A stretch of 64,000 nt of DNA, from assembly GCF_037892425.1 (NCBI RefSeq), contig NZ_JBBKTT010000001.1, forward strand, positions 1,674,001 to 1,738,000, written 5' to 3'. A program made the translations under genes and the position numbers. A model generated the notes under the pieces. That model worked only from the letters and a program-made list of their open reading frames with translations. It was not told where the DNA came from and did no database searches. Below, in pieces: positions 1 to 64,000 of the stretch. This DNA comes from Lacibacter sp. H375 (GTDB lineage: Bacteria; Bacteroidota; Bacteroidia; Chitinophagales; Chitinophagaceae). Within the stretch, counting starts at the first letter, position 1. Each line of letters opens with the position of its first letter.

Positions 1-12
1 TTTCGGGGAAAC

Positions 13-66
13 GACATTTCGACAGCAAGGGGCTGCGAAGCAGCGGTTCCTGGAAGGAGAAATCTG
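13..66 (-). repeat. Hairpin repeat copy 1, upstream of the GIY-YIG gene
   Basis: This roughly 54-base element is an inverted relative of the two copies at 398-451 and 465-518. Read on the - strand it starts with a CTCCTTCC-like arm and ends in GAAATGTC. The central stem GCTGC/GCAGC is shared with copy 2. The ends GACATTTCG and GAGAAATCTG match the reverse complement of copy 2 closely. The outer stem is weaker here than in the other copies. Confidence 0.7.
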
Positions 67-77
67 ATCGTTAAGAA

Positions 78-377
78 ATGGAAAAAGGTGGTGCAGTTTA
101 TATTGTCACAAACAAATCGCACTCAGTTTTATATATAGGGGTTGCGTCTGATCTGTTTACCCGCATACAACAGCACCGGGAGCATTTTTATAAAAAGAGT
201 TTTTCTGATCGATACAATACAGAGAAGTTAATTTATTATGAGTTGTCTGGATCAATTGAGGAGGCAATTGTAAGGGAAAAGGAAATAAAAAAATGGAGAA
301 GGGCAAAGAAAGAGGCGTTGATTAATAAAATGAATCCTGAGTGGAAGGATTTGTGGGAGAAAGTAAAAGAGTGGTGA
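78..377 (+). CDS. GIY-YIG endonuclease domain protein
   Basis: The 99-residue protein is essentially a lone GIY-YIG nuclease domain of the short UvrC-like family. The GIY-YIG pair reads as VYIV near residue 8 and LYIG near residue 18. It is followed by the conserved arginine of the LFTRIQQH helix and a glutamate in VREKEIKKW near residue 66. The C-terminal segment with NPEWKDLW is typical of this small bacterial family. Members are metal-dependent DNA nucleases, but the cellular role of the short ones is not settled. The gene lies between inverted hairpin repeats, which suggests it belongs to a mobile or repeat-associated unit rather than to the glycan locus that follows. Confidence 0.9.
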   Translation: MEKGGAVYIVTNKSHSVLYIGVASDLFTRIQQHREHFYKKSFSDRYNTEKLIYYELSGSIEEAIVREKEIKKWRRAKKEALINKMNPEWKDLWEKVKEW

Positions 378-397
378 TGTTTCGTTTGATAAGGGTC

Positions 398-451
398 AGA
401 TTTCTCACCCTTGGGTCCGCTGCTACGCAGCCCCAAGAGTTCGAAATGACG
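398..451 (+). repeat. Hairpin repeat copy 2
   Basis: The copy starts CAGATTTCTCAC and ends TTCGAAATGAC. It folds into a stem of CTTGGG with CCCAAG and an inner stem of GCTGC with GCAGC closed by TAC. It lies in direct orientation with copy 3, which starts 67 bases later, and in inverted orientation to copy 1 on the other side of the GIY-YIG gene. Confidence 0.8.
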
Positions 452-464
452 GGTGGTGAGCAGC

Positions 465-518
465 AGATTTCTCACTGTTTGATCCGCCACTACGTGGCCC
501 CCAACAGTTCGAAAGACG
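465..518 (+). repeat. Hairpin repeat copy 3
   Basis: The copy begins CAGATTTCTCAC like copy 2 and ends TTCGAAAGAC. The stem bases differ but still pair: the outer stem is CTGTT with AACAG and the inner stem is GCCAC with GTGGC. The paired changes relative to copy 2 indicate that the folded structure, not the primary sequence, has been kept. Confidence 0.8.
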
Positions 519-532
519 TTTAATAAATAACG

Positions 533-1000
533 TTGAATAAAAAATTTACTTTAAAAAGAATCTCACTCCGGAATGTAAAAGCGGGAAAGAACGTTGTGAT
601 CATGCAGCCATCGAATTTGTATGAATGCAGGTTGGGTGATGATTGTTTTGTGGGGCCTTTTACAGAAATCCAGAAGGGTGTTGTGATTGGCAATAAATGC
701 CGTATCCAAAGCCATAGTTTTATTTGTGAACTGGTGACGATAGGTGATGATTGTTTTATTGGTCATGGCGTGATGTTCATCAACGATACATTCAGCGAAG
801 GGAAACCTGCAGGTGGCGATCATAGTAAATGGAAGAAAACAGACATCGGTAACCATGTATCCATCGGGAGTAATGCAACCATTCTTCCTGTAAGTATATG
901 CGATGATGTGGTAATTGGCGCAGGGGCAGTAGTAACAAAAGATATTAAGAAGAGCGGAACATATGCGGGTAATCCGGCGAAGAGATTGAGGAAGAAGTAA
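533..1000 (+). CDS. Hexapeptide-repeat acetyltransferase (WxcM/WlbB N-terminal type)
   Basis: The 155-residue protein is a left-handed beta-helix acyltransferase. Hexapeptide turns such as LGDDCF, IGNKCR, IGDDCF, IGNHVS and VIGAGA run through most of its length, and it ends with the family's AGNPAKRLRKK tail. Relatives acetylate amino or hydroxyl groups of nucleotide sugars with acetyl-CoA, so a role in making an acetylated sugar for the adjacent polysaccharide is likely. The start used is a TTG at 533, because the residues before the first internal ATG at 602 look like real helix sequence (RNVKAGKNVVI). Start choice is uncertain. The gene is the first of the glycan locus and sits 51 bases before the exporter permease. 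Confidence 0.85.
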   Translation: MNKKFTLKRISLRNVKAGKNVVIMQPSNLYECRLGDDCFVGPFTEIQKGVVIGNKCRIQSHSFICELVTIGDDCFIGHGVMFINDTFSEGKPAGGDHSKWKKTDIGNHVSIGSNATILPVSICDDVVIGAGAVVTKDIKKSGTYAGNPAKRLRKK

Positions 1001-1051
1001 AGCCAGCAGCCGTTGGAAGTTGCAGAGTCGAAAGACAAAAAATAAAAAAGT

Positions 1052-1918
1052 ATGAATCAATTGAACGATACAGTTGAAAATTGGGACCTTGAAATCAAGC
1101 CGCAGTCATCTGTCTTTGATCTTAATCTCAAAGAAGTATGGAGGTATAAAGATCTGATGTTGCTGTTTGTAAAACGGGATTTTACAGCACAATTTAAACA
1201 AACAGTGTTAGGCCCAGTATGGCACCTTGTGCAACCGGTTTTAACTACCATCATGTTTCTACTGGTATTCGGAAAAATCGCAAACATCCCAACTGATGGG
1301 ATCAATGCAGTTTTATTCTATATGAGTGGTATTACTATCTGGAATTATTTTGCAAGCTGCCTCACTAATACGTCCAACACATTCGTAGCAAATGCATCCA
1401 TCTTTGGTAAAGTATATTTTCCACGTTTGATCCTTCCGTTGTCTGTTGTGGTTTCAAACATAGCAAAATTAGGTATCCAGTTTTTGTTATTACTGGGCTG
1501 TATGGTTTTTTATGCACTGTTTAAAGACACTCCTATGCATTTTGGTATGAGCTGGTTATTAATTCCAGTGTTGGTATTGATCATGGCGGGCATTGGTTTG
1601 GGGTTAGGTATCATCATTTCATCACTCACCACCAAGTACAGAGATTTTACGGTGCTAGTAACGTTTGGTGTACAACTATTAATGTATGCCACCCCTGTTG
1701 CCTATCCGGTTTCGTTTTTAAAAAGTAAAAGTTATGCCTCTTTTATTGAGTGGAATCCATTGAGTCCGTTGGTAGAAGGTTTCCGGTATGCACTCTTTCA
1801 AACAGGAAGCTTTGATTTCAACACATTAACCTACAGTTTTATATTCATGCTGGTAGTGTTGGTAACTGGTGTCATGATCTTTAGTAAAGTGGAAAAAACA
1901 TTTATGGATACGGTCTAG
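1052..1918 (+). CDS. wzm: ABC-2 type polysaccharide exporter permease
   Basis: The 288-residue membrane protein matches the ABC-2 permease family that carries O-antigen or teichoic-acid-like glycans across the inner membrane. It has an amphipathic N-terminal segment, the conserved LGPVWHLVQP stretch at residues 53-62, then about six hydrophobic segments, for example near residues 61-75, 90-108 and 140-160. It pairs with the ATPase at 1977. Together they should export an undecaprenyl-linked glycan completed on the cytoplasmic side. Family length is about 260-290 residues, so it is complete. Confidence 0.93.
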   Translation: MNQLNDTVENWDLEIKPQSSVFDLNLKEVWRYKDLMLLFVKRDFTAQFKQTVLGPVWHLVQPVLTTIMFLLVFGKIANIPTDGINAVLFYMSGITIWNYFASCLTNTSNTFVANASIFGKVYFPRLILPLSVVVSNIAKLGIQFLLLLGCMVFYALFKDTPMHFGMSWLLIPVLVLIMAGIGLGLGIIISSLTTKYRDFTVLVTFGVQLLMYATPVAYPVSFLKSKSYASFIEWNPLSPLVEGFRYALFQTGSFDFNTLTYSFIFMLVVLVTGVMIFSKVEKTFMDTV

Positions 1919-1976
1919 GTAATAAGGTGAGCGGTGAGTGGAAAAGCAAAAATAAAAAAAGCGATAACATTGAAAG

Positions 1977-3272
1977 ATGAGTAATACTATCATAAAAGTG
2001 GAGGATCTCAGCAAGCAATACCGCCTGGGGCAGGTGAGTACGGGCACAATTAGTCATGATGTGAATCGCTGGTGGCACAAAGTGCGTGGTAAGGAAGATC
2101 CATATTTAAAGATTGGTGAAACCAATGATCGCACATCCACCGGAAGTACGGATTATGTATGGGCGTTAAAAGATATCAACTTTGATGTAAAACAGGGCGA
2201 AGTGCTCGGCATCATTGGTCGTAACGGCGCCGGCAAAAGTACATTGCTCAAAATCTTAAGCCGCACCACCGCACCAACCACAGGCAGTATAAAAATAAAG
2301 GGGAGGGTAGCCAGCCTACTTGAAGTAGGCACTGGCTTTCATCCTGAACTGAGCGGAAGGGATAATATTTTTCTTAACGGCGCCATTCTGGGTATGACCA
2401 AAAAAGAGATCACCCGCAAGTTTGATGAGATTGTTGCCTTTGCAGGGGTAGAACGATATATTGATACACCTGTTAAACGTTACAGCAGCGGTATGTATGT
2501 GCGGCTGGCATTTGCTGTAGCAGCACATCTCGAGCCCGAGATCTTAATTGTAGATGAAGTGCTGGCCGTAGGTGATGCAGAGTTCCAGAAAAAATGTTTG
2601 GGTAAAATGAAAGATGTGAGTGAGAAGGACGGAAGAACAGTGTTGTTTGTGAGTCATAATATGGCAGCAATTAATAACCTGTGTAAGAATGTAACGGTTC
2701 TGGCCAATGGAATGGTTCAATTCACCGGTAATGTACATGATGGCATCTCAAACTATATGAATCAGGTTGGAGAAAATAAGGAATGGGAAGAACAAAAAAT
2801 GATTGTTGATGAGTTAAATGATAATGATACTTTAGAATTAATTGATCTTAAGATATTCCAAAATAGAGACCAGACAAATTTTGAATTTGTTACTGATAAG
2901 TCGGTTCAAGTAATGTTTAAGTATAAAGTAAAGAAACGTTCTTATGGGTTAAGAATTGGATTTGATCTGTTTTTGAAAGATCTTGATATAATGATGTTCA
3001 GATCATTTCATGATGAAAATGAGGCTTCTTTAGAAGAAATACAAGAAGGTACATACGAAACAACCTTTTTAATACCTGCTCATTTACTTAAAAGCGGTAC
3101 ATATATTTTGAAACCGGCAATCGGAGTACATAATGTTAAATGGATTTTTTATGATTCGGTAAGTGTTCAGTTTAATTTGAATCATGTTGGAGGCATAAAC
3201 CAAAACTATGCTGATGACAGACCGGGGATAATAATGCCTTATATAGAATCACAAACTTTAAAAGTCGACTAA
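1977..3272 (+). CDS. wzt: Polysaccharide ABC exporter ATPase with C-terminal glycan-binding domain
   Basis: The 431-residue protein has an ABC ATPase core and a Wzt-type C-terminal extension. The Walker A motif GRNGAGKST is at residues 81-89, the signature YSSGM at 169-173, the Walker B ILIVDE at 189-194 and the switch histidine in VSHN near 227. Residues from about 285 to 431 form the beta-rich domain that in known Wzt proteins binds the modified non-reducing end of the glycan and gates export. Base composition drops sharply near the domain boundary: 2221-2280 has 32 G+C of 60 and 2821-2880 has 14 of 60. This suggests the C-terminal domain was exchanged together with the downstream genes. 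Its stop overlaps the next start (TAATG). Confidence 0.93.
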   Translation: MSNTIIKVEDLSKQYRLGQVSTGTISHDVNRWWHKVRGKEDPYLKIGETNDRTSTGSTDYVWALKDINFDVKQGEVLGIIGRNGAGKSTLLKILSRTTAPTTGSIKIKGRVASLLEVGTGFHPELSGRDNIFLNGAILGMTKKEITRKFDEIVAFAGVERYIDTPVKRYSSGMYVRLAFAVAAHLEPEILIVDEVLAVGDAEFQKKCLGKMKDVSEKDGRTVLFVSHNMAAINNLCKNVTVLANGMVQFTGNVHDGISNYMNQVGENKEWEEQKMIVDELNDNDTLELIDLKIFQNRDQTNFEFVTDKSVQVMFKYKVKKRSYGLRIGFDLFLKDLDIMMFRSFHDENEASLEEIQEGTYETTFLIPAHLLKSGTYILKPAIGVHNVKWIFYDSVSVQFNLNHVGGINQNYADDRPGIIMPYIESQTLKVD

Positions 3273-4204
3273 TGGATATAAAAAAAATATTTTCCAAAGA
3301 AGCAGGAGTTTATTTATCTGATGTAATTATAAATTCGTTATCTGCCTACAAACAAAATTATTTGAAAAGGAAAGAGGAACAAGCGAGTCTTAAATGGCTT
3401 GAAAAATTTTCCAGCAATCAGCTTTCTTTTATACATAAATTGGATGACGAAGTTCAAATTAAACTTTATAAAGACAGTTCATATTCGAGATTTCTATATG
3501 AGGGTCTTGAAAAGGAGGAAGTTTTATTTGTCAAACGTTTCCTTATGAAGGGGGATGTTTTTTTTGATGTGGGATCTAATATTGGCGTTTACAGTAATGT
3601 AGCTGCTTCTGTTGTAGGACCCGAAGGTGAAGTTTATGCTTTCGAACCAACACCAATTACTTATAAAAGACTTGTTGAAAATATCACTTTAAATAAGTAT
3701 GGGAATATTGTTAAAGCTGTAAATGCCGGCCTATCGGATAAAAGCGGTAATCTGAAACTGAAGATGTCCAGTAACGGCATGGACGCTTGGAATTCATTTG
3801 TTGCAAATCCAAAACTTGAAAACAGCCTTGAAGTTGATGTGGTTGTTTATGCACTGGATGAATTTCTTGAAAGCAATAAGTTTAGTAAACAAATAGCACT
3901 CATAAAGATTGATGTTGAAGGATGGGAATTACAAGTGTTTAAGGGTGGTGAACGATTGCTTTCTGCACCTGATGCCCCAACACTTTTAGTAGAATTTACT
4001 GACGAAAATACATTTTCGGCGGGCTATTCCTGTAACCAGTTATATGACTTTATTGTGAGTTTAGGATATCGATGGTACAGATATAATGCTGATACGAACA
4101 GTTTGATTGAACAACCCAAAAAGATGTATTATCCATATGAAAACCTTATTGCTATAAAAAACCTATCTATTGTCAGCGACAGAATTAAATCAACTATTTA
4201 TTGA
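3272..4204 (+). CDS. FkbM family methyltransferase
   Basis: The 310-residue protein is an S-adenosylmethionine-dependent O-methyltransferase of the FkbM family. The cofactor motif FDVGSNIG is at 98-105, the acidic-proline motif FEPTP near 124-128 and the IKIDVEGWE motif at 211-219. An N-terminal stretch of about 90 residues rich in charged residues precedes the fold. It starts at the ATG overlapping the wzt stop, so it is translationally coupled to the exporter ATPase. By analogy with exporters that recognise a methylated chain end, it may place the terminal methyl group read by the Wzt C-terminal domain; that is inference. Confidence 0.9.
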   Translation: MDIKKIFSKEAGVYLSDVIINSLSAYKQNYLKRKEEQASLKWLEKFSSNQLSFIHKLDDEVQIKLYKDSSYSRFLYEGLEKEEVLFVKRFLMKGDVFFDVGSNIGVYSNVAASVVGPEGEVYAFEPTPITYKRLVENITLNKYGNIVKAVNAGLSDKSGNLKLKMSSNGMDAWNSFVANPKLENSLEVDVVVYALDEFLESNKFSKQIALIKIDVEGWELQVFKGGERLLSAPDAPTLLVEFTDENTFSAGYSCNQLYDFIVSLGYRWYRYNADTNSLIEQPKKMYYPYENLIAIKNLSIVSDRIKSTIY

Positions 4205-4205
4205 T

Positions 4206-5309
4206 ATGACAGGACTGCTTCATTCGTTACCTTCTCATACTTCTGAAAAAACCGGCTGGCCTTGGACAATTGAAACTGATAAATCAATTTTTGACACTAA
4301 TATAGATTGGCCTGTAATTACTATTGTTATACCTTCTTTTAACCAAGGCCGGTTTATTGAGGAAACAATACGTTCAATTTTACTTCAGAATTATCCAAAG
4401 CTTGAATTGATTGTAATGGATGGCGGTAGTACAGACGACACGAAAAAAATTCTGGAACAATATACCTCTTGGATCAAATTCTGGGTAAGTGAAAAGGACG
4501 AAGGGCAGAGCGATGCAATTAATAAAGGACTTGACCTTGCAAAGGGAGATATTTTCAATTGGATCAACAGCGACGATTTTCTGACACCTAATGCACTCTT
4601 TGAGGTTGGGAAGGCATTTTCGGAGCATTCAATTGATGTGTTTTGCGGCAGGTTGACAATAATTTCTGAAGACAATCAGGTTATCACAACAACTCCCCGA
4701 TTTAATAGTCTTGAAGCGGCTGAAGCCATTTGTTGTGCTCAAATTTCTCAACCTGCCATGTTTTACAAAACGGAAGTATTAAGAAGAATAGGCAAGATTA
4801 ATAAGTCAATCCGGTTCAGTATGGATTTCGAATTATGGATTCGCTACCTTCTTTCGGTAGAACAGCGAAACACCCTGGAAACTGATAAAATCCTAGCTAA
4901 CTTCCGGCATCACTCATCTTCCAAATCGATCAGTGAAGGGTATCATTCTGGATTTACAAAAGATAATGTGTCTATTTTTTATTCACTTGCCGAAATTTAT
5001 GATCTGCCTGTCGAAAAGAAAGGGTTTGAATTATTTCTTGATGAACAAACTGTTTGGTTAAAAAGAGAGTCTTATAATATGACGCAAAGGCAAGTTTTGA
5101 AAAGGACATGTAACCAGGTACTTTTTGGATACTTTCTTAATTTATATGTTCATAATGATAAAAGAATGCTTCAACTGGCTAGGTTGATTGATTTCAGCTT
5201 AATAAATCAGAACCAGAAAAAGCAATTAAAAAATATGCCCGCATTGTTTTTATTGCCATTTGTGTATAAGGCAAAGCGAGTTTTAAAACCATCGATATCC
5301 CCAAATTAA
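4206..5309 (+). CDS. Family 2 glycosyltransferase
   Basis: The protein is a GT-A fold inverting transferase of about 367 residues. ITIVIPSFNQG near 38-48 opens the nucleotide-binding domain, MDGGSTDD follows near 71-78, and NSDD at 121-124 is the metal-binding DXD equivalent. The ATG at 4206, just after the upstream stop, is preferred to a TTG at 4170 that would overlap the previous gene by 35 bases. The first 35 residues are an extension before the fold. It is a clear paralogue of the gene at 13978: both share NQG.FIEETI, KFWVSEKD.GQ and IFNW.NSDD. Confidence 0.9.
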   Translation: MTGLLHSLPSHTSEKTGWPWTIETDKSIFDTNIDWPVITIVIPSFNQGRFIEETIRSILLQNYPKLELIVMDGGSTDDTKKILEQYTSWIKFWVSEKDEGQSDAINKGLDLAKGDIFNWINSDDFLTPNALFEVGKAFSEHSIDVFCGRLTIISEDNQVITTTPRFNSLEAAEAICCAQISQPAMFYKTEVLRRIGKINKSIRFSMDFELWIRYLLSVEQRNTLETDKILANFRHHSSSKSISEGYHSGFTKDNVSIFYSLAEIYDLPVEKKGFELFLDEQTVWLKRESYNMTQRQVLKRTCNQVLFGYFLNLYVHNDKRMLQLARLIDFSLINQNQKKQLKNMPALFLLPFVYKAKRVLKPSISPN

Positions 5310-5343
5310 ATATCTGTGAATTTGGGCAGCAAATCAATTATTC

Positions 5344-6321
5344 ATGTATCCGTTATTTATTAAAATACTGCGTTCATTATATTTTCGGCTGATTGCTGAT
5401 TATACAAAGGAAGTGGGAGAAAAGCAATTTCCTGCAGGAGTGGTTGCCGATATGCCTACAGGTAATAACCTCTTATCATCTTTAATACAAAATGGAAAAC
5501 CTTTTATGGTTAGCAGGTTTGGTGTCGTTGAACTGGCCACTGTTTATAATTATCTTGAATTGCAGAAATACAGGATGGGAGGGTTGCATGGTTTGGTGGC
5601 CGATATCAAAGGCTATAAAAAGGTCTGGAGTGCAGATATTAAAAATATAGCACGGAATCAAGCGGGTGTTTTCCCTGAAACTGATGCAGCATGCGAAGAA
5701 TTTGCTCGGGTTTTCATAAAGGGAATATCGAATATTGATGTATTGGGAGTATGGTATTTCATTCCCAAGGAATACAAAACGATCCGACAGTACAGCCCTG
5801 AAGCCAAGCTTGTTGAAGCTCTTTCCCTGGAACCCTTCAGGTTTCAAACACCTTGGAGCAGTCTGCTTAAAGGAAAAAGGATACTGGTTATTCATCCTTT
5901 TTCTGATACAATCCTGAAACAATACAAACAACGTGAAAGGCTTTTTTTGGATAAAACCGTTTTACCTGACTTTGAATTGAAAGTCTTGAAAGCTCCGCAA
6001 ACTGCAGCGAAAAGTACCGGTGGATATAAATCATGGTTTGATGCTTACGAACATATGTGCAGGGAAATTGAGAAGCAGGATTTTGACCTTGCAATAATTG
6101 GTGCTGGTGCTTATGGTTTGCCGCTTGCATCACATGTAAAGAGTATGGGTAAACAGGCTATTCATATGGGTGGAGCCACACAGTTGCTTTTTGGTATTAA
6201 AGGTAAACGTTGGGATGAAAATGGGTTTGGTGATGAATTTTATAATGAAGCATGGGTACGGCCATCAGAATCAGAACGGCCTAACGAAGCTGAACTGGTT
6301 GAGGGAGCATGTTACTGGTAG
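5344..6321 (+). CDS. GT-D-like (DUF1792-related) putative glycosyltransferase
   Basis: The 325-residue protein has no strong standard glycosyltransferase motif but resembles the GT-D fold family in layout. SRFGVVE at 57-63 matches the family's RFGDGE region, GKRILVIHPF near 177-186 matches the central strand, and an IIGAGAYGLPLASHVK stretch at 251-266 matches the nucleotide-binding turn before AIHMGG. The usual D-x-E metal motif is reduced to V-V-E. A paralogue lies at 22425 with the same three blocks and the same Tyr-Trp C-terminus. The family link comes from pattern recognition and is not certain. Both copies sit beside an FkbM gene or two genes from one. Confidence 0.6.
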   Translation: MYPLFIKILRSLYFRLIADYTKEVGEKQFPAGVVADMPTGNNLLSSLIQNGKPFMVSRFGVVELATVYNYLELQKYRMGGLHGLVADIKGYKKVWSADIKNIARNQAGVFPETDAACEEFARVFIKGISNIDVLGVWYFIPKEYKTIRQYSPEAKLVEALSLEPFRFQTPWSSLLKGKRILVIHPFSDTILKQYKQRERLFLDKTVLPDFELKVLKAPQTAAKSTGGYKSWFDAYEHMCREIEKQDFDLAIIGAGAYGLPLASHVKSMGKQAIHMGGATQLLFGIKGKRWDENGFGDEFYNEAWVRPSESERPNEAELVEGACYW

Positions 6322-6354
6322 AGGAGAACTCTAATTATACATTTAGGGCTTTGT

Positions 6355-7551
6355 TTGATTGTTGATCTTACATATAAACTGAGAACAACTATAAAAACAG
6401 CATTCAATTTTGTTTTACTTCTTCTTTGTATTTGCACCAAAGAATTGAGAATACCCAAGTTTAGTATGATTGAAACTCAGACAGGAGGTCAAAAACAGCT
6501 TTATATGTCCCAATTGGATTCTCTTAGGGCTATCGCTGTAATTCTAGTAATTATTTCACATTGGTTTTCCGGTGAACATTTTTTTAATCGTTATACCGCC
6601 AATGGTACATTAGGGGTAACATTATTTTTTGTATTAAGTGGATTTTTAATTACGGGAATATTGTTAAAAAGTAAATCCCATATTGAAAAAAGCGGGAACG
6701 TTGCAAAAGCATTCATGACGTTTTATATCCGTCGTTCATTACGCATTTTTCCTGTTTATTATCTTTTGTTAATTGTGCTTGTTTTTCTCAATAGTTCAGC
6801 AATTCGTGAGAGTTTCTGGTGGCATTTTTTTTATGGGTCTAATTTTTTCTTTTGGTTAAAGGGCGAGTTTGGCGGGCATCTGTCACATTTCTGGAGTTTA
6901 GCTGTCGAAGAACAATTTTACCTTGTTTGGCCAGCAGTTATCATTTTTGTAAACCGAAAATATCTACCACTAGCATTGGTGCTTGGAATAGTGGGTGCAA
7001 TTCTGTTCCGCTATTTTATTACAACGCCACAAAATGAACTTGGCCGTATACTTATGCCCGGTAGCCTAGATTCGTTTTGTTTGGGCGGGTTGCTTGTTTA
7101 TGGTAAACAATCCGGTGCGTTTTTGTACCAGCGCTATCTAAAAAAAAGAAAGTTATTTCTTACCGGCTCATTTTTATTATTATTTCTAGTTCATACTGTG
7201 TATTTCAAATCGCTATCACTGCAATTGCATACAGCTTTATTTTATTTTTTTATTTCAGTTTCATTTGCTGGTATTATCGATAGGGTTGCGGACACTATAT
7301 ATACGCCGGTTATTGCGTGGATTTTAAACAACAGGGCTTTACTTTACATTGGGAAAATCAGCTACGGAATTTACCTGTTTCATAATTTTATCCCGTACTT
7401 CTATGGTATGGACTTGCCTGGGATTCCAGCTTCTTTAAGCTTATACACTGTGCAAGTGCTACGTTTTTTATTATTAGTAGGCATATCGTCATTATCTTGG
7501 TTCTTATTTGAAAAACCAGTGTTACAGTTAAAAAAGCGCTTTGAATATTGA
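6355..7551 (+). CDS. Membrane acyltransferase, OafA/YrhL type (acyltransferase 3)
   Basis: The protein is a multi-pass acyltransferase 3. The diagnostic QLDSLRAIAVILVIISHW block with its catalytic histidine lies near residue 70, FFVLSGFLITG follows, and about ten hydrophobic segments cover the rest. Such enzymes transfer acetyl or other acyl groups to glycans at the inner membrane. The annotated start is a TTG at 6355. In-frame ATGs at 6466 and 6508 would remove an unusual leading hydrophobic stretch and fit the usual family start better, so 6466 is a good alternative. It likely decorates the polysaccharide built by its neighbours. Confidence 0.88.
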   Translation: MIVDLTYKLRTTIKTAFNFVLLLLCICTKELRIPKFSMIETQTGGQKQLYMSQLDSLRAIAVILVIISHWFSGEHFFNRYTANGTLGVTLFFVLSGFLITGILLKSKSHIEKSGNVAKAFMTFYIRRSLRIFPVYYLLLIVLVFLNSSAIRESFWWHFFYGSNFFFWLKGEFGGHLSHFWSLAVEEQFYLVWPAVIIFVNRKYLPLALVLGIVGAILFRYFITTPQNELGRILMPGSLDSFCLGGLLVYGKQSGAFLYQRYLKKRKLFLTGSFLLLFLVHTVYFKSLSLQLHTALFYFFISVSFAGIIDRVADTIYTPVIAWILNNRALLYIGKISYGIYLFHNFIPYFYGMDLPGIPASLSLYTVQVLRFLLLVGISSLSWFLFEKPVLQLKKRFEY

Positions 7552-8242
7552 TGACACAGAGAATCAATACTCAACGTTATGCTATTCCCTGTTACTGGAC
7601 AATCAAAATCATCATGAGTCTGGGTTTGACTTATCTAAGCATTAAACTGTCAGGCAGATTTGGTGGAATTATATGCAGTTAATACCAGCTCTACCATTTG
7701 GACTACATTACAAAGGGGTAGAACGCAATGGCTTTTGCTATGACATTTTCTAAACAGCACTTTCAAAAACGTATGAAGGAGCAAGAAGATGTGATTGATA
7801 TGAGGGTAGTATTGACAAAAATTGGAGTAGTAATCTAGGTGCAATAAAGTAGTTCATGCGAACTGAGTGATGATCTGCGGCAATGAATTGATTGCAGGAA
7901 ACTATCTTATTATTTCTGTGAATCATGTTTTTAAGGGAGTAGAATTCAAAGGCATTATTAAATTATTGTAAGAGATGAAGTTTGGATTGCTACGAGGTGC
8001 CAAAAATAAATTTGTTGAACCACCTACAATTAGTGGTGGTGTCTATTCTAAATTGATCAGGAAACGGACTTGATGAAACACTATTTATGAAAAGAAATAG
8101 TATTTTTTAGTTTTTCCGATAAGTAAGAGCATATTTGCGATCTAACAATGTGAAATAATCAGAGGTATAATTTGGTATTTCTTTTGCAAGCTAGAATTTG
8201 ACATGTCTGTGAATTTTATTCTTGTAAGAAAAACACCTACTT
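7552..8242. other. Gene-poor gap containing acetyltransferase debris
   Basis: This is the longest stretch of the window without an intact gene. The first 175 bases hold no convincing reading frame. The middle holds the decayed acetyltransferase described at 7728-8073. The last 170 bases are A+T-rich and probably carry the promoter of the lipoprotein gene at 8243; near-matches to the Bacteroidota -7 box (TATAATTTG, TAGAATTTG) occur at about 8165-8200, but neither is exact. Confidence 0.6.
7728..8073 (+). pseudogene. Decayed hexapeptide acetyltransferase
   Basis: No open frame spans this region, but consecutive frames spell a recognisable left-handed beta-helix acetyltransferase. The frame through 7815 reads TKIGVVI, then a stop, then SSSCELSD. 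The frame from 7879 reads GNELIAGNYLIISVNHVFK, the family's signature around the catalytic NH. The frame from 7965 reads IVRDEVWIATRCQ, matching the usual DDVWIGA block. The frame from 8035 reads GGVYSKLIRKRT, matching the usual AGVPAKLIRKR tail. At least three frameshifts and several stops separate them. The order and spacing match an intact enzyme, so decay of a real gene is far likelier than chance. Confidence 0.55.
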
Positions 8243-9070
8243 ATGCTTTATCGGATATCTTTTATAATCTTAATTGCTTTTTCCTGCATATCGTGTCAAA
8301 AGGAGAAGAGTGCTATTGTAGAAAGCGGATTTACGAAGTATGATATTTTCCCAATAATAGGTCAATCGAATGCTTATTTTGGTAGGGAGACCGGTTCGCA
8401 GCCTGCCAACACCGACAGTAGGATAAAGCAGCTGGGTCGTTTTGGCGATAATAGTTATAAAATCATTCCGGCTAAAGATCCGCTTGAGCATTTTACAATT
8501 GTTCAGGGCCGTATCAGTTTTGCAATGACTTTTGCCCATTATTATCTTCGTGAGTATTTGCAGCCAGAACGAGGAGTTCTTCTGATTCCAGGAGCCCTTG
8601 AAGGCAGTTCGTTCACTGGCTCTCAGTGGCGAAAGGGCGATAGCTTATACAACGATATAGTGCGAAGAGTAAAATATGTACTTGAAAAATATCCTGGAAG
8701 TGAAGTAAAAGCCTTTTTGTGGCACCAAGGAGAAAGTGATATCATGTGGGGCAGATATTATGCAGAGTTGCTTGATAAAATGATTACTGATATGCGTATG
8801 GAAATTGCCGGAACTAAGGGTGATTCCATCCCCTTTATTTTAGGCGGGTTGGTTCCCTATTGGGTAGATCAACAATCAAATCGCAAAACAACCGATTCGG
8901 TAATTGCAGAGACTTCCAAACGATTACCTTTTATCGGTTATGCAAACGCAAGAGAACCGTTTATTATCAAGAAAACAGACGATACAGTTGATGAAATTCA
9001 TTTTAATGCTTCAGGACAAAGAGAATTGGGAAAACGCTATTTTAAAGCGTATAAAGAAACAAGAAAATAG
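8243..9070 (+). CDS. SGNH/sialate-O-acetylesterase-like lipoprotein
   Basis: The 275-residue protein starts with a lipoprotein signal (hydrophobic residues 5-13, cysteines at 15 and 18), so it should be anchored outside the inner membrane. It carries the esterase blocks of the sialate-acetylesterase type: GQSN with the presumed nucleophile Ser42, WHQGESD at 160-166 and DEIHF with Asp250 and His253. Relatives remove O-acetyl groups from sugars. A same-length paralogue lies at 10279, with an FkbM methyltransferase between the two. This is consistent with trimming or remodelling of acetylated glycan outside the cytoplasm. The exact substrate cannot be read from sequence. Confidence 0.8.
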   Translation: MLYRISFIILIAFSCISCQKEKSAIVESGFTKYDIFPIIGQSNAYFGRETGSQPANTDSRIKQLGRFGDNSYKIIPAKDPLEHFTIVQGRISFAMTFAHYYLREYLQPERGVLLIPGALEGSSFTGSQWRKGDSLYNDIVRRVKYVLEKYPGSEVKAFLWHQGESDIMWGRYYAELLDKMITDMRMEIAGTKGDSIPFILGGLVPYWVDQQSNRKTTDSVIAETSKRLPFIGYANAREPFIIKKTDDTVDEIHFNASGQRELGKRYFKAYKETRK

Positions 9071-9312
9071 TTCCTTGGGCACGTGAAGCTAACACGTAAA
9101 ATTGGTCAAATGTTGTCGAGGTTATTGAGGAAATGAAACCAGAAATAAAAAGCGAAAAGAATGTTTCACTGCAAAAGGGGAATAAATTTCCCATTTACTA
9201 AATTACTGGTGAACGGCAAACAGTGTTCAAGCCATCTGCCCCTAATAGATAAATCTATTAAACCTTCGACGCTTTTGATGGGTAAGCTCTAAGTTGATCG
9301 AAAACCTTTTTA

Positions 9313-10182
9313 ATGAAACAAAGTTTACGTAAAGCAGTAGCTCTATTTAATTTTTCTGATCAGTTGTACATCTATATTGCAGTATTCTGTTTTAAGATAA
9401 AACGACAGGCACCTGCGAAGGCAGCTGCACTTTTTCAAAACTGTAACGAATACGTTAGGTTGATTGAACATGGGGTTTCATTTGTCAATTGTAGTAATGA
9501 TTTAGTAAAGGCGTCATTAACTATCAATCAGCAACATACAACCGTTTTTTTAAGAAAACATTCAAGTGATCTCCAGGTTTTTGAATCTGTGATTCAACAT
9601 GGAGAATATAAAATCGTGACAGAAAAAGTAAAGAATTGTAATATAATTGTTGATGCGGGTGGAAATATTGGGCTTACTACTGTGTATCTACACGCATATT
9701 ATCCTAATGCGAGATTTGTCATCATTGAGCCCGATAAAAATAATTTCTCACTGTTGCAAAAGAATTTAGAGCATAACAATATCGGCAATGTCAAGCTGTT
9801 TAATAAAGCTTTATGGGTGAGTAATGAAAAGCTGATGATCAGTCATTCATTTCGTGACGGGAAAGAGTGGAGTTTAACTGTTGAAAAAGCAAACGGAGCT
9901 CCTCAAAACGGAAATGATTTTTTAGAAGGTATCAGCTTGAAAGAGATATGTGCAACATCTTCAATTGAAATGATTGATTTGCTCAAAATTGATATTGAAG
10001 GGGCAGAGCGCTTTCTCTACCAGAGTGATGATTTTCTACAAGCAATTGAGCACTGTTCTAGAAACCTTGTGATAGAAATTCACGATGAATTCAATATTAG
10101 AGAAATGATCAATCATACAATGAGGAACATAGGCTTTTCTGCTACTGAAGCAGGTGATATTACTTTATTTGTAAGGAAATAA
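9313..10182 (+). CDS. FkbM family methyltransferase
   Basis: The 289-residue protein has the FkbM core: IIVDAGGNIGLT at 111-122 binds S-adenosylmethionine, FVIIEPDKNN near 135-144 follows, and LLKIDIEGAER lies near 217-227. A longer N-terminal region of about 100 residues precedes the fold. It is the single gene between two paralogous esterase-like lipoproteins, with a 242-base spacer before it that shows no gene. It is probably a sugar O-methyltransferase of the glycan pathway; the acceptor is unknown. Confidence 0.88.
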   Translation: MKQSLRKAVALFNFSDQLYIYIAVFCFKIKRQAPAKAAALFQNCNEYVRLIEHGVSFVNCSNDLVKASLTINQQHTTVFLRKHSSDLQVFESVIQHGEYKIVTEKVKNCNIIVDAGGNIGLTTVYLHAYYPNARFVIIEPDKNNFSLLQKNLEHNNIGNVKLFNKALWVSNEKLMISHSFRDGKEWSLTVEKANGAPQNGNDFLEGISLKEICATSSIEMIDLLKIDIEGAERFLYQSDDFLQAIEHCSRNLVIEIHDEFNIREMINHTMRNIGFSATEAGDITLFVRK

Positions 10183-10278
10183 AGTGGGAATTTGAACGTT
10201 TAACAAATATGTTGTCATTTAGCTTTTTGCTCAAAACTGACAACAAAACCTATTCTTTCCCTGTTAAAAACGCTGTTT

Positions 10279-11106
10279 ATGTTTCTTCGATTAGTCATTA
10301 TTATTCTTGCAGCCTTTTGCTGCTTTTCGTGCCGCCAAGAAAAAAGTTATGTCGAACAAAACAGGGTTATAAAGTACGATATATTTCCCGTAATTGGTCA
10401 ATCGAACGCTTACTTCGGCATGGGGCTTGACCCGCTTCTTGATAAAACTGATAGCCGTATTAAACAGTTGGGTCGCCATGGAAATCATAACTACCAGATT
10501 ATACCCGCAAAAGATCCGCTTGAGCACTTTAGTGTTGCTCCGGATCGTAACGGATTTGCAATGACTTTTGCATTTAACTATATTAGAAATTATTGGCGTG
10601 CCGACCGAGAGGTGCTTTTAATACCAGCCGCTCTTGATGGCAGCTCATTCAGTGGTTATCAGTGGCGAAAAGGCGATACACTTTATAATGATGTGGTGAG
10701 ACGGATCAAATATGTACTTGAAAAATTCCCGGGAAGTGAAGTAAAGGCTTTTCTTTGGCATCAGGGGGAAACAGACATCTCTTGGGGTCGATACTATGCC
10801 TTTTTACTTGATAAAATGATTACAGATATGCGCAGGGACGTTGCTGGTAATAATGGCGATTCTATTCCCTTTATTTTAGGAGGTTTTGTTCCCTATTGGG
10901 CCGATCAACGTGCTGACCGTAAAAAAACAGATTCTGTGATTGCTGAAACGCCCACCCGATTACCATTTATTGGACATGCAAGTGCAAGGGATCCTTTCAT
11001 AATCGAAAAGCCGGTTAATACAATTGATGATATTCATTTTGATGCAGAAGGGCAACGTGAGTTGGGAGTCCGCTATTTTCGGGAGTTTCAAAAAATTAAA
11101 AACTAG
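10279..11106 (+). CDS. SGNH/sialate-O-acetylesterase-like lipoprotein, paralogue
   Basis: The 275-residue protein is colinear with the one at 8243. It keeps the lipoprotein signal with cysteines at 14, 15 and 18, GQSNAYFG with Ser42, the same PLEHF segment near residue 81, WHQGETD at 160-166 and a terminal DDIHF. The two genes differ at many third positions, so the duplication is not recent. Having two secreted esterases in one glycan locus may mean two acetyl positions, or that one copy acts on the product of the other. The function is inferred from motifs only. Confidence 0.8.
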   Translation: MFLRLVIIILAAFCCFSCRQEKSYVEQNRVIKYDIFPVIGQSNAYFGMGLDPLLDKTDSRIKQLGRHGNHNYQIIPAKDPLEHFSVAPDRNGFAMTFAFNYIRNYWRADREVLLIPAALDGSSFSGYQWRKGDTLYNDVVRRIKYVLEKFPGSEVKAFLWHQGETDISWGRYYAFLLDKMITDMRRDVAGNNGDSIPFILGGFVPYWADQRADRKKTDSVIAETPTRLPFIGHASARDPFIIEKPVNTIDDIHFDAEGQRELGVRYFREFQKIKN

Positions 11107-11148
11107 GATTATAAGTTAAGTCCGTTGATCTATTGAACAGCACAGTTT

Positions 11149-12138
11149 ATGCCATCTTTTTCCATAGTTATTTGTACCTATAACCCTGATCTAATTATTC
11201 TTGCCCGACTATTAAATGCCATTGCAGGATTTAACAGAGAATCACCTGAACATGAAGTGATTATTGTTGATAATAATTCGACTATACAACTGGAACTCGA
11301 AGTAGAAATTAAGGACTTTCTAAGTCGCAAATTAAATTCAAAACTCATTCACGAGAACACTCCAGGTTTAACGGCAGCCCGAATAGCTGGTATCAATCAA
11401 GCTAAACACGATTGGATTGTTTTTTTTGATGATGATAATGAACCGGTTGCTGATTACCTTGTCGCTGCATCAAGCGCAATAGAAAAATACGCACAGGTAG
11501 GAGCATGGGGGCCCGGGAATATAGACGTTGTTTATACTGATAAGGTGAAATCCTGGCTTGAAACAAAAAAGGAACTATTTCAACAAAGAAACGAGGACAA
11601 AATAAGATATGCAAATGAAGTGTCATGGCAACCTTTTTATCCTTTTGGAACAGGGCTGATCATTAAAAAAGAGATCGCTCTAGAATATACAAGAAGGGTG
11701 CAATCGGGAAGATATACTTTAAGCGATAGAAAAGGCAAAAGTCTAGCAAGCGGTGGAGATGTGCAAATGGTTTTAACCGGCATAGATATGGGTTTTTTTG
11801 CAGGGTCAATAGCCGGTTTATATTTAAATCACCTTATAAATTCCTCAAAAACCACACTTGCCTATTTGCAGAAGCAACAATATGGAACAGCATCTGCTTA
11901 CATTAAAGCATTTAACCAAGTGTTTATCAATCATCAGATCAAAACGGGCGAGGTTTCAAATATTAAGTTATTGAGAACGATTTATAGCTTGTATCGTATT
12001 CAAGGTGCCAAGCTTAATCGAAATGACTTTAAATTATTGTTGGCATCTAAACTTGGTGAAGTGAATGCGGCTGTGTGTGCCAATGACAAACCTCAACCTT
12101 TTATTTTGAAATTGTACGAAAAACTTATTGATGCCTGA
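11149..12138 (+). CDS. Family 2 glycosyltransferase
   Basis: The 329-residue protein is a GT-A enzyme. FSIVICTYNP is at residues 4-13, IIVDNNS at 38-44, and VFFDDDNEP at 91-99 holds the metal-binding aspartates. The middle has PFGTGLIIKK, and SGGDVQM supplies the likely acid cluster. The C-terminal third, about 100 residues, is not conserved with its neighbours. Its last eight bases overlap the next gene, starting a run of four genes joined by eight-base overlaps. Confidence 0.9.
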   Translation: MPSFSIVICTYNPDLIILARLLNAIAGFNRESPEHEVIIVDNNSTIQLELEVEIKDFLSRKLNSKLIHENTPGLTAARIAGINQAKHDWIVFFDDDNEPVADYLVAASSAIEKYAQVGAWGPGNIDVVYTDKVKSWLETKKELFQQRNEDKIRYANEVSWQPFYPFGTGLIIKKEIALEYTRRVQSGRYTLSDRKGKSLASGGDVQMVLTGIDMGFFAGSIAGLYLNHLINSSKTTLAYLQKQQYGTASAYIKAFNQVFINHQIKTGEVSNIKLLRTIYSLYRIQGAKLNRNDFKLLLASKLGEVNAAVCANDKPQPFILKLYEKLIDA

Positions 12139-13087
12139 CACTCCTGTTCTATTTATCATTTTTAACAGGCCAAACACAACAAAAAAAGTGTTTGAGTGCA
12201 TCAGAATGGCGCAGCCATCAAAATTATTTATTGCAGCTGACGCTGCAAGAGAGAGTCACCCAACAGATAAAGAAAGATGCGATGCTGCAAGAGCCATTGT
12301 TCAAAAAATTGACTGGCCATGTGAGGTGCGTACGCTTTTCAGGGAAAAAAATCTCGGTTGCGGTGAGGCGGTAAGTGAAGCAATTAATTGGTTTTTTTCA
12401 GAAAACGAGGAAGGGATTATCCTGGAAGATGATTGTTTGCCGCATCCTGATTTTTTTGTTTTTGCGAATCAGATGCTGCAACACTACCGTAACGATAAAC
12501 GAATTATTTCCATCAACGGATCAAATCTTGGATACAAACTAGCAGATGGAAATAGTTACACCTATAGCCGGTTTATGAATATGTGGGGGTGGGCCACATG
12601 GAAAGACAGGGCGTTGTCAATTGATTACTCAATGAGGAGATGGAAAAAGCAAAAAAAACAAGGCTGGTGGTTGTTCAGAAAACTACGACAATACTTCTTT
12701 GATACTGATATTAATTGGTATAGGTTATGGCAAAATAAATTTAACAAAGTTGCAGAGGATAAAGGTTTTACGTGGGACTGGCAATGGATGTTTCATCAAA
12801 TGGATAAAAATCAATTATCTATTGTTCCTGCAGTAAATCTTGTGAGCAACATTGGTTTTGATGCAGACGGGACACACACGCATGAAGCGGAGAATCCAGC
12901 AGCCAATATTCCAACGTATGCACTTGAGCAACCTTTGAAACATCCGTCTTCTATTAAACCCGATTTTATTTACGAGGAAGAATACGTAAAAGGGGTATGG
13001 TGTTATCACAAGCGCCTGCCAGCAATCTTTTACCTAAAACAATTTATATCCACCTACCTGTTGCGTAGAAAACCAGCCAATGCCTGA
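12131..13087 (+). CDS. Nucleotide-diphospho-sugar transferase, GT2-related
   Basis: The protein is about 318 residues with a GT-A fold. PVLFIIFNRPNTTKKVF near 5-21 forms the first strand and helix, and IILEDDCLPHPDFF near 97-110 carries the metal site. WGWATWKDR and FTWDWQWMF are tryptophan-rich blocks typical of this poorly studied family in polysaccharide loci. The ATG at 12131 is chosen over the adjacent TTG at 12128. The ATG sits inside the upstream stop region (ATGCCTGA), so translation is probably coupled. Confidence 0.83.
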   Translation: MPDTPVLFIIFNRPNTTKKVFECIRMAQPSKLFIAADAARESHPTDKERCDAARAIVQKIDWPCEVRTLFREKNLGCGEAVSEAINWFFSENEEGIILEDDCLPHPDFFVFANQMLQHYRNDKRIISINGSNLGYKLADGNSYTYSRFMNMWGWATWKDRALSIDYSMRRWKKQKKQGWWLFRKLRQYFFDTDINWYRLWQNKFNKVAEDKGFTWDWQWMFHQMDKNQLSIVPAVNLVSNIGFDADGTHTHEAENPAANIPTYALEQPLKHPSSIKPDFIYEEEYVKGVWCYHKRLPAIFYLKQFISTYLLRRKPANA

Positions 13088-13985
13088 GTCAGTGTCGAAA
13101 GTTGTTATTGCCAGTTATAAGTATGATTTCTGGCTGGCAGAGATCTGTATGGCGAGTGTGCGTTATTGGTACCCTGAAATGCCACTGGCGATTGTGTACG
13201 ATCATTCAAAAGGCGCAGTTGATTTTACGAAAGTAAAAAAGCGATATGGCGCCGAGATCATTGAATTGCCGATCAAACAATTTGGCTGGGGACTATCAAA
13301 GATCGAATACCTTTTTCAGCCGGGAAATGAACATGTGCTTGTGCTCGATGCTGATACGGTTTTGCTGGGCCCGGTACTGGAGTATCTTGGTGAATTTGAA
13401 GGAGATTTTGTTGTGTCGGCTTCTAAACACGATGAACCTTATGCTTTGTGGATGAAACAATATTATTTTGATTATGAAGCGCTGCAAAAAATGGATCCCT
13501 CTTTTGTTTTTCCCGGGTATTCGTTTAATACAGGTCAGTTTATTGCAACAACAGGAATACTTCAACGTAGCGATTTTGAGCAACTCGTAACCTGGAAGGA
13601 GTTTCCACAGATAAAACATAAGCATATTTTTTCCTGTGTTGATCAAGGCCTGCTTAACTATCTACTTCCGTTAAAAGAACAACAACGGCAATTGAAAATT
13701 GGCAAGGCTGATTTTATGATGGGGATCCGTTATAAAGAAGCAGAAGAAATAACAGTAGCTGGGTTGCGACAAAAAAAAGGAATTCCTTATATATTACATT
13801 GGGCAGGAGGTGGCAACACAAAGACATTACAATTGATGAAGCGCAATGATCTGTTGCGGTTTTACAGAAATCAGCAGGAATCTGTTTTGGGTATTTTTAT
13901 ACTAGAACTGGAAGATTGGTGTCGGTATGCGGGTTTTCAATGGCAAAGAGTAATTCGTAAGTACAAACAAAAAATGCATGGCTGA
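13080..13985 (+). CDS. GT8-like glycosyltransferase
   Basis: The 301-residue protein begins with a short strand KVVIASYKYDFW and has LVLDADTVLLGP near 87-98, whose D-A-D is the metal-binding DXD of GT8-like retaining transferases. PGYSFNTGQF and a late HWAGGGNTK block, with a histidine and glycines, also fit GT8-type active sites. It overlaps both neighbours by eight bases. The GT8 assignment rests on DXD context and is less firm than the fold class. Confidence 0.75.
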   Translation: MPESVSKVVIASYKYDFWLAEICMASVRYWYPEMPLAIVYDHSKGAVDFTKVKKRYGAEIIELPIKQFGWGLSKIEYLFQPGNEHVLVLDADTVLLGPVLEYLGEFEGDFVVSASKHDEPYALWMKQYYFDYEALQKMDPSFVFPGYSFNTGQFIATTGILQRSDFEQLVTWKEFPQIKHKHIFSCVDQGLLNYLLPLKEQQRQLKIGKADFMMGIRYKEAEEITVAGLRQKKGIPYILHWAGGGNTKTLQLMKRNDLLRFYRNQQESVLGIFILELEDWCRYAGFQWQRVIRKYKQKMHG

Positions 13986-14877
13986 AAAATATCCTAAGAT
14001 ATCTATTGTAACTGCTTCATATAACCAGGGGCAGTTCATTGAGGAAACAATTACCAGTATTCTTGATCAACAGTATCCTAATCTTGAATATATTATTATT
14101 GATGGCGGCAGTACAGACAATTCTGTTGAGATCATAAAAAAATACCAACAGCATCTCAAGTTCTGGGTAAGTGAAAAAGATAAAGGACAAGCCAATGCTA
14201 TTAATAAAGGATTGCAATACTGCACGGGTACAATTTTTAACTGGTTAAACAGTGATGATTATTTAGAGCCACACTCTTTGCAGAAGATAGCGGTGGCATT
14301 TGCTGATGATGAGGTGCAGTTGGTGGCAGGAAAAGTGCGGAATTTTTCATCAACCGGTGAAGAAGTGATACAAAATCAAAAGCTGTCGGCAAGGGGATTG
14401 ATGTGTTGGGAGCAGGGTGTGAAATTTGTACAGCCAGGTGTGTGGATGCGCAGGGAACTGATTGATGTATGCGGAGGTATTGATGAGCAGTTTCATTATG
14501 CATTTGATTGGGATCTGTATATACGTTATCTCTACCATTTTCCGGTTGTAAAAGAAATTCCCGAATTGCTGGTGCATTTCCGTTTGCATGACCAATCGAA
14601 GACACAATCGTTGAGCGAAAGGTTCTCAATAGAGGAACAAAAGATCATTGAAAAATTATATAGCCTGCCGGGTTACGAAGGGATCAAGGACAGCTGCCTG
14701 TACAAAATACAGAAGGCAAAATGGACGGCTTTTTTATCGGATCAATCAAGAGCACGCCGGTCGTTCCTGTTGAAGTGTGTAGCCGTGCTGCAACAATTGC
14801 CTTCACACTCAAAAGTTAGCTATTCACGCCAAACCGCAGGAGCAATAAAGGCCTTTTGGCAAAACAGGGAAATTTGA
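13978..14877 (+). CDS. Family 2 glycosyltransferase
   Basis: The 299-residue enzyme opens with ISIVTASYNQGQF at 8-20, has IDGGSTDN at 41-48 and the metal-binding NSDD at 91-94. FDWDLYIRYL near 165 is the likely acceptor-side acid block. It is a paralogue of the GT2 at 4206 but without the N-terminal extension and with a different C-terminus. It overlaps the upstream gene by eight bases (ATGGCTGA). Confidence 0.9.
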   Translation: MAEKYPKISIVTASYNQGQFIEETITSILDQQYPNLEYIIIDGGSTDNSVEIIKKYQQHLKFWVSEKDKGQANAINKGLQYCTGTIFNWLNSDDYLEPHSLQKIAVAFADDEVQLVAGKVRNFSSTGEEVIQNQKLSARGLMCWEQGVKFVQPGVWMRRELIDVCGGIDEQFHYAFDWDLYIRYLYHFPVVKEIPELLVHFRLHDQSKTQSLSERFSIEEQKIIEKLYSLPGYEGIKDSCLYKIQKAKWTAFLSDQSRARRSFLLKCVAVLQQLPSHSKVSYSRQTAGAIKAFWQNREI

Positions 14878-14880
14878 GTG

Positions 14881-15981
14881 ATGAATGTCAATAAACCTTT
14901 GATTGTATGGCAGGCCCATGAAGGTAACAGTAGTGGCGCCAATATTGCGCTATTAGAATATATCGATGTGCTTTCTGCTGAGTATCGTTTTCATGTATTG
15001 TTGCCACATAATGGCAGCATGGAGGATGCATTGGCAAAACGTTCAATTGCCTGCAGCATTGTTCCTCAATATGGGTGGGCTGGTGAAACCAAAGGATCGT
15101 TATTATTGCAATTAAAACGATTTGTACGTACAGCTGTGGCAGTGCAACAGGTTAAAGAACTGTTGAAACATCTTCGGCCGGCCTTTGTTTTTACTAATAC
15201 ATTAATTCCCTTTGCGTCGGCGAAAGCAGCTTATAAAATGAATGTACCCCATGTTTGGTGGATACATGAATTTGGCAAAGAGGATTTTGGGTTCAGAATT
15301 GGCTGGGGTAACGATGATGAAGCATATAAGAAAATGACAAATTGGAGTAAACTTGTGATCTGTAATTCAAATGCGGTTATGGACAAATTCAAACCGTTGT
15401 TACCAGCTGTACAGGTTGAACGCATTTATCAACCGGTTAGTTGGAAACAAGATGTTTCAATTGTTACAAAAAAAAAGATTGCGACCTACCTTATGTTTGG
15501 ACAGATCACAGAATCAAAAGGTCACGAAGAAGTACTAGGAGCTATACTTGAAGCAAAGAAAAGGATGGTGCATGTGAGTTTACATATTAAAGGCCCATGT
15601 GAGAGCAAAGCATATCTTTTGCGATTACAAAATTTTATTGAAGCAAACAGCTTAGGAAGACAAGTGCAAATAGAAACGGGCTATTTTGTAAAAGAAGAAG
15701 TGATGCCTCTGTATGAAGTGCTTATTGTTGCATCGAGGTCAGAAGCTTTTGGACGGGTGATAGTTGAAGCAAATAAAGCAGGGTTAAGTGTACTTGTGAA
15801 GAACAGTGGCGGTGCGCCTGAATTGGTTAATAACAGTAATGGCCTTCTTTATAATTCAAAGGAAGAATTGTGCAGCATCTTTATGTCAAAACAGTGGGTT
15901 GCCAGGTACCCTATTCAAATAAATTATGCAGAAAGGGAAGAAACAGAAAGACTTAAACAACTTTTAGCTGCTATTGTATGA
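14881..15981 (+). CDS. Family 4 glycosyltransferase
   Basis: The GT-B enzyme of about 366 residues has an N-terminal acceptor domain with HEGNSSGANIALLEY near residues 14-28 and VWWIHEFGKEDFG near 125. The C-terminal donor domain holds LMFGQITESKGHEEV and the EX7E-like block EAFGRVIVEANKAG. A GTG at 14878 directly precedes the ATG used here. Members retain the anomeric configuration of a nucleotide-sugar donor. Its stop overlaps the next start by four bases (ATGA). Confidence 0.88.
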   Translation: MNVNKPLIVWQAHEGNSSGANIALLEYIDVLSAEYRFHVLLPHNGSMEDALAKRSIACSIVPQYGWAGETKGSLLLQLKRFVRTAVAVQQVKELLKHLRPAFVFTNTLIPFASAKAAYKMNVPHVWWIHEFGKEDFGFRIGWGNDDEAYKKMTNWSKLVICNSNAVMDKFKPLLPAVQVERIYQPVSWKQDVSIVTKKKIATYLMFGQITESKGHEEVLGAILEAKKRMVHVSLHIKGPCESKAYLLRLQNFIEANSLGRQVQIETGYFVKEEVMPLYEVLIVASRSEAFGRVIVEANKAGLSVLVKNSGGAPELVNNSNGLLYNSKEELCSIFMSKQWVARYPIQINYAEREETERLKQLLAAIV

Positions 15982-16919
15982 GCCATCAACCGTTGTTTAC
16001 TATTGCAACAATTACGTATAACTCAGCGAAGTGGGTTCAGCAAAGTATCGAAAGCATTCTTTCTTCGTCCTACAGCGATTTTGAATTAGTGATCTCTGAT
16101 GATTGTTCGGTCGATGATACCTGGCAAATAGTTCAACATTACAATGACCCCCGTATAAGAGCCTGGCGTAACGAGCAGAACCTTGGAGAATATCCTAACC
16201 GTAACAAAGTATTAAAAGAGGCAAGAGGAAAGTTTATACTCTTTATTGATGGCGATGATATCCTGTATAAGGATTCATTAGCATTTTATGCAAATTACTT
16301 AAATGCTTTTCCCGAAGCCAAAGCAGTGTGGGGAGTTTACCCGGTGTATTTTGACTTTGTAGTGTTTCCTTATTTATTTACACCTGAACAATTAACCTCT
16401 CTTAACTTCTTAAGCACTTATCCTGTAACTGTAGTAGGTTTTGCAGAGTCGCTTTTTTCAGTAGAAGCATTGCTGAACCTTGGTGGTTTTGATGAACGAT
16501 ATGCCATTGGTGATACTTATATTAAGCGGAAATTCAGTTGCTATTATCCTGTTGTACTGGTGCCTGCCGGCCATGCTTTTTGGCGACAATACCCGGAGCA
16601 GGCAAGCAACAGGGTGCGTAGTTTTTACAAGCAATTGATAGAAACATACCAGATAGACAAAGAGATCCTGTCGGATAACTATATTCCTCTGAAAAATGGA
16701 GCACTGGATGTTGCAAAAAGAAATTTCAGGATACGCAGTATCAAGTTAATTGTTCATAACACGATACGAAAAGCTAAGTTTATAGATTTTTTCCGGCTGA
16801 TGCATCTATTACAAATACCCTATTCCGATCTGCTGTTGTTGAAAGAGAAAGGTGACTACAGGTATAAGGCCGGGGCAACTTCTGCCACACCATTAATGAA
16901 TAATTATCATTTCAACTAA
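15978..16919 (+). CDS. Family 2 glycosyltransferase
   Basis: The 313-residue enzyme has TIATITYNSAKWV near 8-20, ISDDCSVDD near 39-47 and the metal-binding DGDD at 91-94. It is a full-length paralogue of the gene at 18299: both share NLGEYPNRN, the following GK.ILF.DGDD and a C-terminal RIR.IKL.V region that ends with GDY.YK. The pair is separated by an acetyltransferase and a methyltransferase gene, so a small block may have duplicated and diverged. Confidence 0.9.
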   Translation: MSHQPLFTIATITYNSAKWVQQSIESILSSSYSDFELVISDDCSVDDTWQIVQHYNDPRIRAWRNEQNLGEYPNRNKVLKEARGKFILFIDGDDILYKDSLAFYANYLNAFPEAKAVWGVYPVYFDFVVFPYLFTPEQLTSLNFLSTYPVTVVGFAESLFSVEALLNLGGFDERYAIGDTYIKRKFSCYYPVVLVPAGHAFWRQYPEQASNRVRSFYKQLIETYQIDKEILSDNYIPLKNGALDVAKRNFRIRSIKLIVHNTIRKAKFIDFFRLMHLLQIPYSDLLLLKEKGDYRYKAGATSATPLMNNYHFN

Positions 16920-16925
16920 GAATAT

Positions 16926-17498
16926 ATGTTGCGTTTGTTTTTTAAGGTAAAACGAAAGCTCAATAAATGGGGGCATGCAGCTGTTATTTCAATTAAACGA
17001 ACAGAATGGGAAGCATTGCATAGCACCAGGTTCAGGGTGGGTAAAAACCTTTTTTTTGGAAAAAAGTTTTCCTTGTATTTTGACGCATCTTCTTCAAGGG
17101 TGCAGTTTGGAAATGATATACAGTTTCGGGATTTCTGCCAGGTACGATCAGGAGCGGATGGAACATTGTCGGTCGGCAACAGGGTTTTCTTTAATAATTT
17201 TTGCAGTATTACGTGTTTCCATAATATCAGTATAGGAGACGATTGTCAATTTGGAGAAGGTGTTCGCTTTTATGATCATAATCATCAGCATCGCCTAGCA
17301 GATAAACCAATTAATGAGCAAGGATATATTACGGGTGCCATATCTATCGGCAATAATTGTTGGTTTGGCTCGCAAGTGATTATTTTAAAGGATGTGACAA
17401 TTGGCGATAATGTAATTATTGGTGCAGGTTGCATTATTCATAAATCGATTCCTTCCGGCTCGGTTATCGTAAATAAACAAGAGCTTGTTACATTATAA
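16926..17498 (+). CDS. Hexapeptide-repeat acetyltransferase
   Basis: The 190-residue protein is a left-handed beta-helix acetyltransferase of the WbbJ/maltose-acetyltransferase type. Repeats run through VQFGNDIQF, LSVGNRVF, ISIGDDCQFG, ISIGNNCWFG and VTIGDNVIIG. The catalytic histidine block is YDHNHQH near residue 118. A positively charged N-terminal region of about 40 residues precedes the helix. It probably O-acetylates a sugar of the glycan made by its neighbours. Confidence 0.88.
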   Translation: MLRLFFKVKRKLNKWGHAAVISIKRTEWEALHSTRFRVGKNLFFGKKFSLYFDASSSRVQFGNDIQFRDFCQVRSGADGTLSVGNRVFFNNFCSITCFHNISIGDDCQFGEGVRFYDHNHQHRLADKPINEQGYITGAISIGNNCWFGSQVIILKDVTIGDNVIIGAGCIIHKSIPSGSVIVNKQELVTL

Positions 17499-17508
17499 AT
17501 GATTAGGC

Positions 17509-18249
17509 ATGACAAATGTTAAACTGACTACCCAGGAATACTGGGAATCAAACAGGCAGGCAATCGAATTTAAACGACAAGAGGCTGGCCACGGCATTGA
17601 CCAATTTATAAAAACTTATATACCTGCAACAGTAACAGGTTCAGCAATAGAAATCGGGAGTTTCCCCGGTCCCCATCTTGCGACTTTAGGAGACCTTGGA
17701 TATGAACTAAATGGAATAGATTTTTGTTCCGACAACGCTACCGGATTACCTAAGTGGCTGCAAAATGAAGGGTTTAAAACAGGCGATTTTTGGGTTGCCG
17801 ATTTTTTTGAGTTTGCAACCCAGAGGCAATTTGATGTAGTGAGTTCATTTGGTTTTATCGAACACTTTACAAATTATAACGAAGTAATTGCCAGACATGC
17901 TGCACTAGTAAAAAAGGGAGGCTACCTTGTTATTACAACTCCCAACTTCAGAGGAAGTATACAGTTGTTTTTACATCGGAATTTTGACAAGGACAATCTT
18001 GCATTGCATAATATTAAAAGTATGCGGCCAGATCTCTGGGCAAGGCAATTAAAAGAGTTGGGTTTTGAAATAGTTTATAAAGGTTATTTCGGAGGGTTTT
18101 GGTTTTGGCGAGGGGATGAGAAACTACCTTTCATAAAAGAAAAACTGCTTTGGCTTGTTGTGCGAATTATTCCACGTTTACGCAGGGTAATAAAATTTGA
18201 ATCTGCGGCACTTTCGGCTTACTGTGGAGTGGTTGCAAAAAAGTTATAA
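17509..18249 (+). CDS. Class I SAM-dependent methyltransferase
   Basis: The 246-residue protein has a compact methyltransferase fold: AIEIGSFPGPHLATLGDLGY near 47-66 is the cofactor motif, LNGIDFC follows with the acidic residue after strand 2, and FDVVSSFGFIEHF near 111-123 matches motif II of methyltransferase type 11. KKGGYLVITTPN completes the pattern. It is unlike the FkbM proteins here. Possible substrates are a sugar hydroxyl or carboxyl; the acceptor cannot be told. Confidence 0.82.
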   Translation: MTNVKLTTQEYWESNRQAIEFKRQEAGHGIDQFIKTYIPATVTGSAIEIGSFPGPHLATLGDLGYELNGIDFCSDNATGLPKWLQNEGFKTGDFWVADFFEFATQRQFDVVSSFGFIEHFTNYNEVIARHAALVKKGGYLVITTPNFRGSIQLFLHRNFDKDNLALHNIKSMRPDLWARQLKELGFEIVYKGYFGGFWFWRGDEKLPFIKEKLLWLVVRIIPRLRRVIKFESAALSAYCGVVAKKL

Positions 18250-18298
18250 ACTGATGAAGCAAACGGCACATGCAGGAGCAGGAAATTTGACATGAATT

Positions 18299-19249
18299 AT
18301 GCAACCAGGATCCATGCCCTTTTTTACAGTTGTTACCATTACTTATAATTCTTCATTATGGGTGAGGGAGGCAATTGAAAGCGTATTAGCTTCATCGTTT
18401 GTTGATTTTGAATACCTGATTGCTGATGACTGCTCAACCGATGAAAGCTGGGAAATTATTTCCACGTATACTGACCCACGGATTGTTGCCTGGAAAAACG
18501 AAGTAAATCTTGGGGAATATCCAAACCGTAATTCGGTTTTGGAGAGAGCAAGTGGGAAATATATTCTATTTGTAGATGGTGATGATGCTATGTATCATCA
18601 CACTTTGCGAAATGTATGGGAATATCTTCGTTATTACCCAACGGCCGTGTCCGTATGGGGAGCGTACGTTAAAGAATTGTCTTTTGTTTCATTACCACAA
18701 CTGTTACCCAGACCTGAAATTATTAACTGGACTTATTTAGCGAATGTGACGCCTGCGCTTAATGGTTTAGCGGAAACTGTTTTCCAAACTGAAGCACTAA
18801 AAAAGATCGGGGGATTCCCTTCAAGGTTCATTAGTGGCGATGTATATGCCAAAAAACGGATAGCGTTGGAAGGCGATATTTTGTTGATCCCGATGGGACT
18901 TGTGTACTGGCGAAAATCAGCTACCCAGGCCTCGTCGAAACTAAGAAATTCACTTGCCGGATTTGAGAATAATGTTTTGATCGACAATGCCATCATTGAA
19001 ATGTTGAAGAAAAAATCAACAACAGTAGATATTGTGCAAATAGAAAAGAATGTAAGAATCAGAAATATTAAACTTTTAGTGAAGCATACTATCCTTCAGT
19101 TCCGGATTGGTTCTTTTTTCCGGTTATTCAGAGAACTTGAATTTCAACTAGTGGATCTGCTCTATTTATTTCAACAAGGCGACTATTCATACAAACAAAC
19201 GATACAGGACAGGTTCCCGTTATCAACGTTTCATTTAAAGAACCAGTAA
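18299..19249 (+). CDS. Family 2 glycosyltransferase
   Basis: The 316-residue enzyme carries TVVTITYNSSLWV near 10-22, IADDCSTDES near 41-50 and the metal-binding DGDD at 93-96. It is the paralogue of the enzyme at 15978, including the NLGEYPNRN block and the C-terminal half. An ATG at 18314 is an alternative start. The last base overlaps the next ATG (TAATG). Confidence 0.9.
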   Translation: MQPGSMPFFTVVTITYNSSLWVREAIESVLASSFVDFEYLIADDCSTDESWEIISTYTDPRIVAWKNEVNLGEYPNRNSVLERASGKYILFVDGDDAMYHHTLRNVWEYLRYYPTAVSVWGAYVKELSFVSLPQLLPRPEIINWTYLANVTPALNGLAETVFQTEALKKIGGFPSRFISGDVYAKKRIALEGDILLIPMGLVYWRKSATQASSKLRNSLAGFENNVLIDNAIIEMLKKKSTTVDIVQIEKNVRIRNIKLLVKHTILQFRIGSFFRLFRELEFQLVDLLYLFQQGDYSYKQTIQDRFPLSTFHLKNQ

Positions 19250-20580
19250 TGCGAATTGTTTTTTGTATCAATTATTTTTTGCCTTACCAAGTAGCAGGTA
19301 CGGAAGTGTATACATTTCAACTGGCGAAATATTTTCAATCAAAGGGCTACATAACAGTTGTGGTATTTCCTAACAGAAATGGCAGCGTGCCGTCTTATTA
19401 CGAGGTAGAAGGATTGCCAGTTTATACTTATGAAGAAACTGATGTGAACGATAAAGCCCTGATGCGGGGGGAACGACCGCCTGCCGGGCTTCCAAATTTC
19501 AGTAAGCTGATCCAACAACTGCAGCCTGATATTGTGCATTTCCAGGAACTTGAAGCCAGCACCAGTATTGGTCTTTATCACGTGAAAGAGGTGGCCCGTT
19601 TAGGCTACCGTTCGGTTTTTACTCTTCACCTTTCACACTATACGTGCTTTACCGGTACTTTAATGGAATCGCTTGAAAGAAGTTGTGATGGAGTAATTGA
19701 TGAGTCGAAATGTACCCACTGTTCATTTCGGACAAAAGGTTTGTCCCCCACTTTTTCCCGTTTGCTCGGAACGGGTGCACGAGTATTAAAATCTTTCCGG
19801 ATCAATACGGGTAGCGTTAGTCATTCTATGGCAACCGCACTGAGTATGCCCTTTCTTATTGAACAGAAAAAAGTAAACCTGATTACGTTAAGTAAACTCG
19901 TTTCGAAACTAGTAGTCATCACGGACTGGTATAAGCGTGTTATGGTGCTCAACCATGTTCCGGAAGAAAGTATAAAGGTTATTAAACAAGGCTTGCCTCA
20001 TAAAATTGAGGTAGGTATTCCTGAATTGGAGATGCCTGCAAGTCCGTTACGATTGGTTTTTATTGGCAGGATAAGTCAGTTCAAAGGAGTTCATCTTTTA
20101 CTTGATGCATTGAGCGGACTACCAGCAGACAAAATTATCCTTGACATTTACGGTTCTTCCAATGACGACGATTATACTGAAGCTTGTAAGAAAAAAACTC
20201 TTTCAATGAAACATGTGAAATGGAAAGGGACGCTTCAAAAAGAAGAGGTATTGCGTGAGTTGCGAAATTACCATGCGTTGTGTTTGCCATCAACCTTTTC
20301 GGAGATGTCGCCGCTTGTTATCCAGGAAGCTTTTGCTGCCGGTATACCAGTAATTGCCAGCAATGTATATGGCAATGCTGAACAGGTCACACATGGGGTA
20401 AACGGTCTTTTGTTTCGGTTTAATGACTCTGCATCGTTGCGGGAGCAATTACTTCATTGTATTAACAATCCTGAACTAGTAATGAGATTAAAAAAAGCTG
20501 TTCCCTTGCCCAGATCATTTGATGAGGTGGGTGCTGCTTATTATGCTTTATATAAAGAACTGCTTGCATTGAATGCGTGA
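19249..20580 (+). CDS. Family 4 glycosyltransferase with cysteine cluster
   Basis: The 443-residue GT-B enzyme begins RIVFCINYFLPYQVAGTEVY and has the donor-domain blocks FIGRISQFKGVHLLLDAL and FSEMSPLVIQEAFAAG. Its N-terminal domain holds four cysteines near 133, 146, 155 and 158 (with spacing C-x12-C-x8-C-x2-C), which look like a metal-binding insert found in a subset of exopolysaccharide GT4 enzymes. It is longer than other GT4 proteins here because of that insert. Confidence 0.88.
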   Translation: MRIVFCINYFLPYQVAGTEVYTFQLAKYFQSKGYITVVVFPNRNGSVPSYYEVEGLPVYTYEETDVNDKALMRGERPPAGLPNFSKLIQQLQPDIVHFQELEASTSIGLYHVKEVARLGYRSVFTLHLSHYTCFTGTLMESLERSCDGVIDESKCTHCSFRTKGLSPTFSRLLGTGARVLKSFRINTGSVSHSMATALSMPFLIEQKKVNLITLSKLVSKLVVITDWYKRVMVLNHVPEESIKVIKQGLPHKIEVGIPELEMPASPLRLVFIGRISQFKGVHLLLDALSGLPADKIILDIYGSSNDDDYTEACKKKTLSMKHVKWKGTLQKEEVLRELRNYHALCLPSTFSEMSPLVIQEAFAAGIPVIASNVYGNAEQVTHGVNGLLFRFNDSASLREQLLHCINNPELVMRLKKAVPLPRSFDEVGAAYYALYKELLALNA

Positions 20581-20696
20581 TATGACATTGCTCATTTATT
20601 TTCTGCGCTAAACTCAATCGAAAGAGATCCTTACAACAATTTTACCCATTAACCCACATCTGACGGCTACCCGTCGCTAATCGAAAAAGTTATACT

Positions 20697-21719
20697 ATGC
20701 GAATCTTACTAGTAATGGACCCCGGTATACTGGTTCCACCCAAAGGCTATGGTGGACATGAACGACTGGTATATATGTTTGCCAAAGAATACGCAAGACT
20801 TGGTCATGAAGTGCATCTGCTAGTAACAGAAGGATCGGAAGTGGAAGGATGCACCGTTCATTCATTTGGCAAAGAAGGGTTCCCTCCCACAAAATGGGAT
20901 GCCCGGATAGCCATTCCAACAGCATGGAAATTTTTATGGAAACACCGGAATCAATATGATTTGCTTCACAACTTTGGACGTTTGGCCTATTTACTACCCA
21001 TTCTCAATCATCCCATCAAAAAAATCATGACCTATGGAAGGGAGATCAGCAGCCGGAATATTCGACTGATGAATAAACTGCCAAACAAAAATATTGTTTA
21101 CACCGGATGCAGCAAGGACCTCATCAGTCGTGTTGCTGCAGGAGGAAGATGGGAAACTGTATATAATGCTATTGAGTTTGAAAAATATACGGTACGGGAG
21201 AAGGTTGCTCCCGATGCTCCGTTGATGTTTCTTGGACGACTGGAAAAAATCAAAGGTGCACATACGGCTATTAAAGTTGCAAAAGCGACAGGACACAACC
21301 TGATTCTGGCTGGCAATGTTTCACCATTAGCTGATGAGCGAGCTTATTTTGAACAAGAGATCAAACCGTTGATTGATGATGTGCAGATCAAGTATGTTGG
21401 GGCAGTGAATGATGAACAGAAAAATTTTTATCTCGGTCAGGCAAAAGCATTGCTGTTTCCAATTGAATGGAACGAACCATTTGGAATGGTGATGACAGAG
21501 GCGATGGCTTGCGGTACGCCGGTGATCGGTTTCAGCAAAGGTTCGGTACCTGAAGTTGTTGACAGCAATACAGGTAAGGTGGTTACAAACGAGGCCGAGA
21601 TGATTGCAGCCATCGCAGAGATTTCTTCTATCAACCGCAATGAATGCAGACGCATTGCACAGAGCAAGTTTGACGTGCCTGTTGTGGCTAATCATTATTT
21701 ATCACTTTTTAATAAGTAA
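20697..21719 (+). CDS. Family 4 glycosyltransferase
   Basis: The 340-residue enzyme starts MRILLVMDPG and has the glycine-rich acceptor loop PPKGYGGHERLVYMF. The donor domain contains FLGRLEKIKGAHTAIKVA and EPFGMVMTEAMACGTPVIG, the EX7E region of retaining GT4 enzymes. A 116-base spacer before it is larger than usual for this locus, so a promoter could lie there, though none was identified. Confidence 0.9.
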   Translation: MRILLVMDPGILVPPKGYGGHERLVYMFAKEYARLGHEVHLLVTEGSEVEGCTVHSFGKEGFPPTKWDARIAIPTAWKFLWKHRNQYDLLHNFGRLAYLLPILNHPIKKIMTYGREISSRNIRLMNKLPNKNIVYTGCSKDLISRVAAGGRWETVYNAIEFEKYTVREKVAPDAPLMFLGRLEKIKGAHTAIKVAKATGHNLILAGNVSPLADERAYFEQEIKPLIDDVQIKYVGAVNDEQKNFYLGQAKALLFPIEWNEPFGMVMTEAMACGTPVIGFSKGSVPEVVDSNTGKVVTNEAEMIAAIAEISSINRNECRRIAQSKFDVPVVANHYLSLFNK

Positions 21720-21726
21720 CCCTTTC

Positions 21727-22434
21727 ATGCAATTCATTAAAAAAATGATTCCGTCCGGATACAAACGGAATATTAAGGAACAACTTGGTGTTCCTTCTTT
21801 GCACTGGAGTTTAAAGAATTTAAAACTTCTTGGGTTTACCCCTTCGTTTGTTGTAGATATTGGTGCGTATGAGGGTTACTGGACAAGAGATTTCCTGGAA
21901 GTATATCCTGATGCAAAGATCTTAATGCTGGAAGCACAATCAGCAAAGCTGGAAAAACTAAAGCGGGTTTGCAATGATTTCAGCAATGCACAATATCATA
22001 TAGCGTTACTTTCGCCGGAAGACGGGAAGGAATTTTCGTTTATTGAAAGTGAAACAGCAAGTCATGTTACCGATGAAATAGTTGAAGGCGCAAAAAAACT
22101 CAGAGGAGAAGCATTGGATCAGATACTCGAACGTAAACAATTGCCTTTTCCTGATTTTTTAAAATTGGATGTTCAGGGCTTTGAACTGGAAGTATTAAAA
22201 GGTGCAGCTAAGAGTCTTGCACATACACAGTTTTGTATACTCGAAGTTTCTTTGCTGGATCTTGATGGCACTCCAATGATGCTGGAAGTGATGAACTATA
22301 TGGACAGCAAAGGTTTCCAGGCATATGATATTTGTCAGTTCATGCGCCGTCCGTTAGATAAAGCACTGTACCAGATCGATCTGTTGTTTATTAAAAAGGA
22401 TTCAAACCTGATCGCCTCAAAAAGATGGATGTAA
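21727..22434 (+). CDS. FkbM family methyltransferase
   Basis: The start is placed at the ATG at 21727, eight bases after the upstream stop. Longer readings run into the preceding gene and have no family-like sequence. The 235-residue protein has FVVDIGAYEGYWT near 41-53 as cofactor motif, MLEAQSAK after it and LKLDVQGFELEVLKGA in the second half. It is the shortest FkbM protein of the window. It overlaps the GT-D-like gene that follows by ten bases. Confidence 0.88.
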   Translation: MQFIKKMIPSGYKRNIKEQLGVPSLHWSLKNLKLLGFTPSFVVDIGAYEGYWTRDFLEVYPDAKILMLEAQSAKLEKLKRVCNDFSNAQYHIALLSPEDGKEFSFIESETASHVTDEIVEGAKKLRGEALDQILERKQLPFPDFLKLDVQGFELEVLKGAAKSLAHTQFCILEVSLLDLDGTPMMLEVMNYMDSKGFQAYDICQFMRRPLDKALYQIDLLFIKKDSNLIASKRWM

Positions 22435-23399
22435 TCAGGGAAACTTTACTGGAAACCATCCGCAAAACGGTCTTTAAATTCCAGGATGGAAAGAAAGGAC
22501 GATGGTATGCCCAAACCAACGAATACGAATCGAAGGAAGTTGATTGTAATGATTTTCTTTTTTCAGAGATTATGAAAGGAGATCCCTTGATGATCTCGAG
22601 GTTGGGAACATCAGAACTGCATACAATATTAAATTCCCTTGCAAGAGAGCAAAGCTTAGTACTTAAGTATAAGCATTATTTCAGAGGCTCTTATCCTGAA
22701 TTTTGGGTAGGGAATTATGTAAAAGAAGACATTGCTCAGAACAGTGGGTTCTTTCCTACTGATGATCAAAGTTTAGAAAAATTTGTTAGACTCTATTTAA
22801 AAGCATTGCCCAACATTGATATTCTGTTGTCATGGCTTACCGGCGAAAAGATACTGGAAGAAAAAGGTTATCTGAAACAAAGCAGAAAGAATCTGTTTAT
22901 CTATGGATGCGAGCCTTACTTCAGTGAAAAACCATGGACAAAAGCATTGACAGGGAAAAAAGTACTAGTCATCCATCCTTTTGAAGACAGCATCAGGGAT
23001 CAGTATCAGAAAAGAGAATTGCTTTTTGGAAAAGAAATAATGCCTGCATTTGAACTCATAACATTGAAAGCAGTACAAAGTATAAAAGGGAATCATTCTG
23101 GCTATCAGTCATGGTTTGAAGCATTGGAAAAAATGCAGGAACAAATTAATGCAGTTGATTTTGACATAGCGTTAATCGCTGCAGGATCTTATGGTCTGCC
23201 ATTAGCAGCACATGTTAAAAGTTTAGATAAACAGGGAATTCATCTCGGTGGTTTTCTGCAATTGTTTTTTGGAATAAGAGGAAAACGATGGGAGCTGAGC
23301 CCGCATCATAGTCTATTGGTGAATGAGCATTGGAAATTCCCCTATGAACATGAATATCCTTCCAATTATCAAAAACTTGATCACGGTTCTTATTGGTGA
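22425..23399 (+). CDS. GT-D-like (DUF1792-related) putative glycosyltransferase, paralogue
   Basis: The 324-residue protein aligns with the one at 5344 along its length. SRLGTSE replaces SRFGVVE near residues 60-66, GKKVLVIHPFEDSI the central block, and ALIAAGSYGLPLAAHVKS the nucleotide-binding turn; both end in Tyr-Trp. The D-x-E metal motif of the GT-D family is T-S-E here. As in the first copy, an FkbM gene is close by, here overlapping it. A glycosyltransferase role is inferred from the fold-like motifs and locus. Confidence 0.6.
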   Translation: MDVIRETLLETIRKTVFKFQDGKKGRWYAQTNEYESKEVDCNDFLFSEIMKGDPLMISRLGTSELHTILNSLAREQSLVLKYKHYFRGSYPEFWVGNYVKEDIAQNSGFFPTDDQSLEKFVRLYLKALPNIDILLSWLTGEKILEEKGYLKQSRKNLFIYGCEPYFSEKPWTKALTGKKVLVIHPFEDSIRDQYQKRELLFGKEIMPAFELITLKAVQSIKGNHSGYQSWFEALEKMQEQINAVDFDIALIAAGSYGLPLAAHVKSLDKQGIHLGGFLQLFFGIRGKRWELSPHHSLLVNEHWKFPYEHEYPSNYQKLDHGSYW

Positions 23400-23464
23400 T
23401 AACGTAGGGTACAGGATAGAAAATTGTATAAGATTTAAAAACGAATATGTACTCCTGATATAAT

Positions 23465-24592
23465 ATGAAACAGATAGCTCTTTTTTTATCGAATGAAATT
23501 TATTTTGATGAAACCAAAAAAGAAGGTGGCGTAAGACTTTGTACACAAGAGTACAGATCCTTGATACAGGAATTATTTGAGGTCGTTGATTTTCCTGTTC
23601 GTTATCACCTCAATTTATGGTACCGGATAAAAGTGAAACTGGCAGCAAATGCATACAATGATTATTTACCGGAGACTTATCGTACTGCATTAAAAGAAGT
23701 AATCAGTAAACATAAGATCAAATATGTGTTTATCAATTTGTCGAATGCTGCTGTTTTTGCGCCTGTTATCAAACAGCTTTTTGGAAAAGAAGTAAAAGTA
23801 ATTATATGCTCACATGGAAATGAATCGGGAGATTTTTTGCATGAGGTGACCCGTCACCGTCATGGAGTTCCTTTTCACCAGGAATTACTCTCATCTGTTA
23901 CGCTTGGTAAAATGTTGAAGAAAGAAGCGATTCTGAGACAGGAATATATTGATGCAGTATTAACCGTTTCGCCTGTTGAAGAAGAAATTGAAAACTGGAT
24001 CGGAGCAAAAAAAGTGATGATGGTGCCAAGAACAATCAAAAAAGAATTTCTTGACCTGCATCCCGTACCGGCAAGGTTTGGATTTATGGGTGATCTGAGT
24101 CACCGCCCTAATTTTTTTGGTATTGATGAGGTATGTAAAGCAATTGCAGGATTGTCTCATGATACAATCGACATACGATTGGTGGGAGCACCTCAATCTG
24201 CAGGTGAGCAATTAGCAGCCAATTATCCTTTCGTTACTTACCTCGGTTACCTAGACCGGGAAGAATTATTACATGAGGTCGCCGGATGGTCTTATTTTTT
24301 GAACCCTGTTTTTTATTATTCACGAGGAGTAAGTACCAAGTTAGCAAAAGCATGGAGCTGGGGTTTGCCTGTTATTACTACAACAATAGGTTGCAGAGGT
24401 TATCAATGGTTGAATGGTAACCCGGTTTTTGCAAATACAGCAATTGAAATGGCCAAAGCCATGATAAACTATTCAACAACAACGGCGCAAATAAACGAGT
24501 CAGCAAAGCAAACTCAACTAATTGTTGAATCAGCGCCATCAATAAAAAAAATCAGCGGAGATCTTGGTCATTTACTTCAATCACTGTCCTGA
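23465..24592 (+). CDS. Family 4-like glycosyltransferase
   Basis: The 375-residue GT-B-like protein has an unusual N-terminal domain (KKEGGVRLCTQEY near 19-31 and ICSHGNESGDFLHE near 118). Its donor domain is short, with FGFMGDLSHRPNFFGIDEV and FYYSRGVSTKLAKAWSWGLP, where the usual EX7E acid pair is not evident. It is probably a divergent sugar transferase. Confidence 0.75.
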   Translation: MKQIALFLSNEIYFDETKKEGGVRLCTQEYRSLIQELFEVVDFPVRYHLNLWYRIKVKLAANAYNDYLPETYRTALKEVISKHKIKYVFINLSNAAVFAPVIKQLFGKEVKVIICSHGNESGDFLHEVTRHRHGVPFHQELLSSVTLGKMLKKEAILRQEYIDAVLTVSPVEEEIENWIGAKKVMMVPRTIKKEFLDLHPVPARFGFMGDLSHRPNFFGIDEVCKAIAGLSHDTIDIRLVGAPQSAGEQLAANYPFVTYLGYLDREELLHEVAGWSYFLNPVFYYSRGVSTKLAKAWSWGLPVITTTIGCRGYQWLNGNPVFANTAIEMAKAMINYSTTTAQINESAKQTQLIVESAPSIKKISGDLGHLLQSLS

Positions 24593-24598
24593 TCAATC

Positions 24599-25378
24599 AT
24601 GACTATCAACAAGCGCATCAAATACATCACTAAGCATATCAATAAAATTGGTTTGTTTTCGACACTGAGTTATTTCATTCAGCGATTAGCGAAAACAAAA
24701 GGGTCCGTCATTGCAGTAAAGATCAAAGGACTGAGATATCCTGTTTACCTGAGAAGTAAAACATACGACAGCAATATATTTTACCAGATTTTTATTGATG
24801 AGGAATTAGAGATCAGTTACAATGGCACAATCAAAACCATACTTGATCTTGGCGGTAATATCGGCCTGTCAACTTTATTTTTTCTCCGCAAATTTCCGCA
24901 GGCAGAAATTATTACAGTTGAACCTGCATCCAATAACTTTAATTTACTTACGAAGAATACAGAACGTTATTCAAATGTAAAACGCCTGCATGCAGGAGTT
25001 TACAGCAAAGATTGTACATTATATCTTGTTGATATTGGAAAAGGCGAAGCGTCTTATAGAGTCGTAGAGGATGCTGGAACCTGTCTTGTTATGGATACAA
25101 TTAACTGTATGAGCATTGACAGCATCCGTAAAAAATTTCAACTACAACATATTGATCTGTTGAAAATGGATATTGAGGGATCAGAAGAAGCCTGTGTTAT
25201 AAATGCGCCGATCGACTGGCTGTTTGATACTACTTATTTTATGGTTGAAATTCATGATTCATTGAAAGCAGGGCTTACATCTGCAATCAAAGCAACTATT
25301 CCTCCTGCGTTTCAATTTTCACAGCATGGGGAGTACAGCATTTTTCATGCTGCAAACAGCCAGATGAAGGCTGTATAA
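24599..25378 (+). CDS. FkbM family methyltransferase
   Basis: The 259-residue protein has TILDLGGNIGLSTLFFL near 80-96 as cofactor motif, IITVEPASNNFNLL near 104-117 and LLKMDIEGSEEACV in the second half. A basic N-terminus of about 35 residues precedes it. It starts seven bases after the upstream gene. Like the protein at 9313 it belongs to the subgroup with a GGNIG motif. Confidence 0.88.
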   Translation: MTINKRIKYITKHINKIGLFSTLSYFIQRLAKTKGSVIAVKIKGLRYPVYLRSKTYDSNIFYQIFIDEELEISYNGTIKTILDLGGNIGLSTLFFLRKFPQAEIITVEPASNNFNLLTKNTERYSNVKRLHAGVYSKDCTLYLVDIGKGEASYRVVEDAGTCLVMDTINCMSIDSIRKKFQLQHIDLLKMDIEGSEEACVINAPIDWLFDTTYFMVEIHDSLKAGLTSAIKATIPPAFQFSQHGEYSIFHAANSQMKAV

Positions 25379-25390
25379 ATTAATTATACA

Positions 25391-25478
25391 GTGAAAGGCA
25401 TCCTTATTATTTCGCCCGATTACCCCTTTTAATTTAGCGGGTGTAGATCGTAACAGCATTGATCTTGACGAGATTTAG
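25391..25478 (+). pseudogene. Decayed amino terminus of a family 4 glycosyltransferase
   Basis: A GTG at 25391 opens a frame that reads KGILIISPDYPF and then stops. A frame shifted by one reads NLAGVDRNSIDLDEI from 25431 and stops at 25478. Joined, they match the first residues of the intact gene at 27771, which reads KKILIISPHYPPSNLAAVHRSR. The remaining 150 bases to the next gene are A+T-rich with no frame. This is a truncated, frameshifted remnant of a GT4 gene. Confidence 0.6.
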
Positions 25479-25628
25479 ACGTCTATTTACTTATTTGCAT
25501 AAGTTTTGACAATAAAAAAAGATTTTTAAATCAATCAAAAAAGAGTAAACTTTTTTTGTTTTCCAAGCCAATTCGATCGGCTTTTTAAATGTTCGGCTAG
25601 TTTTTTAAATGTGTATTAAGTTGACATA

Positions 25629-26882
25629 ATGGATAAGAGAATCGTACTTGTTTCATCAGTACAACCAACTGCTAACCCAAGGCTAGTAAAAGAGGCAGTG
25701 TTACTTAGAGCTTCAGGTTATGCTGTTACAGTTGTCTATTGTCCTATGTCGCCATGGGCAGATAAATTTGATACTGAATTGTTTGCCAAACATCCTGGAA
25801 TCAAATGGGTGCGTGCCGGGTATCATCCGATTAAACAAAAGGGCTTATATCAGTGGGCAAGGTTAAGACGCAAACTATACCATTTGATATTTTTCGTTGC
25901 TGGAAATAGATTTGATGCAGCCGTCCGTTCGTTTGCGTTTTATAGTCAGGAGCTAACTCACGCAACCGTTTCGCAAAAAGCTGATTTATATATTGGTCAT
26001 AATCTCGGAGCTTTGCCATCGGTTGTAAAAGCTGCTCATGCAAATGCAGCAAAAGCAGCATTTGATTTCGAAGACTTTCATCGGGGAGAAGGACTAACTA
26101 ATTCAATGCATTGGAAAAAAGTTAAGGCTACGGAAGATAAGTATATCCCAAGTTTAATTCATGCTACTACAGCTTCGCCTTTGATCACCGAAACTTACAG
26201 GAAAATTTATACCACGATCCACTTTTCAACTATTAATAATTGCTTTCCCAGATCATATGGAAAAGAACAGGTTCCAGATTTGCCTGTAAAGCCTTTAAAA
26301 TTATTTTGGTTTTCACAATTTGTAGGTCCTAACAGGGGACTTGAAACCGTTATTGCTGCAATTGGCAGAACCAATAATCCCTATATTATCTTAAGCTTAC
26401 TTGGGAACTGTAATGAGGAGCGAAAGCAATATTTGCTCAGGCACGCAAAAGAAAGCGGGCTTGCAATAGAGCAAATACAATTTTTAACAGCTGTTCGTGA
26501 AGATGAAATTGTTAAGATTGCAGCACAACATCATATTGGGCTAGCGGCTGAGGTTCCACATATATTGAACCGGGAAATCTGTTTAACCAATAAATTATTC
26601 ATGTATTTGCTGGCAGGCAATGCGGTGATTTTTTCAAATACACAAGCTCAATCCAGTTTACTCGCTACTTATCCTGAAATTGGCAGCATATACGAGCAAG
26701 GTGACATAGATGGTTTGGCAAGTGTTTTAGAGAATTATGTTTCAGACGAAGCTTTGCTGCAAAAACAACGTTTGGCATCTCTACAACTTGGAAAAGAAAA
26801 ATTGAATTGGGATATTGAGAGTAAATTTTTGATACAGCACGTGCGTAATTGTTTAGCAGATAATACAAGCCAGCCTTCATGA
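25629..26882 (+). CDS. Family 4-like glycosyltransferase
   Basis: The 417-residue protein opens with RIVLVSSVQPTANPRLVKEA, a pattern seen in GT4-type enzymes of Bacteroidota loci. LYIGHNLGALPSVVKAA and FDFEDFHRGEG mark the acceptor domain. The donor domain has LKLFWFSQFVGPNRGLETV and NREICLTNKLFMYLLAGNAV. The 250-base region before it contains a GT4 remnant and A+T-rich sequence that may hold a promoter. Confidence 0.83.
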   Translation: MDKRIVLVSSVQPTANPRLVKEAVLLRASGYAVTVVYCPMSPWADKFDTELFAKHPGIKWVRAGYHPIKQKGLYQWARLRRKLYHLIFFVAGNRFDAAVRSFAFYSQELTHATVSQKADLYIGHNLGALPSVVKAAHANAAKAAFDFEDFHRGEGLTNSMHWKKVKATEDKYIPSLIHATTASPLITETYRKIYTTIHFSTINNCFPRSYGKEQVPDLPVKPLKLFWFSQFVGPNRGLETVIAAIGRTNNPYIILSLLGNCNEERKQYLLRHAKESGLAIEQIQFLTAVREDEIVKIAAQHHIGLAAEVPHILNREICLTNKLFMYLLAGNAVIFSNTQAQSSLLATYPEIGSIYEQGDIDGLASVLENYVSDEALLQKQRLASLQLGKEKLNWDIESKFLIQHVRNCLADNTSQPS

Positions 26883-26933
26883 TCTTTTACAGTTACAAAC
26901 AAAGTACAATTTATAAAACAACTAGCTTGAGAG

Positions 26934-27713
26934 ATGCCTGATCACGAAAATTTCAACCAGTTATTTGAACACATATTCGTGATTACGATTGAGCGAAACC
27001 GTGCACGCAGGCCATTGATCGATGAGCAACTTAAACAATTCCGATTTACTTATTTTGAAGGTGTAGACGCCGGTAAAGATACTTCGGATTTAACTGATCT
27101 TAGGGATCGGTTTTCATGTCTAGTACGGATAAACAGAAATCTCACCAGTAAATGGAGTAGTGGACAAACGGGCTGCTGGCTGTCGCATCTTACGCTGCTT
27201 AAGAAAATTGTGGATGAAAAATTAGATCGTGTAGTTGTATTAGAAGATGATATTGTTCTTAAAGAGGATAGATATAATGAAAGCTTCAGATCGTTACGGT
27301 CAGTTGACTGGAATAGTATTGATATTCTATACTTAGGTTATACAGGAGTGTGTGCAGTAAATCAAAAAATTAAAAATCACGTACTACGTAATTTGTACCG
27401 AATATATTATTGTGTCCGGTATCATCGACGAACGCCTAAATTTTTCTTAGTACGAAAAACATTCAGACATACTTTAAAATGTTTTTCTAAAGCAATTAAC
27501 CGGGATTTTGATTCGGCAGGGTATTTTTATGGCACTCATGCATATGTTGTTACTTATCAAGGAGCAAAGAAAATTTTAGAATTGTACAAAGAAATTAAAA
27601 TTCCTGTTGATATGTCATATGCTGAAGCTGTTGTTTCCGGGAGATTACGAGGCATTGCGCTCAACAGGCAACTTTTTTTTCAAAATAAGGAACTCCCAAG
27701 TTCTATCATTTAA
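26934..27713 (+). CDS. Family 25 glycosyltransferase
   Basis: The 259-residue protein matches the GT25/LPS galactosyltransferase-like family. It has IFVITIERNRARR near 14-26, GQTGCWLSHLTLLKKIV near 77-93 and VVVLEDDIVLKED near 100-112, whose acidic residues hold the metal ion. The GT25 type often adds a late or branching sugar. Confidence 0.88.
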   Translation: MPDHENFNQLFEHIFVITIERNRARRPLIDEQLKQFRFTYFEGVDAGKDTSDLTDLRDRFSCLVRINRNLTSKWSSGQTGCWLSHLTLLKKIVDEKLDRVVVLEDDIVLKEDRYNESFRSLRSVDWNSIDILYLGYTGVCAVNQKIKNHVLRNLYRIYYCVRYHRRTPKFFLVRKTFRHTLKCFSKAINRDFDSAGYFYGTHAYVVTYQGAKKILELYKEIKIPVDMSYAEAVVSGRLRGIALNRQLFFQNKELPSSII

Positions 27714-27770
27714 CAGGTACACGAGTTATTTTCTAGACATAAGAAGCAATTAACTGACAAACGAACAAAA

Positions 27771-29042
27771 GTGAAAAAAATTCTCATAATATCACCTCAT
27801 TACCCGCCTTCAAATCTGGCAGCTGTGCATCGAAGCCGTTTATTTGCGCAACATTTGCCAACGTTTGGCTGGGAGCCAGTGATCCTTACCGTAGATGAAG
27901 AATATTACGAAGAAGCATTGGATTGGAACCTTCATAAACTTTTGCCCCGAGATCAACGGGTTGAAAAAGTAAAAGCATTTCGTATTACAAAGCCAAGATT
28001 GATTGGTGATATTGGTTTGCGGGCTTTCATTCAACTCCGGAGAAAAGCATTGCACCTTGTGCAAAACGAGCAGATTGATTTTGTATACATCCCTATTCCT
28101 TCGTTTTATATTTCATTGATTGGCCCTTATCTGAACCGGAAAACCGGAGTGCAGTACGGGATCGATTATATTGATCCGTGGGTTCATCAATTTCCGGGAT
28201 CAGATAAAACGTTTTCACGGCATTGGTGGAGTACCCGCCTTGCAAAATGGCTGGAACCAAAAGCGGTGAAGCATGCAGTATTGATCACTGGTGTGGCCGA
28301 AGGTTACTACACGGCTGTACTGGAACGCAACCCTCAATTAAGAGAAAGCTGTGTAGTTGGAGCCATGCCTTATGGCGGTGAAGCATCAGATCATGAAGGA
28401 TTAAAAGCGTTACTACTGCAGCCTTACCTGTTTCAAAAAAATCGGAAATTTCAATTGGTATATGCGGGTGCAATGCTTCCAAAAGCCTATGCGCCACTTG
28501 AAGCTATTTTTCAATCGATTGCAAGCAATAACGAACAGTTTCGTGAAGTGGAGTTTCATTTTATTGGAACAGGAAAAACAACACATGATGAGTCAGGTCA
28601 CAATATTAAACCATTGGCAGAAAAATATGGGCTGTGGCAGACGGTTGTGTTTGAATACCCCAAAAGGATTCCGTATCTCGATGTATTGATTCACCTCGAT
28701 GCGACCGATGCTGTATTTATATTGGGGAGCACAGAGCCGCATTACACACCTTCCAAAACCTATCAGGGAGTTTTAAGCAAAAAGCCCATTCTTGCCATAT
28801 TACATCAACAAAGTACGGCTGTTGATATTGTACGATCAGCTAATGCAGGGAAAGTATTAGCGTTTAATGGTGAACAAGGAGTGGCTGAGATCAACAATCA
28901 ATTCAATCAGTTATTCAAAGATTTCCTGGCTTTCAGTAGGAGCTATCTGCCAGAACAGGTTAATACGACCGTATTTAATCAGTATTCAGCAAAAGAAGTA
29001 ACCAGAAAACTTGCTGCGCTTTTAGAAGAGGCAGTAAAATGA
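27771..29042 (+). CDS. Family 4-like glycosyltransferase
   Basis: The 423-residue protein starts at a GTG and reads KKILIISPHYPPSNLAAVHR. The acceptor domain has YIPIPSFYISLIGP and GIDYIDPWVHQFPG; the donor domain has LVYAGAMLPKAYAPLEAIFQ and HYTPSKTYQGVLSKKPILAI. Its amino terminus is the intact relative of the remnant at 25391. It overlaps the next gene by four bases (ATGA). Confidence 0.85.
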   Translation: MKKILIISPHYPPSNLAAVHRSRLFAQHLPTFGWEPVILTVDEEYYEEALDWNLHKLLPRDQRVEKVKAFRITKPRLIGDIGLRAFIQLRRKALHLVQNEQIDFVYIPIPSFYISLIGPYLNRKTGVQYGIDYIDPWVHQFPGSDKTFSRHWWSTRLAKWLEPKAVKHAVLITGVAEGYYTAVLERNPQLRESCVVGAMPYGGEASDHEGLKALLLQPYLFQKNRKFQLVYAGAMLPKAYAPLEAIFQSIASNNEQFREVEFHFIGTGKTTHDESGHNIKPLAEKYGLWQTVVFEYPKRIPYLDVLIHLDATDAVFILGSTEPHYTPSKTYQGVLSKKPILAILHQQSTAVDIVRSANAGKVLAFNGEQGVAEINNQFNQLFKDFLAFSRSYLPEQVNTTVFNQYSAKEVTRKLAALLEEAVK

Positions 29043-29944
29043 TTTATATGAAAAACTTAAAGCAAATCATTCGATTTATTGCCAACCATCCGTTGGCGGG
29101 CAAGCATAAATTAAAAGCATTTTACCGTTTTATCTCCTGGCAGCTTTCCCAGTTTCTTTTTCGACATGAGAGAATTGTTCCATTTGTAGGGGATACAAAA
29201 TTGCTGGCAAAAAAAGGATTAACGGGAGCTACCGGAAATATTTATACCGGGCTTGAAGAATTTTCAGATATGGGATTTCTCTTGCATTTTCTGCGAAAGG
29301 AGGATTTGTTCGCTGACATTGGTGCCAATGTTGGGAGTTACAGTATTTTGGCAAGCGGTTATGCAGGGGCAAGATCAATTTCTTATGAGCCGGTTCCTTC
29401 TACATTTTCCTGGTTAAAAAAGAATATTCAACTGAATGACCTCAATGATTTAATTACAGAAGAGAACATCGCAATCGGGAGTAAAAAAACGGAAGTTTAT
29501 TTTAGCACTACTCAAGGCACCGTTAATCATGTGCTATCCGAAAGTGAAATAAATCAACAACTTGACCGGGTAGCTGTTCAAGTTTATTCTTTTGATGAAA
29601 TAATTTCCGGAGGGAAGGCTCCGCAATTAATCAAAATTGATGTTGAAGGATTTGAAACGGAAGTGATAAAAGGGATGAAACAGACATTGCAGCTCGCTGA
29701 TGTGAAAGCTATTATTATTGAACTAAATGGATCGGGAGGGAGATATGGCTTTGACGAATCCTTGATTCATCAAAATTTAGTTGATTTCCGGTTTCTTCCA
29801 TATCATTATGATCCCTATACAAGACAATTAAAAAGGTTGGAAAATTATGGCTCTACCAACACAATTTATATAAGAGACCTGGAATTTGTAACGCAACGTG
29901 TACAGTCTGCAAAAAAAGTAAACGTTTTTTCAGAAGAATTTTAA
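29039..29944 (+). CDS. FkbM family methyltransferase
   Basis: The 301-residue protein has FADIGANVGSYSILA near 91-105, ISYEPVPSTFSWL near 114-126 and LIKIDVEGFETEVIKG in the second half. ATG at 29048 is a second possible start. It is coupled to the GT4 upstream by an ATGA overlap and is followed by a 225-base spacer, so it probably ends a transcription unit. Confidence 0.9.
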   Translation: MIYMKNLKQIIRFIANHPLAGKHKLKAFYRFISWQLSQFLFRHERIVPFVGDTKLLAKKGLTGATGNIYTGLEEFSDMGFLLHFLRKEDLFADIGANVGSYSILASGYAGARSISYEPVPSTFSWLKKNIQLNDLNDLITEENIAIGSKKTEVYFSTTQGTVNHVLSESEINQQLDRVAVQVYSFDEIISGGKAPQLIKIDVEGFETEVIKGMKQTLQLADVKAIIIELNGSGGRYGFDESLIHQNLVDFRFLPYHYDPYTRQLKRLENYGSTNTIYIRDLEFVTQRVQSAKKVNVFSEEF

Positions 29945-30169
29945 AACAAACAGATTGAGGTTAACTGTAAATTTTTTCAAAAAGTGGTTTTGTATGAGCG
30001 TGTATATTTTAATTTGCGGTAATGCTGACTGACCCGGTCATGGGTTCACTTCCTGAATTTTCCGATCGAGCAAAACTAAAGTAAGCGACTTTTATCTGTT
30101 ATTACATTTATCCATGCATTGGTAGTTAACACTACAAACTGTTCATTAGCCATAGAGAAAACAGTATTA

Positions 30170-30994
30170 ATGACTCAATTTGCAATTGTAATTCCTTTTC
30201 GTCCAAAAATCGAATCAGCCGATTGGAAAGGAGATATTGTATTGCTCCACAGGACTATTGAATCTGTGTTGCAGCAAACTTATCCGCATTTCAGCATATA
30301 TGTTATTTACACCGATGCGCCAGAAAACAGACTATATGATCCACGTGTAAAGTATGTTGAATTTCCATATGGATACCAGCCATTGAAAGAGATGAAGAAC
30401 AGACAAGAATTGGTAGAAAAATTCAAATCTGAAAAGAAAACGGTACGGCGTTGGGACAAAGCCCGGAAGCTTTGTTATGGTTCCAAGCTAGCTAAACAAG
30501 ACCGATGCAATTATATAATGGCTTTGGATTCTGATGATCTTCTTTCAAAACATTTTCTCGCTTATCTGAATGAAACTTCCAATAACAATAAGTGTAAGGG
30601 CTGGTATTTAGATAAAGGTTATCTATATAAACAAGGATCGAACTTTTTAATAAGAGTACCCAAGCATATGTGTGGTTTAAACGGCTCTACTCATATGCTT
30701 CACGCAGATTTAGTGGAGATACCAGATTTTCATTCTCTAGAATGGAACGACTATAACTTGTTTACGGACCATGGATGGATAAGAGGTCGGGTAAAAAAAT
30801 ATTATCAGGCGGAGTTACAGCCGGTTCCCGATCCAATGCTGGTATACGTGGTACATAGATCGAATATGTCCAAAGTAAACCATAAAGAATTTGGCTTTCA
30901 TTTTAAGGCCATCGTAAAGCGGATTATCAGAGGGATTCCACTGACCGAAAAATTGCGAGAAGAATTTAACCTTTCAATTTTTCGGGAAGTGTAA
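30170..30994 (+). CDS. Family 2-like glycosyltransferase
   Basis: The ATG at 30170 gives a 274-residue protein starting MTQFAIVIPFRPK, a normal GT2 opening. A TTG at 30119 would add 17 residues with no family match. IMALDSDDLLSKHF near 116-129 holds the metal-binding DSDD. A TTTG at 29989 and a TTAATTTG at 30009 upstream form a weak promoter-like pair. Confidence 0.82.
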   Translation: MTQFAIVIPFRPKIESADWKGDIVLLHRTIESVLQQTYPHFSIYVIYTDAPENRLYDPRVKYVEFPYGYQPLKEMKNRQELVEKFKSEKKTVRRWDKARKLCYGSKLAKQDRCNYIMALDSDDLLSKHFLAYLNETSNNNKCKGWYLDKGYLYKQGSNFLIRVPKHMCGLNGSTHMLHADLVEIPDFHSLEWNDYNLFTDHGWIRGRVKKYYQAELQPVPDPMLVYVVHRSNMSKVNHKEFGFHFKAIVKRIIRGIPLTEKLREEFNLSIFREV

Positions 30995-31003
30995 AATTAC
31001 TTT

Positions 31004-32161
31004 ATGAAAAAACTGGCTATTATCACTACACATCCCATTCAATACAATTCTCCATTGTTCCGATTGCTCTCTGAACGAAAGAGAATAGAGATAAAAGTTT
31101 TTTATACATGGGGGCAATCAAAGGGAGAGGTGTTTGATGTAAGGTTTGGTTTGAAAAGAAGTTGGGATGTGCCATTACTTGAGGGATATACTTCTGAATT
31201 TGTACGAAATACATCTTGCCGCCCTGATTCAAATCACTTTTGGGGAGTTTTAAATCCTGGCTTGTATAAACAAATCATTAGAGAGGGTTACGATGCGGTG
31301 TTAATTTATCGTTGGAGTTTGTTTAGTCATTTTTATCTCATGCAACGACTAGGTAAGAACCCTGCATTATTTTTCCGGGGAGATTCGCATCTTTTACAAA
31401 CATCCAACGGAGTTAAGCAATATCTTAAATGTTTGTTTTTAAAGTTTGTATACAGAAACGTAGATGGAGCTTTTGTGGTAGGTGCTCTCAATAAAGCATA
31501 TATGCAGGCAAATGGATTAGAGGAAAAAAAGTTATTCTATGCTCCACATGCGGTAGATAACGAAAGGTTTACAAATGAAGCCATTGCGATGGAAGAACGG
31601 GCAATGAAAGAGCGTGATCATGCGGGGATTCCAAGCGATGCTGTTGTGTTTCTTTACGCAGGTAAATTTTATGCGTTAAAACAGTTAGAATTCTTAGTAC
31701 GTACTTTCCAACAATTGGTGGGTGAGCAGTATCGATTGTTACTAGTTGGTAATGGTGACGAGGAAACGATGTTGAAAAACTTAGCAGGAACTGATAAACG
31801 AATCCTTTTTCAATCATTTCGTAATCAGTCTGAGATGCCCTGGGTGTATAGAATTGGAGATATATTTGTTTTGCCCAGTAAGAGCGAAACATGGGGTCTT
31901 GGTGTGAATGAGGCAATGGCTTGTGCACGTGCTGCCATTGTGAGCGATCAATGCGGGTGTGCTCCAGACCTGATAAAAGAAAACGAAAATGGGTTTGTTT
32001 TCCAATCAGGGAATAAAACAGACCTGCTGCGCTGTCTCAAGGCTGTTCCAGATAAAACAGTGGCACACAAAATGGGGAAAAAGGCCTTCGAAACTATTAA
32101 AGATTTTTCGTTGGATAGAATAGCTCAGACAATTGAAGACAAAATACTATCAAATAAGTGA
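31004..32161 (+). CDS. Family 4 glycosyltransferase, first of a tandem pair
   Basis: The 385-residue enzyme opens KKLAIITTHPIQYNSPLFRL and has FFRGDSHLL near 124-132, YAGKFYALKQLEFLVRTF in the donor domain and SETWGLGVNEAMACARA as the EX7E block. The next gene is a tandem paralogue with the same opening. Only nine bases separate it from the GT2 upstream. Confidence 0.9.
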   Translation: MKKLAIITTHPIQYNSPLFRLLSERKRIEIKVFYTWGQSKGEVFDVRFGLKRSWDVPLLEGYTSEFVRNTSCRPDSNHFWGVLNPGLYKQIIREGYDAVLIYRWSLFSHFYLMQRLGKNPALFFRGDSHLLQTSNGVKQYLKCLFLKFVYRNVDGAFVVGALNKAYMQANGLEEKKLFYAPHAVDNERFTNEAIAMEERAMKERDHAGIPSDAVVFLYAGKFYALKQLEFLVRTFQQLVGEQYRLLLVGNGDEETMLKNLAGTDKRILFQSFRNQSEMPWVYRIGDIFVLPSKSETWGLGVNEAMACARAAIVSDQCGCAPDLIKENENGFVFQSGNKTDLLRCLKAVPDKTVAHKMGKKAFETIKDFSLDRIAQTIEDKILSNK

Positions 32162-32179
32162 GAAATGATTTTTTGAAAC

Positions 32180-33391
32180 ATGCAAAAGCTAGCAATAATT
32201 ACTTCCCATCCAATTCAATATAATGCACCTTTGTTCAGGCTATTGACAACGAGGAAGCGGATTGGTGTAAAAGTTTTTTATACCTGGGGGCAAACTGAAC
32301 ATGGGGATGTATATGATCCTGATTTTAAAAAGGCATTTAAATGGGATATTCCCTTACTTGATGGATATGATAAAGAATTTGTGGAGAATATTTCCGATAA
32401 TCCTGGTGCGGGGCACTATAAAGGGATTCAGAACAGCGATCTTATTGAGAGGATAGATTTTTATAAACCTGATGCGTTATTGGTTTTTGGCTGGAGTTTT
32501 CAAAGCCATTTGCAGATACTACGTCATTATAAAGGGAAAACCCAAATCCTTTTTCGTGGTGACTCAACTTTGCTTGACGAAAAGCCCGGGTTTTCGATCA
32601 AAAAAGTAATGCGTCGTTTGTTTCTCCGTTGGGTATATAAGCATGTCGATATTGCTTTGTTTACGGGGACAGCAAACAAAGCCTATTATCTGCAACATGG
32701 ATTGAAGGAACATCAATTGCGCTATGCCCCCCACGCTGTGGATAATGATCGATTCTATGATGTTAACGGCTTGTACGAAGAACAGGGAAACAAATGGAGA
32801 CAAGAGCTTGGTATTTCATGTGATGAGGTTGTTTTTTTATTTGCAGGAAAGTTTGAACCTAAAAAAGATCCTGTTACATTACTGGAAGCCTTTCTGTCGG
32901 TCAATGCAAAGAATACCCGCCTTGTTTTAGTAGGCAACGGGGTATTAGAGCCGGTATTGAAAACACTGGCCGCAAGTAGTGAGCGTGTTATTTTTCTTGA
33001 TTTTCAAAATCAACAACTGATGCCTGTGGTTTACCGTTTAGCAAATGTGTTTGTTCTGCCCTCAAAAGGTCCTGGTGAAACGTGGGGGTTAAGTGTAAAT
33101 GAGGCAATGGCTTGTGGTCTCCCTGTAATGGTAAGTAACAGATGCGGTTGCGCAGATGATCTTGTTTACGAAAACGGATTTATAATCAAGGCGGGCAAAA
33201 AGGAAGAAATCGCACAAATCATCCGGGAGTTATCAGTGAATTCACAGATTCTTGAACAAATGAGTTCAGAAAGTTTAAAGCGTATAATAAAATTTACATT
33301 TGTTTCAATTGCTGAGGCAATCGAAATCGCAGTCAGTTTGAAAAAATCACAGGTCTTTAAATATAATAATAATGAATCTATTGAAGCGTGA
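32180..33391 (+). CDS. Family 4 glycosyltransferase, second of a tandem pair
   Basis: The 403-residue enzyme opens QKLAIITSHPIQYNAPLFRL and keeps all blocks of its upstream paralogue: LFRGDSTLLDEK, FAGKFEPKKDPVTLLEAF and GETWGLSVNEAMACGLP. The two proteins are colinear, so the pair arose by tandem duplication and then diverged, probably to add different sugars or linkages. Its last 20 bases overlap the next gene. Confidence 0.9.
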   Translation: MQKLAIITSHPIQYNAPLFRLLTTRKRIGVKVFYTWGQTEHGDVYDPDFKKAFKWDIPLLDGYDKEFVENISDNPGAGHYKGIQNSDLIERIDFYKPDALLVFGWSFQSHLQILRHYKGKTQILFRGDSTLLDEKPGFSIKKVMRRLFLRWVYKHVDIALFTGTANKAYYLQHGLKEHQLRYAPHAVDNDRFYDVNGLYEEQGNKWRQELGISCDEVVFLFAGKFEPKKDPVTLLEAFLSVNAKNTRLVLVGNGVLEPVLKTLAASSERVIFLDFQNQQLMPVVYRLANVFVLPSKGPGETWGLSVNEAMACGLPVMVSNRCGCADDLVYENGFIIKAGKKEEIAQIIRELSVNSQILEQMSSESLKRIIKFTFVSIAEAIEIAVSLKKSQVFKYNNNESIEA

Positions 33392-34208
33392 CCGTCCCTT
33401 TTTCCAACTTTTACCATTATTCAGGGGTAAGTTAAGGGCAAGTCGTTTTTTTTACCATGGGAAGGAAAGCCTTAGCAAACCATGTTCATTCAAGATTAAA
33501 AATGATTTAGAAATTGCAGTGCCAAGCCTTATTGACAGTATTGGGTATGAGCTTTTTATTAATGGTATTTATGAGCATAAAACGATCGATTTCCTTCACA
33601 AACATATCCCTAAGGGTGGTGTTTTTGTTGATGTGGGTGCAAATATTGGTGCCATTTCAGTTTTAATTGCAAAGAGGCGACCGGATATAACGATTTATGC
33701 TTTTGAAGCATCTCCCTTTATCTTTTCATTTTTAGACGAGAATATTCAAAATAATCGGCTGAAAAATGTTTTTGCATTCAATCATGCTGTTCATGATGAA
33801 GATGGCAAAGAGATGAATTTTTATGCACCTGAAGATGAATTTGGGAAAGGGTCATTTTCTCAAACATATAGTAATAAGGCTGAGCTAGTGAGTACTGTGC
33901 GACTTGATACTTTTTTTGACAGTCATGCCATTCTGCCGGATATTATCAAGGTTGATGTGCAAGGTTATGAATTTTTTGTATTTAACGGCATGTCAGGATA
34001 TATTGAACAAAAAAAGAAAAAACCAATTATTCTTTTTGAATTCGAGGGGTGGGCTGAGTCAATTGCCATGGGGAAAGAAAATATCGGCAAGGCGAAAGAT
34101 TGTCTTCAGTCATATGGGTATCGGTTTGTGCCAGTTGGTTCATCTCTTAAACATGTTCCAGATGGAATTGATTTTAACAACAGTGAGTTAGTAGCTTTGC
34201 CTGTTTAG
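33372..34208 (+). CDS. FkbM family methyltransferase
   Basis: The 278-residue protein has VFVDVGANIGAISVLIA near 84-100, IYAFEASPFIFSFL near 107-120 and IIKVDVQGYEFFVFNGM in the second half. It overlaps the upstream GT4 by 20 bases and is followed by the polymerase gene after 16 bases. The sixth and last FkbM gene of the locus. Confidence 0.9.
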   Translation: MNLLKRDRPFFQLLPLFRGKLRASRFFYHGKESLSKPCSFKIKNDLEIAVPSLIDSIGYELFINGIYEHKTIDFLHKHIPKGGVFVDVGANIGAISVLIAKRRPDITIYAFEASPFIFSFLDENIQNNRLKNVFAFNHAVHDEDGKEMNFYAPEDEFGKGSFSQTYSNKAELVSTVRLDTFFDSHAILPDIIKVDVQGYEFFVFNGMSGYIEQKKKKPIILFEFEGWAESIAMGKENIGKAKDCLQSYGYRFVPVGSSLKHVPDGIDFNNSELVALPV

Positions 34209-34224
34209 TTTTATTATTAGGAAG

Positions 34225-35592
34225 ATGATTTCAAGAGTATTTATATTTTTAATTTCTTTAGCAGCTGCAATAGTGACTTTTACATGGGAGCTTACTATGT
34301 ATGAAGTAGCGAGTGTGTTCCTGTTTTTTTATTTTCTCCTGAGTTTAATAGATTCAATTGGCAAATCGTATGACCTATTAACAGTACCAATTCTTCTTTT
34401 GATATTCGAGTGTCTAATTATGCCATCTGTTGTTTATAATGTATATAACGACGACTCACTTATCGCTGCATTGCGCTATAATATGGCTGTGCCTAAAGAA
34501 GATTATTTTTCTTTTGTTTTTCCCGGAACAGTTGCAATGATACTAGGCATGCGAATTCCACTTTTAACAAGAGAATCACAGACTGCAAAAATTCGTAAAG
34601 CTGTCAACGCATGTCGAGAATATCTAAGGGGGAAAGGTAATCTAGGGATTTTGCTAATTATTATTGGAAGCGTCTCGGGTATACTTGAAGTTTTTACTCC
34701 CAGTGAGTTGAAGTATGTTTTGTACCTTTTTGGTAGACTCATCATAGTTGGGGTTTTTTATATTTTCTACTCCGATTTTAAGGATCGTAAATTATATGTG
34801 ATCGGCGCAATTCTTTTCATTTTTGCGCAATCACTGGCGGCCGGGATGTTTGGTGATCTTGTTTATACTTTTTTGCTTGGCGGTATGCTGATTGCGTTAG
34901 GTATCAAAATAAAGGGTTACCAAAAATATCTTTTTGCAACAGTCGGATTTGTTTTAATTCTTCTGATACAAAGTGTGAAGTCGGACTACAGGGCGGTTAC
35001 ATGGACCGGAGAGGAAGATCAACAAAATACAAAAGCATTTTTAACACTTATTGCTGATCGATTGGCTACGCCAAGTCGATTCTTTGACTTAGATATGATG
35101 TTTCCAATAGTTAACAGATTTAACCAAGGGATGATTGTTGCAAAAGTTATTGATTACGTTCCAAGGTTTGCACCTTTTGCCGATGGGGAAACTATTTATG
35201 GTTCAATTGCTTCAACTTTTGTTCCCAGGATATTATGGCCAAATAAGCCTATGGCCGGAGGCCATTATAATATGCGTCGTTTTACAGGATTTGAAATAGT
35301 GGGTTATAGTATGAATACTGGGGTTATTGGTGAAGCGTACGGAAATTTTGGCCGAAATGGCGGCATTTTTTTTATGTTTCTTTACGGACTTTTCTTTAAT
35401 GTTATCTTTTATATTATCGTAACTAAAAGCAACCAAACACCTACCTTAATTCTTTGGATACCTTTTATATATTTAAATGCAATCCAGGCTGAGTCCGATA
35501 CCCTCATGACTATTAATTCAACCATTAAGAATATTCTTTTTCTTTGGTTCTGTTACTGGGCGGCAGATCGATTCTTACGATTGAAATTGTGA
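34225..35592 (+). CDS. Wzy-like polysaccharide polymerase
   Basis: The 455-residue integral membrane protein has roughly ten to twelve hydrophobic segments and a large outside loop (about residues 250-385) rich in Arg and charged residues, with DRLATPSRFFDLDMMF and a late PRILWPNKP block. That layout is typical of O-antigen and oligosaccharide-repeat polymerases, which vary so much that residue motifs are weak. It would join lipid-linked repeat units at the periplasmic face. A flippase partner is not seen in the window. Confidence 0.78.
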   Translation: MISRVFIFLISLAAAIVTFTWELTMYEVASVFLFFYFLLSLIDSIGKSYDLLTVPILLLIFECLIMPSVVYNVYNDDSLIAALRYNMAVPKEDYFSFVFPGTVAMILGMRIPLLTRESQTAKIRKAVNACREYLRGKGNLGILLIIIGSVSGILEVFTPSELKYVLYLFGRLIIVGVFYIFYSDFKDRKLYVIGAILFIFAQSLAAGMFGDLVYTFLLGGMLIALGIKIKGYQKYLFATVGFVLILLIQSVKSDYRAVTWTGEEDQQNTKAFLTLIADRLATPSRFFDLDMMFPIVNRFNQGMIVAKVIDYVPRFAPFADGETIYGSIASTFVPRILWPNKPMAGGHYNMRRFTGFEIVGYSMNTGVIGEAYGNFGRNGGIFFMFLYGLFFNVIFYIIVTKSNQTPTLILWIPFIYLNAIQAESDTLMTINSTIKNILFLWFCYWAADRFLRLKL

Positions 35593-35689
35593 TTGAATGA
35601 GATTCAAGCAGAAGGTTTATGGGCAAACGAGCGAGACCGATAAACAGCGATTAAAGTAGTAACCGAGCAGTCTTAAAAGAAATTGTCTT

Positions 35690-36853
35690 TTGAAGCAACG
35701 CATCCTCATTTTTTACGACCATTTTTATCCATCTTACAAAGCTGGCGGCCCCACACAATCACTGGTTAATCTTGTAAGGGAGCTGTATGAAGTATATGAT
35801 TTTTACGTGGTATGCAAACCTCATGAAATGGGTGATGTTGGTTTGCTGAATGGTATTACAGCTGATCATTGGAATGAATGGGAAGGAAGAGCAAAAGTGT
35901 TTTACTGGCATTACAGTTGGTCAACAAAAAATACACTGCAAAAACTGATAAAGGATATATCGCCAGATGCAGTTTATGTGAATGGATTGTATTCGCTTTA
36001 TTTTAATTTCTTGCCCCTTTATTATGCAAAACAATTAAAAAGTGAACTTGGGCAACTTACTATTGTTCTTTCAGCAAGAGGTATGTTGCATCCGGGGGCT
36101 CTGTCGCAAAAAGCCATCAAGAAAAAAATTTACCTCCTGTTATTTCGATTGTTAGGTATCCCGGAAATGGTGACATGGCATGCAACAGATGATAATGAGC
36201 GAAATTTTATAAAACTGACAATGGGTGATAAGATGCGTATAACTGTTGCTGCAAATTTTCCAAATCTTCAGCCAATCAGTGCACGGCCGCATAAACAACC
36301 CGGTAAGTTGTTGTTGGGTACTATTGCTTTGATCAGTCCAATGAAGAATCATCTCGAAGTTTTGCGGTCATTGACAAAGGCGAAAGGATCTATTGAATGG
36401 CATATTTTCGGTCCTGTGAAAGATGATACATATTGGAAAAATTGTGAAGCAATGATTCAACAATTACCTTCTAATATTAAAGTGATTTATCATGGCGAAC
36501 TTCCACCTCATTTACTTACAAAGGCAATGGAGCAATTTCAGGTATTCATCATGCCGAGCAAGAGTGAGAATTTCGGACATGCCATCGTTGAAGCATTGAG
36601 TGCAGGTAAGCCCGTAATAACAACCACTACCACACCTTTTGCTGATCTTGAAGTGTTTGGTTGTGGCTTTGCTATAACGCCAGAAAAATTGTCTGAAGGT
36701 TTGCAGGAAGCAATTGGTAAGTTTGCCGCCATGGATGAAAGCGAATTCAACAATGTTGCAGCGTCAACTCAAAAATATATAGATCAGAAGATCGAGAAAT
36801 CAAGTTTGAAAAAAGCGTATTATTCTCTTTTCAATAACAGGGCACATCTGTAA
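35690..36853 (+). CDS. Family 4 glycosyltransferase
   Basis: The 387-residue enzyme starts at a TTG; no upstream ATG is available and the residues from KQRILIFYDHFYPSYKAGG match the usual GT4 opening, so the TTG is credible. ARGMLHPGALSQKA is the conserved middle block, and MPSKSENFGHAIVEALSAGKP holds the EX7E acids. A 97-base spacer precedes it. The last base overlaps the acetyltransferase start. Confidence 0.87.
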   Translation: MKQRILIFYDHFYPSYKAGGPTQSLVNLVRELYEVYDFYVVCKPHEMGDVGLLNGITADHWNEWEGRAKVFYWHYSWSTKNTLQKLIKDISPDAVYVNGLYSLYFNFLPLYYAKQLKSELGQLTIVLSARGMLHPGALSQKAIKKKIYLLLFRLLGIPEMVTWHATDDNERNFIKLTMGDKMRITVAANFPNLQPISARPHKQPGKLLLGTIALISPMKNHLEVLRSLTKAKGSIEWHIFGPVKDDTYWKNCEAMIQQLPSNIKVIYHGELPPHLLTKAMEQFQVFIMPSKSENFGHAIVEALSAGKPVITTTTTPFADLEVFGCGFAITPEKLSEGLQEAIGKFAAMDESEFNNVAASTQKYIDQKIEKSSLKKAYYSLFNNRAHL

Positions 36854-37407
36854 TGAATACTCGTCTGGATAAATATGATAACAGCTGGTATAATCCAGGT
36901 CGATCGGGAGTCGTTCGATCTATTTGGTTTTTTATGAGTGTGTTATTTGTTCAATGCAGTTGGAATCCTTTGTCATCAATACGGATATTTTTATTGCGTT
37001 TGTTTGGTGCAAAAATTGGAAATGGTGTTACCATTAAACCAGGTGTATATATCAAATATCCATGGTTATTATCAGTCGGCAATTCAGTTTGGATCGGTGA
37101 GAATGTTTGGATAGATAATCTTGCACAAGTTACAATAGCAGATCATGTTTGTATTTCGCAAGGAGCCTACCTCTTGACCGGCAATCATGATTATACCAAA
37201 TCGACTTTTGATTTGATGGTGAAACCGATTGATCTGAAAGAGGGAGTTTGGATCGGGGCGAAATCAATTGTATGCCCCGGTGTTACATGTCAATCTCATT
37301 CTGTTTTATCAGTTGGTTCAGTTGCACGTTCTGAATTGGCACCCTATAAAATTTACAGCGGTAATCCTGCAGTAGAAGTAAAAGACAGGATCATACACAC
37401 TTCATGA
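36853..37407 (+). CDS. wcaF: WcaF-type acetyltransferase
   Basis: The 184-residue protein resembles colanic-acid acetyltransferase WcaF. It has YDNSWYNPGRS near 8-18, a short hydrophobic region, LFGAKIGNGVTIKPGV and the beta-helix repeats VGNSVWIGENVWI and LKEGVWIGAKSIVCPG. LTGNHDYTK near 112 carries the catalytic histidine. It should O-acetylate a sugar of the growing glycan. It overlaps both neighbours (TAATG, ATGA). Confidence 0.85.
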   Translation: MNTRLDKYDNSWYNPGRSGVVRSIWFFMSVLFVQCSWNPLSSIRIFLLRLFGAKIGNGVTIKPGVYIKYPWLLSVGNSVWIGENVWIDNLAQVTIADHVCISQGAYLLTGNHDYTKSTFDLMVKPIDLKEGVWIGAKSIVCPGVTCQSHSVLSVGSVARSELAPYKIYSGNPAVEVKDRIIHTS

Positions 37408-38171
37408 AAGTCTCCATCATCACAGTAGTTTACAACCGGGCTTCAACAATTGAACGGGCCATCCGTTCGGTGCTCAATCAATCATACAAGAACATTGAGT
37501 ATGTGATTGTGGATGGAAAATCGAGTGATGGAACAATGGCTGTGGTTGATCAATATAGAGACCGGATTGCAACTGTTATTTGTGAGAAGGATCATGGTAT
37601 GTATGATGCGCTGAATAAAGGGATCAAAGCAGCAACAGGTGATATTGTTGGCATTCTTCATGCAGATGATGAGTTTACCAATGAAACGATTATTCAGCAG
37701 ATCGTTGAAAAATTTCAGAGTAACTCAGTGATCGATGCGATCTATGGTGATGTCGGATTTGTGCAACCGGGACAGGAACATAAAATTGTCCGCTATTATT
37801 CTTCAGCTATTTTCAAAACCAACCTGTTCAAATTTGGTTTTATGCCGGCGCATCCAACGTTCTTCTGTTACCGCCGCTTTTTTGAACAATTTGGTTACTA
37901 CCGTACTGATTTGGAAATTGCAGCCGATTTTGATCTGCTCTTACGCTTTTTAAGAAAGCACCAATTATTTACAGTTTATATTCCTGAAATGCTGGTGCGG
38001 ATGAATATGGGAGGCAAGAGTACAAACGGCATCAGCAGTACCATCAAGATCAATAAAGAATTGAAGCAGATTCTTTCGGAACATAAATTGCCATCGAGTT
38101 ACATAAGGCTGTACTCCAGGTATTTTATCAAGGTGAGTGAGTTTTTGAGAACGAAGAAAGCTAAGAGTTAA
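37404..38171 (+). CDS. Family 2 glycosyltransferase (WcaE-like)
   Basis: The 255-residue GT-A enzyme has VSIITVVYNRASTIERAIR near 2-20, IVDGKSSDGTM near 37-47, EKDHGMYDALNKG and LHADDEF near 90-96. The layout fits the WcaE/WbbD-like transferases that sit beside wcaF in colanic-acid-type loci. It ends a run of coupled genes; 172 bases of purine-rich repeat-like sequence follow before gmd. Confidence 0.87.
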   Translation: MKVSIITVVYNRASTIERAIRSVLNQSYKNIEYVIVDGKSSDGTMAVVDQYRDRIATVICEKDHGMYDALNKGIKAATGDIVGILHADDEFTNETIIQQIVEKFQSNSVIDAIYGDVGFVQPGQEHKIVRYYSSAIFKTNLFKFGFMPAHPTFFCYRRFFEQFGYYRTDLEIAADFDLLLRFLRKHQLFTVYIPEMLVRMNMGGKSTNGISSTIKINKELKQILSEHKLPSSYIRLYSRYFIKVSEFLRTKKAKS

Positions 38172-38343
38172 AAGATGGAAGGGAGGAAAAGAGGGTGATT
38201 AGGTGTTGGGAATTGGGGATTTGGAATTGGTAGTTAGGAATGGGGGGATCTGGAAGTACAAAAAGAAGATTGTGAGATAAGTATATGGGTATAAAAGTAG
38301 ATAAGTAAAACATTACGACTAACATAAATCACGAAAAACAATA
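38172..38343. repeat. G-rich intergenic degenerate repeat
   Basis: The stretch 38180-38250 is a string of GGAATT-like and GGGG runs, for example TTGGGAATTGGGGATTTGG, on the + strand with few C. No reading frame is convincing. It resembles decayed short tandem repeats that collect between transcription units; the promoter for gmd is likely in the A+T-rich part after 38280, though no box is clear. Confidence 0.5.
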
Positions 38344-39456
38344 ATGAAAAAAGCATTAATTACAGGTATTACAGGACAGGATGGTGCTTACCTTTCTGAT
38401 CTTTTGTTGAAGAAAGGATATGAAGTGCATGGTATCAAACGCAGAACATCTTTGTTCAATACTGATCGTATCGATCACCTGTATGAAGATCCGCATATCG
38501 ACAACCGTCATTTTGTGTTGCATTATGGTGATCTTACCGACAGCACCAATCTCATTCGCATTATACAGGAAGTACAGCCCGATGAAATTTACAACCTCGG
38601 TGCGATGAGTCATGTAAAAGTGAGTTTTGATATCCCAGAATACACAGCTAACACCGATGCAGTTGGTACACTACGTATATTAGAAGCAGTACGTTTGCTT
38701 GGTCTTACCGAGAAGACAAGAATTTACCAGGCCTCTACTTCTGAGTTATATGGATTGGTACAGGAAGTTCCTCAAACGGAACGAACGCCCTTCTATCCAC
38801 GTTCTCCCTATGCTGTAGCAAAAATGTATGGCTTCTGGATCACGGTGAACTATCGTGAAGCGTATAACATGTATGCATGTAATGGTATTTTGTTCAATCA
38901 TGAATCACCATTGCGTGGTGAAACATTTGTCACAAGAAAAATCACCCGTGCAGTTGCAAAAATTGCTTTGGGGATGCAGGATAAGTTATGGTTGGGTAAT
39001 CTTAATGCTCAGCGTGACTGGGGTCATGCAAAAGATTATGTGGAAGCTATGTGGCTGATGCTTCAGCAGGATGGTCCTGAAGATTTTGTGATTGCAACCG
39101 GTGTTACCACTCCTGTTCGTGAGTTTGTACGTCTGGCATTTGCCGAAGTAGGTATCGAAATTGAATTTAAAGGCGAGGGTGTTGATGAAAAGGGAATTGT
39201 AAAAAGTTGTTCGAATGCTGCTTATCAACTGAGCATCGGTACAGAAGTAGTAGCTGTTGATCCACGGTATTTCCGTCCAACTGAAGTGGAGTTATTGATT
39301 GGCGATCCTACAAAAGCAAATACGAAGTTAGGTTGGAAACCAAAATACGATCTTAACGGTTTGGTGCAGGAAATGGTAGCGGCAGATCTTGATATTTTCA
39401 AGCGTGAAAAATTATTGCACGAAAGTGGTTACAAGATCAAAAACCAATTTGAATAA
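38344..39456 (+). CDS. gmd: GDP-mannose 4,6-dehydratase
   Basis: The 370-residue short-chain dehydrogenase makes GDP-4-keto-6-deoxymannose from GDP-mannose. [19 protein letters not shown] near 4-22 is the NADP-binding motif, [14 protein letters not shown] follows, and [11 protein letters not shown] precedes the catalytic Y-x3-K in [10 protein letters not shown] near 158-168. Length matches the family. It overlaps the next gene by one base, so the two enzymes of GDP-fucose synthesis are made together. Confidence 0.97.
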
Positions 39457-40385
39457 TGGAGAAGAAAGATAAAATATATGTGGCGGGTCACCGAGGTATG
39501 GTTGGTTCTGCGATTGTGCGTAAGCTGCAGCAGGAAGGGTTTGATAATTTAGTAGTACGCACTTCTGCTGAGCTTGATCTGCGTAACCAGGAATCGGTTG
39601 ATGTGTTCTTCAAAGAATACAAACCCGATTATGTGTTTATGGCTGCAGCAAAAGTGGGTGGTATTGTGGCGAATAATACTTACCGTGCTGAGTTTTTATA
39701 TGATAACCTGATGATCCAGAATAATGTGATTCATTCATCTTACAAACACAGCGTATCAAAATTGTTATTCCTTGGTTCATCCTGCATCTATCCAAAATTT
39801 GCAGAGCAACCTATCAAAGAAGAATACCTGCTCACGGGAACGTTAGAGCAAACCAACGAGCCTTACGCCATTGCAAAAATTGCAGGCTTAAAATTATGTG
39901 AAGCGTACCGCAGCCAGTATGGAAGCAATTTTATTTCGGCCATGCCAACAAATCTGTATGGTCCGAATGATAATTACGATCTGCAGAATTCTCATGTACT
40001 GCCGGCATTGCTTCGCAAAATGATCGTAGCGAAACGTACACAGCAAACTGCGGTTGAAATTTGGGGGTCGGGTACACCACGCCGTGAGTTTCTGCATGTG
40101 GATGATCTTGCTGATGCCTGTTTCTTTTTAATGCAGGAGTATGACGGAACAGAGTGGATGAATATTGGTGTGGGTGAAGATGTATCCATCAAAGAACTGG
40201 CAGAACTTATTAAAGATATTGTTGGTTACGAAGGTGAATTACAATTCAATACTTCAAAACCCGACGGCACACCACGTAAGTTACTCGATGTTTCTAAACT
40301 GCAGAACCGTGGCTGGAAAGCGAAGATTGGTTTGAGAGAAGGAATTCAGAATGTATATGAAGAGGTAAAGTCGTTGCCGTTTTAG
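39456..40385 (+). CDS. fcl: GDP-L-fucose synthase
   Basis: The 309-residue enzyme epimerises and reduces the product of Gmd to GDP-L-fucose. The NADP motif [13 protein letters not shown] is near 9-21, [10 protein letters not shown] near 105-114 carries the catalytic serine and cysteine and [13 protein letters not shown] holds the Y-x3-K pair. The gene pair implies that L-fucose, or a sugar derived from it, is in the polysaccharide. GDP-mannose supply genes are not in the window. Confidence 0.97.
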
Positions 40386-40393
40386 GGAAGGAA

Positions 40394-40449
40394 AAGGTGC
40401 AAGGCACAAGGCACAAGGAACAAGAGAGAAGGCACAAGGCACAAGGTGC
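40394..40449 (+). repeat. Seven-base tandem repeat, eight units
   Basis: Eight in-register units of seven bases follow the fcl stop: AAGGTGC, AAGGCAC, AAGGCAC, AAGGAAC, AAGAGAG, AAGGCAC, AAGGCAC, AAGGTGC. The order is nearly symmetric around the middle. It lies between fcl and the phosphatase gene and adds a false N-terminal extension to that gene's frame. It is a minisatellite-like element, not a CRISPR array. Confidence 0.85.
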
Positions 40450-40468
40450 AAGAAGTAAGTATAAAACA

Positions 40469-41221
40469 ATGTTTGGATTATTTAAAAAGAAGAAAGAAGA
40501 ACAGCCTGCTAACCTGGTGATCGATTACAGCGGGTTAGGTATTGATATGCATTCGCATCTCTTGCCGGGTATTGATGATGGTTCTCCTGATGCTGTAACT
40601 TCTGTGCGCTATATTAAAAAAATGATGGGGCTGGGCTATCGTAAATTCATCACTACGCCACATATTTATCCCGACCTGTATCCAAACACCAGGGAAACAA
40701 TTACAGCAGCACTGCAGGTATTAAAAACAAAACTGCAGGAAGAACAGGTTGATGTAGAAGTGCATGCGGCCGCAGAATATTTTATTGATGATCTGTTTGC
40801 AGATCGTTTGAATAATGATGAGCAGCTGTTGACAATCCACAAGAACTTTGTACTGGTTGAAATATCGTTCATGCAGGCACCTTCCGATCTGAAGAATGTA
40901 TTATTCGACTTAATTGTAAAAGGCTATCAACCTGTGCTTGCACATCCTGAGCGATATAATTATTATCATTCAAGAAAAGAGGCGTATCACCGGTTTAAAG
41001 ACCAGGGCTGTTTGTTGCAGGTAAATCTACTTTCGTTAAGTGGTTATTATGGTAAGAGTGTGCAGGAAGCAGCCCATTACCTGGTAGATCACAAACTGGT
41101 TGATCTTATTGGCACCGATCTTCATCACGAGCGTCATCTTGAAGCTATGCAGCATCCCCAATTAATGGCAGATGTGCAAAGAGCTTTAAACACAAATCAT
41201 CTTCTCAACGCTACCCTTTAA
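40469..41221 (+). CDS. CpsB/YwqE-type protein-tyrosine phosphatase (PHP domain)
   Basis: The ATG at 40469 gives a 250-residue protein; an upstream in-frame ATG at 40397 lies before the tandem repeat and would only add repeat-encoded residues. The PHP metal motifs are complete: DMHSHLLPGIDDG near 26-38, TTPHIYPDLY near 62-71, a central Glu in AAEYF, LAHPERY and GTDLHHERH near the end. Relatives remove phosphate from BY-kinases that control capsule chain length. No such kinase is in the window, so its target is inferred from family knowledge. Confidence 0.9.
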   Translation: MFGLFKKKKEEQPANLVIDYSGLGIDMHSHLLPGIDDGSPDAVTSVRYIKKMMGLGYRKFITTPHIYPDLYPNTRETITAALQVLKTKLQEEQVDVEVHAAAEYFIDDLFADRLNNDEQLLTIHKNFVLVEISFMQAPSDLKNVLFDLIVKGYQPVLAHPERYNYYHSRKEAYHRFKDQGCLLQVNLLSLSGYYGKSVQEAAHYLVDHKLVDLIGTDLHHERHLEAMQHPQLMADVQRALNTNHLLNATL

Positions 41222-41226
41222 CCTGT

Positions 41227-42426
41227 TTGAACAAACCACGCTTATTAATTATTCTGAACCGTTTGGCTGTTGGTGGGCCGGCTTTTAATGTAATTAGCGG
41301 AGCGGCTGCATTAAGTAATGAGTTTGAAATATTGTTGCTAGCGGGCGAACCTGATGTTGATGAACAACCAGCTGATTATTTACTCGATCAATACAAAGGT
41401 TTTCAGTTTCAGAAGATCAACTCTCTAAAACGTTCCGTACTACCAGGTACAGATTTGCGTGCTTACAAAGAAGTAAAACAGGCTATCAGGAAATTTCAAC
41501 CGCAGATTGTGCATACACACGGTGCAAAGCCAGGTGTACTTGGCAGGCTGGCGGCTTATCGTTCAAACGTGCCCGTTATTGTTCATACGTTTCATGGGCA
41601 CGTGTTTCATTCCTATTTTTCAGGGTTCGTTTCTAAAAGTATTGTTCGTATAGAGCAATGGCTCGCTGGTTTTTCTTCGGCAATAGTAGCCATCAGCGAA
41701 ACACTGAAAGAGGAGCTGACGAACAAATACAAGATTGCGTCGGCAAGTAAAATAAAACTCATCAGGCTTGGTATTGATACAACACAGTTTTATGATGAAG
41801 ACGGAAGCAAGAGAAGTCATTTCCGTAACGAGTTCAATTTGTCAAGTGATACAATCGCCATCGGCATTGTTGGTCGGTTGGTTCCGGTAAAAAATCATCG
41901 ACTGTTTATTGAAACTGCAGCACAGATATTAAGGAAGAACGGGAATAATAAAAATCTTCAATTTTTTATTGTGGGTGATGGAACAGGCCGTACATCGCTG
42001 CAACAACTCATCCATTCAAAGCAATTGACATTTGCAAATGCTGGTTCACCTGATAACAGCAGTGCAAACTTCATCTTCACTTCATGGCGGAAAGATATGG
42101 ATGCTGTGTATGCCGGTTTAGACATTGTTATGCTGACATCTCTCAATGAAGGGACACCTGTTTCTATCATGGAAGCAATGGCAGCAGGTCGTTCTGTACT
42201 ATCAACAAATGTTGGCGGTATTTCTGAACTGATCACAACCGGGCAAACAGGATTGCTGGCTTCCAACGAAACTGAATTAGCTGCAGGCTTATCTTCTCTC
42301 ATTGAAAATGCAAAGCTTCGTGAGCAATTTTCAATTGCAGCAGCAAAGGATGCAGCCCGATTTTCTAAGTCGGCCGAGCTGGAAGCATTGTCCTCACTTT
42401 ACCATTCCCTGCTTCGTTCTGCCTGA
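41227..42426 (+). CDS. Family 4 glycosyltransferase
   Basis: The 399-residue enzyme starts at a TTG six bases after the phosphatase stop; LLIILNRLAVGGPAFNV at the start matches a GT4 opening. HTHGAKPGVLGRLAA and HTFHGHVFHSYF mark the acceptor domain, GIVGRLVPVKNHRLFIETA the donor domain, and SLNEGTPVSIMEAMAAGRS the EX7E acids. It is the last gene of the glycan locus before the carotenoid regulator. Confidence 0.9.
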   Translation: MNKPRLLIILNRLAVGGPAFNVISGAAALSNEFEILLLAGEPDVDEQPADYLLDQYKGFQFQKINSLKRSVLPGTDLRAYKEVKQAIRKFQPQIVHTHGAKPGVLGRLAAYRSNVPVIVHTFHGHVFHSYFSGFVSKSIVRIEQWLAGFSSAIVAISETLKEELTNKYKIASASKIKLIRLGIDTTQFYDEDGSKRSHFRNEFNLSSDTIAIGIVGRLVPVKNHRLFIETAAQILRKNGNNKNLQFFIVGDGTGRTSLQQLIHSKQLTFANAGSPDNSSANFIFTSWRKDMDAVYAGLDIVMLTSLNEGTPVSIMEAMAAGRSVLSTNVGGISELITTGQTGLLASNETELAAGLSSLIENAKLREQFSIAAAKDAARFSKSAELEALSSLYHSLLRSA

Positions 42427-42441
42427 TTTTGGGCAGTTTTC

Positions 42442-42457
42442 AGAACAATATTGTTCT
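42442..42457. promoter_or_regulatory. Perfect 16-base palindrome upstream of the carH-like gene
   Basis: AGAACAATATTGTTCT is a perfect palindrome 51 bases before the regulator start. A nested outer pair TTCAG/CTGAA spans 42439-42466. It may be an operator for a dimeric regulator, possibly the gene's own product, or a weak terminator of the upstream glycan operon, since T-rich sequence follows after the outer arm. Confidence 0.45.
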
Positions 42458-42507
42458 CTCCTGAACTTTTTTGATTTGGATTTGTAATTTCCACGGAGAC
42501 AGACAAG

Positions 42508-43392
42508 ATGAACAAGTTTACCATTAAAGACCTCGAAAATCTGAGTGGCATTAAGGCCCACACGATCCGCATTTGGGAGCAACGTTATTCGTTCCTGAAG
42601 CCGCAACGTACGGCTACGAATATCCGTTATTACAGCAACCATGAGTTAAAAATGTTACTCAACATTTCGCTGCTCAATAAATACGGGTATAAGATCTCAC
42701 ACATCAACCGCATGAGCAATGATGAATTGCGGGACAAAACGCTCACACTCACAAGTGCAGAGGCTCAACAGGAGCGTATTGTAAATGAGCTTATTCAATA
42801 CATGATTGATGTTGAACTGGATGGCTTCGAAAAGGTTCTTGACCAATACATTCAGTTAAGAGGAGTTGAAAAAGCCATTACATATATCATCTTTCCTTTT
42901 TTGGAAAGGATCGGTATACTCTGGTTAACGGATCATATTAACCCGGCACAGGAACATCTTATCACAAATATCATCAGGCAAAAGCTGATCGTTGGTATCG
43001 ATAACGCTGTTACTCCGTTGTCGCTCAAAACAAAAATGCTTCTTTTTCTCCCCGAGAACGAGCATCATGAAATTGGATTACTGTTTCTGCAATACATGCT
43101 GAAGAACCGTGGGGTAAAAGTGATTTACCTGGGGGCGAATGTTCCGGTTAAAGACCTGGAGTATGTGGTGGAGCTGAAAAAACCGGATTATATCTATACT
43201 CATCTTACAACCGTTATCAAGGAGTTTAATTTTGATAAGTTCATCAATAATCTGAAACTGAGGTTTCCTCATCAGCAGATTGTCATCTCTGGTTTGATGG
43301 CCCAAACCTTTGAGAAAAAGCAAATGCCCTCCAATTTCCGTTTTCTTAAATCATTTGCAGAAGTAAATGAATTCATGGCAAGCCTAACTTAA
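42508..43392 (+). CDS. carH: MerR/CarH-like cobalamin-binding transcriptional regulator
   Basis: The 294-residue protein joins an N-terminal MerR helix-turn-helix (FTIKDLENLSGIKAHTIRIW near 4-23, WEQRYSFLKPQRT follows) to a C-terminal B12-binding module. A four-helix-bundle signature W-x9-EH is exact at W139 and E149-H150. The E-x-H-x-x-G form of the cobalamin motif is at 185-190, with His187 as probable lower ligand. CarH of Thermus and Myxococcus uses these residues to sense light with adenosylcobalamin and repress carotenoid genes. The residue after W139 is Leu, not the His that caps cobalt in Thermus CarH after light. The gene lies directly before the carotenoid unit. Confidence 0.85.
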   Translation: MNKFTIKDLENLSGIKAHTIRIWEQRYSFLKPQRTATNIRYYSNHELKMLLNISLLNKYGYKISHINRMSNDELRDKTLTLTSAEAQQERIVNELIQYMIDVELDGFEKVLDQYIQLRGVEKAITYIIFPFLERIGILWLTDHINPAQEHLITNIIRQKLIVGIDNAVTPLSLKTKMLLFLPENEHHEIGLLFLQYMLKNRGVKVIYLGANVPVKDLEYVVELKKPDYIYTHLTTVIKEFNFDKFINNLKLRFPHQQIVISGLMAQTFEKKQMPSNFRFLKSFAEVNEFMASLT

Positions 43393-43417
43393 TCTACAAA
43401 GCATAATTTATACGTAT

Positions 43418-43446
43418 ATCCCTCCGCACAACGGAGGGATTTTTTG
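43418..43446 (+). terminator. Rho-independent terminator after the carH-like gene
   Basis: ATCCCTCCG pairs perfectly with CGGAGGGAT around a five-base CACAA loop and is followed by six T. It isolates the regulator from the sigma-factor promoter just downstream. Confidence 0.93.
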
Positions 43447-43465
43447 TAACTGGCTGAACACAAAC

Positions 43466-43551
43466 TGTTTAATGTTTCGTAAAAAATATTAAACAAAAAT
43501 TTGGTAAACTCATGGTTGTTTGTTTAACTTTACAGTGTAATCAATTAAACA
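43466..43551. promoter_or_regulatory. Paired TGTTTAA/TTAAACA half-sites in the sigma-factor promoter
   Basis: Two inverted-repeat pairs are present. TGTTTAAT (43466-43473) and ATTAAACA (43488-43495) form a perfect eight-base inverted repeat with a 14-base spacer. TGTTTAA (43521-43527) and TTAAACA (43545-43551) form a second, 17 bases apart. The pairs repeat at about 56-base intervals. The third half-site overlaps the proposed -7 box, as expected for a repressor. The adjacent CarH-like protein is the obvious candidate binder. Confidence 0.65.
43500..43532 (+). promoter_or_regulatory. Candidate promoter of the ECF sigma gene
   Basis: TTTG at 43500-43503 and TAACTTTA at 43525-43532 resemble the Bacteroidota -33 and -7 boxes (TTTG and TAnnTTTG), with a 21-base spacer and one mismatch in the -7 box. 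The start codon follows 26 bases later. Confidence 0.5.
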
Positions 43552-43558
43552 AAATGTT

Positions 43559-44059
43559 ATGTCAACGGTAGAATTCAATCAAATGCTTTTGAACAACACT
43601 GATTTTCTGAAGCCCTTTGCTTTCACGCTCACACGGGATAATGAAACAGCTAAGGATTTGTTGCAGGAAACCATGTACCGGGCTTTATCGAACCGGGAAA
43701 AATATAATGTTGGTACAAACATTAAAGCATGGTTGTACACCATTATGCGTAACATTTTCATCAACAACTATCGCAGAAAGGTGAAACAAAACACCATTTT
43801 TGATTCTACCCCAAACGATTTTTTTATCGATTACCAGCAGGCAACAGTTTCGAATGATGCGGAGTCTGCTTTAAAGATGAAAGAAATACAGGCCGCTGTT
43901 CACCAGCTTCCAGATATTTTCAAGAGTCCTTTCATGCTTTATTTCGAAGGGTTTAAATACCACGAAATAGCACATGTTCTCAATGAGCCCTTAGGTACAA
44001 TCAAGAGTCGTATTCATTTTGCTCGTAAATTGTTGAAGGAACAGATCAGCAGAAATTAA
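43559..44059 (+). CDS. ECF-type RNA polymerase sigma factor
   Basis: The 166-residue protein has the two ECF domains. Region 2 covers about 20-75 with ETAKDLLQETMYRAL and KAWLYTIMRNIFINNYRR; region 4 covers about 110-160 with LPDIFKSPFMLYFEG and the helix-turn-helix YHEIAHVLNEPLGTIKSRI. No anti-sigma gene is adjacent. It starts the carotenoid unit and is twelve bases from crtI, so its level probably follows the putative CarH-like repressor. It may direct polymerase to carotenoid or photoprotection promoters. Confidence 0.92.
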   Translation: MSTVEFNQMLLNNTDFLKPFAFTLTRDNETAKDLLQETMYRALSNREKYNVGTNIKAWLYTIMRNIFINNYRRKVKQNTIFDSTPNDFFIDYQQATVSNDAESALKMKEIQAAVHQLPDIFKSPFMLYFEGFKYHEIAHVLNEPLGTIKSRIHFARKLLKEQISRN

Positions 44060-44070
44060 ATCTTCACAAC

Positions 44071-45561
44071 TTGGCTCAACAAGCACTCGTTATTGGCAGC
44101 GGCTTTGCCGGCATGTCCGTGGCTACCTTTCTTGCTCATGAAGGATGGGACGTTACGGTTTTAGAAAAACATGATCAACCTGGCGGCAGGGCAAGGCAGC
44201 TGAAAGCCGATGGATTTACATTTGATATGGGCCCAAGCTGGTACTGGATGCCTGATGTGTTCGAACACTATTTCAACCAGTTTGGGAAAAAGGTGAGTGA
44301 TTATTACGAGCTGAAAAGACTCGATCCTTCCTACCGCATTTATTATTCCAACGACGTAGTTGATATTCCCGCTGATTACAATGCCATGAAAACCCTGTTC
44401 GAAACAATTGAACCGGGTGCAGGTAAACGGCTCGATCAGTTTATGGATGAAGCGGCATATAAATATGAAGTGGGTATTCAAAAGCTTGTGTACAAACCCG
44501 GCTTATCGGTAACGGAGTTTGCAGACATGGATCTCATGAAAGGCATTTTTAAATTAGATGTCTTTGCTTCCATGAAAACACATGTTCGAAAATATTTTTC
44601 TGATCCACGCTTGAGGGAACTTATGGAATTTCCTGTTCTTTTTTTAGGAGCATTGCCTGAAAAGATTCCTGCTCTTTATAGTTTGATGAATTATGCCGAT
44701 GTAAAGCTGGGTACTTGGTATCCCATGGGTGGTATGTACGAGATCGTAAAAGCAATGCACCGATTGGCCGAAGAAAAAGGCGTGAAATTTTTATTCAACC
44801 ACAATGTTGAAAGCATAACAACATCCGATGAAGTAGCAACAGGAGTTGTAGCAAACGAAACCTACTTTGAAGCTGATGTAGTGATCAGCGGAGCAGATTA
44901 TCACTTCACCGATACCCATTTATTAAAACATCATTACCAGGGTTATTCAGAAGCATATTGGAACAACCGTGTAATGGCACCTTCCTGTCTGCTCTATTAT
45001 GTAGGCATCAACAAACGGTTAACCAATTTGCCTCATCACAGTTTATTCTTCGATACCAATTTTGAAAAACATGGCCAGGAAATTTATGATGATCCGAAGT
45101 GGCCAACTGAACCGTTGTTTTATGTAAGTGCAACAACTGTTACCGATTCTTCAGGTGCTCCTGAAGGTTGCGAAAATCTTTTCTTCCTTATTCCGGTTGC
45201 TTCAGGTTTAAAAGGCGATACGGAAGAAATAAGGGATCAATATTTCCAGCAAATAATTCAGCGTTTTGAGCAACGTATCGGTGAACCAATTCTTGATTCT
45301 ATTGTTTATAAAAGATCGTATTCAGTTAGCGATTTCGTTTCTGATTACAACGCATTCCGTGGAAATGCGTACGGACTGGCAAATACACTGATGCAGACGG
45401 CTATTTTAAAACCATCCTGCCGAAGTAAAAAAGTAACCAACCTGTTTTATACGGGTCAGTTAACAGTTCCTGGTCCGGGAGTGCCGCCAAGTTTGATCAG
45501 TGGAGAAGTAGTAGCAAAGCTGGTAAATAAACAATTCGCTAAGAAAAAGCAACACAGTTGA
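44071..45561 (+). CDS. crtI: Phytoene desaturase
   Basis: The 496-residue FAD enzyme converts phytoene to lycopene by successive dehydrogenation. The dinucleotide motif ALVIGSGFAGMSVA is at 5-18, LEKHDQPGGRARQ follows, and the C-terminal carotenoid-oxidase signature TGQLTVPGPGVPPSLISG is near 468. It starts at a TTG, because the residues right after it are the conserved FAD strand. It lies five bases before crtB. A second CrtI-family member at 46950 probably acts later in the pathway. Confidence 0.95.
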   Translation: MAQQALVIGSGFAGMSVATFLAHEGWDVTVLEKHDQPGGRARQLKADGFTFDMGPSWYWMPDVFEHYFNQFGKKVSDYYELKRLDPSYRIYYSNDVVDIPADYNAMKTLFETIEPGAGKRLDQFMDEAAYKYEVGIQKLVYKPGLSVTEFADMDLMKGIFKLDVFASMKTHVRKYFSDPRLRELMEFPVLFLGALPEKIPALYSLMNYADVKLGTWYPMGGMYEIVKAMHRLAEEKGVKFLFNHNVESITTSDEVATGVVANETYFEADVVISGADYHFTDTHLLKHHYQGYSEAYWNNRVMAPSCLLYYVGINKRLTNLPHHSLFFDTNFEKHGQEIYDDPKWPTEPLFYVSATTVTDSSGAPEGCENLFFLIPVASGLKGDTEEIRDQYFQQIIQRFEQRIGEPILDSIVYKRSYSVSDFVSDYNAFRGNAYGLANTLMQTAILKPSCRSKKVTNLFYTGQLTVPGPGVPPSLISGEVVAKLVNKQFAKKKQHS

Positions 45562-45565
45562 GCTT

Positions 45566-46402
45566 ATGATGAATGTTTTTCATGAAGTATGTCAGTTATG
45601 CAGTCGCAACACAACGGAGCGATACAGCACTTCGTTTTCATCAGCCATCCGTTTGCTGCACCAGGATCTGAGGCAGCCCATCTATAATATTTATGGATTG
45701 GTACGTTTTGCTGATGAGATCGTTGATACATTTCATGAGTTTGATAAAGCCACGCTCATCAAGGATTTTCGCAAGCAAACCTTCGAGGCAATTGAACGTG
45801 GTATCAGCATCAATCCAATTTTGCATAGTTTCCAGATAACAGTCAATCAATACAATATTGATCATCAGTTGATCCATGCATTCTTTAACAGCATGGAAAT
45901 GGATCTTGAAAGAACACAATACAATCACGAAACATACAATGACTATATCTACGGCAGCGCTGAAGTAGTAGGACTGATGTGCCTGTATGTTTTTCTTGAA
46001 GGCGATAGAGCACAGTATGAAAAACTGAAACCATCAGCACGTTCTTTAGGTGCTGCTTTTCAGAAAGTGAATTTCCTGCGTGATGTAAAGGCAGATTACA
46101 ATCAACTCGACCGCACTTATTTTCCCGGGCTTGATTTTTCCAGTTTTACCGAACGTCAAAAGCGTGAAATTGAAGAAGACATCCAGAAAGATTTTGACGA
46201 TGCTTACGAAGGCATTATGCAACTGCCTGCCAAAGCCCGCTTCGGTGTGTATGTGGCCTATAAATATTATCTCTCGCTTTTCCGTAAGATCAAACGCCTG
46301 CAACCCGCTACCATTATGCATGAGCGGGTTCGTATCCCCGATTATCATAAGGTGATGATCCTGTTAAGAGCCGGTGTTCGCAACCAGCTTAACATTATGT
46401 AA
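45566..46402 (+). CDS. crtB: Phytoene synthase
   Basis: The 278-residue enzyme condenses two geranylgeranyl diphosphates to phytoene. The first Asp-rich motif DEIVD is at 50-54 and the second appears in NFLRDVKADYNQLDRTYF near 172-189. SSAIRLLHQDLRQ near 25-37 is also conserved. It lies between crtI and idi, each a few bases away, in one operon. Confidence 0.95.
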   Translation: MMNVFHEVCQLCSRNTTERYSTSFSSAIRLLHQDLRQPIYNIYGLVRFADEIVDTFHEFDKATLIKDFRKQTFEAIERGISINPILHSFQITVNQYNIDHQLIHAFFNSMEMDLERTQYNHETYNDYIYGSAEVVGLMCLYVFLEGDRAQYEKLKPSARSLGAAFQKVNFLRDVKADYNQLDRTYFPGLDFSSFTERQKREIEEDIQKDFDDAYEGIMQLPAKARFGVYVAYKYYLSLFRKIKRLQPATIMHERVRIPDYHKVMILLRAGVRNQLNIM

Positions 46403-46426
46403 TTTCTAATCGCTTATTTTTGAACT

Positions 46427-46963
46427 ATGCAGGAAGTAATTCTCGTGAACGAGTTTGATGAAGCTATTGGTTCCATGGAAAAAATGGAAGCACATGAAAA
46501 AGCATTACTTCACCGTGCTTTCAGTGTATTCCTGTTCAATAAGCAAGGTGAGATGTTGTTGCAGAAAAGAGCAGCATCAAAATATCACAGTCCTTCATTA
46601 TGGACTAATGCCTGCTGCAGTCATCCCATGCCTGGAGAAGAAACAAAAGCGGGGGCACTTCGACGACTGGAAGAAGAATTAGGATTCACTACCGCCATCA
46701 ACAATGCATTTCATTTTACTTATAAAGCTGTTTTTGATAATGGCTTAACAGAACATGAATTTGATCATGTATTTGTTGGAGAATACGAGGGAGTAATGAT
46801 CCTGAATACGGAAGAAGTGAGTGAAGTGTGTTATAAGCAGATGGCTGATATAAAAGCAGAGATTGAACACAACGCCGGAGATTATACCGAATGGTTCAAG
46901 ATAGCCTTCCCTTTATTAGAAGAATGGTTACAACAAAACAAAACTATCCATGCAACGGCGTAA
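46427..46963 (+). CDS. idi: Isopentenyl-diphosphate delta-isomerase, type I
   Basis: The 178-residue Nudix-fold enzyme interconverts isopentenyl and dimethylallyl diphosphate, supplying the prenyl starter for carotenoids. LHRAFSVFLFNKQG near 27-40, LWTNACCSHPMPGE near 62-75 with the catalytic cysteine, and the RRLEEELGF Nudix helix near 83-91 are all present. Its 3' end overlaps crtD by 14 bases. Confidence 0.95.
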   Translation: MQEVILVNEFDEAIGSMEKMEAHEKALLHRAFSVFLFNKQGEMLLQKRAASKYHSPSLWTNACCSHPMPGEETKAGALRRLEEELGFTTAINNAFHFTYKAVFDNGLTEHEFDHVFVGEYEGVMILNTEEVSEVCYKQMADIKAEIEHNAGDYTEWFKIAFPLLEEWLQQNKTIHATA

Positions 46964-48443
46964 AGCAGTTGTGATCGGCAGCGGTGTTGCAGGTTTAGCC
47001 GGAGCTATTCGTCTTGCAGTGATGGGTTACGAAGTAGACGTGTTTGAACGCAATGCTTACGCAGGAGGTAAACTTTCTTTTTTTGAAAAAAATGGTTTTT
47101 CGTTTGATGCCGGCCCATCTTTATTTACGCAGCCGCAAAATATTGAAGAACTTTTTGCTTTCGCAGGCGAACCGATCGGAGATTATTTTCAATATCGTAA
47201 AGTGGATCTTTCCTGCAATTATTTTTTTGAGAATGGAAGGAAAGTAAAAGCGTGGACGGATGCAGAAAGATTAGCTGATGAATTGCATACACAGCTGGGC
47301 GAAGACAAAACGTCTGTGTTGAACTATCTCCACAAAAGCGAAACGCTTTACAATAATATCGGCAGTGTTTTTTTAAATCATTCATTGCATAAACGAAGCA
47401 CCTGGTTTCAAAAATCAATATTGAAAGCATTGCAAACGGTGCGCCCCACTCATTTAATGGGAACCTTGCATGGTTTCAATCAGTCAGCATTTAAAAAACC
47501 GGAAACTATTCAGCTGTTCGATCGCTTTGCTACATACAACGGAAGTAATCCGTATCAAACGCCGGGCATGATGAGCTTAATCCCCCATCTCGAATTGAAT
47601 GAAGGAACATTCTATCCGGAAGGTGGAATGATCAGCATTACAAATGCTTTAATGAAACTCGCAAAAAAGAAAGGCGTTCGTTTTCATTTCAATTCACCTG
47701 TGCAACGCATCATTCAAGTGGAGGGCGAAGCAAAAGGTGTGGTGGTGAATGATGAAAATGTTTTTGCGGATGTGGTGTTAAGCAATGCTGATATTTATTT
47801 TACGTATCACCATTTGCTCGGCGATCCTGTGCAAACCAAACAGGTATTAAAACAGGAACGCAGTTGCAGTGGTATGATCTTTTACTGGGGTATGAACAGG
47901 GAGTTTCCTGAACTTCATTTGCACAATATCTTCTTCAGTAAAAATTATGCAGCTGAATTTCAAGCGATCTTTCAACAGAAACGATTGTACAACGATCCAA
48001 CAGTGTATGTGAACATCACTTCTAAAATGGAAGAAGGACTTGCGCCCAACGGAAAAGAGAATTGGTTTCTGCTCATCAATGCACCATCAAATATTGGACA
48101 GAACTGGGAGCAGATGCGTGTGCAAGTGCGGCAACAGGTGATCGATAAACTCAGTCGTTTGCTGCAAACAGATATTTCTTCGGCAATTGAAGTGGAAGAA
48201 TATCTAGATCCTATCCGTATTGAGGAACGAACAGGTTCTTATATGGGGTCGTTATATGGCACGAGTAGTAATAGTAAGATGTCTGCGTTTCTGCGTCATC
48301 CAAACTTTACCAATAAAATTGAAGGATTGTATTTCTGTGGTGGCAGTGTACATCCCGGTGGTGGTATTCCGCTTTGTTTCAAGAGTGCGAAAATTGCAAC
48401 TGAACTTATTCAACAGGATCAAACAAAACATGTTCATCATTAA
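46950..48443 (+). CDS. crtD: CrtI-family desaturase, probable 1-hydroxycarotenoid 3,4-desaturase
   Basis: The 497-residue FAD enzyme has VVIGSGVAGLAGAIRLA near 7-23, FERNAYAGGKLSFFEKNG and a C-terminal FCGGSVHPGGGIPLCFKSA near 466. It differs clearly from the crtI product and is placed after idi and before cruF. In Bacteroidota pathways the second desaturase of this type acts on the hydroxylated end made by CruF to add the 3',4' double bond. The assignment to this step rests on context as much as on sequence. Confidence 0.8.
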   Translation: MQRRKAVVIGSGVAGLAGAIRLAVMGYEVDVFERNAYAGGKLSFFEKNGFSFDAGPSLFTQPQNIEELFAFAGEPIGDYFQYRKVDLSCNYFFENGRKVKAWTDAERLADELHTQLGEDKTSVLNYLHKSETLYNNIGSVFLNHSLHKRSTWFQKSILKALQTVRPTHLMGTLHGFNQSAFKKPETIQLFDRFATYNGSNPYQTPGMMSLIPHLELNEGTFYPEGGMISITNALMKLAKKKGVRFHFNSPVQRIIQVEGEAKGVVVNDENVFADVVLSNADIYFTYHHLLGDPVQTKQVLKQERSCSGMIFYWGMNREFPELHLHNIFFSKNYAAEFQAIFQQKRLYNDPTVYVNITSKMEEGLAPNGKENWFLLINAPSNIGQNWEQMRVQVRQQVIDKLSRLLQTDISSAIEVEEYLDPIRIEERTGSYMGSLYGTSSNSKMSAFLRHPNFTNKIEGLYFCGGSVHPGGGIPLCFKSAKIATELIQQDQTKHVHH

Positions 48444-49132
48444 TGCTGCAACAATTCAGTAAACAACAGATCGCCACCGCTATTGCTGTGTTATTTCATT
48501 GCATTGGATTGGCCGGTATTTTGTTTTACGATGCGGCTTTATTTGCATCACTCACTCCAATGAATTTGTTGCTATCTGCCGGCTTACTCATCTACACACA
48601 AAAGGAAAAAAACAGTCACTTCTTTTTATTTGCTGCAGTATGTTATGTGGTTGGTTATACTGTTGAATATCTTGGCGTAAATCATCAATTGTTGTTTGGA
48701 GAATATCGTTACCTGTCTGCCATGGGGTGGCAATGGAAAAATATTCCACTGGTGATTGGTGTTAACTGGTTTATCATGATGTACTGCTGCGGAGTATCCA
48801 TTCAACACTTCCTCAACTTTATGTGGAATAAACTGAAAGATGAAGATGAGCCACGCCGCACTAATGTTGGCTTCTTTGCAATCATCATCGATGGTGCTTT
48901 ACTCGCTACGTTCTTCGATTGGATCATGGAGCCGATAGCTGTGAAGCTGGGTTACTGGCAATGGCTTGGAGATGGTTCGATTCCTGTATTTAACTACGCC
49001 TGCTGGTTCGGTATCAGTGCGTTATTGATGCTTTTGTTCCGGCTTTTATCTTTCCCGAAACAAAACCAATTCGCCGTAAATTTGTTATTGATCCAGTTCA
49101 TGTTCTTCTTAATCTTACGCACCGTATTATGA
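48443..49132 (+). CDS. cruF: CruF-type carotenoid 1,2-hydratase
   Basis: The 229-residue membrane protein has about seven hydrophobic segments and conserved polar blocks, including EYLGVNHQLLFGEYRYL near 72-88 and DWIMEPIAVKLGYWQW near 154-169, as in the CruF family (PF04240). CruF adds water across the 1,2 double bond of an acyclic psi end to give a 1-hydroxy group. It starts at the base overlapping the crtD stop and shares an ATGA overlap with crtZ. Confidence 0.85.
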   Translation: MLQQFSKQQIATAIAVLFHCIGLAGILFYDAALFASLTPMNLLLSAGLLIYTQKEKNSHFFLFAAVCYVVGYTVEYLGVNHQLLFGEYRYLSAMGWQWKNIPLVIGVNWFIMMYCCGVSIQHFLNFMWNKLKDEDEPRRTNVGFFAIIIDGALLATFFDWIMEPIAVKLGYWQWLGDGSIPVFNYACWFGISALLMLLFRLLSFPKQNQFAVNLLLIQFMFFLILRTVL

Positions 49133-49611
49133 GTTTGTTTTTATACATATTGCTGGCATTTGCTGTGTTTTTTACAATGGAAGGAATTACCTGGCTCACT
49201 CACCGGTTTGTGATGCATGGCTTCTTGTGGTATCTGCATGAAGATCATCACCAGCCTCGTGGCCGTTTCTTTGAAAAGAACGATGCCTTCTTTCTCATTT
49301 TTGCAATACCAAGTTGGTTGTGTATTATGCTGGGGTTAATGTACCAGGTTTATTGGGTGGTGAGTATTGGCGCAGGTATTGCCATGTATGGACTTGCTTA
49401 CTTTATTGTACACGATATCATTATTCACCAACGCTTTAAAATTTTCAGCAGGTGGAACAATACCTATGTGCGTGCTATTCGCTGGGCTCATAAAATGCAT
49501 CACAAACATTTAGATAAAGAAGATGGTGAAAGTTTTGGAATGTTGTTCGTGCATAAAAAATATTGGGAGAAGGTGAGGAAAGAAAAGCAACTCAATCCTA
49601 ATATTAAATAG
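49129..49611 (+). CDS. crtZ: Beta-carotene hydroxylase (fatty-acid hydroxylase superfamily)
   Basis: The 160-residue non-haem di-iron enzyme has the histidine boxes HRFVMHG near 26-32, HEDHH near 37-41, HDIIIH near 94-99 and HKMHHKH near 124-130, and three or four hydrophobic segments. It adds a 3-hydroxyl to a beta ring. It overlaps cruF by four bases. Confidence 0.92.
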   Translation: MSLFLYILLAFAVFFTMEGITWLTHRFVMHGFLWYLHEDHHQPRGRFFEKNDAFFLIFAIPSWLCIMLGLMYQVYWVVSIGAGIAMYGLAYFIVHDIIIHQRFKIFSRWNNTYVRAIRWAHKMHHKHLDKEDGESFGMLFVHKKYWEKVRKEKQLNPNIK

Positions 49612-49616
49612 CACAA

Positions 49617-50330
49617 TTGAACGCTCACTACACTTACTTTTTGATTCTTGGCGCTTCACTGGCAGGACCACTGTTGCTAAGCTTCGATAAAAAAGTAGCT
49701 TACTATAAAAAATGGAAATATCTTTTTCCGGCAATGTTGTTGCCGGCTTTATTTTTTTTAGTGTGGGATGAATTGAAGACAAGAGCAGGCGTATGGAGTT
49801 TCAGCGAAGAACATATCACCGGCGCTAAATTACTTTCTCTGCCAGTAGAAGAAGTGTTATTCTTTTTTGTTGTTCCTTATTGCTGTGTGTTTATTTATGA
49901 ATGTATTGTCTGTTATTTCCCTTCAGTAAAACAAAAAAAATGGGGAAGAGCAGTGTTACTAGTGATGGGAGTTTTCTTTTTGATTGCCGCAGTATTCAGT
50001 TACGGTAAAGCATACACGTTTTACACTTCTCTTTTTAATGCATCGTTTATTGCATTGCTGTTTCTTTTTCAGAAATGGTTCAGAGGATTCAACGCTTCTG
50101 CATTTCTTATTTCATATTTAGTAGTAGTGATCCCGTTCCTGATCGTGAATGGTTTGCTCACCGGTATTCCGGTGGTGTTGTATAACGATGCCGAGAATCT
50201 CGGCTTCCGCATTTTTTCGTTTCTTCCCTGGCCAATGAACAATATTCCGTTCGAAGATATTTTTTACGGCATGTTGCTAATCTTAATGAACGTGTCGTTG
50301 TTTGAACGGCTGCGTAGTAAAGCTGTATAA
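49617..50330 (+). CDS. crtYcd: Fused CrtYc/CrtYd-type lycopene beta-cyclase
   Basis: The 237-residue protein has six or seven hydrophobic segments and two repeats of the lycopene cyclase domain pattern, with VWSFSEEHITG, LPVEEVLFFFVVPY near 77-90 and, in the second half, PWPMNNIPFEDIFYGML, where the P-x-E/D acids are repeated. It forms a beta ring from a psi end. It starts at a TTG after crtZ, six bases on. Together the operon would give a carotenoid with one beta ring and one hydroxylated open end. Confidence 0.87.
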   Translation: MNAHYTYFLILGASLAGPLLLSFDKKVAYYKKWKYLFPAMLLPALFFLVWDELKTRAGVWSFSEEHITGAKLLSLPVEEVLFFFVVPYCCVFIYECIVCYFPSVKQKKWGRAVLLVMGVFFLIAAVFSYGKAYTFYTSLFNASFIALLFLFQKWFRGFNASAFLISYLVVVIPFLIVNGLLTGIPVVLYNDAENLGFRIFSFLPWPMNNIPFEDIFYGMLLILMNVSLFERLRSKAV

Positions 50331-50436
50331 CTGGATTTGCAGTATTGTTGCTAAAATATTTTCACGTTCAACTCTTCTGCATTTCATAGAACATTGTAAT
50401 TTTGATGTATAAAATTACTGTGTATACACAGTCAAC

Positions 50437-50634
50437 ATGAACAACTCCGCATTTCGGGTTTTAGCTTTACTCTTACACATCTTAGCTTCTCTTCTCATTT
50501 TGTTTTATGTGCTCGACTTTGATCTGTCGGGAGGCTGGATCAGGTTTTTCCTGTTCATTGCACTTTGCATGACTATGCTTGTGTTTCTTATTGCCCATAT
50601 GGTCTCACTCTACCGTTTTCTTAAAACCAAATAG
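50437..50634 (+). CDS. Small two-helix membrane protein, unknown function
   Basis: The 65-residue protein consists of two hydrophobic segments, about residues 7-26 and 33-56, with a short hydrophilic DFDLSGGW loop and a basic C-terminal tail. No family is recognised. It lies seven bases before the SPFH gene and may be co-transcribed with it. Confidence 0.65.
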   Translation: MNNSAFRVLALLLHILASLLILFYVLDFDLSGGWIRFFLFIALCMTMLVFLIAHMVSLYRFLKTK

Positions 50635-50640
50635 TAATAT

Positions 50641-51585
50641 ATGATCTCCTTAATTGTGTTTATCACCGCTGTCTTAGTTGCAGGGTTGTTTTTCGGCATC
50701 CTCAAAAAATCTACTTATGTAAATGACGAGGGTCGTTTCAAAGCAGCATCGGTTGTTCGTTTGGCCGCTGTACTGCTGATTGCATTTGTTACTGTTGCTA
50801 TCAATCCTATTAATGTTGAACGTATTGATGCAGGACATGTAGGTATTAAAGTAAGTAACGTGGGCGATAACCGTGGTGTTGGTCGTACCGAGTATGTAAC
50901 AGGTTGGGTGTTTTACAATTCATGGATCTCCCGTATCTATGAATTCCCGATTCATCAGCAACACATCGATTACGAAGCAGCCGACATTGTAACCAAAGGT
51001 GGTTTCCGTGCTACCATCAAACCGTCCTTCAACTATTCCATCAACGCAGGTAACGTTGCTGATATGTTTCAGAACCTGCGTGTGGGAGTAAATGAAATGG
51101 AGCAAGGTTGGTTGAAGAATGCAATTGTTGGTTCGGTGAATGATGTGGCGAACCGTTACACAGTTGATTCTATTTTCAATCATCGTGAAGAATTCGAATC
51201 GGATATTGTAAAGGAATGTAATAAACGTGTGGCAAAGTGGTTCAATGTATCACAGCTGCGTACCAACATTGTTCCGCCTGCAGAAATATCTGAATCGATC
51301 GTTGCAAAAACAAGAGCTATCCAGGAAGTACAAGTTGCAGAAAACAGAAGACAGGTTGCTGTAGCAGAAGCAGAAAGAAAAATTGCAGAGGCAAGAGGTG
51401 ATTCAGCACAAGCAGTTATCCAGGCTGCCGGTCGTGCAGAAGCCATTAAGAGAGAACAGTTATCGTTAACATCACTCTACATTGATTATATCAAAGTACA
51501 AAAGTGGAGCGGACAAGTGCCAACAACAGTAGCAGGTGGCAACAGCGGATTTTTAATTCAGTTACCAAAAGATGGGAAAGAGTAA
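50641..51585 (+). CDS. SPFH/prohibitin family protein
   Basis: The 314-residue protein has an N-terminal membrane segment (about 1-60, with two hydrophobic stretches) followed by an SPFH/band-7 domain, with VNPINVERIDAGHVGIKVS-like sequence near 56-75 and AIQEVQVAENRRQVAVAEAE near 225-245 typical of the coiled-coil part. Such proteins assemble in membrane microdomains and often work with proteases; the partner cannot be told here. It is followed by a clear terminator. Confidence 0.85.
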   Translation: MISLIVFITAVLVAGLFFGILKKSTYVNDEGRFKAASVVRLAAVLLIAFVTVAINPINVERIDAGHVGIKVSNVGDNRGVGRTEYVTGWVFYNSWISRIYEFPIHQQHIDYEAADIVTKGGFRATIKPSFNYSINAGNVADMFQNLRVGVNEMEQGWLKNAIVGSVNDVANRYTVDSIFNHREEFESDIVKECNKRVAKWFNVSQLRTNIVPPAEISESIVAKTRAIQEVQVAENRRQVAVAEAERKIAEARGDSAQAVIQAAGRAEAIKREQLSLTSLYIDYIKVQKWSGQVPTTVAGGNSGFLIQLPKDGKE

Positions 51586-51618
51586 AAAGTAAACAAGCAG
51601 AAAAGCAAATAGGTATAA

Positions 51619-51650
51619 AAAATGCGGAGTGATTAGCTCCGCATTTTTGT
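51619..51650 (+). terminator. Rho-independent terminator after the SPFH gene
   Basis: AATGCGGAG pairs with CTCCGCATT around a seven-base TGATTAG loop, followed by four T. The A-rich left side could also serve a - strand transcript, namely that of the DUF6089 gene which ends at 51700. Confidence 0.88.
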
Positions 51651-51699
51651 TTCATGTTCTGATTAATATCATCAATTGAATTCATTTCATCAGCTGTTG

Positions 51700-52551
51700 T
51701 CATCCTTTCTGCCTTACTCCCGGGCAACCTACTTTTTTATCTTTCTTAAACGATGCAATACCTGAAGTGCGTTTGTACCAATCAACAAACGGTCGCCATG
51801 TAACAGTAAGTTGCACAAAGTAATAAGCATCTTTATTTTTTTCGCTGCCACGTAAACTACCACCTGCAGGATAAGTGCCATTGCCACGATAAGCCAGATC
51901 AACTGCTGTTTGTCCCCTTGCAGCTAATAAAGTTGCTTGATCAACATAACTTGTACTTACATCATCAATATAATCGGTAAATGTTTTGCGATAGCCAAGT
52001 TCTAAACCAACACGTAAATCTTCAGTCAACAAATATTCAGCACCGATACCAAATGGAATAGAGAACTGAGTTGATTTATATGCTTTCTTTCCCGGAAGAA
52101 AACCTTGCCCTTCTGTACTCAAGGGTTGCAGGAAAACTTTTGTTCCGTTATTATCAGCAGTAAATGGTTTAATGCGATACAACGCACCACCTGCAAACAC
52201 ATAAGGTGTCCACCATTTATAATTCAGATTGAAAATATTGTATTGAGCACCCAATTCCCATTCAAACAAGTTGGTTTGAAAACTAAGGTTACGGCTTTGA
52301 TGTCCTGCGCTTTTACTTTTTGCATCAGCTGCACGCAGCATACCAAAACTGAGATGTGTACGTGCAAGCAAATGTTCTGTAAGATCATAACGGGCACCAA
52401 TACTTCCTACAAACTTTGATTGACTGAACGTAAACCGTTTCTGTTGCAGATCGCCCTGGTAATTGGCTAAACCGCCCCGGAAGGATAAGTGAAAATCTTG
52501 TGCACACAATACGAATGGAGAAAAGCAAAACAGAAAGATGAGTTTTTTCAT
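51700..52551 (-). CDS. DUF6089 family outer-membrane beta-barrel protein
   Basis: The 283-residue protein has a cleavable signal (residues 1-17, ending VLCAQ) and then alternating aromatic strands such as FHLSFRGGLANYQGDL, the hallmark of an eight-stranded-like outer membrane barrel. DLRVGLELGYRKTFTDYIDDVS is the motif characteristic of DUF6089. It probably sits in the outer membrane; no function is established for the family. It faces the SPFH gene tail-to-tail. Confidence 0.85.
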   Translation of the reverse strand: MKKLIFLFCFSPFVLCAQDFHLSFRGGLANYQGDLQQKRFTFSQSKFVGSIGARYDLTEHLLARTHLSFGMLRAADAKSKSAGHQSRNLSFQTNLFEWELGAQYNIFNLNYKWWTPYVFAGGALYRIKPFTADNNGTKVFLQPLSTEGQGFLPGKKAYKSTQFSIPFGIGAEYLLTEDLRVGLELGYRKTFTDYIDDVSTSYVDQATLLAARGQTAVDLAYRGNGTYPAGGSLRGSEKNKDAYYFVQLTVTWRPFVDWYKRTSGIASFKKDKKVGCPGVRQKG

Positions 52552-52652
52552 AAATCGATCATTGGATTGAGGCCTAAAGATAACATCCTGAACAAAAACG
52601 CAAAAAAGAGACGGAAAGTATAAGAGTTAAACGATGAAAGCTGTGGCTAAGG

Positions 52653-52946
52653 CTAATCTTTAAAAGAAAGACCATTCTTCTCTAATTCAGCAAGCAGCTT
52701 TGGAATAGCAGATGGACCAAAACCATGCAGTTTCAACAGGTCTTTCTTGCTCCACTTTGCCAATTGTTTAATGGTATTGATGCCCTGACCTTGCAAGGCT
52801 CTTCTTGCAGGCGCACCAATTACTGAAAGAAATCCTTCTGTAGGTTTTTCTTCAGCAGCACAAATAGGGCAAACGGGACAATCACTGCTTTTGTAATACT
52901 GATGACCTTTTTTACAGGTGCGAAGCGTTCCTTTTGCTGGGGGCAT
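52653..52946 (-). CDS. Zinc-ribbon plus helix-hairpin-helix protein (RNAP alpha CTD-like)
   Basis: The start is placed at the ATG encoding MPPAKGT; an earlier in-frame ATG at 52985 would add 13 unlikely residues. The 97-residue protein has cysteines at 11, 23, 26 and 29 around CKKGHQYYKSSDCPVCPIC. This is followed by a helical region IGAPARRALQGQGINTIKQL and LLKLHGFGPSAIPKLLAEL, like the helix-hairpin-helix of the RNA polymerase alpha C-terminal domain. It probably binds nucleic acid; its role is unknown. It lies back-to-back with serC. Confidence 0.78.
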   Translation of the reverse strand: MPPAKGTLRTCKKGHQYYKSSDCPVCPICAAEEKPTEGFLSVIGAPARRALQGQGINTIKQLAKWSKKDLLKLHGFGPSAIPKLLAELEKNGLSFKD

Positions 52947-53036
52947 GACATGATGTGTTTCATTATAAAGATAAAAAAGGAACAAAGGTTCTCAACCCTA
53001 ACAGCTGTTCCTTTCAAATCAATTAATTTCGCAGCC

Positions 53037-54110
53037 ATGATGATGCATAATTTCAACGCAGGTCCTTCTGTGTTACCAAAAGAAGTTTTTCAGCAAGCAA
53101 GTGAAGCCATCCTGAATTTTAATAACAGTGGCTTATCCATTCTTGAAATTGGTCACCGCACCGCTTTGTTTGAAGATGTGATGAATGAAGCCCGTTCGCT
53201 GGTAAAAGAATTAATGCAACTGGATGATGATCATGAAGTGCTCTTCCTGCATGGCGGAGCTACCACCCAGTTTATGCAGGTGCCTATGAATTTGCTTAAT
53301 GAACAGGATGTGGCTGCTTACACTGAAACAGGAACCTGGGCAGGCAAAGCCATTAAAGAAGCAAGATTATTTGGTCATGTTGAAATTGTTGGTTCATCAA
53401 AAGACACGAACTACACAACCATGCCGCATGATCTGGCAGTACCTGCTACTGCGGCATACCTTCATATCACTACTAACGAAACCATTGCCGGAACACAATG
53501 GCACCAGATGCCTTACGATTGTGGAGTTCCTATTGTGGCTGATATGAGTAGTGACATTTTGAGCCGTGCACTCGATTTCAATAAATTCGATCTTATTTAT
53601 GCCGGCGCACAAAAGAATATGGGTGCGGCAGGTGTAAATCTTGTGATCGTCAATAAAAACATTCTTGGTAAGGTTAACCGAACCATACCAACCATTCTCG
53701 ATTACCGCAATCATATCAAGGAAGGCAGTATGCTCAATACACCGCCTGTATTTGCTGTGTATGTAGCCATGCTCACACTCCGTTGGTTAAAAGCACAGGG
53801 TGGAGTAACTGGAATTGAATCGCTGAATAACAAAAAGGCAGAGGTGTTGTACAATGCATTGGAAGCAATTCCTTTTATTAAGTTGCCGATTGCAAAAGAA
53901 GACAGAAGCAAGATGAATGTGGTGTTTACGATGGATGATCCACAAAAAGAAGCAGTTTTCATGCAATTATGTAAAGAAAACGGCATGTATGGAGTGAAAG
54001 GACATCGCAGTGTGGGAGGTTTCCGCATTAGTCTGTACAATGCACTTACCATGAGCAGTGTTGAAGCAATGTTGAGTTTGTTAAATGAGTTTGCGAAGAA
54101 GAACGGGTAA
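53037..54110 (+). CDS. serC: Phosphoserine aminotransferase
   Basis: The start is placed at the first of three successive ATGs, since the upstream in-frame sequence is intergenic and overlaps the opposing gene. The 357-residue PLP enzyme converts phosphohydroxypyruvate to phosphoserine in serine synthesis, and acts likewise for vitamin B6. HNFNAGPSVLP near 4-14, HGGATTQF near 72-79 and the PLP lysine Lys193 in YAGAQKNMGAAG are conserved. A TAATTTCG near 53024 resembles the -7 promoter box. The DUF1015 gene follows. Confidence 0.95.
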   Translation: MMMHNFNAGPSVLPKEVFQQASEAILNFNNSGLSILEIGHRTALFEDVMNEARSLVKELMQLDDDHEVLFLHGGATTQFMQVPMNLLNEQDVAAYTETGTWAGKAIKEARLFGHVEIVGSSKDTNYTTMPHDLAVPATAAYLHITTNETIAGTQWHQMPYDCGVPIVADMSSDILSRALDFNKFDLIYAGAQKNMGAAGVNLVIVNKNILGKVNRTIPTILDYRNHIKEGSMLNTPPVFAVYVAMLTLRWLKAQGGVTGIESLNNKKAEVLYNALEAIPFIKLPIAKEDRSKMNVVFTMDDPQKEAVFMQLCKENGMYGVKGHRSVGGFRISLYNALTMSSVEAMLSLLNEFAKKNG

Positions 54111-54186
54111 GTACAGGTGGCGGATTTATCCGTTAACCACCTAAAAAATCCGTTTCTTTGCAGCCGGTTAGTAAGTATAAAAATCT

Positions 54187-55428
54187 ATGGCAATAATAGT
54201 TCCGTTCAAGGCGCTGCGTCCGCAGGCCCAGTTCGCTAAACAGGTGGCAGCACGTCCTTACGATGTGCTCAACAGTAAAGAGGCAAAGGAAGAAGCGCAA
54301 GGCAATCCTTATTCATTTTTACATATCACCAAACCGGAGATCGATCTTCCTGAAGAAACAGATCATTATGCTCCGGAAGTATATCTCAAAGCAAAAGATA
54401 ATCTCGCTGCTTTTATGCAACGTGATGTGTTGTTTCGTGAAAGCAAACCCTGCTATTACATTTATCGTTTGATCATGAATGGTCGCAGCCAAACTGGTTT
54501 GGTGTGTGGCAGTGCAGTGGTGGATTATGAAAATAATGTGATCAAGAAACACGAGTTCACCCGTCCTGAAAAAGAGAACGATCGTATCAATCATATCAAG
54601 ATCAGCGGTGCACAAACAGGTAATGTTTTCTTAGCATATCGTGATGTGCAGGAGTTGAATGATCTTATTGCCAAATGGCAGGAAGATAAAAGTCCTATTT
54701 ACGATTTCACTGCTGATGATGATATTCAACATACTATTTGGGTAGTGAATGATGATGCCGCTATAAAAACCATCAGCGGAATTTTTGAGCAACAAGTGCC
54801 GCAAACTTATATTGCCGATGGTCATCACCGTGCAGCATCAGCAGCAAAAGTGCGTGCAGCATTGTGGGATGCAGCAACAGTAGAAAGCGATTACTTCTTA
54901 ACCACATTGTTTCCTGCAAGTGAATTACAGATCCTCGATTATAACCGTGTGGTGAAAGATCTCAATGGTTTATCTGCTGAAGAGCTCATTGAAAAAATCA
55001 AAGCAGATTTTGAGGTAAAGCTTGTAGGTGCAGAAGCAGTGAAGCCTTCACAACTGCATACATTCGGAATGTATATTGATGGGAAGTGGTATCAGCTCAC
55101 AGCCAAAGAAGGAACGTATAAAACGGATCCTATTGGAGTGCTTGATGTAACTATTCTTTCAGACAATATTTTAGATAAACATCTTGGCATTAAAGACCAA
55201 CGCACCGACAAACGTATCGATTTTGTTGGCGGTATCCGAGGTGTAGGTGAATTACAGAAACGTGTTGACAGTGGTGAAATGAAAGTTGCTTTCAGTCTTT
55301 ACCCCGTTACCATGGATCAGTTATTCGATATTGCCGATAGCGGCAATGTGATGCCCCCAAAGAGCACCTGGTTTGAACCAAAGTTGAGGGACGGACTGCT
55401 CACACACCTTATTTACAACGAATCATAA
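54187..55428 (+). CDS. DUF1015 family protein
   Basis: The 413-residue protein has the family blocks IVPFKALRPQAQFAKQVAAR near the start, RPYDVLNSKEA, YIADGHHRAASAAKVR near 212-227 and a C-terminal MPPKSTWFEPKLRDGLL. DUF1015 genes often sit beside serine-biosynthesis genes, as here after serC, and a phosphorylated serine or related substrate has been suggested; the reaction here is unassigned. A terminator follows. Confidence 0.9.
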   Translation: MAIIVPFKALRPQAQFAKQVAARPYDVLNSKEAKEEAQGNPYSFLHITKPEIDLPEETDHYAPEVYLKAKDNLAAFMQRDVLFRESKPCYYIYRLIMNGRSQTGLVCGSAVVDYENNVIKKHEFTRPEKENDRINHIKISGAQTGNVFLAYRDVQELNDLIAKWQEDKSPIYDFTADDDIQHTIWVVNDDAAIKTISGIFEQQVPQTYIADGHHRAASAAKVRAALWDAATVESDYFLTTLFPASELQILDYNRVVKDLNGLSAEELIEKIKADFEVKLVGAEAVKPSQLHTFGMYIDGKWYQLTAKEGTYKTDPIGVLDVTILSDNILDKHLGIKDQRTDKRIDFVGGIRGVGELQKRVDSGEMKVAFSLYPVTMDQLFDIADSGNVMPPKSTWFEPKLRDGLLTHLIYNES

Positions 55429-55446
55429 TAAAAACCGAATATCAGG

Positions 55447-55474
55447 GAGGCGATTCAAACAATCGCCTCTTTTG
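55447..55474 (+). terminator. Rho-independent terminator after DUF1015
   Basis: GAGGCGATT (55447-55455) pairs perfectly with AATCGCCTC (55461-55469) around a five-base CAAAC loop, followed by TTTTG. Confidence 0.9.
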
Positions 55475-55530
55475 ATTTATTTTTGAAGCTGGTACGCTAT
55501 TTGGCAACCAGATATAGGTAAAAAGAACAC

Positions 55531-56553
55531 ATGAAAAAACTTCTGAACTCACTTTTATTTGTATTGATTGGTCTTGCATCTTTCGCCCAGGATCCTGATG
55601 CTTCTCAACTCCATGAAACGGCCAAACAATTCATGCGTGGTGGCGATTGGAACAATGCTGTACTTGTTTTGAACAAGGCATTAGCAAAAGAACCACAAAA
55701 TATTTCGATTCAAAAGGATCTTGCGCTTACTTACTACTATCAACGTGATTTTGCTAAAGCAAGAGAAACTGTAAAACCTTTGGTGGAGCGTGAAGATGCT
55801 GATGTGCCCACTTACCAGATAGCCGGTAATATTTACAAAGCATTGGCTGAACGGAAAGATGCTGAGAAGATGTACAAGAAGGCCTTGAAGAAATATCCGA
55901 ATAGCGGCCCGTTGTATGCAGAGTATGGTGAGTTATTATGGATGATGAATGAAAACTTTACCAGCATTGAGCAATGGGAGCTTGGCATTAAGAACGATCC
56001 CGCTTATGCAGGCAACTATTATTTTGCAGCACGTTATTATTATTTCACAACCGATAAAGTGTGGGCATTGGTATACGGTGAAATATTCGTGAACATGGAA
56101 AGTTATACGAGCCGCACAGCCGAAGTGAAAAATCTTTTGCTTGATAGTTACAAGAAGTTTTTTGTGGTTGATCCAAAAACAAAATCAACCAAGCCGGAGA
56201 AGGAAAGTGAATTTACAAAAGCTTTTACTGCTGTCATGAATCAGAACAGCAGCGTGATCAACAGTGGCATTACTACTGAAACGCTAACCATGCTGCGTAC
56301 ACGTTTTTTGCTCGATTGGAATAAAGATCATGCAGCAAAATTTCCTTTCCGTTTGTTTGAACACCAGAAGCAATTGTTGCAGGAAGGTATGTTTGAAGCA
56401 TACAACCAATGGATATTTGAAGCAGCAGGCGACTTAGCCAGATACGAAAGCTGGACAAAACTCAACACCGAACAATACAACGAGTTTACCCGTTTCCAGA
56501 AATCAAAACTCTTTAAAGTGCCGGCAGGGCAATATTATAAAAGCATAAATTAA
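55531..56553 (+). CDS. Secreted TPR protein
   Basis: The 340-residue protein has a signal peptide (residues 1-19, cleavage near SFAQD) followed by tetratricopeptide repeats over about 25-160, with W/Y and G/A spacing such as GDWNNAVLVLNKALAKEPQN. The second half lacks clear repeats and has aromatic-rich helices. It likely acts as a periplasmic or surface scaffold. Function is unknown. A terminator follows. Confidence 0.82.
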   Translation: MKKLLNSLLFVLIGLASFAQDPDASQLHETAKQFMRGGDWNNAVLVLNKALAKEPQNISIQKDLALTYYYQRDFAKARETVKPLVEREDADVPTYQIAGNIYKALAERKDAEKMYKKALKKYPNSGPLYAEYGELLWMMNENFTSIEQWELGIKNDPAYAGNYYFAARYYYFTTDKVWALVYGEIFVNMESYTSRTAEVKNLLLDSYKKFFVVDPKTKSTKPEKESEFTKAFTAVMNQNSSVINSGITTETLTMLRTRFLLDWNKDHAAKFPFRLFEHQKQLLQEGMFEAYNQWIFEAAGDLARYESWTKLNTEQYNEFTRFQKSKLFKVPAGQYYKSIN

Positions 56554-56560
56554 TTAATAA

Positions 56561-56589
56561 AAATCCTCCACACAACGGAGGATTTTTTA
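56561..56589 (+). terminator. Rho-independent terminator after the TPR gene
   Basis: ATCCTCC pairs with GGAGGAT around a seven-base ACACAAC loop, flanked by A and T pairs, followed by five T. The stem and loop closely resemble the terminator at 43418. Confidence 0.9.
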
Positions 56590-56676
56590 TATGTGTATTG
56601 CTTAAATCTGCTTAACTTACTTCAACCAAAAACAGGTGTTGCCTGTTTATATTTCGTACACTTAATTGCATGCTAT

Positions 56677-58467
56677 ATGAATCCCACAAGATTATTTGAT
56701 TGTATTGATGTACAGTTAGCCAGATTTCCACAGGAAGCTATGTTTGCTGCCAAAGAAGAAGGCGGCATCTGGCGTAAATACAGTACAGCAGAAGTAAAAG
56801 AATTGGTCGACAGACTGGCAGCCGGTTTACTCCATCTTGGTATTTCCGGGAATGATATGAGTGTAGAGAAACGGGATAAGATCGCAATCATCAGTAACAA
56901 CCGGCCCGAGTGGATGTTGCTCGACCTGGCTGTGCAGAAAACCGGTGCGGTACTGGTACCCATCTATCCAACATTGGCTGCAAATGAACTGGAATTTGTA
57001 TTGAATGATGCCGAAGTGAAACTGGTATTTGTGAGTGATGCGGAGCTTTATCATAAAGTACAGAGCGTTCGTGATAAAGTGCCGAGTATTAAAGCTGTTT
57101 TCACCTTCGATTATATTCAACCTTCACTGCATTGGAAAGAGATCATGAGTAAAGCAGGCGAAGAGGATTTGAAAAAACTGGCGATCGCTGCAGGCAGTAT
57201 CCGTTATGAAGACTTGGCGACCATCATTTACACATCGGGCACTACCGGCACACCAAAAGGTGTAATGCTGAGTCATAAAAACATATTGAGTAATGTTATT
57301 TCAAGCACAGAAGTGTTTGCTGAGTTTTGTAATGCGGGTGATAAGGCATTGAGTTTTCTTCCGCTCAATCATATTTTCGAACGCATGGTTACTTATATCT
57401 ATCTCTTCAATGGAGTTTCGGTGTGGTATGCAGAAAGTTTAGAAAAGATCGGTGATAACCTGAAAGAAGTACAGCCGGCCTTGTTTACAACTGTTCCGAG
57501 ATTGCTTGAGAAAGTGTACGAACGCATTATGGGGCGTGGACAGGAATTAACCGGTCTCAAGAAAAAATTATTTTTCTGGGCGGTTGATGTAGGCAGCAGG
57601 TATGAAGTGGGAACAAACCACGGATTCCTGTACAACCTGCAATTGGCGATTGCCAATAAACTCATCTTTAAAAAATGGCGGGAAGGATTGGGAGGAAAAG
57701 TAAAAGCTATTGTAACAGGTGCTGCGGCCTGCCAGGTTCGTTTGCTGCGTGTGTTCACTTCCGGTAAAATGGTGATCATGGAAGGTTATGGTTTAACTGA
57801 AACATCACCTGTAATTGCAGTAAACCGTTTCAATGAATCCGGAAGACGGTTTGGAACTGTGGGCCCGGTGATTAAAGGAGTGGAAGTGAAACTGGAAGAA
57901 GATGGTGAGATCTGTTGCAAAGGTGATAATGTAATGATGGGTTATTACAAACGCCCCGATCTTACAGCTGAAGTAATTGATAAAGATGGTTATTTCCATA
58001 CCGGTGATATTGGCGTATTGCAGGAAGGTAAATTCTTAAAGATCACCGATCGCAAGAAAGAGATCTTTAAAACAAGCGGTGGTAAATACGTGGCACCTCA
58101 GCCTATTGAAAACAAAATGAAGGAAAGCAAGTTTATTGAGCAGATGATCGTTGTTGGTCCTGAGCGGAAATTTGCAGGTGCATTAATCGTCCCTTCGTTT
58201 GAAAATTTGAAAGTATGGGCAGCACAAAACAACATCAGCTATGGAACGGTGCATGATCTTATCCGCAACCCGGCTGTGCTGGAATTGTTCAAGAACATTG
58301 TAGAAGAATTCAATAAAGATTTCAACCATGTAGAACAGATCAAAAAATTTGAACTCTGTGCCAATGAATGGACGGTTGATGGTGGCGAACTTACTCCAAC
58401 ACTGAAGTTGAAACGCAAAGTGATCATGGAGAAGTATAGAGATGCGATTGAGAGGATTTATTTGTAG
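56677..58467 (+). CDS. fadD: Long-chain acyl-CoA synthetase
   Basis: The start is placed at the ATG at 56677, because the upstream in-frame sequence down to 56593 lies in the terminator region and has no family match. The 596-residue adenylate-forming enzyme activates fatty acids with ATP and CoA. The P-loop-like motif IIYTSGTTGTPKGVML is near 207-222, GYGLTETSPVIA near 370-381, YFHTGDIG and the hinge ITDRKKEIFKTSGGKYVAPQ in the last third. Family length is met. Confidence 0.9.
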   Translation: MNPTRLFDCIDVQLARFPQEAMFAAKEEGGIWRKYSTAEVKELVDRLAAGLLHLGISGNDMSVEKRDKIAIISNNRPEWMLLDLAVQKTGAVLVPIYPTLAANELEFVLNDAEVKLVFVSDAELYHKVQSVRDKVPSIKAVFTFDYIQPSLHWKEIMSKAGEEDLKKLAIAAGSIRYEDLATIIYTSGTTGTPKGVMLSHKNILSNVISSTEVFAEFCNAGDKALSFLPLNHIFERMVTYIYLFNGVSVWYAESLEKIGDNLKEVQPALFTTVPRLLEKVYERIMGRGQELTGLKKKLFFWAVDVGSRYEVGTNHGFLYNLQLAIANKLIFKKWREGLGGKVKAIVTGAAACQVRLLRVFTSGKMVIMEGYGLTETSPVIAVNRFNESGRRFGTVGPVIKGVEVKLEEDGEICCKGDNVMMGYYKRPDLTAEVIDKDGYFHTGDIGVLQEGKFLKITDRKKEIFKTSGGKYVAPQPIENKMKESKFIEQMIVVGPERKFAGALIVPSFENLKVWAAQNNISYGTVHDLIRNPAVLELFKNIVEEFNKDFNHVEQIKKFELCANEWTVDGGELTPTLKLKRKVIMEKYRDAIERIYL

Positions 58468-58491
58468 GGATTAGTTTCAATGAACTGAAAT

Positions 58492-58857
58492 ATGCAATGC
58501 CGCTTAATCATTCCCGCCATTATGTTTTCCTTGTTAAGTATCGGATGTGGAAATTCTACAGCGAGGACCGAGCAAAACACTGCCGCTGACAGTGCAAGTT
58601 TTGTAATTCGGTTTGATAAAACAATGGGAGATAAAGATGGCTTTTATTTAAATGGATATATCGTTCCAGTTCCTTTTAACATGATTGATAGTCTACATGG
58701 GAAGTTAATAGAGGTTTCCGGAGTAATAACAGTGCATAAGGGGGCTGAAGAGTATATGAAAGAGCAAGGAGAAGAAGTTCAAGCGAGAAGCGGTCCTTCT
58801 AAACATATCATGAATCCTGTTATTAAGATTGTATCAACTGAATCTAAAGCGAAATAG
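58492..58857 (+). CDS. Small lipoprotein, unknown function
   Basis: The 121-residue protein has a lipoprotein signal with hydrophobic residues 5-17 and a lipobox ending in Cys19 (LSIGC). The mature part is short, with a beta-rich VIRFDKTMGDKDGFYLNG region and a lysine-rich end. No family is recognised. It lies between fadD and pyrH and is probably expressed separately from pyrH. Confidence 0.7.
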   Translation: MQCRLIIPAIMFSLLSIGCGNSTARTEQNTAADSASFVIRFDKTMGDKDGFYLNGYIVPVPFNMIDSLHGKLIEVSGVITVHKGAEEYMKEQGEEVQARSGPSKHIMNPVIKIVSTESKAK

Positions 58858-58943
58858 TTTTTTAGAGTTTATCGCATACCCAGTTTTGTCACCAAAATTG
58901 CATTCATTTTTTCCCGTCGCTGCAAATCTTTTATCTTCGCAGC

Positions 58944-59660
58944 ATGCTTCCAAAATACAAACGCATTCTCCTCAAACTTTCCGGCGAGTCATTAATGGGC
59001 GATAAAAATTTCGGGATGGATTCAACGGTGATCTCCCAATATGCCCAAAGTATCAAAAGCATTACCGCACTGGGTGTGCAGGTAGCCATCGTGATTGGCG
59101 GCGGAAATATTTACAGGGGAATGAACGAAGCTGAAACAGGTATTGAACGTGCCCATGGCGATTATATGGGTATGCTGGCAACAGTGATCAACGGCATGGC
59201 GCTTCAGGCTGGTTTGGAAAAAGCAGGTGTGTACACACGATTGCAAAGTGCCATCAAGATGGAACAGATCGCTGAACCATATATCCGTCGTCGTGCTATT
59301 CGTCATTTGGAGAAAGGACGTGTGGTGATCTTTGGTGCAGGTACAGGTAATCCCTATTTCACAACCGATACTGCAGGTTCACTCCGTGCGATTGAAATTA
59401 ATGCCGACGTAATTCTGAAAGGCACAAGGGTAGATGGCATTTACACAGCCGATCCGGAAAAAGATCCTACTGCTACAAAATATGAAACCATCACATTCCA
59501 GGAATGTCTCAGTAAAAACCTGCGGGTGATGGATATGACAGCTTTCACACTCTGCATGGAAAATAATCTTCCCATCATTGTATTTGATATGAACAAGCCA
59601 AACAACCTGAAGCGTGTTGTTACAGGCGAAAATGTTGGAACTATTGTAAGTAAAGCTTAG
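58944..59660 (+). CDS. pyrH: UMP kinase
   Basis: The 238-residue enzyme of the amino-acid-kinase family phosphorylates UMP to [18 protein letters not shown] near 6-20, [13 protein letters not shown] near 46-58, and [15 protein letters not shown] near 127-141 are the ATP- and UMP-binding blocks; it is a full-length bacterial form. A TATCTTCG at 58932-58939 before the start resembles a -7 box, but no -33 partner was found. Confidence 0.96.
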
Positions 59661-59781
59661 CGGTTTTCACAAAAGGAAAGGTTTTGGGGATAAAATTATG
59701 CAACGGGCAGTAGCTCCCTTCTCTTAATGCTGTTAACTTTCCTGTGTAATAATTTCCCTGCTGTACCTAAAACAACCACTC

Positions 59782-60792
59782 ATGTTACTTGCTATCCAGA
59801 TCTCTGTTTTTGAAATTGTGATGTTCCAGATCGGTGCATTAGTGCTTGGCTTTGTGATCCATTACTTCTGGAACATACGCAATGGCAGCCAGTTCGACCA
59901 GGATATTGATGTAGAAAAATTTGAAAAAGAGGCACACGACTGGCGCATGAAATATTACAATGTGCTGGAGCAACAGAAAGAATCAGGCGAACATCTCAGC
60001 AAAGATCTCTTGCAGGCAAGAGAGAATGAACAACTATTGATTGATGAAATTGAAGAACTGAAAGAACTGATAAAAGAATTAAAGCAACGTCCGCCACAAC
60101 AGGTGATCGTTGAATCTTCCACTTCTGTTATTGCAACTGAGGTAAGCCCGGCTGAATATCTTGCTCAACTTAAATCGGCACAGGATCATTTATTGCAACA
60201 CAACCAGAATATTTCCAAACTGTTGAACCAGGTTGATCTGCTGGAGAAAGTAGAACAGAAGCACCAGGATACGCTACAACAGAATCAATACCTCACCGAA
60301 CAATTACAATTATTACGTCGCTCACTCACAGAGAAGGAAAGCGAACTGAATAACATCCGCCAGCAAACGGTGCTTACACAGGAAATGAAGAACCGTTTAG
60401 AAACAGCTTACGATGAGTTCAATGAAATTCAGTCGAAGTTGTTGAAAGTGGAGCAGCAATTAACATCGCCCCAAACACATTCACTGCACAACGATGAATT
60501 GGAAGAAGCCAATCACATGTTATCGGTTGAGTTAAATGATATGCGCATCAAACAGCGTGAGCTGGTGGAAGAAAATTCACGTCTATCCCAGCATGTGATT
60601 GAAATGGAAAGCAAGTTAAAAGAATCAAATCTGCAGCGCCAGCAATTAAGTAAACGCAACGATTTCCTTGAAGAGTTGAACAAAGATCTGCAGCAGGTAT
60701 CGGATCATAATAAGAAACTGGAATCGCAACTCTCCCGTCTTTCAGAAATTGAAGCAATGCTGGCAAGAATTTCTGCCGGACAAAATCAGTAA
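59782..60792 (+). CDS. Coiled-coil membrane protein, unknown function
   Basis: The 336-residue protein has one N-terminal membrane segment (about 8-30), a DQDIDVEKFEKEAHDWRMK segment and then long coiled-coil heptads rich in Gln, Glu and Leu from about 60 to 330. No catalytic motif is seen. It may be a scaffold or an envelope-shape factor; a defined function cannot be given. Confidence 0.72.
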   Translation: MLLAIQISVFEIVMFQIGALVLGFVIHYFWNIRNGSQFDQDIDVEKFEKEAHDWRMKYYNVLEQQKESGEHLSKDLLQARENEQLLIDEIEELKELIKELKQRPPQQVIVESSTSVIATEVSPAEYLAQLKSAQDHLLQHNQNISKLLNQVDLLEKVEQKHQDTLQQNQYLTEQLQLLRRSLTEKESELNNIRQQTVLTQEMKNRLETAYDEFNEIQSKLLKVEQQLTSPQTHSLHNDELEEANHMLSVELNDMRIKQRELVEENSRLSQHVIEMESKLKESNLQRQQLSKRNDFLEELNKDLQQVSDHNKKLESQLSRLSEIEAMLARISAGQNQ

Positions 60793-60800
60793 ATCAGCGG

Positions 60801-60827
60801 TTGGTATTTTTTCCTTCATTAGATTTG
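60801..60827 (+). promoter_or_regulatory. Candidate promoter of pdxH
   Basis: TAGATTTG at 60820-60827 matches the Bacteroidota -7 box TAnnTTTG exactly, and a TTG lies 16 bases before it at 60801-60803, somewhat close for a -33 box. pdxH starts 24 bases after it. Confidence 0.5.
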
Positions 60828-60851
60828 GCACTTCACTAAAACAATTGTTTT

Positions 60852-61493
60852 ATGTCGTCCATTGCAGACATCCGTCGTGATTATTCCTTAAAAACATTGA
60901 GCGAAACTGAAGTAACTGAAAATCCTTTCCAGCAATTTGCTGATTGGTGGCAACAGGCCATAGAATCCGAAATTGATGAAGTAAATGCGATGACGCTTGC
61001 AACTGCATCGCTGGAAGGAGTTCCATCGGCACGAATTGTTTTACTGAAAGGATATGATGAAAAAGGGTTTGTGTTTTACACCAACTATGAAAGTGCCAAG
61101 GGCCAGGAGTTGGCCGAAAACCCAAGAGCAAGTTTACTGTTCTTCTGGAAAGAGCTGGAGCGCCAGGTACGCATAACAGGGTTGGTTGAAAAAGTGAGTA
61201 CACAAGAAAATGATGAATATTTTTTATCACGCCCAACTGGTTCACAAATTGGTGCATGGGCATCGCCACAAAGTCATGTTATTGAAAACAGGAGCTGGCT
61301 GGAGAATAAAGTGAAAGAGCTGGAAGTAAAATTCAGCACAGAAAAATTAACACGTCCATCTCATTGGGGAGGTTATAGGGTAAAACCTGTGATCATTGAA
61401 TTCTGGCAAGGAAGAAGCAGCCGATTGCACGATCGTATTCAATATACGTTGCAGGAGAACAATAACTGGAAGATCGAACGGTTAGCGCCTTAA
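60852..61493 (+). CDS. pdxH: Pyridoxine/pyridoxamine 5'-phosphate oxidase
   Basis: The 213-residue FMN enzyme oxidises PNP or PMP to PLP. RRDYSLKTLSE near 9-19, NAMTLATASLEGVPSARIV near 45-63 and LLKGYDEKGFVFYTNYES follow the family plan, and the C-terminal RPSHWGGYRVKPVIIEFWQG block with RLHDR near the end is fully conserved. It ends a + strand run; the next genes are on the - strand. Confidence 0.96.
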   Translation: MSSIADIRRDYSLKTLSETEVTENPFQQFADWWQQAIESEIDEVNAMTLATASLEGVPSARIVLLKGYDEKGFVFYTNYESAKGQELAENPRASLLFFWKELERQVRITGLVEKVSTQENDEYFLSRPTGSQIGAWASPQSHVIENRSWLENKVKELEVKFSTEKLTRPSHWGGYRVKPVIIEFWQGRSSRLHDRIQYTLQENNNWKIERLAP

Positions 61494-61587
61494 GCAAGAT
61501 GGGATTTATGATTTACGATGGCTGATGTAGGATGTGAAAAAATCCTCACTCATTAATATTTGCTGTAATTAAATTAAGAACGAACAT

Positions 61588-61624
61588 AAAAAAAGCAGGC
61601 GATCACTTACGTAACAACCTGCTT
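61588..61624 (-). terminator. Terminator after the THX gene
   Basis: On the - strand AGCAGG pairs with CCTGCT around a loop of about 18 bases containing GTTACGTAAG-like sequence, and a run of seven T follows. It lies beyond the THX stop at 61651. Confidence 0.6.
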
Positions 61625-61650
61625 CAGGAATTTTCGCTTATAGCGGAAGC

Positions 61651-61770
61651 TTATTTTGTTTCAGCCTTCTTCGCAGCTTTTTTTACAACAGCTACTTTAG
61701 CCGGACGGCTCTTGCCAAATGAACCTTTAAAGCGTTTCCCTTTTGCTGTTTTTTTATCACCTCTGCCCAT
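61651..61770 (-). CDS. thx: 30S ribosomal protein THX
   Basis: The 39-residue, very basic protein is MGRGDKKTAKGKR then FKGSFGKSRPAK and a Lys/Ala-rich tail, which matches the small THX protein of Bacteroidota and Thermus. The whole gene lies between HU and pdxH. It stabilises the 30S head by filling a cavity in rRNA. It is complete from ATG to TAA. Confidence 0.9.
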   Translation of the reverse strand: MGRGDKKTAKGKRFKGSFGKSRPAKVAVVKKAAKKAETK

Positions 61771-61828
61771 AGTAATTTATTTGAATTGTAAAAGTAATGA
61801 TGATGGAGCAATAGTTGCCCGTTAAAAT

Positions 61829-61864
61829 GAAAAAAGCAAGAAACGATCAGTTTCTTGCTTTTCC
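61829..61864 (-). terminator. Terminator after the HU gene
   Basis: AGCAAGAAAC and GTTTCTTGCT form a perfect ten-base-pair stem around the five-base GATCA loop, with a T run on the - strand following it. It follows the HU stop at 61879 in the - direction. Confidence 0.88.
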
Positions 61865-61878
61865 AGTAAGGTCAAGCA

Positions 61879-62148
61879 TTAGAGTTTTGCAGCTAATTCT
61901 TTACCAGCTTTAAACTTAGCTACTTTTTTCGCTTTGATTTTGATGGTTGCACCAGTTTGTGGGTTACGGCCAGTACGTGCTGCACGCTTTGTAACAGAGA
62001 AAGTACCGAAACCAACCAATGTTACTTTACCGCCACCTTTCAATGTTTTGGTAACAGCTTCTACGAAAGAATCCAATACAGCATTTGCCTGTGTCTTTGA
62101 AATTTCTGCATCTTCGGAAAGTTTTGCAACTAATTCAGCTTTGTTCAT
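61879..62148 (-). CDS. hup: DNA-binding protein HU
   Basis: The 89-residue HU/IHF-family protein starts [20 protein letters not shown] and carries the [21 protein letters not shown] arm region near 46-66 that binds DNA in the minor groove. It bends and compacts DNA as a dimer. The closely spaced, strong terminator fits its high expression. Confidence 0.97.
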
Positions 62149-62324
62149 AGTGAGAATTTTTTAAGTGGAGCAAATATAGAGGGTTTTGCTTTCCAACAAA
62201 ATTTTTTTACGTGTTTCGAAAGGTGTAAGAAATCGCTCAAATCCGCACGGGGAAAGGATTCCGCAGTAGTTAAAAAATCTAACAGATGTATGCAAATAAT
62301 CACATTGCCCTGAAACTATTGACA

Positions 62325-62362
62325 GACAAGGGTTTCAGAGATGTTGTTCTGAAAGCCTTGTC
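62325..62362. repeat. Inverted repeat in the hup-DUF4286 gap
   Basis: GACAAGGGTTTCAG (62325-62338) and CTGAAAGCCTTGTC (62349-62362) form a 14-base-pair stem with one mismatch around a ten-base loop. A partial third unit, GTTAAGGCTTTCAG, follows directly. The 270-base gap holds no gene; besides this, its left part is A+T-rich and may hold the hup promoter on the - strand. Confidence 0.6.
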
Positions 62363-62418
62363 AGTTAAGGCTTTCAGCGTGTGGATAAAGAAAAATCAGG
62401 AGTTGAGTTTTTGCACAA

Positions 62419-62724
62419 TTACTGCACAACTTCCATAATACTACGGAATGCAATGATACGATTGCCCCATTTATCAAATACTTTTTGACGAAGTGCTCCT
62501 GCATGGTGCTGCACATATTCTTCCTGCTGTTGTTTTGTTTCAGCAAAATATTGAGCAGTATAAGTTGGTCCGTCTTCTTCATCAATGTCAAGCAGTTTCA
62601 ATAATTGCCCGCTTTTGAAATAACCTGTGGCTATCACTTCAGGAATATGTTCTTCGAGCATCCATTTCACCCATGCATCATGAATGCTCCAATCAAGTTT
62701 TGAGGTAACATTATATACGATCAT
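62419..62724 (-). CDS. DUF4286 family protein
   Basis: The 101-residue protein has the DUF4286 pattern: MIVYNVTSKLDWSIHDAWVK at the start, WMLEEHIPEVIATGYF and a C-terminal FDKWGNRIIAFRSIM. It is a ferredoxin-like small fold found across Bacteroidota. No function is known. It lies one base after the exonuclease III stop, so the two are co-transcribed on the - strand. Confidence 0.88.
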   Translation of the reverse strand: MIVYNVTSKLDWSIHDAWVKWMLEEHIPEVIATGYFKSGQLLKLLDIDEEDGPTYTAQYFAETKQQQEEYVQHHAGALRQKVFDKWGNRIIAFRSIMEVVQ

Positions 62725-62725
62725 G

Positions 62726-63496
62726 TTATTTTATTTTCAATTCAAGATAAACAGGACAATGATCGCTGTGTTTTACATCAGGATAAATTTCTGCATCCTT
62801 TAAATTAGCTTTTAATGGTTCTGTTACACTAATGTAATCAATACGCCATCCTTTGTTCTGCAAACGTACACTGGGGAAACGTTGGCTCCACCAACTATAG
62901 CGGTGAGGTTCTGGATGAAATTCACGAAACGTATCAACCCATCCATTCTCATAAAACTTTGTCATCCATTCACGTTCGGCTGGTAAAAATCCACTTGAAT
63001 TTTTGTTGCCTTTGGGATCATGAATATCTATTTCCTTGTGTGCAATGTTATAATCGCCGCAAAGAATAAGTTTAGGATGTTTCTTCTTTAGCTCGTTCAA
63101 CCATGTATAATATTCATCGAGCCACTGATATTTAAATTCCTGGCGAACATCACCACTTGTGCCGCTGGGGAAATAAGTATTGATGAGACGAATATCTCCA
63201 AACTGTAATTGTATCACACGGCCTTCGTCATCACTAGGCCCATGTCCATTGCCAGTTTCAACAGCATCGGGTTTTATTTTAGTGAACACCGCCACACCAC
63301 TGTAACCTTTCTTTTGTGCACTGAACCAATAATCGTGGTAGCCAAGGTCATTGAATAAGGTATAGTCAACATCTTCTTTCTGCGCTTTTGTTTCCTGTAC
63401 ACAAATAATGTCAGCTGGATCTGTTTTCAGCCAATCGATAAAACCTTTTTTAATGGCAGCACGAATACCGTTTACGTTATAAGAAATAATACGCAT
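62726..63496 (-). CDS. xth: Exodeoxyribonuclease III / AP endonuclease
   Basis: The 256-residue protein is an Xth-type endonuclease/exonuclease/phosphatase. IISYNVNGIRAAIKKG near 3-18, ICVQETKAQ with Glu35, LCGDYNIAHKEIDIHDPK, RIDYISV and the C-terminal SDHCPVYLEL with the catalytic Asp-His pair are present. It cuts at abasic sites during base-excision repair. Confidence 0.95.
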   Translation of the reverse strand: MRIISYNVNGIRAAIKKGFIDWLKTDPADIICVQETKAQKEDVDYTLFNDLGYHDYWFSAQKKGYSGVAVFTKIKPDAVETGNGHGPSDDEGRVIQLQFGDIRLINTYFPSGTSGDVRQEFKYQWLDEYYTWLNELKKKHPKLILCGDYNIAHKEIDIHDPKGNKNSSGFLPAEREWMTKFYENGWVDTFREFHPEPHRYSWWSQRFPSVRLQNKGWRIDYISVTEPLKANLKDAEIYPDVKHSDHCPVYLELKIK

Positions 63497-63551
63497 GATA
63501 ATTTATTCTTTGGCGAAAGTAAGAAAGGCAAGTAATACTCGATATAAAAAG

Positions 63552-63585
63552 AAAGGCATTCCTTTTTTTGAAATGCCTTTTTATC
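63552..63585 (-). terminator. Terminator after the cytochrome gene
   Basis: AAAGGCATT (63552-63560) and AAATGCCTTT (63571-63580) pair with one offset around a loop of ten bases including a T run, and a further T-rich stretch lies on the - strand side. It follows the cytochrome gene, which ends at 63604 on the - strand; the + strand also has T after it. Confidence 0.7.
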
Positions 63586-63603
63586 AAGAAATAAGAATAA
63601 TAA

Positions 63604-64000
63604 CTATGCTTTTCGCTTATAAAAAGTCTGTTCTATTTTTTTGTCAACCGGTTTTACCGTTTGCAGGAATTTATAGATGGCTTTGATCTCCATATCACTC
63701 ATGCGACTGAAAGGTCCCCATGCCATGGGACTGTGTTTGTTGAGTTTTCCCTGACGTATACGGGTGCGGAACATCTCCTCACTCCAGCCATAAATACGTC
63801 CTGTTCCTTTATGTGGTGTAAGATTTGGACTTTGGCATTCGTAGTTTTTAGGATCAATAACAGATTCCATTTTAAAACCGCCTGCAAAAGGTTCGCCAAT
63901 AAAAGCACCCGTCATCAGATCCCGATCAGTATGACAACCGTTACAATTTGCAACACTAACAGCAAGGTATCTTCCATATTCAACAGTTGTATCTGCTTTT
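63604..64000 (-). CDS. c-type cytochrome, partial (5' end outside the window)
   Basis: The frame is open from the right edge of the window. It reads VANCNGCHTDRD, a haem c CxxCH motif, then FIGEPFAGGFKMESVIDPK, SPNLTPHKGTGRIYGWSEEMF and a late SPMAWGPFSRMSDMEIKAIYKFL, where the Met could be the axial ligand. This layout, with NLTP and the MPW-like end, fits the cytochrome c subunits of membrane dehydrogenases. The missing start lies beyond 64000. Confidence 0.85.
   Translation of the reverse strand, partial: KADTTVEYGRYLAVSVANCNGCHTDRDLMTGAFIGEPFAGGFKMESVIDPKNYECQSPNLTPHKGTGRIYGWSEEMFRTRIRQGKLNKHSPMAWGPFSRMSDMEIKAIYKFLQTVKPVDKKIEQTFYKRKA

Follow-up and report, generated by a model that had tools for sequence, protein, structure and literature searches.

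Variation at the upper-ligand position of cobalamin-dependent photoreceptors is already in print. CarH of Thermus thermophilus (TtCarH) is described as reaching a bis-His light state through His132, and the same account reports that the H132A variant stayed mostly tetrameric after light, with a 352-nm hydroxo species, whereas an earlier report on this variant had found disassembly; it also places the Arg176-Asp201 pair in the TtCarH dimer (PMC10442372). The upper-ligand His is semi-conserved and not defining for CarH or class I LitR. It is said to be present in 'many' myxobacterial CarH homologues (PMC9304148). A review defines CarH by the motifs Wx9EH and ExHx2G-x41-SxV/T-x22-27-GG, and gives the known CarH operators as 11-bp direct repeats nAnnTnnACAn, not inverted repeats (PMC8156234). 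In CtMerR, which is responsive to green light, an Arg occupies the upper-His site; the protein nevertheless binds AdoCbl, its CBD, a tetramer in the dark, becomes monomeric in light, and an anaerobic light crystal shows a Glu of the EH motif turned so as to contact cobalt through a water (PMC11796333). The same source lists Gln at this site in the photocobilin SasPcob and Tyr in AbDPcob, and proposes GxxW, EH, GxxH and GxxxP as the signature of light-responsive CBDs. As to the Bacteroidota, carotenoids are reported to be light-induced in a Chryseobacterium, with a regulator that was only guessed at (PMC7064467), and in the open-licence literature we found no paper on upper-His variation in this phylum or on the palindrome TGTTTAA/TTAAACA described below.

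A CarH-like regulator beside carotenoid genes

We analysed a window of 64,000 nucleotides from Lacibacter sp. H375 (contig NZ_JBBKTT010000001.1), to which all positions refer unless another contig or locus is named. The regulator, its domains and the genes that follow it are:

42508-43392, + strand: CarH-like regulator of 294 aa, ATG start; MerR domain, B12-binding_2 (four-helix) and B12-binding (Rossmann) domains
42517-42717, + strand: MerR-type DNA-binding domain, aa 4-70 (Pfam MerR_1), recognition helix R-I-W-E-Q-R-Y
42784-42987, + strand: B12-binding_2 four-helix bundle, aa 93-160 (Pfam; helices in the AF2 model)
43559-44059, + strand: ECF sigma factor, first gene past the candidate operator (Pfam Sigma70_r2, Sigma70_r4_2)
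44071-45561, + strand: CrtI-like phytoene desaturase (Pfam Amino_oxidase/NAD_binding_8; name inferred from the cluster)
45566-46402, + strand: CrtB-like phytoene synthase (Pfam SQS_PSY 3e-41)
46427-46963, + strand: Idi-like NUDIX protein, isopentenyl-diphosphate isomerase (Pfam NUDIX; name inferred)
46950-48443, + strand: second CrtI/CrtD-like desaturase (Pfam; name inferred)
48443-49132, + strand: CruF-like carotenoid gene (Pfam Caroten_synth 6e-23), presumably CruF
49129-49611, + strand: CrtZ-like hydroxylase, which we take to be CrtZ from its His motifs; no Pfam family
49617-50330, + strand: lycopene cyclase (Pfam Lycopene_cyc 3e-34)

All three Pfam matches of the regulator lie over the cut-off (MerR_1 5e-14, B12-binding_2 2.4e-7, B12-binding 7e-8) and follow the architecture of CarH and class I LitR, with the MerR domain N-terminal and both B12 domains C-terminal. 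R21, W23, E24 and R26 of the MerR domain are invariant in 30 aligned sequences. By sequence, the closest solved relative is TtCarH (3whp, 5c8d; 1.3e-22). An AlphaFold2 model built from 30 window and locus sequences (mean pLDDT 89.6) has 5c8d as its top Foldseek match (E 6.4e-16), and all 50 listed matches are CarH or LitR. The domains are placed differently in the whole model and 5c8d (TM-score 0.55, rmsd 9.1); CBD-only chains reach a TM of about 0.75-0.81 by target length (Foldseek). The first-pass annotation had taken the protein for a CarH-type regulator, which domains, fold and carotenoid context all bear out.

This context recurs: 28 of 30 family loci, and 16 of 23 further loci from a phylum search, have an ECF sigma gene no more than 1.5 kb from the regulator, once on the opposite strand, and crtI is found at 26 of the 30 and 15 of the 23 loci. 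The regulator thereby shares the genetic link to carotenoid genes by which CarH and class I LitR are recognized. Searched against its own genome (5.08 Mb), it gave no match beyond itself. This genome contains two cobalamin riboswitches, five further B12-binding matches, one of them below cut-off, and an adenosyltransferase gene (PF01923), which is non-discriminating, occurring in 142 of 147 family genomes. Just upstream of the regulator ends a polysaccharide-type cluster (35690-42426; named by inspection) with glycosyltransferase, GDP-mannose dehydratase-like and GDP-fucose synthase-like genes.

Residues of the cobalamin site

The positions that bear on cobalamin binding, with their conservation in 44 orthologues of at least 50% identity, are:

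42922-42927, + strand: W139 (44/44) and L140, the variable site corresponding to His132 of TtCarH
42934-42936, + strand: His143, on an interhelical loop; retained chiefly by close orthologues
42952-42957, + strand: E149-H150 of the Wx9EH motif (44/44 and 43/44)
43060-43077, + strand: lower-ligand motif E185-H-H187-E-I-G190 (E185 and H187 44/44, G190 41/44)
43201-43203, + strand: His232 at the Ser position of the B12 motif, tail pocket (His in 44/44)
43288-43293, + strand: Ser261-Gly262 at the Gly-Gly position of the B12 motif (Ser 43/44, Gly 44/44)

The translation reads G136, W139, L140, H143, E149, H150, N184, E185, H186, H187 and G190. Both motifs named in the first-pass annotation, Wx9EH (W139, E149-H150) and E185-x-H187-x2-G190, can thus be read directly from the ORF at 42508-43392, and E188, like W139, E149, E185 and H187, is found in 44/44 orthologues. 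Its placement of Leu140 at the TtCarH His132 site likewise holds in the alignment to 3whp and 5c8d, where L140 falls on the His of 'EAWHRGEIG'; the regulator has no upper-ligand His after its Trp. In the AF2 model L140 ends the W139 helix (120-140), His143 lies in the loop 141-145, and a second helix spans 146-165.

The other end of the site appears to have changed more. At x41-SxT/V-x22-27-GG the regulator reads H232-L-T234 and S261-G262, and the strict form of the B12 motif is fitted by 1 of 133 homologues; because the tail half of the motif is not kept, we term the regulator CarH-like, not CarH. In known B12 proteins, Ser and Gly-Gly of the B12 motif secure the nucleotide tail. These residues are changed in the regulator, and the tail pocket is therefore predicted to be remodelled. 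Judged from the sequence, the exchange of Ser for His232 and of Gly-Gly for Ser-Gly is a larger departure than the missing upper His; the regulator may take cobalamins with different lower bases, bind more weakly or not bind at all. The close orthologues, with their remodelled tail half, may use other corrinoids.

Three elements of the light-responsive CBD signature are present (G136-W139, E149-H150, G209-P213). In place of GxxH the regulator has N184-x-x-H187, where Gly is found in 36/44 orthologues. The positions of the Arg176-Asp201 pair are taken by H186-N211.

The upper histidine is rare in sampled Bacteroidota

We aligned 133 Bacteroidota sequences with TtCarH, 79 from the family sample (147 genomes) and 54 from a phylum sample (395), four of the latter again from the Chitinophagaceae. 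The residues were counted in 131 sequences, of which 11 without the full motif were set aside, leaving 120 intact ones (W139, E149-H150, H187). This number omits one intact sequence from genome G004 in both its copies (L043, L074; Gln140, Arg143), with which there would be 121 intact, 4 His140 and 80 with neither His140 nor His143.

A His follows the Trp in 4 of the 120 intact homologues; the residue found most often is L (27) or Q (27), followed by M (16), I (11), V (8) and R (5), with H (4) and others. The 116 intact homologues lacking His rule out L140 as a private change of the regulator. In the 44 close orthologues the entropy at site 140 is 2.55 bits, rank 251 of 280 from low to high, and its neighbours are W139 (44/44) and T141 (43/44). 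Parsimony on a tree of 132 sequences, from whose building sites 140 and 143 were excluded, gives 59 changes at site 140 against 3 at W139, 2 at E149 and 7 at H187.

His143 is present in 36 of the 43 intact close orthologues and in 4 of the 77 others, and 79 of 120, including 7 of the 43 close ones, have neither His140 nor His143, which rules out His143 as a general substitute. All three close orthologues that have His140 also keep His143, so the two histidines do not replace each other; the fourth His140 sequence (L116), a distant one, lacks His143.

Loci found with TtCarH, nearly all from Deinococcota, read Trp-His in 30 of 32 readable cases, in a set biased by one of its six search peptides containing Trp-His; the exceptions are L160 (Arg), L165 (one gene Gln, one His) and a rhizobial plasmid copy, L176 (Gln), and in L166 the site yielded no residue. 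The upper His is thus widespread in the Deinococcota lineage and rare in the sampled Bacteroidota.

A number of family genomes have a second, more distant MerR-B12 paralogue of about 40% identity (for example L051-L053, L057, L062), which carries a TPxGExHEIPL-like sequence instead of LPEGEHHELGL.

A candidate operator between regulator and sigma factor

The regulator and the sigma gene are separated by 166 bp, and this gap contains two palindromes whose starts are 55 bp apart:

43466-43495, no strand: distal candidate operator, TGTTTAA-N16-TTAAACA, TGTTTAATGTTTCGTAAAAAATATTAAACA
43521-43551, no strand: proximal candidate operator, TGTTTAA-N17-TTAAACA, TGTTTAACTTTACAGTGTAATCAATTAAACA, ending 7 bp before the sigma start codon

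The arms (TTAAACA or TGTTTAA) occur 124 times in 43 regulator-sigma gaps, counted without L072, whose genes lie on opposite strands, against 4.2 expected from base shuffles, and most of them keep much the same spacing to the start of the sigma gene. Of the 43 gaps, 31 contain at least one perfect palindrome and 8 contain two or more. Inside the proximal palindrome of the window lies a -7-like box that reads TAACTTTA; the pattern TAnnTTTG, which we take to be the -7 element of the housekeeping sigma in Bacteroidota, falls inside the proximal palindrome at 17 of 42 loci (L073, with a 26-bp gap, left aside) against 0.8 expected with shuffled spacers. A repressor bound to this palindrome would keep the putative promoter shut.

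The half-site, A(68%)-n-T-T-A-A-A-C-A, agrees with the CarH repeat nAnnTnnACAn, but the candidate operator consists of two inverted repeats with arms 23-24 bp apart, in contrast to the tandem 11-bp direct repeats of CarH. The Thermus-type 11-bp direct repeat was rejected as the operator: A..T..ACA occurs 101 times against 33 expected, and these matches are largely the TTAAACA arms themselves. Window scans for the palindrome with 3 mismatches gave chance level.

Palindromes across genomes and at rhodopsin genes

The genome of the regulator (5.08 Mb) contains 4 perfect palindromes with spacers of 15-18, against 0 for the reversed control. With up to 2 mismatches, palindromes and reversed control are about equal (83 v 77, 83 v 82), and only perfect sites were therefore used in this genome. 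Two of them lie outside the window:

C1:3264732-3264762 (L182:4533-4563): perfect palindrome 60 bp upstream of a rhodopsin gene; the next gene is of the Blh dioxygenase type
C1:1949033-1949063 (L181:4534-4564): perfect palindrome between START_2 and primary-sigma-like (rpoD-like) genes

The Blh gene encodes a beta-carotene dioxygenase. The site between START_2-like and rpoD-like genes recurs in two other genera (G034, G100; L230, L232).

Of the 67 family-sample genomes that have a close orthologue, 60 carry a perfect palindrome and 7 do not; it is also found in 19 of 26 with a more distant CarH-like gene only and in 10 of 54 with none, against 14/67, 9/26 and 15/54 for the reversed pattern in the same genomes; the 60/67 is partly circular, the regulator-sigma locus itself carrying the site, and uncorrected for kinship. 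In G005 the palindrome directly precedes the CarH-like gene itself. Among the matches listed we picked 20 palindromes away from CarH-like genes. Two of them are the START_2/rpoD-like sites of G034 and G100, three adjoin PTPS (pterin) or PTPS-like genes (G061, G143, G005), which are possible further members of a light regulon, and three stand at crtI-like or ECF-sigma-like genes (G078, G062, G106). Six of the 20 fall inside an ORF, including that in G062, which falls at the opening codons of the sigma ORF if this is read from a TTG start; the remaining ones precede genes with no recognizable light link, or no gene, and part of this list is surely background. Among these neighbours, the proteins of L181, L182, L226, L228 and L229 were scanned with Pfam, that of L229 giving no family, and all others were named by inspection. 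At L226, L227 and L228 the other flank of the PTPS-side palindrome carries a gene for a ClpP-type or SOUL haem protein.

The link to rhodopsin was followed in 42 genes, comprising 13/13 of the family sample and the best 29 loci of 65 matching genomes in a class sample of 295. A palindrome with at most 1 mismatch lies upstream of 15 of the 42 (0.11 expected; 0 with reversed arms), and one with at most 2 mismatches upstream of 21 (1.5 expected), compared with 0/48 at either threshold before 48 other ORFs of the same loci. The remaining 27 of 42 rhodopsin genes have no site with at most 1 mismatch. Within the family sample only 3 of 13 rhodopsin genes carry the palindrome, and congeners are split, G146 with and G066 without it. 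A CarH-like gene is present in 12 of the 13 rhodopsin genomes of this sample versus 93 of 147 overall (p 0.03). At L296, the 1.5 kb flank of the rhodopsin gene includes a CarH-like gene (2411-3022; 39% identity across 204 aa).

Discussion

How might a regulator of this kind respond to light with a leucine at the upper-ligand site? Its motifs, predicted fold and gene context, and the palindromes with their distribution, make it reasonably probable that it is a CarH/LitR-type AdoCbl-dependent light repressor of the ECF sigma-crt and rhodopsin-Blh genes whose light state is not bis-His. In the dark, AdoCbl would bind in the His187-on form, its adenosyl group gripped by W139 and E149-H150, and would lock a DNA-binding oligomer onto the two palindromes TGTTTAA-N16/17-TTAAACA, one of which would cover the -7 region of the ECF sigma-crt promoter. 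Light would break the Co-C bond. There being no His at 140, cobalt would most likely end up as Co(III), ligated by His187 from below and by water or hydroxide from above, the latter perhaps positioned by E149 in the manner of CtMerR, and not in a bis-His state. The oligomer would then release the DNA, allowing expression of the ECF sigma and carotenoid genes, and the rhodopsin-Blh genes elsewhere in the genome would be under the same switch. The first-pass annotation had proposed a variant light chemistry; this stands insofar as the light state is probably not bis-His, but the variant is by no means peculiar to this protein, with 116 of 120 intact homologues lacking the His. Several points seem to speak against our reading, as neither the tail half of the B12 motif nor the GxxH Gly nor the Arg-Asp dimer pair is kept. 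By analogy with H132A TtCarH, loss of the upper His can also cost function (PMC10442372).

The same losses lend some substance to a B12-independent regulator like CarA, in which the fold would be kept and some other signal, through a partner protein or through the pathway of the ECF sigma, would convey light or singlet oxygen: the B12 motif has lost its tail half, the Arg-Asp pair of the dimer (PMC10442372) is not kept, and Myxococcus CarA sets the precedent (PMC9304148). However, CarA is described as having lost the Trp but kept the B12 motif (PMC9304148), and the presence of W139, E149 and H187 in 44/44 orthologues is difficult to account for unless cobalt carries an adenosyl group; with an adenosyltransferase gene also in the genome, we consider this alternative unlikely. 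We give far less credence still to His143 taking the place of His132 as upper ligand, which the first-pass annotation had named as one option and which would yield a bis-His light state through the loop. The residue does follow directly after the W139-L140 helix and is shared by 36 of 43 intact close orthologues, but 79 of 120 intact homologues, 7 of the 43 close ones included, have neither His, and the three close orthologues with His140 all retain His143. Moreover, it aligns with Glu135 of TtCarH, which the available text of PMC10442372 does not mention.

Finally, the protein may be the cobalamin photoreceptor proposed here and yet the palindrome may belong to another regulator or to the ECF sigma, a division of roles that strikes us as rather improbable. 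The site is also found in 19 of 26 genomes with a distant CarH-like gene only and in 10 of 54 with no match. Against this, the perfect two-fold symmetry and the overlap with a housekeeping-type -7-like box argue against an ECF promoter, the half-site fits the CarH consensus, and in G005 the palindrome stands directly before the CarH-like gene.

Extending the AdoCbl-dependent light repressor from this locus to the class, we tentatively entertain a Bacteroidota light regulon in which CarH-like proteins with no bis-His switch and with a remodelled tail pocket would act on a paired inverted-repeat operator controlling the ECF sigma-carotenoid operon and (proteo)rhodopsin-Blh genes, a generalization that could well prove too broad. 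If it is true, a B12 photoreceptor would decide in these bacteria whether a retinal-based proton pump is made. Since the residue is missing from 116 of the 120 sampled Bacteroidota homologues, the bis-His light state known from Thermus is unlikely to apply to CarH proteins in general. The palindrome would offer a direct handle on the control of carotenoid and rhodopsin genes in Bacteroidota, and the part most worth testing, the candidate operator and its rhodopsin link, lies outside 42508-43392.

Comparison with known systems

In the LitR-LitS system of Streptomyces, the regulator gene adjoins an ECF sigma gene and crt genes; its phylum is different from that of the regulator's host. Myxococcus xanthus CarA shares the MerR plus CBD architecture and a carotenoid operon, but is reported to lack the Trp of Wx9EH and to be B12-independent (PMC9304148, PMC8156234), in contrast to the regulator, where W139 is present, as it is in 44/44 orthologues. 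CtMerR (8jbs/8jbt) resembles it in having a CBD with Arg instead of the upper His and with W, EH and the lower His kept; it differs in retaining the GxxH glycine, which is Asn184 in the regulator, and its profile match is limited to positions 125-265 (E 7e-8). TtCarH (LitR; 5c8d/3whp) is alike in domain order, Wx9EH, ExHx2G, carotenoid context and fold, whereas in the regulator His132 is exchanged for Leu140, Ser and Gly-Gly for His232 and Ser-Gly, and Arg176-Asp201 for His-Asn, and the predicted operator is inverted instead of built from 11-bp direct repeats.
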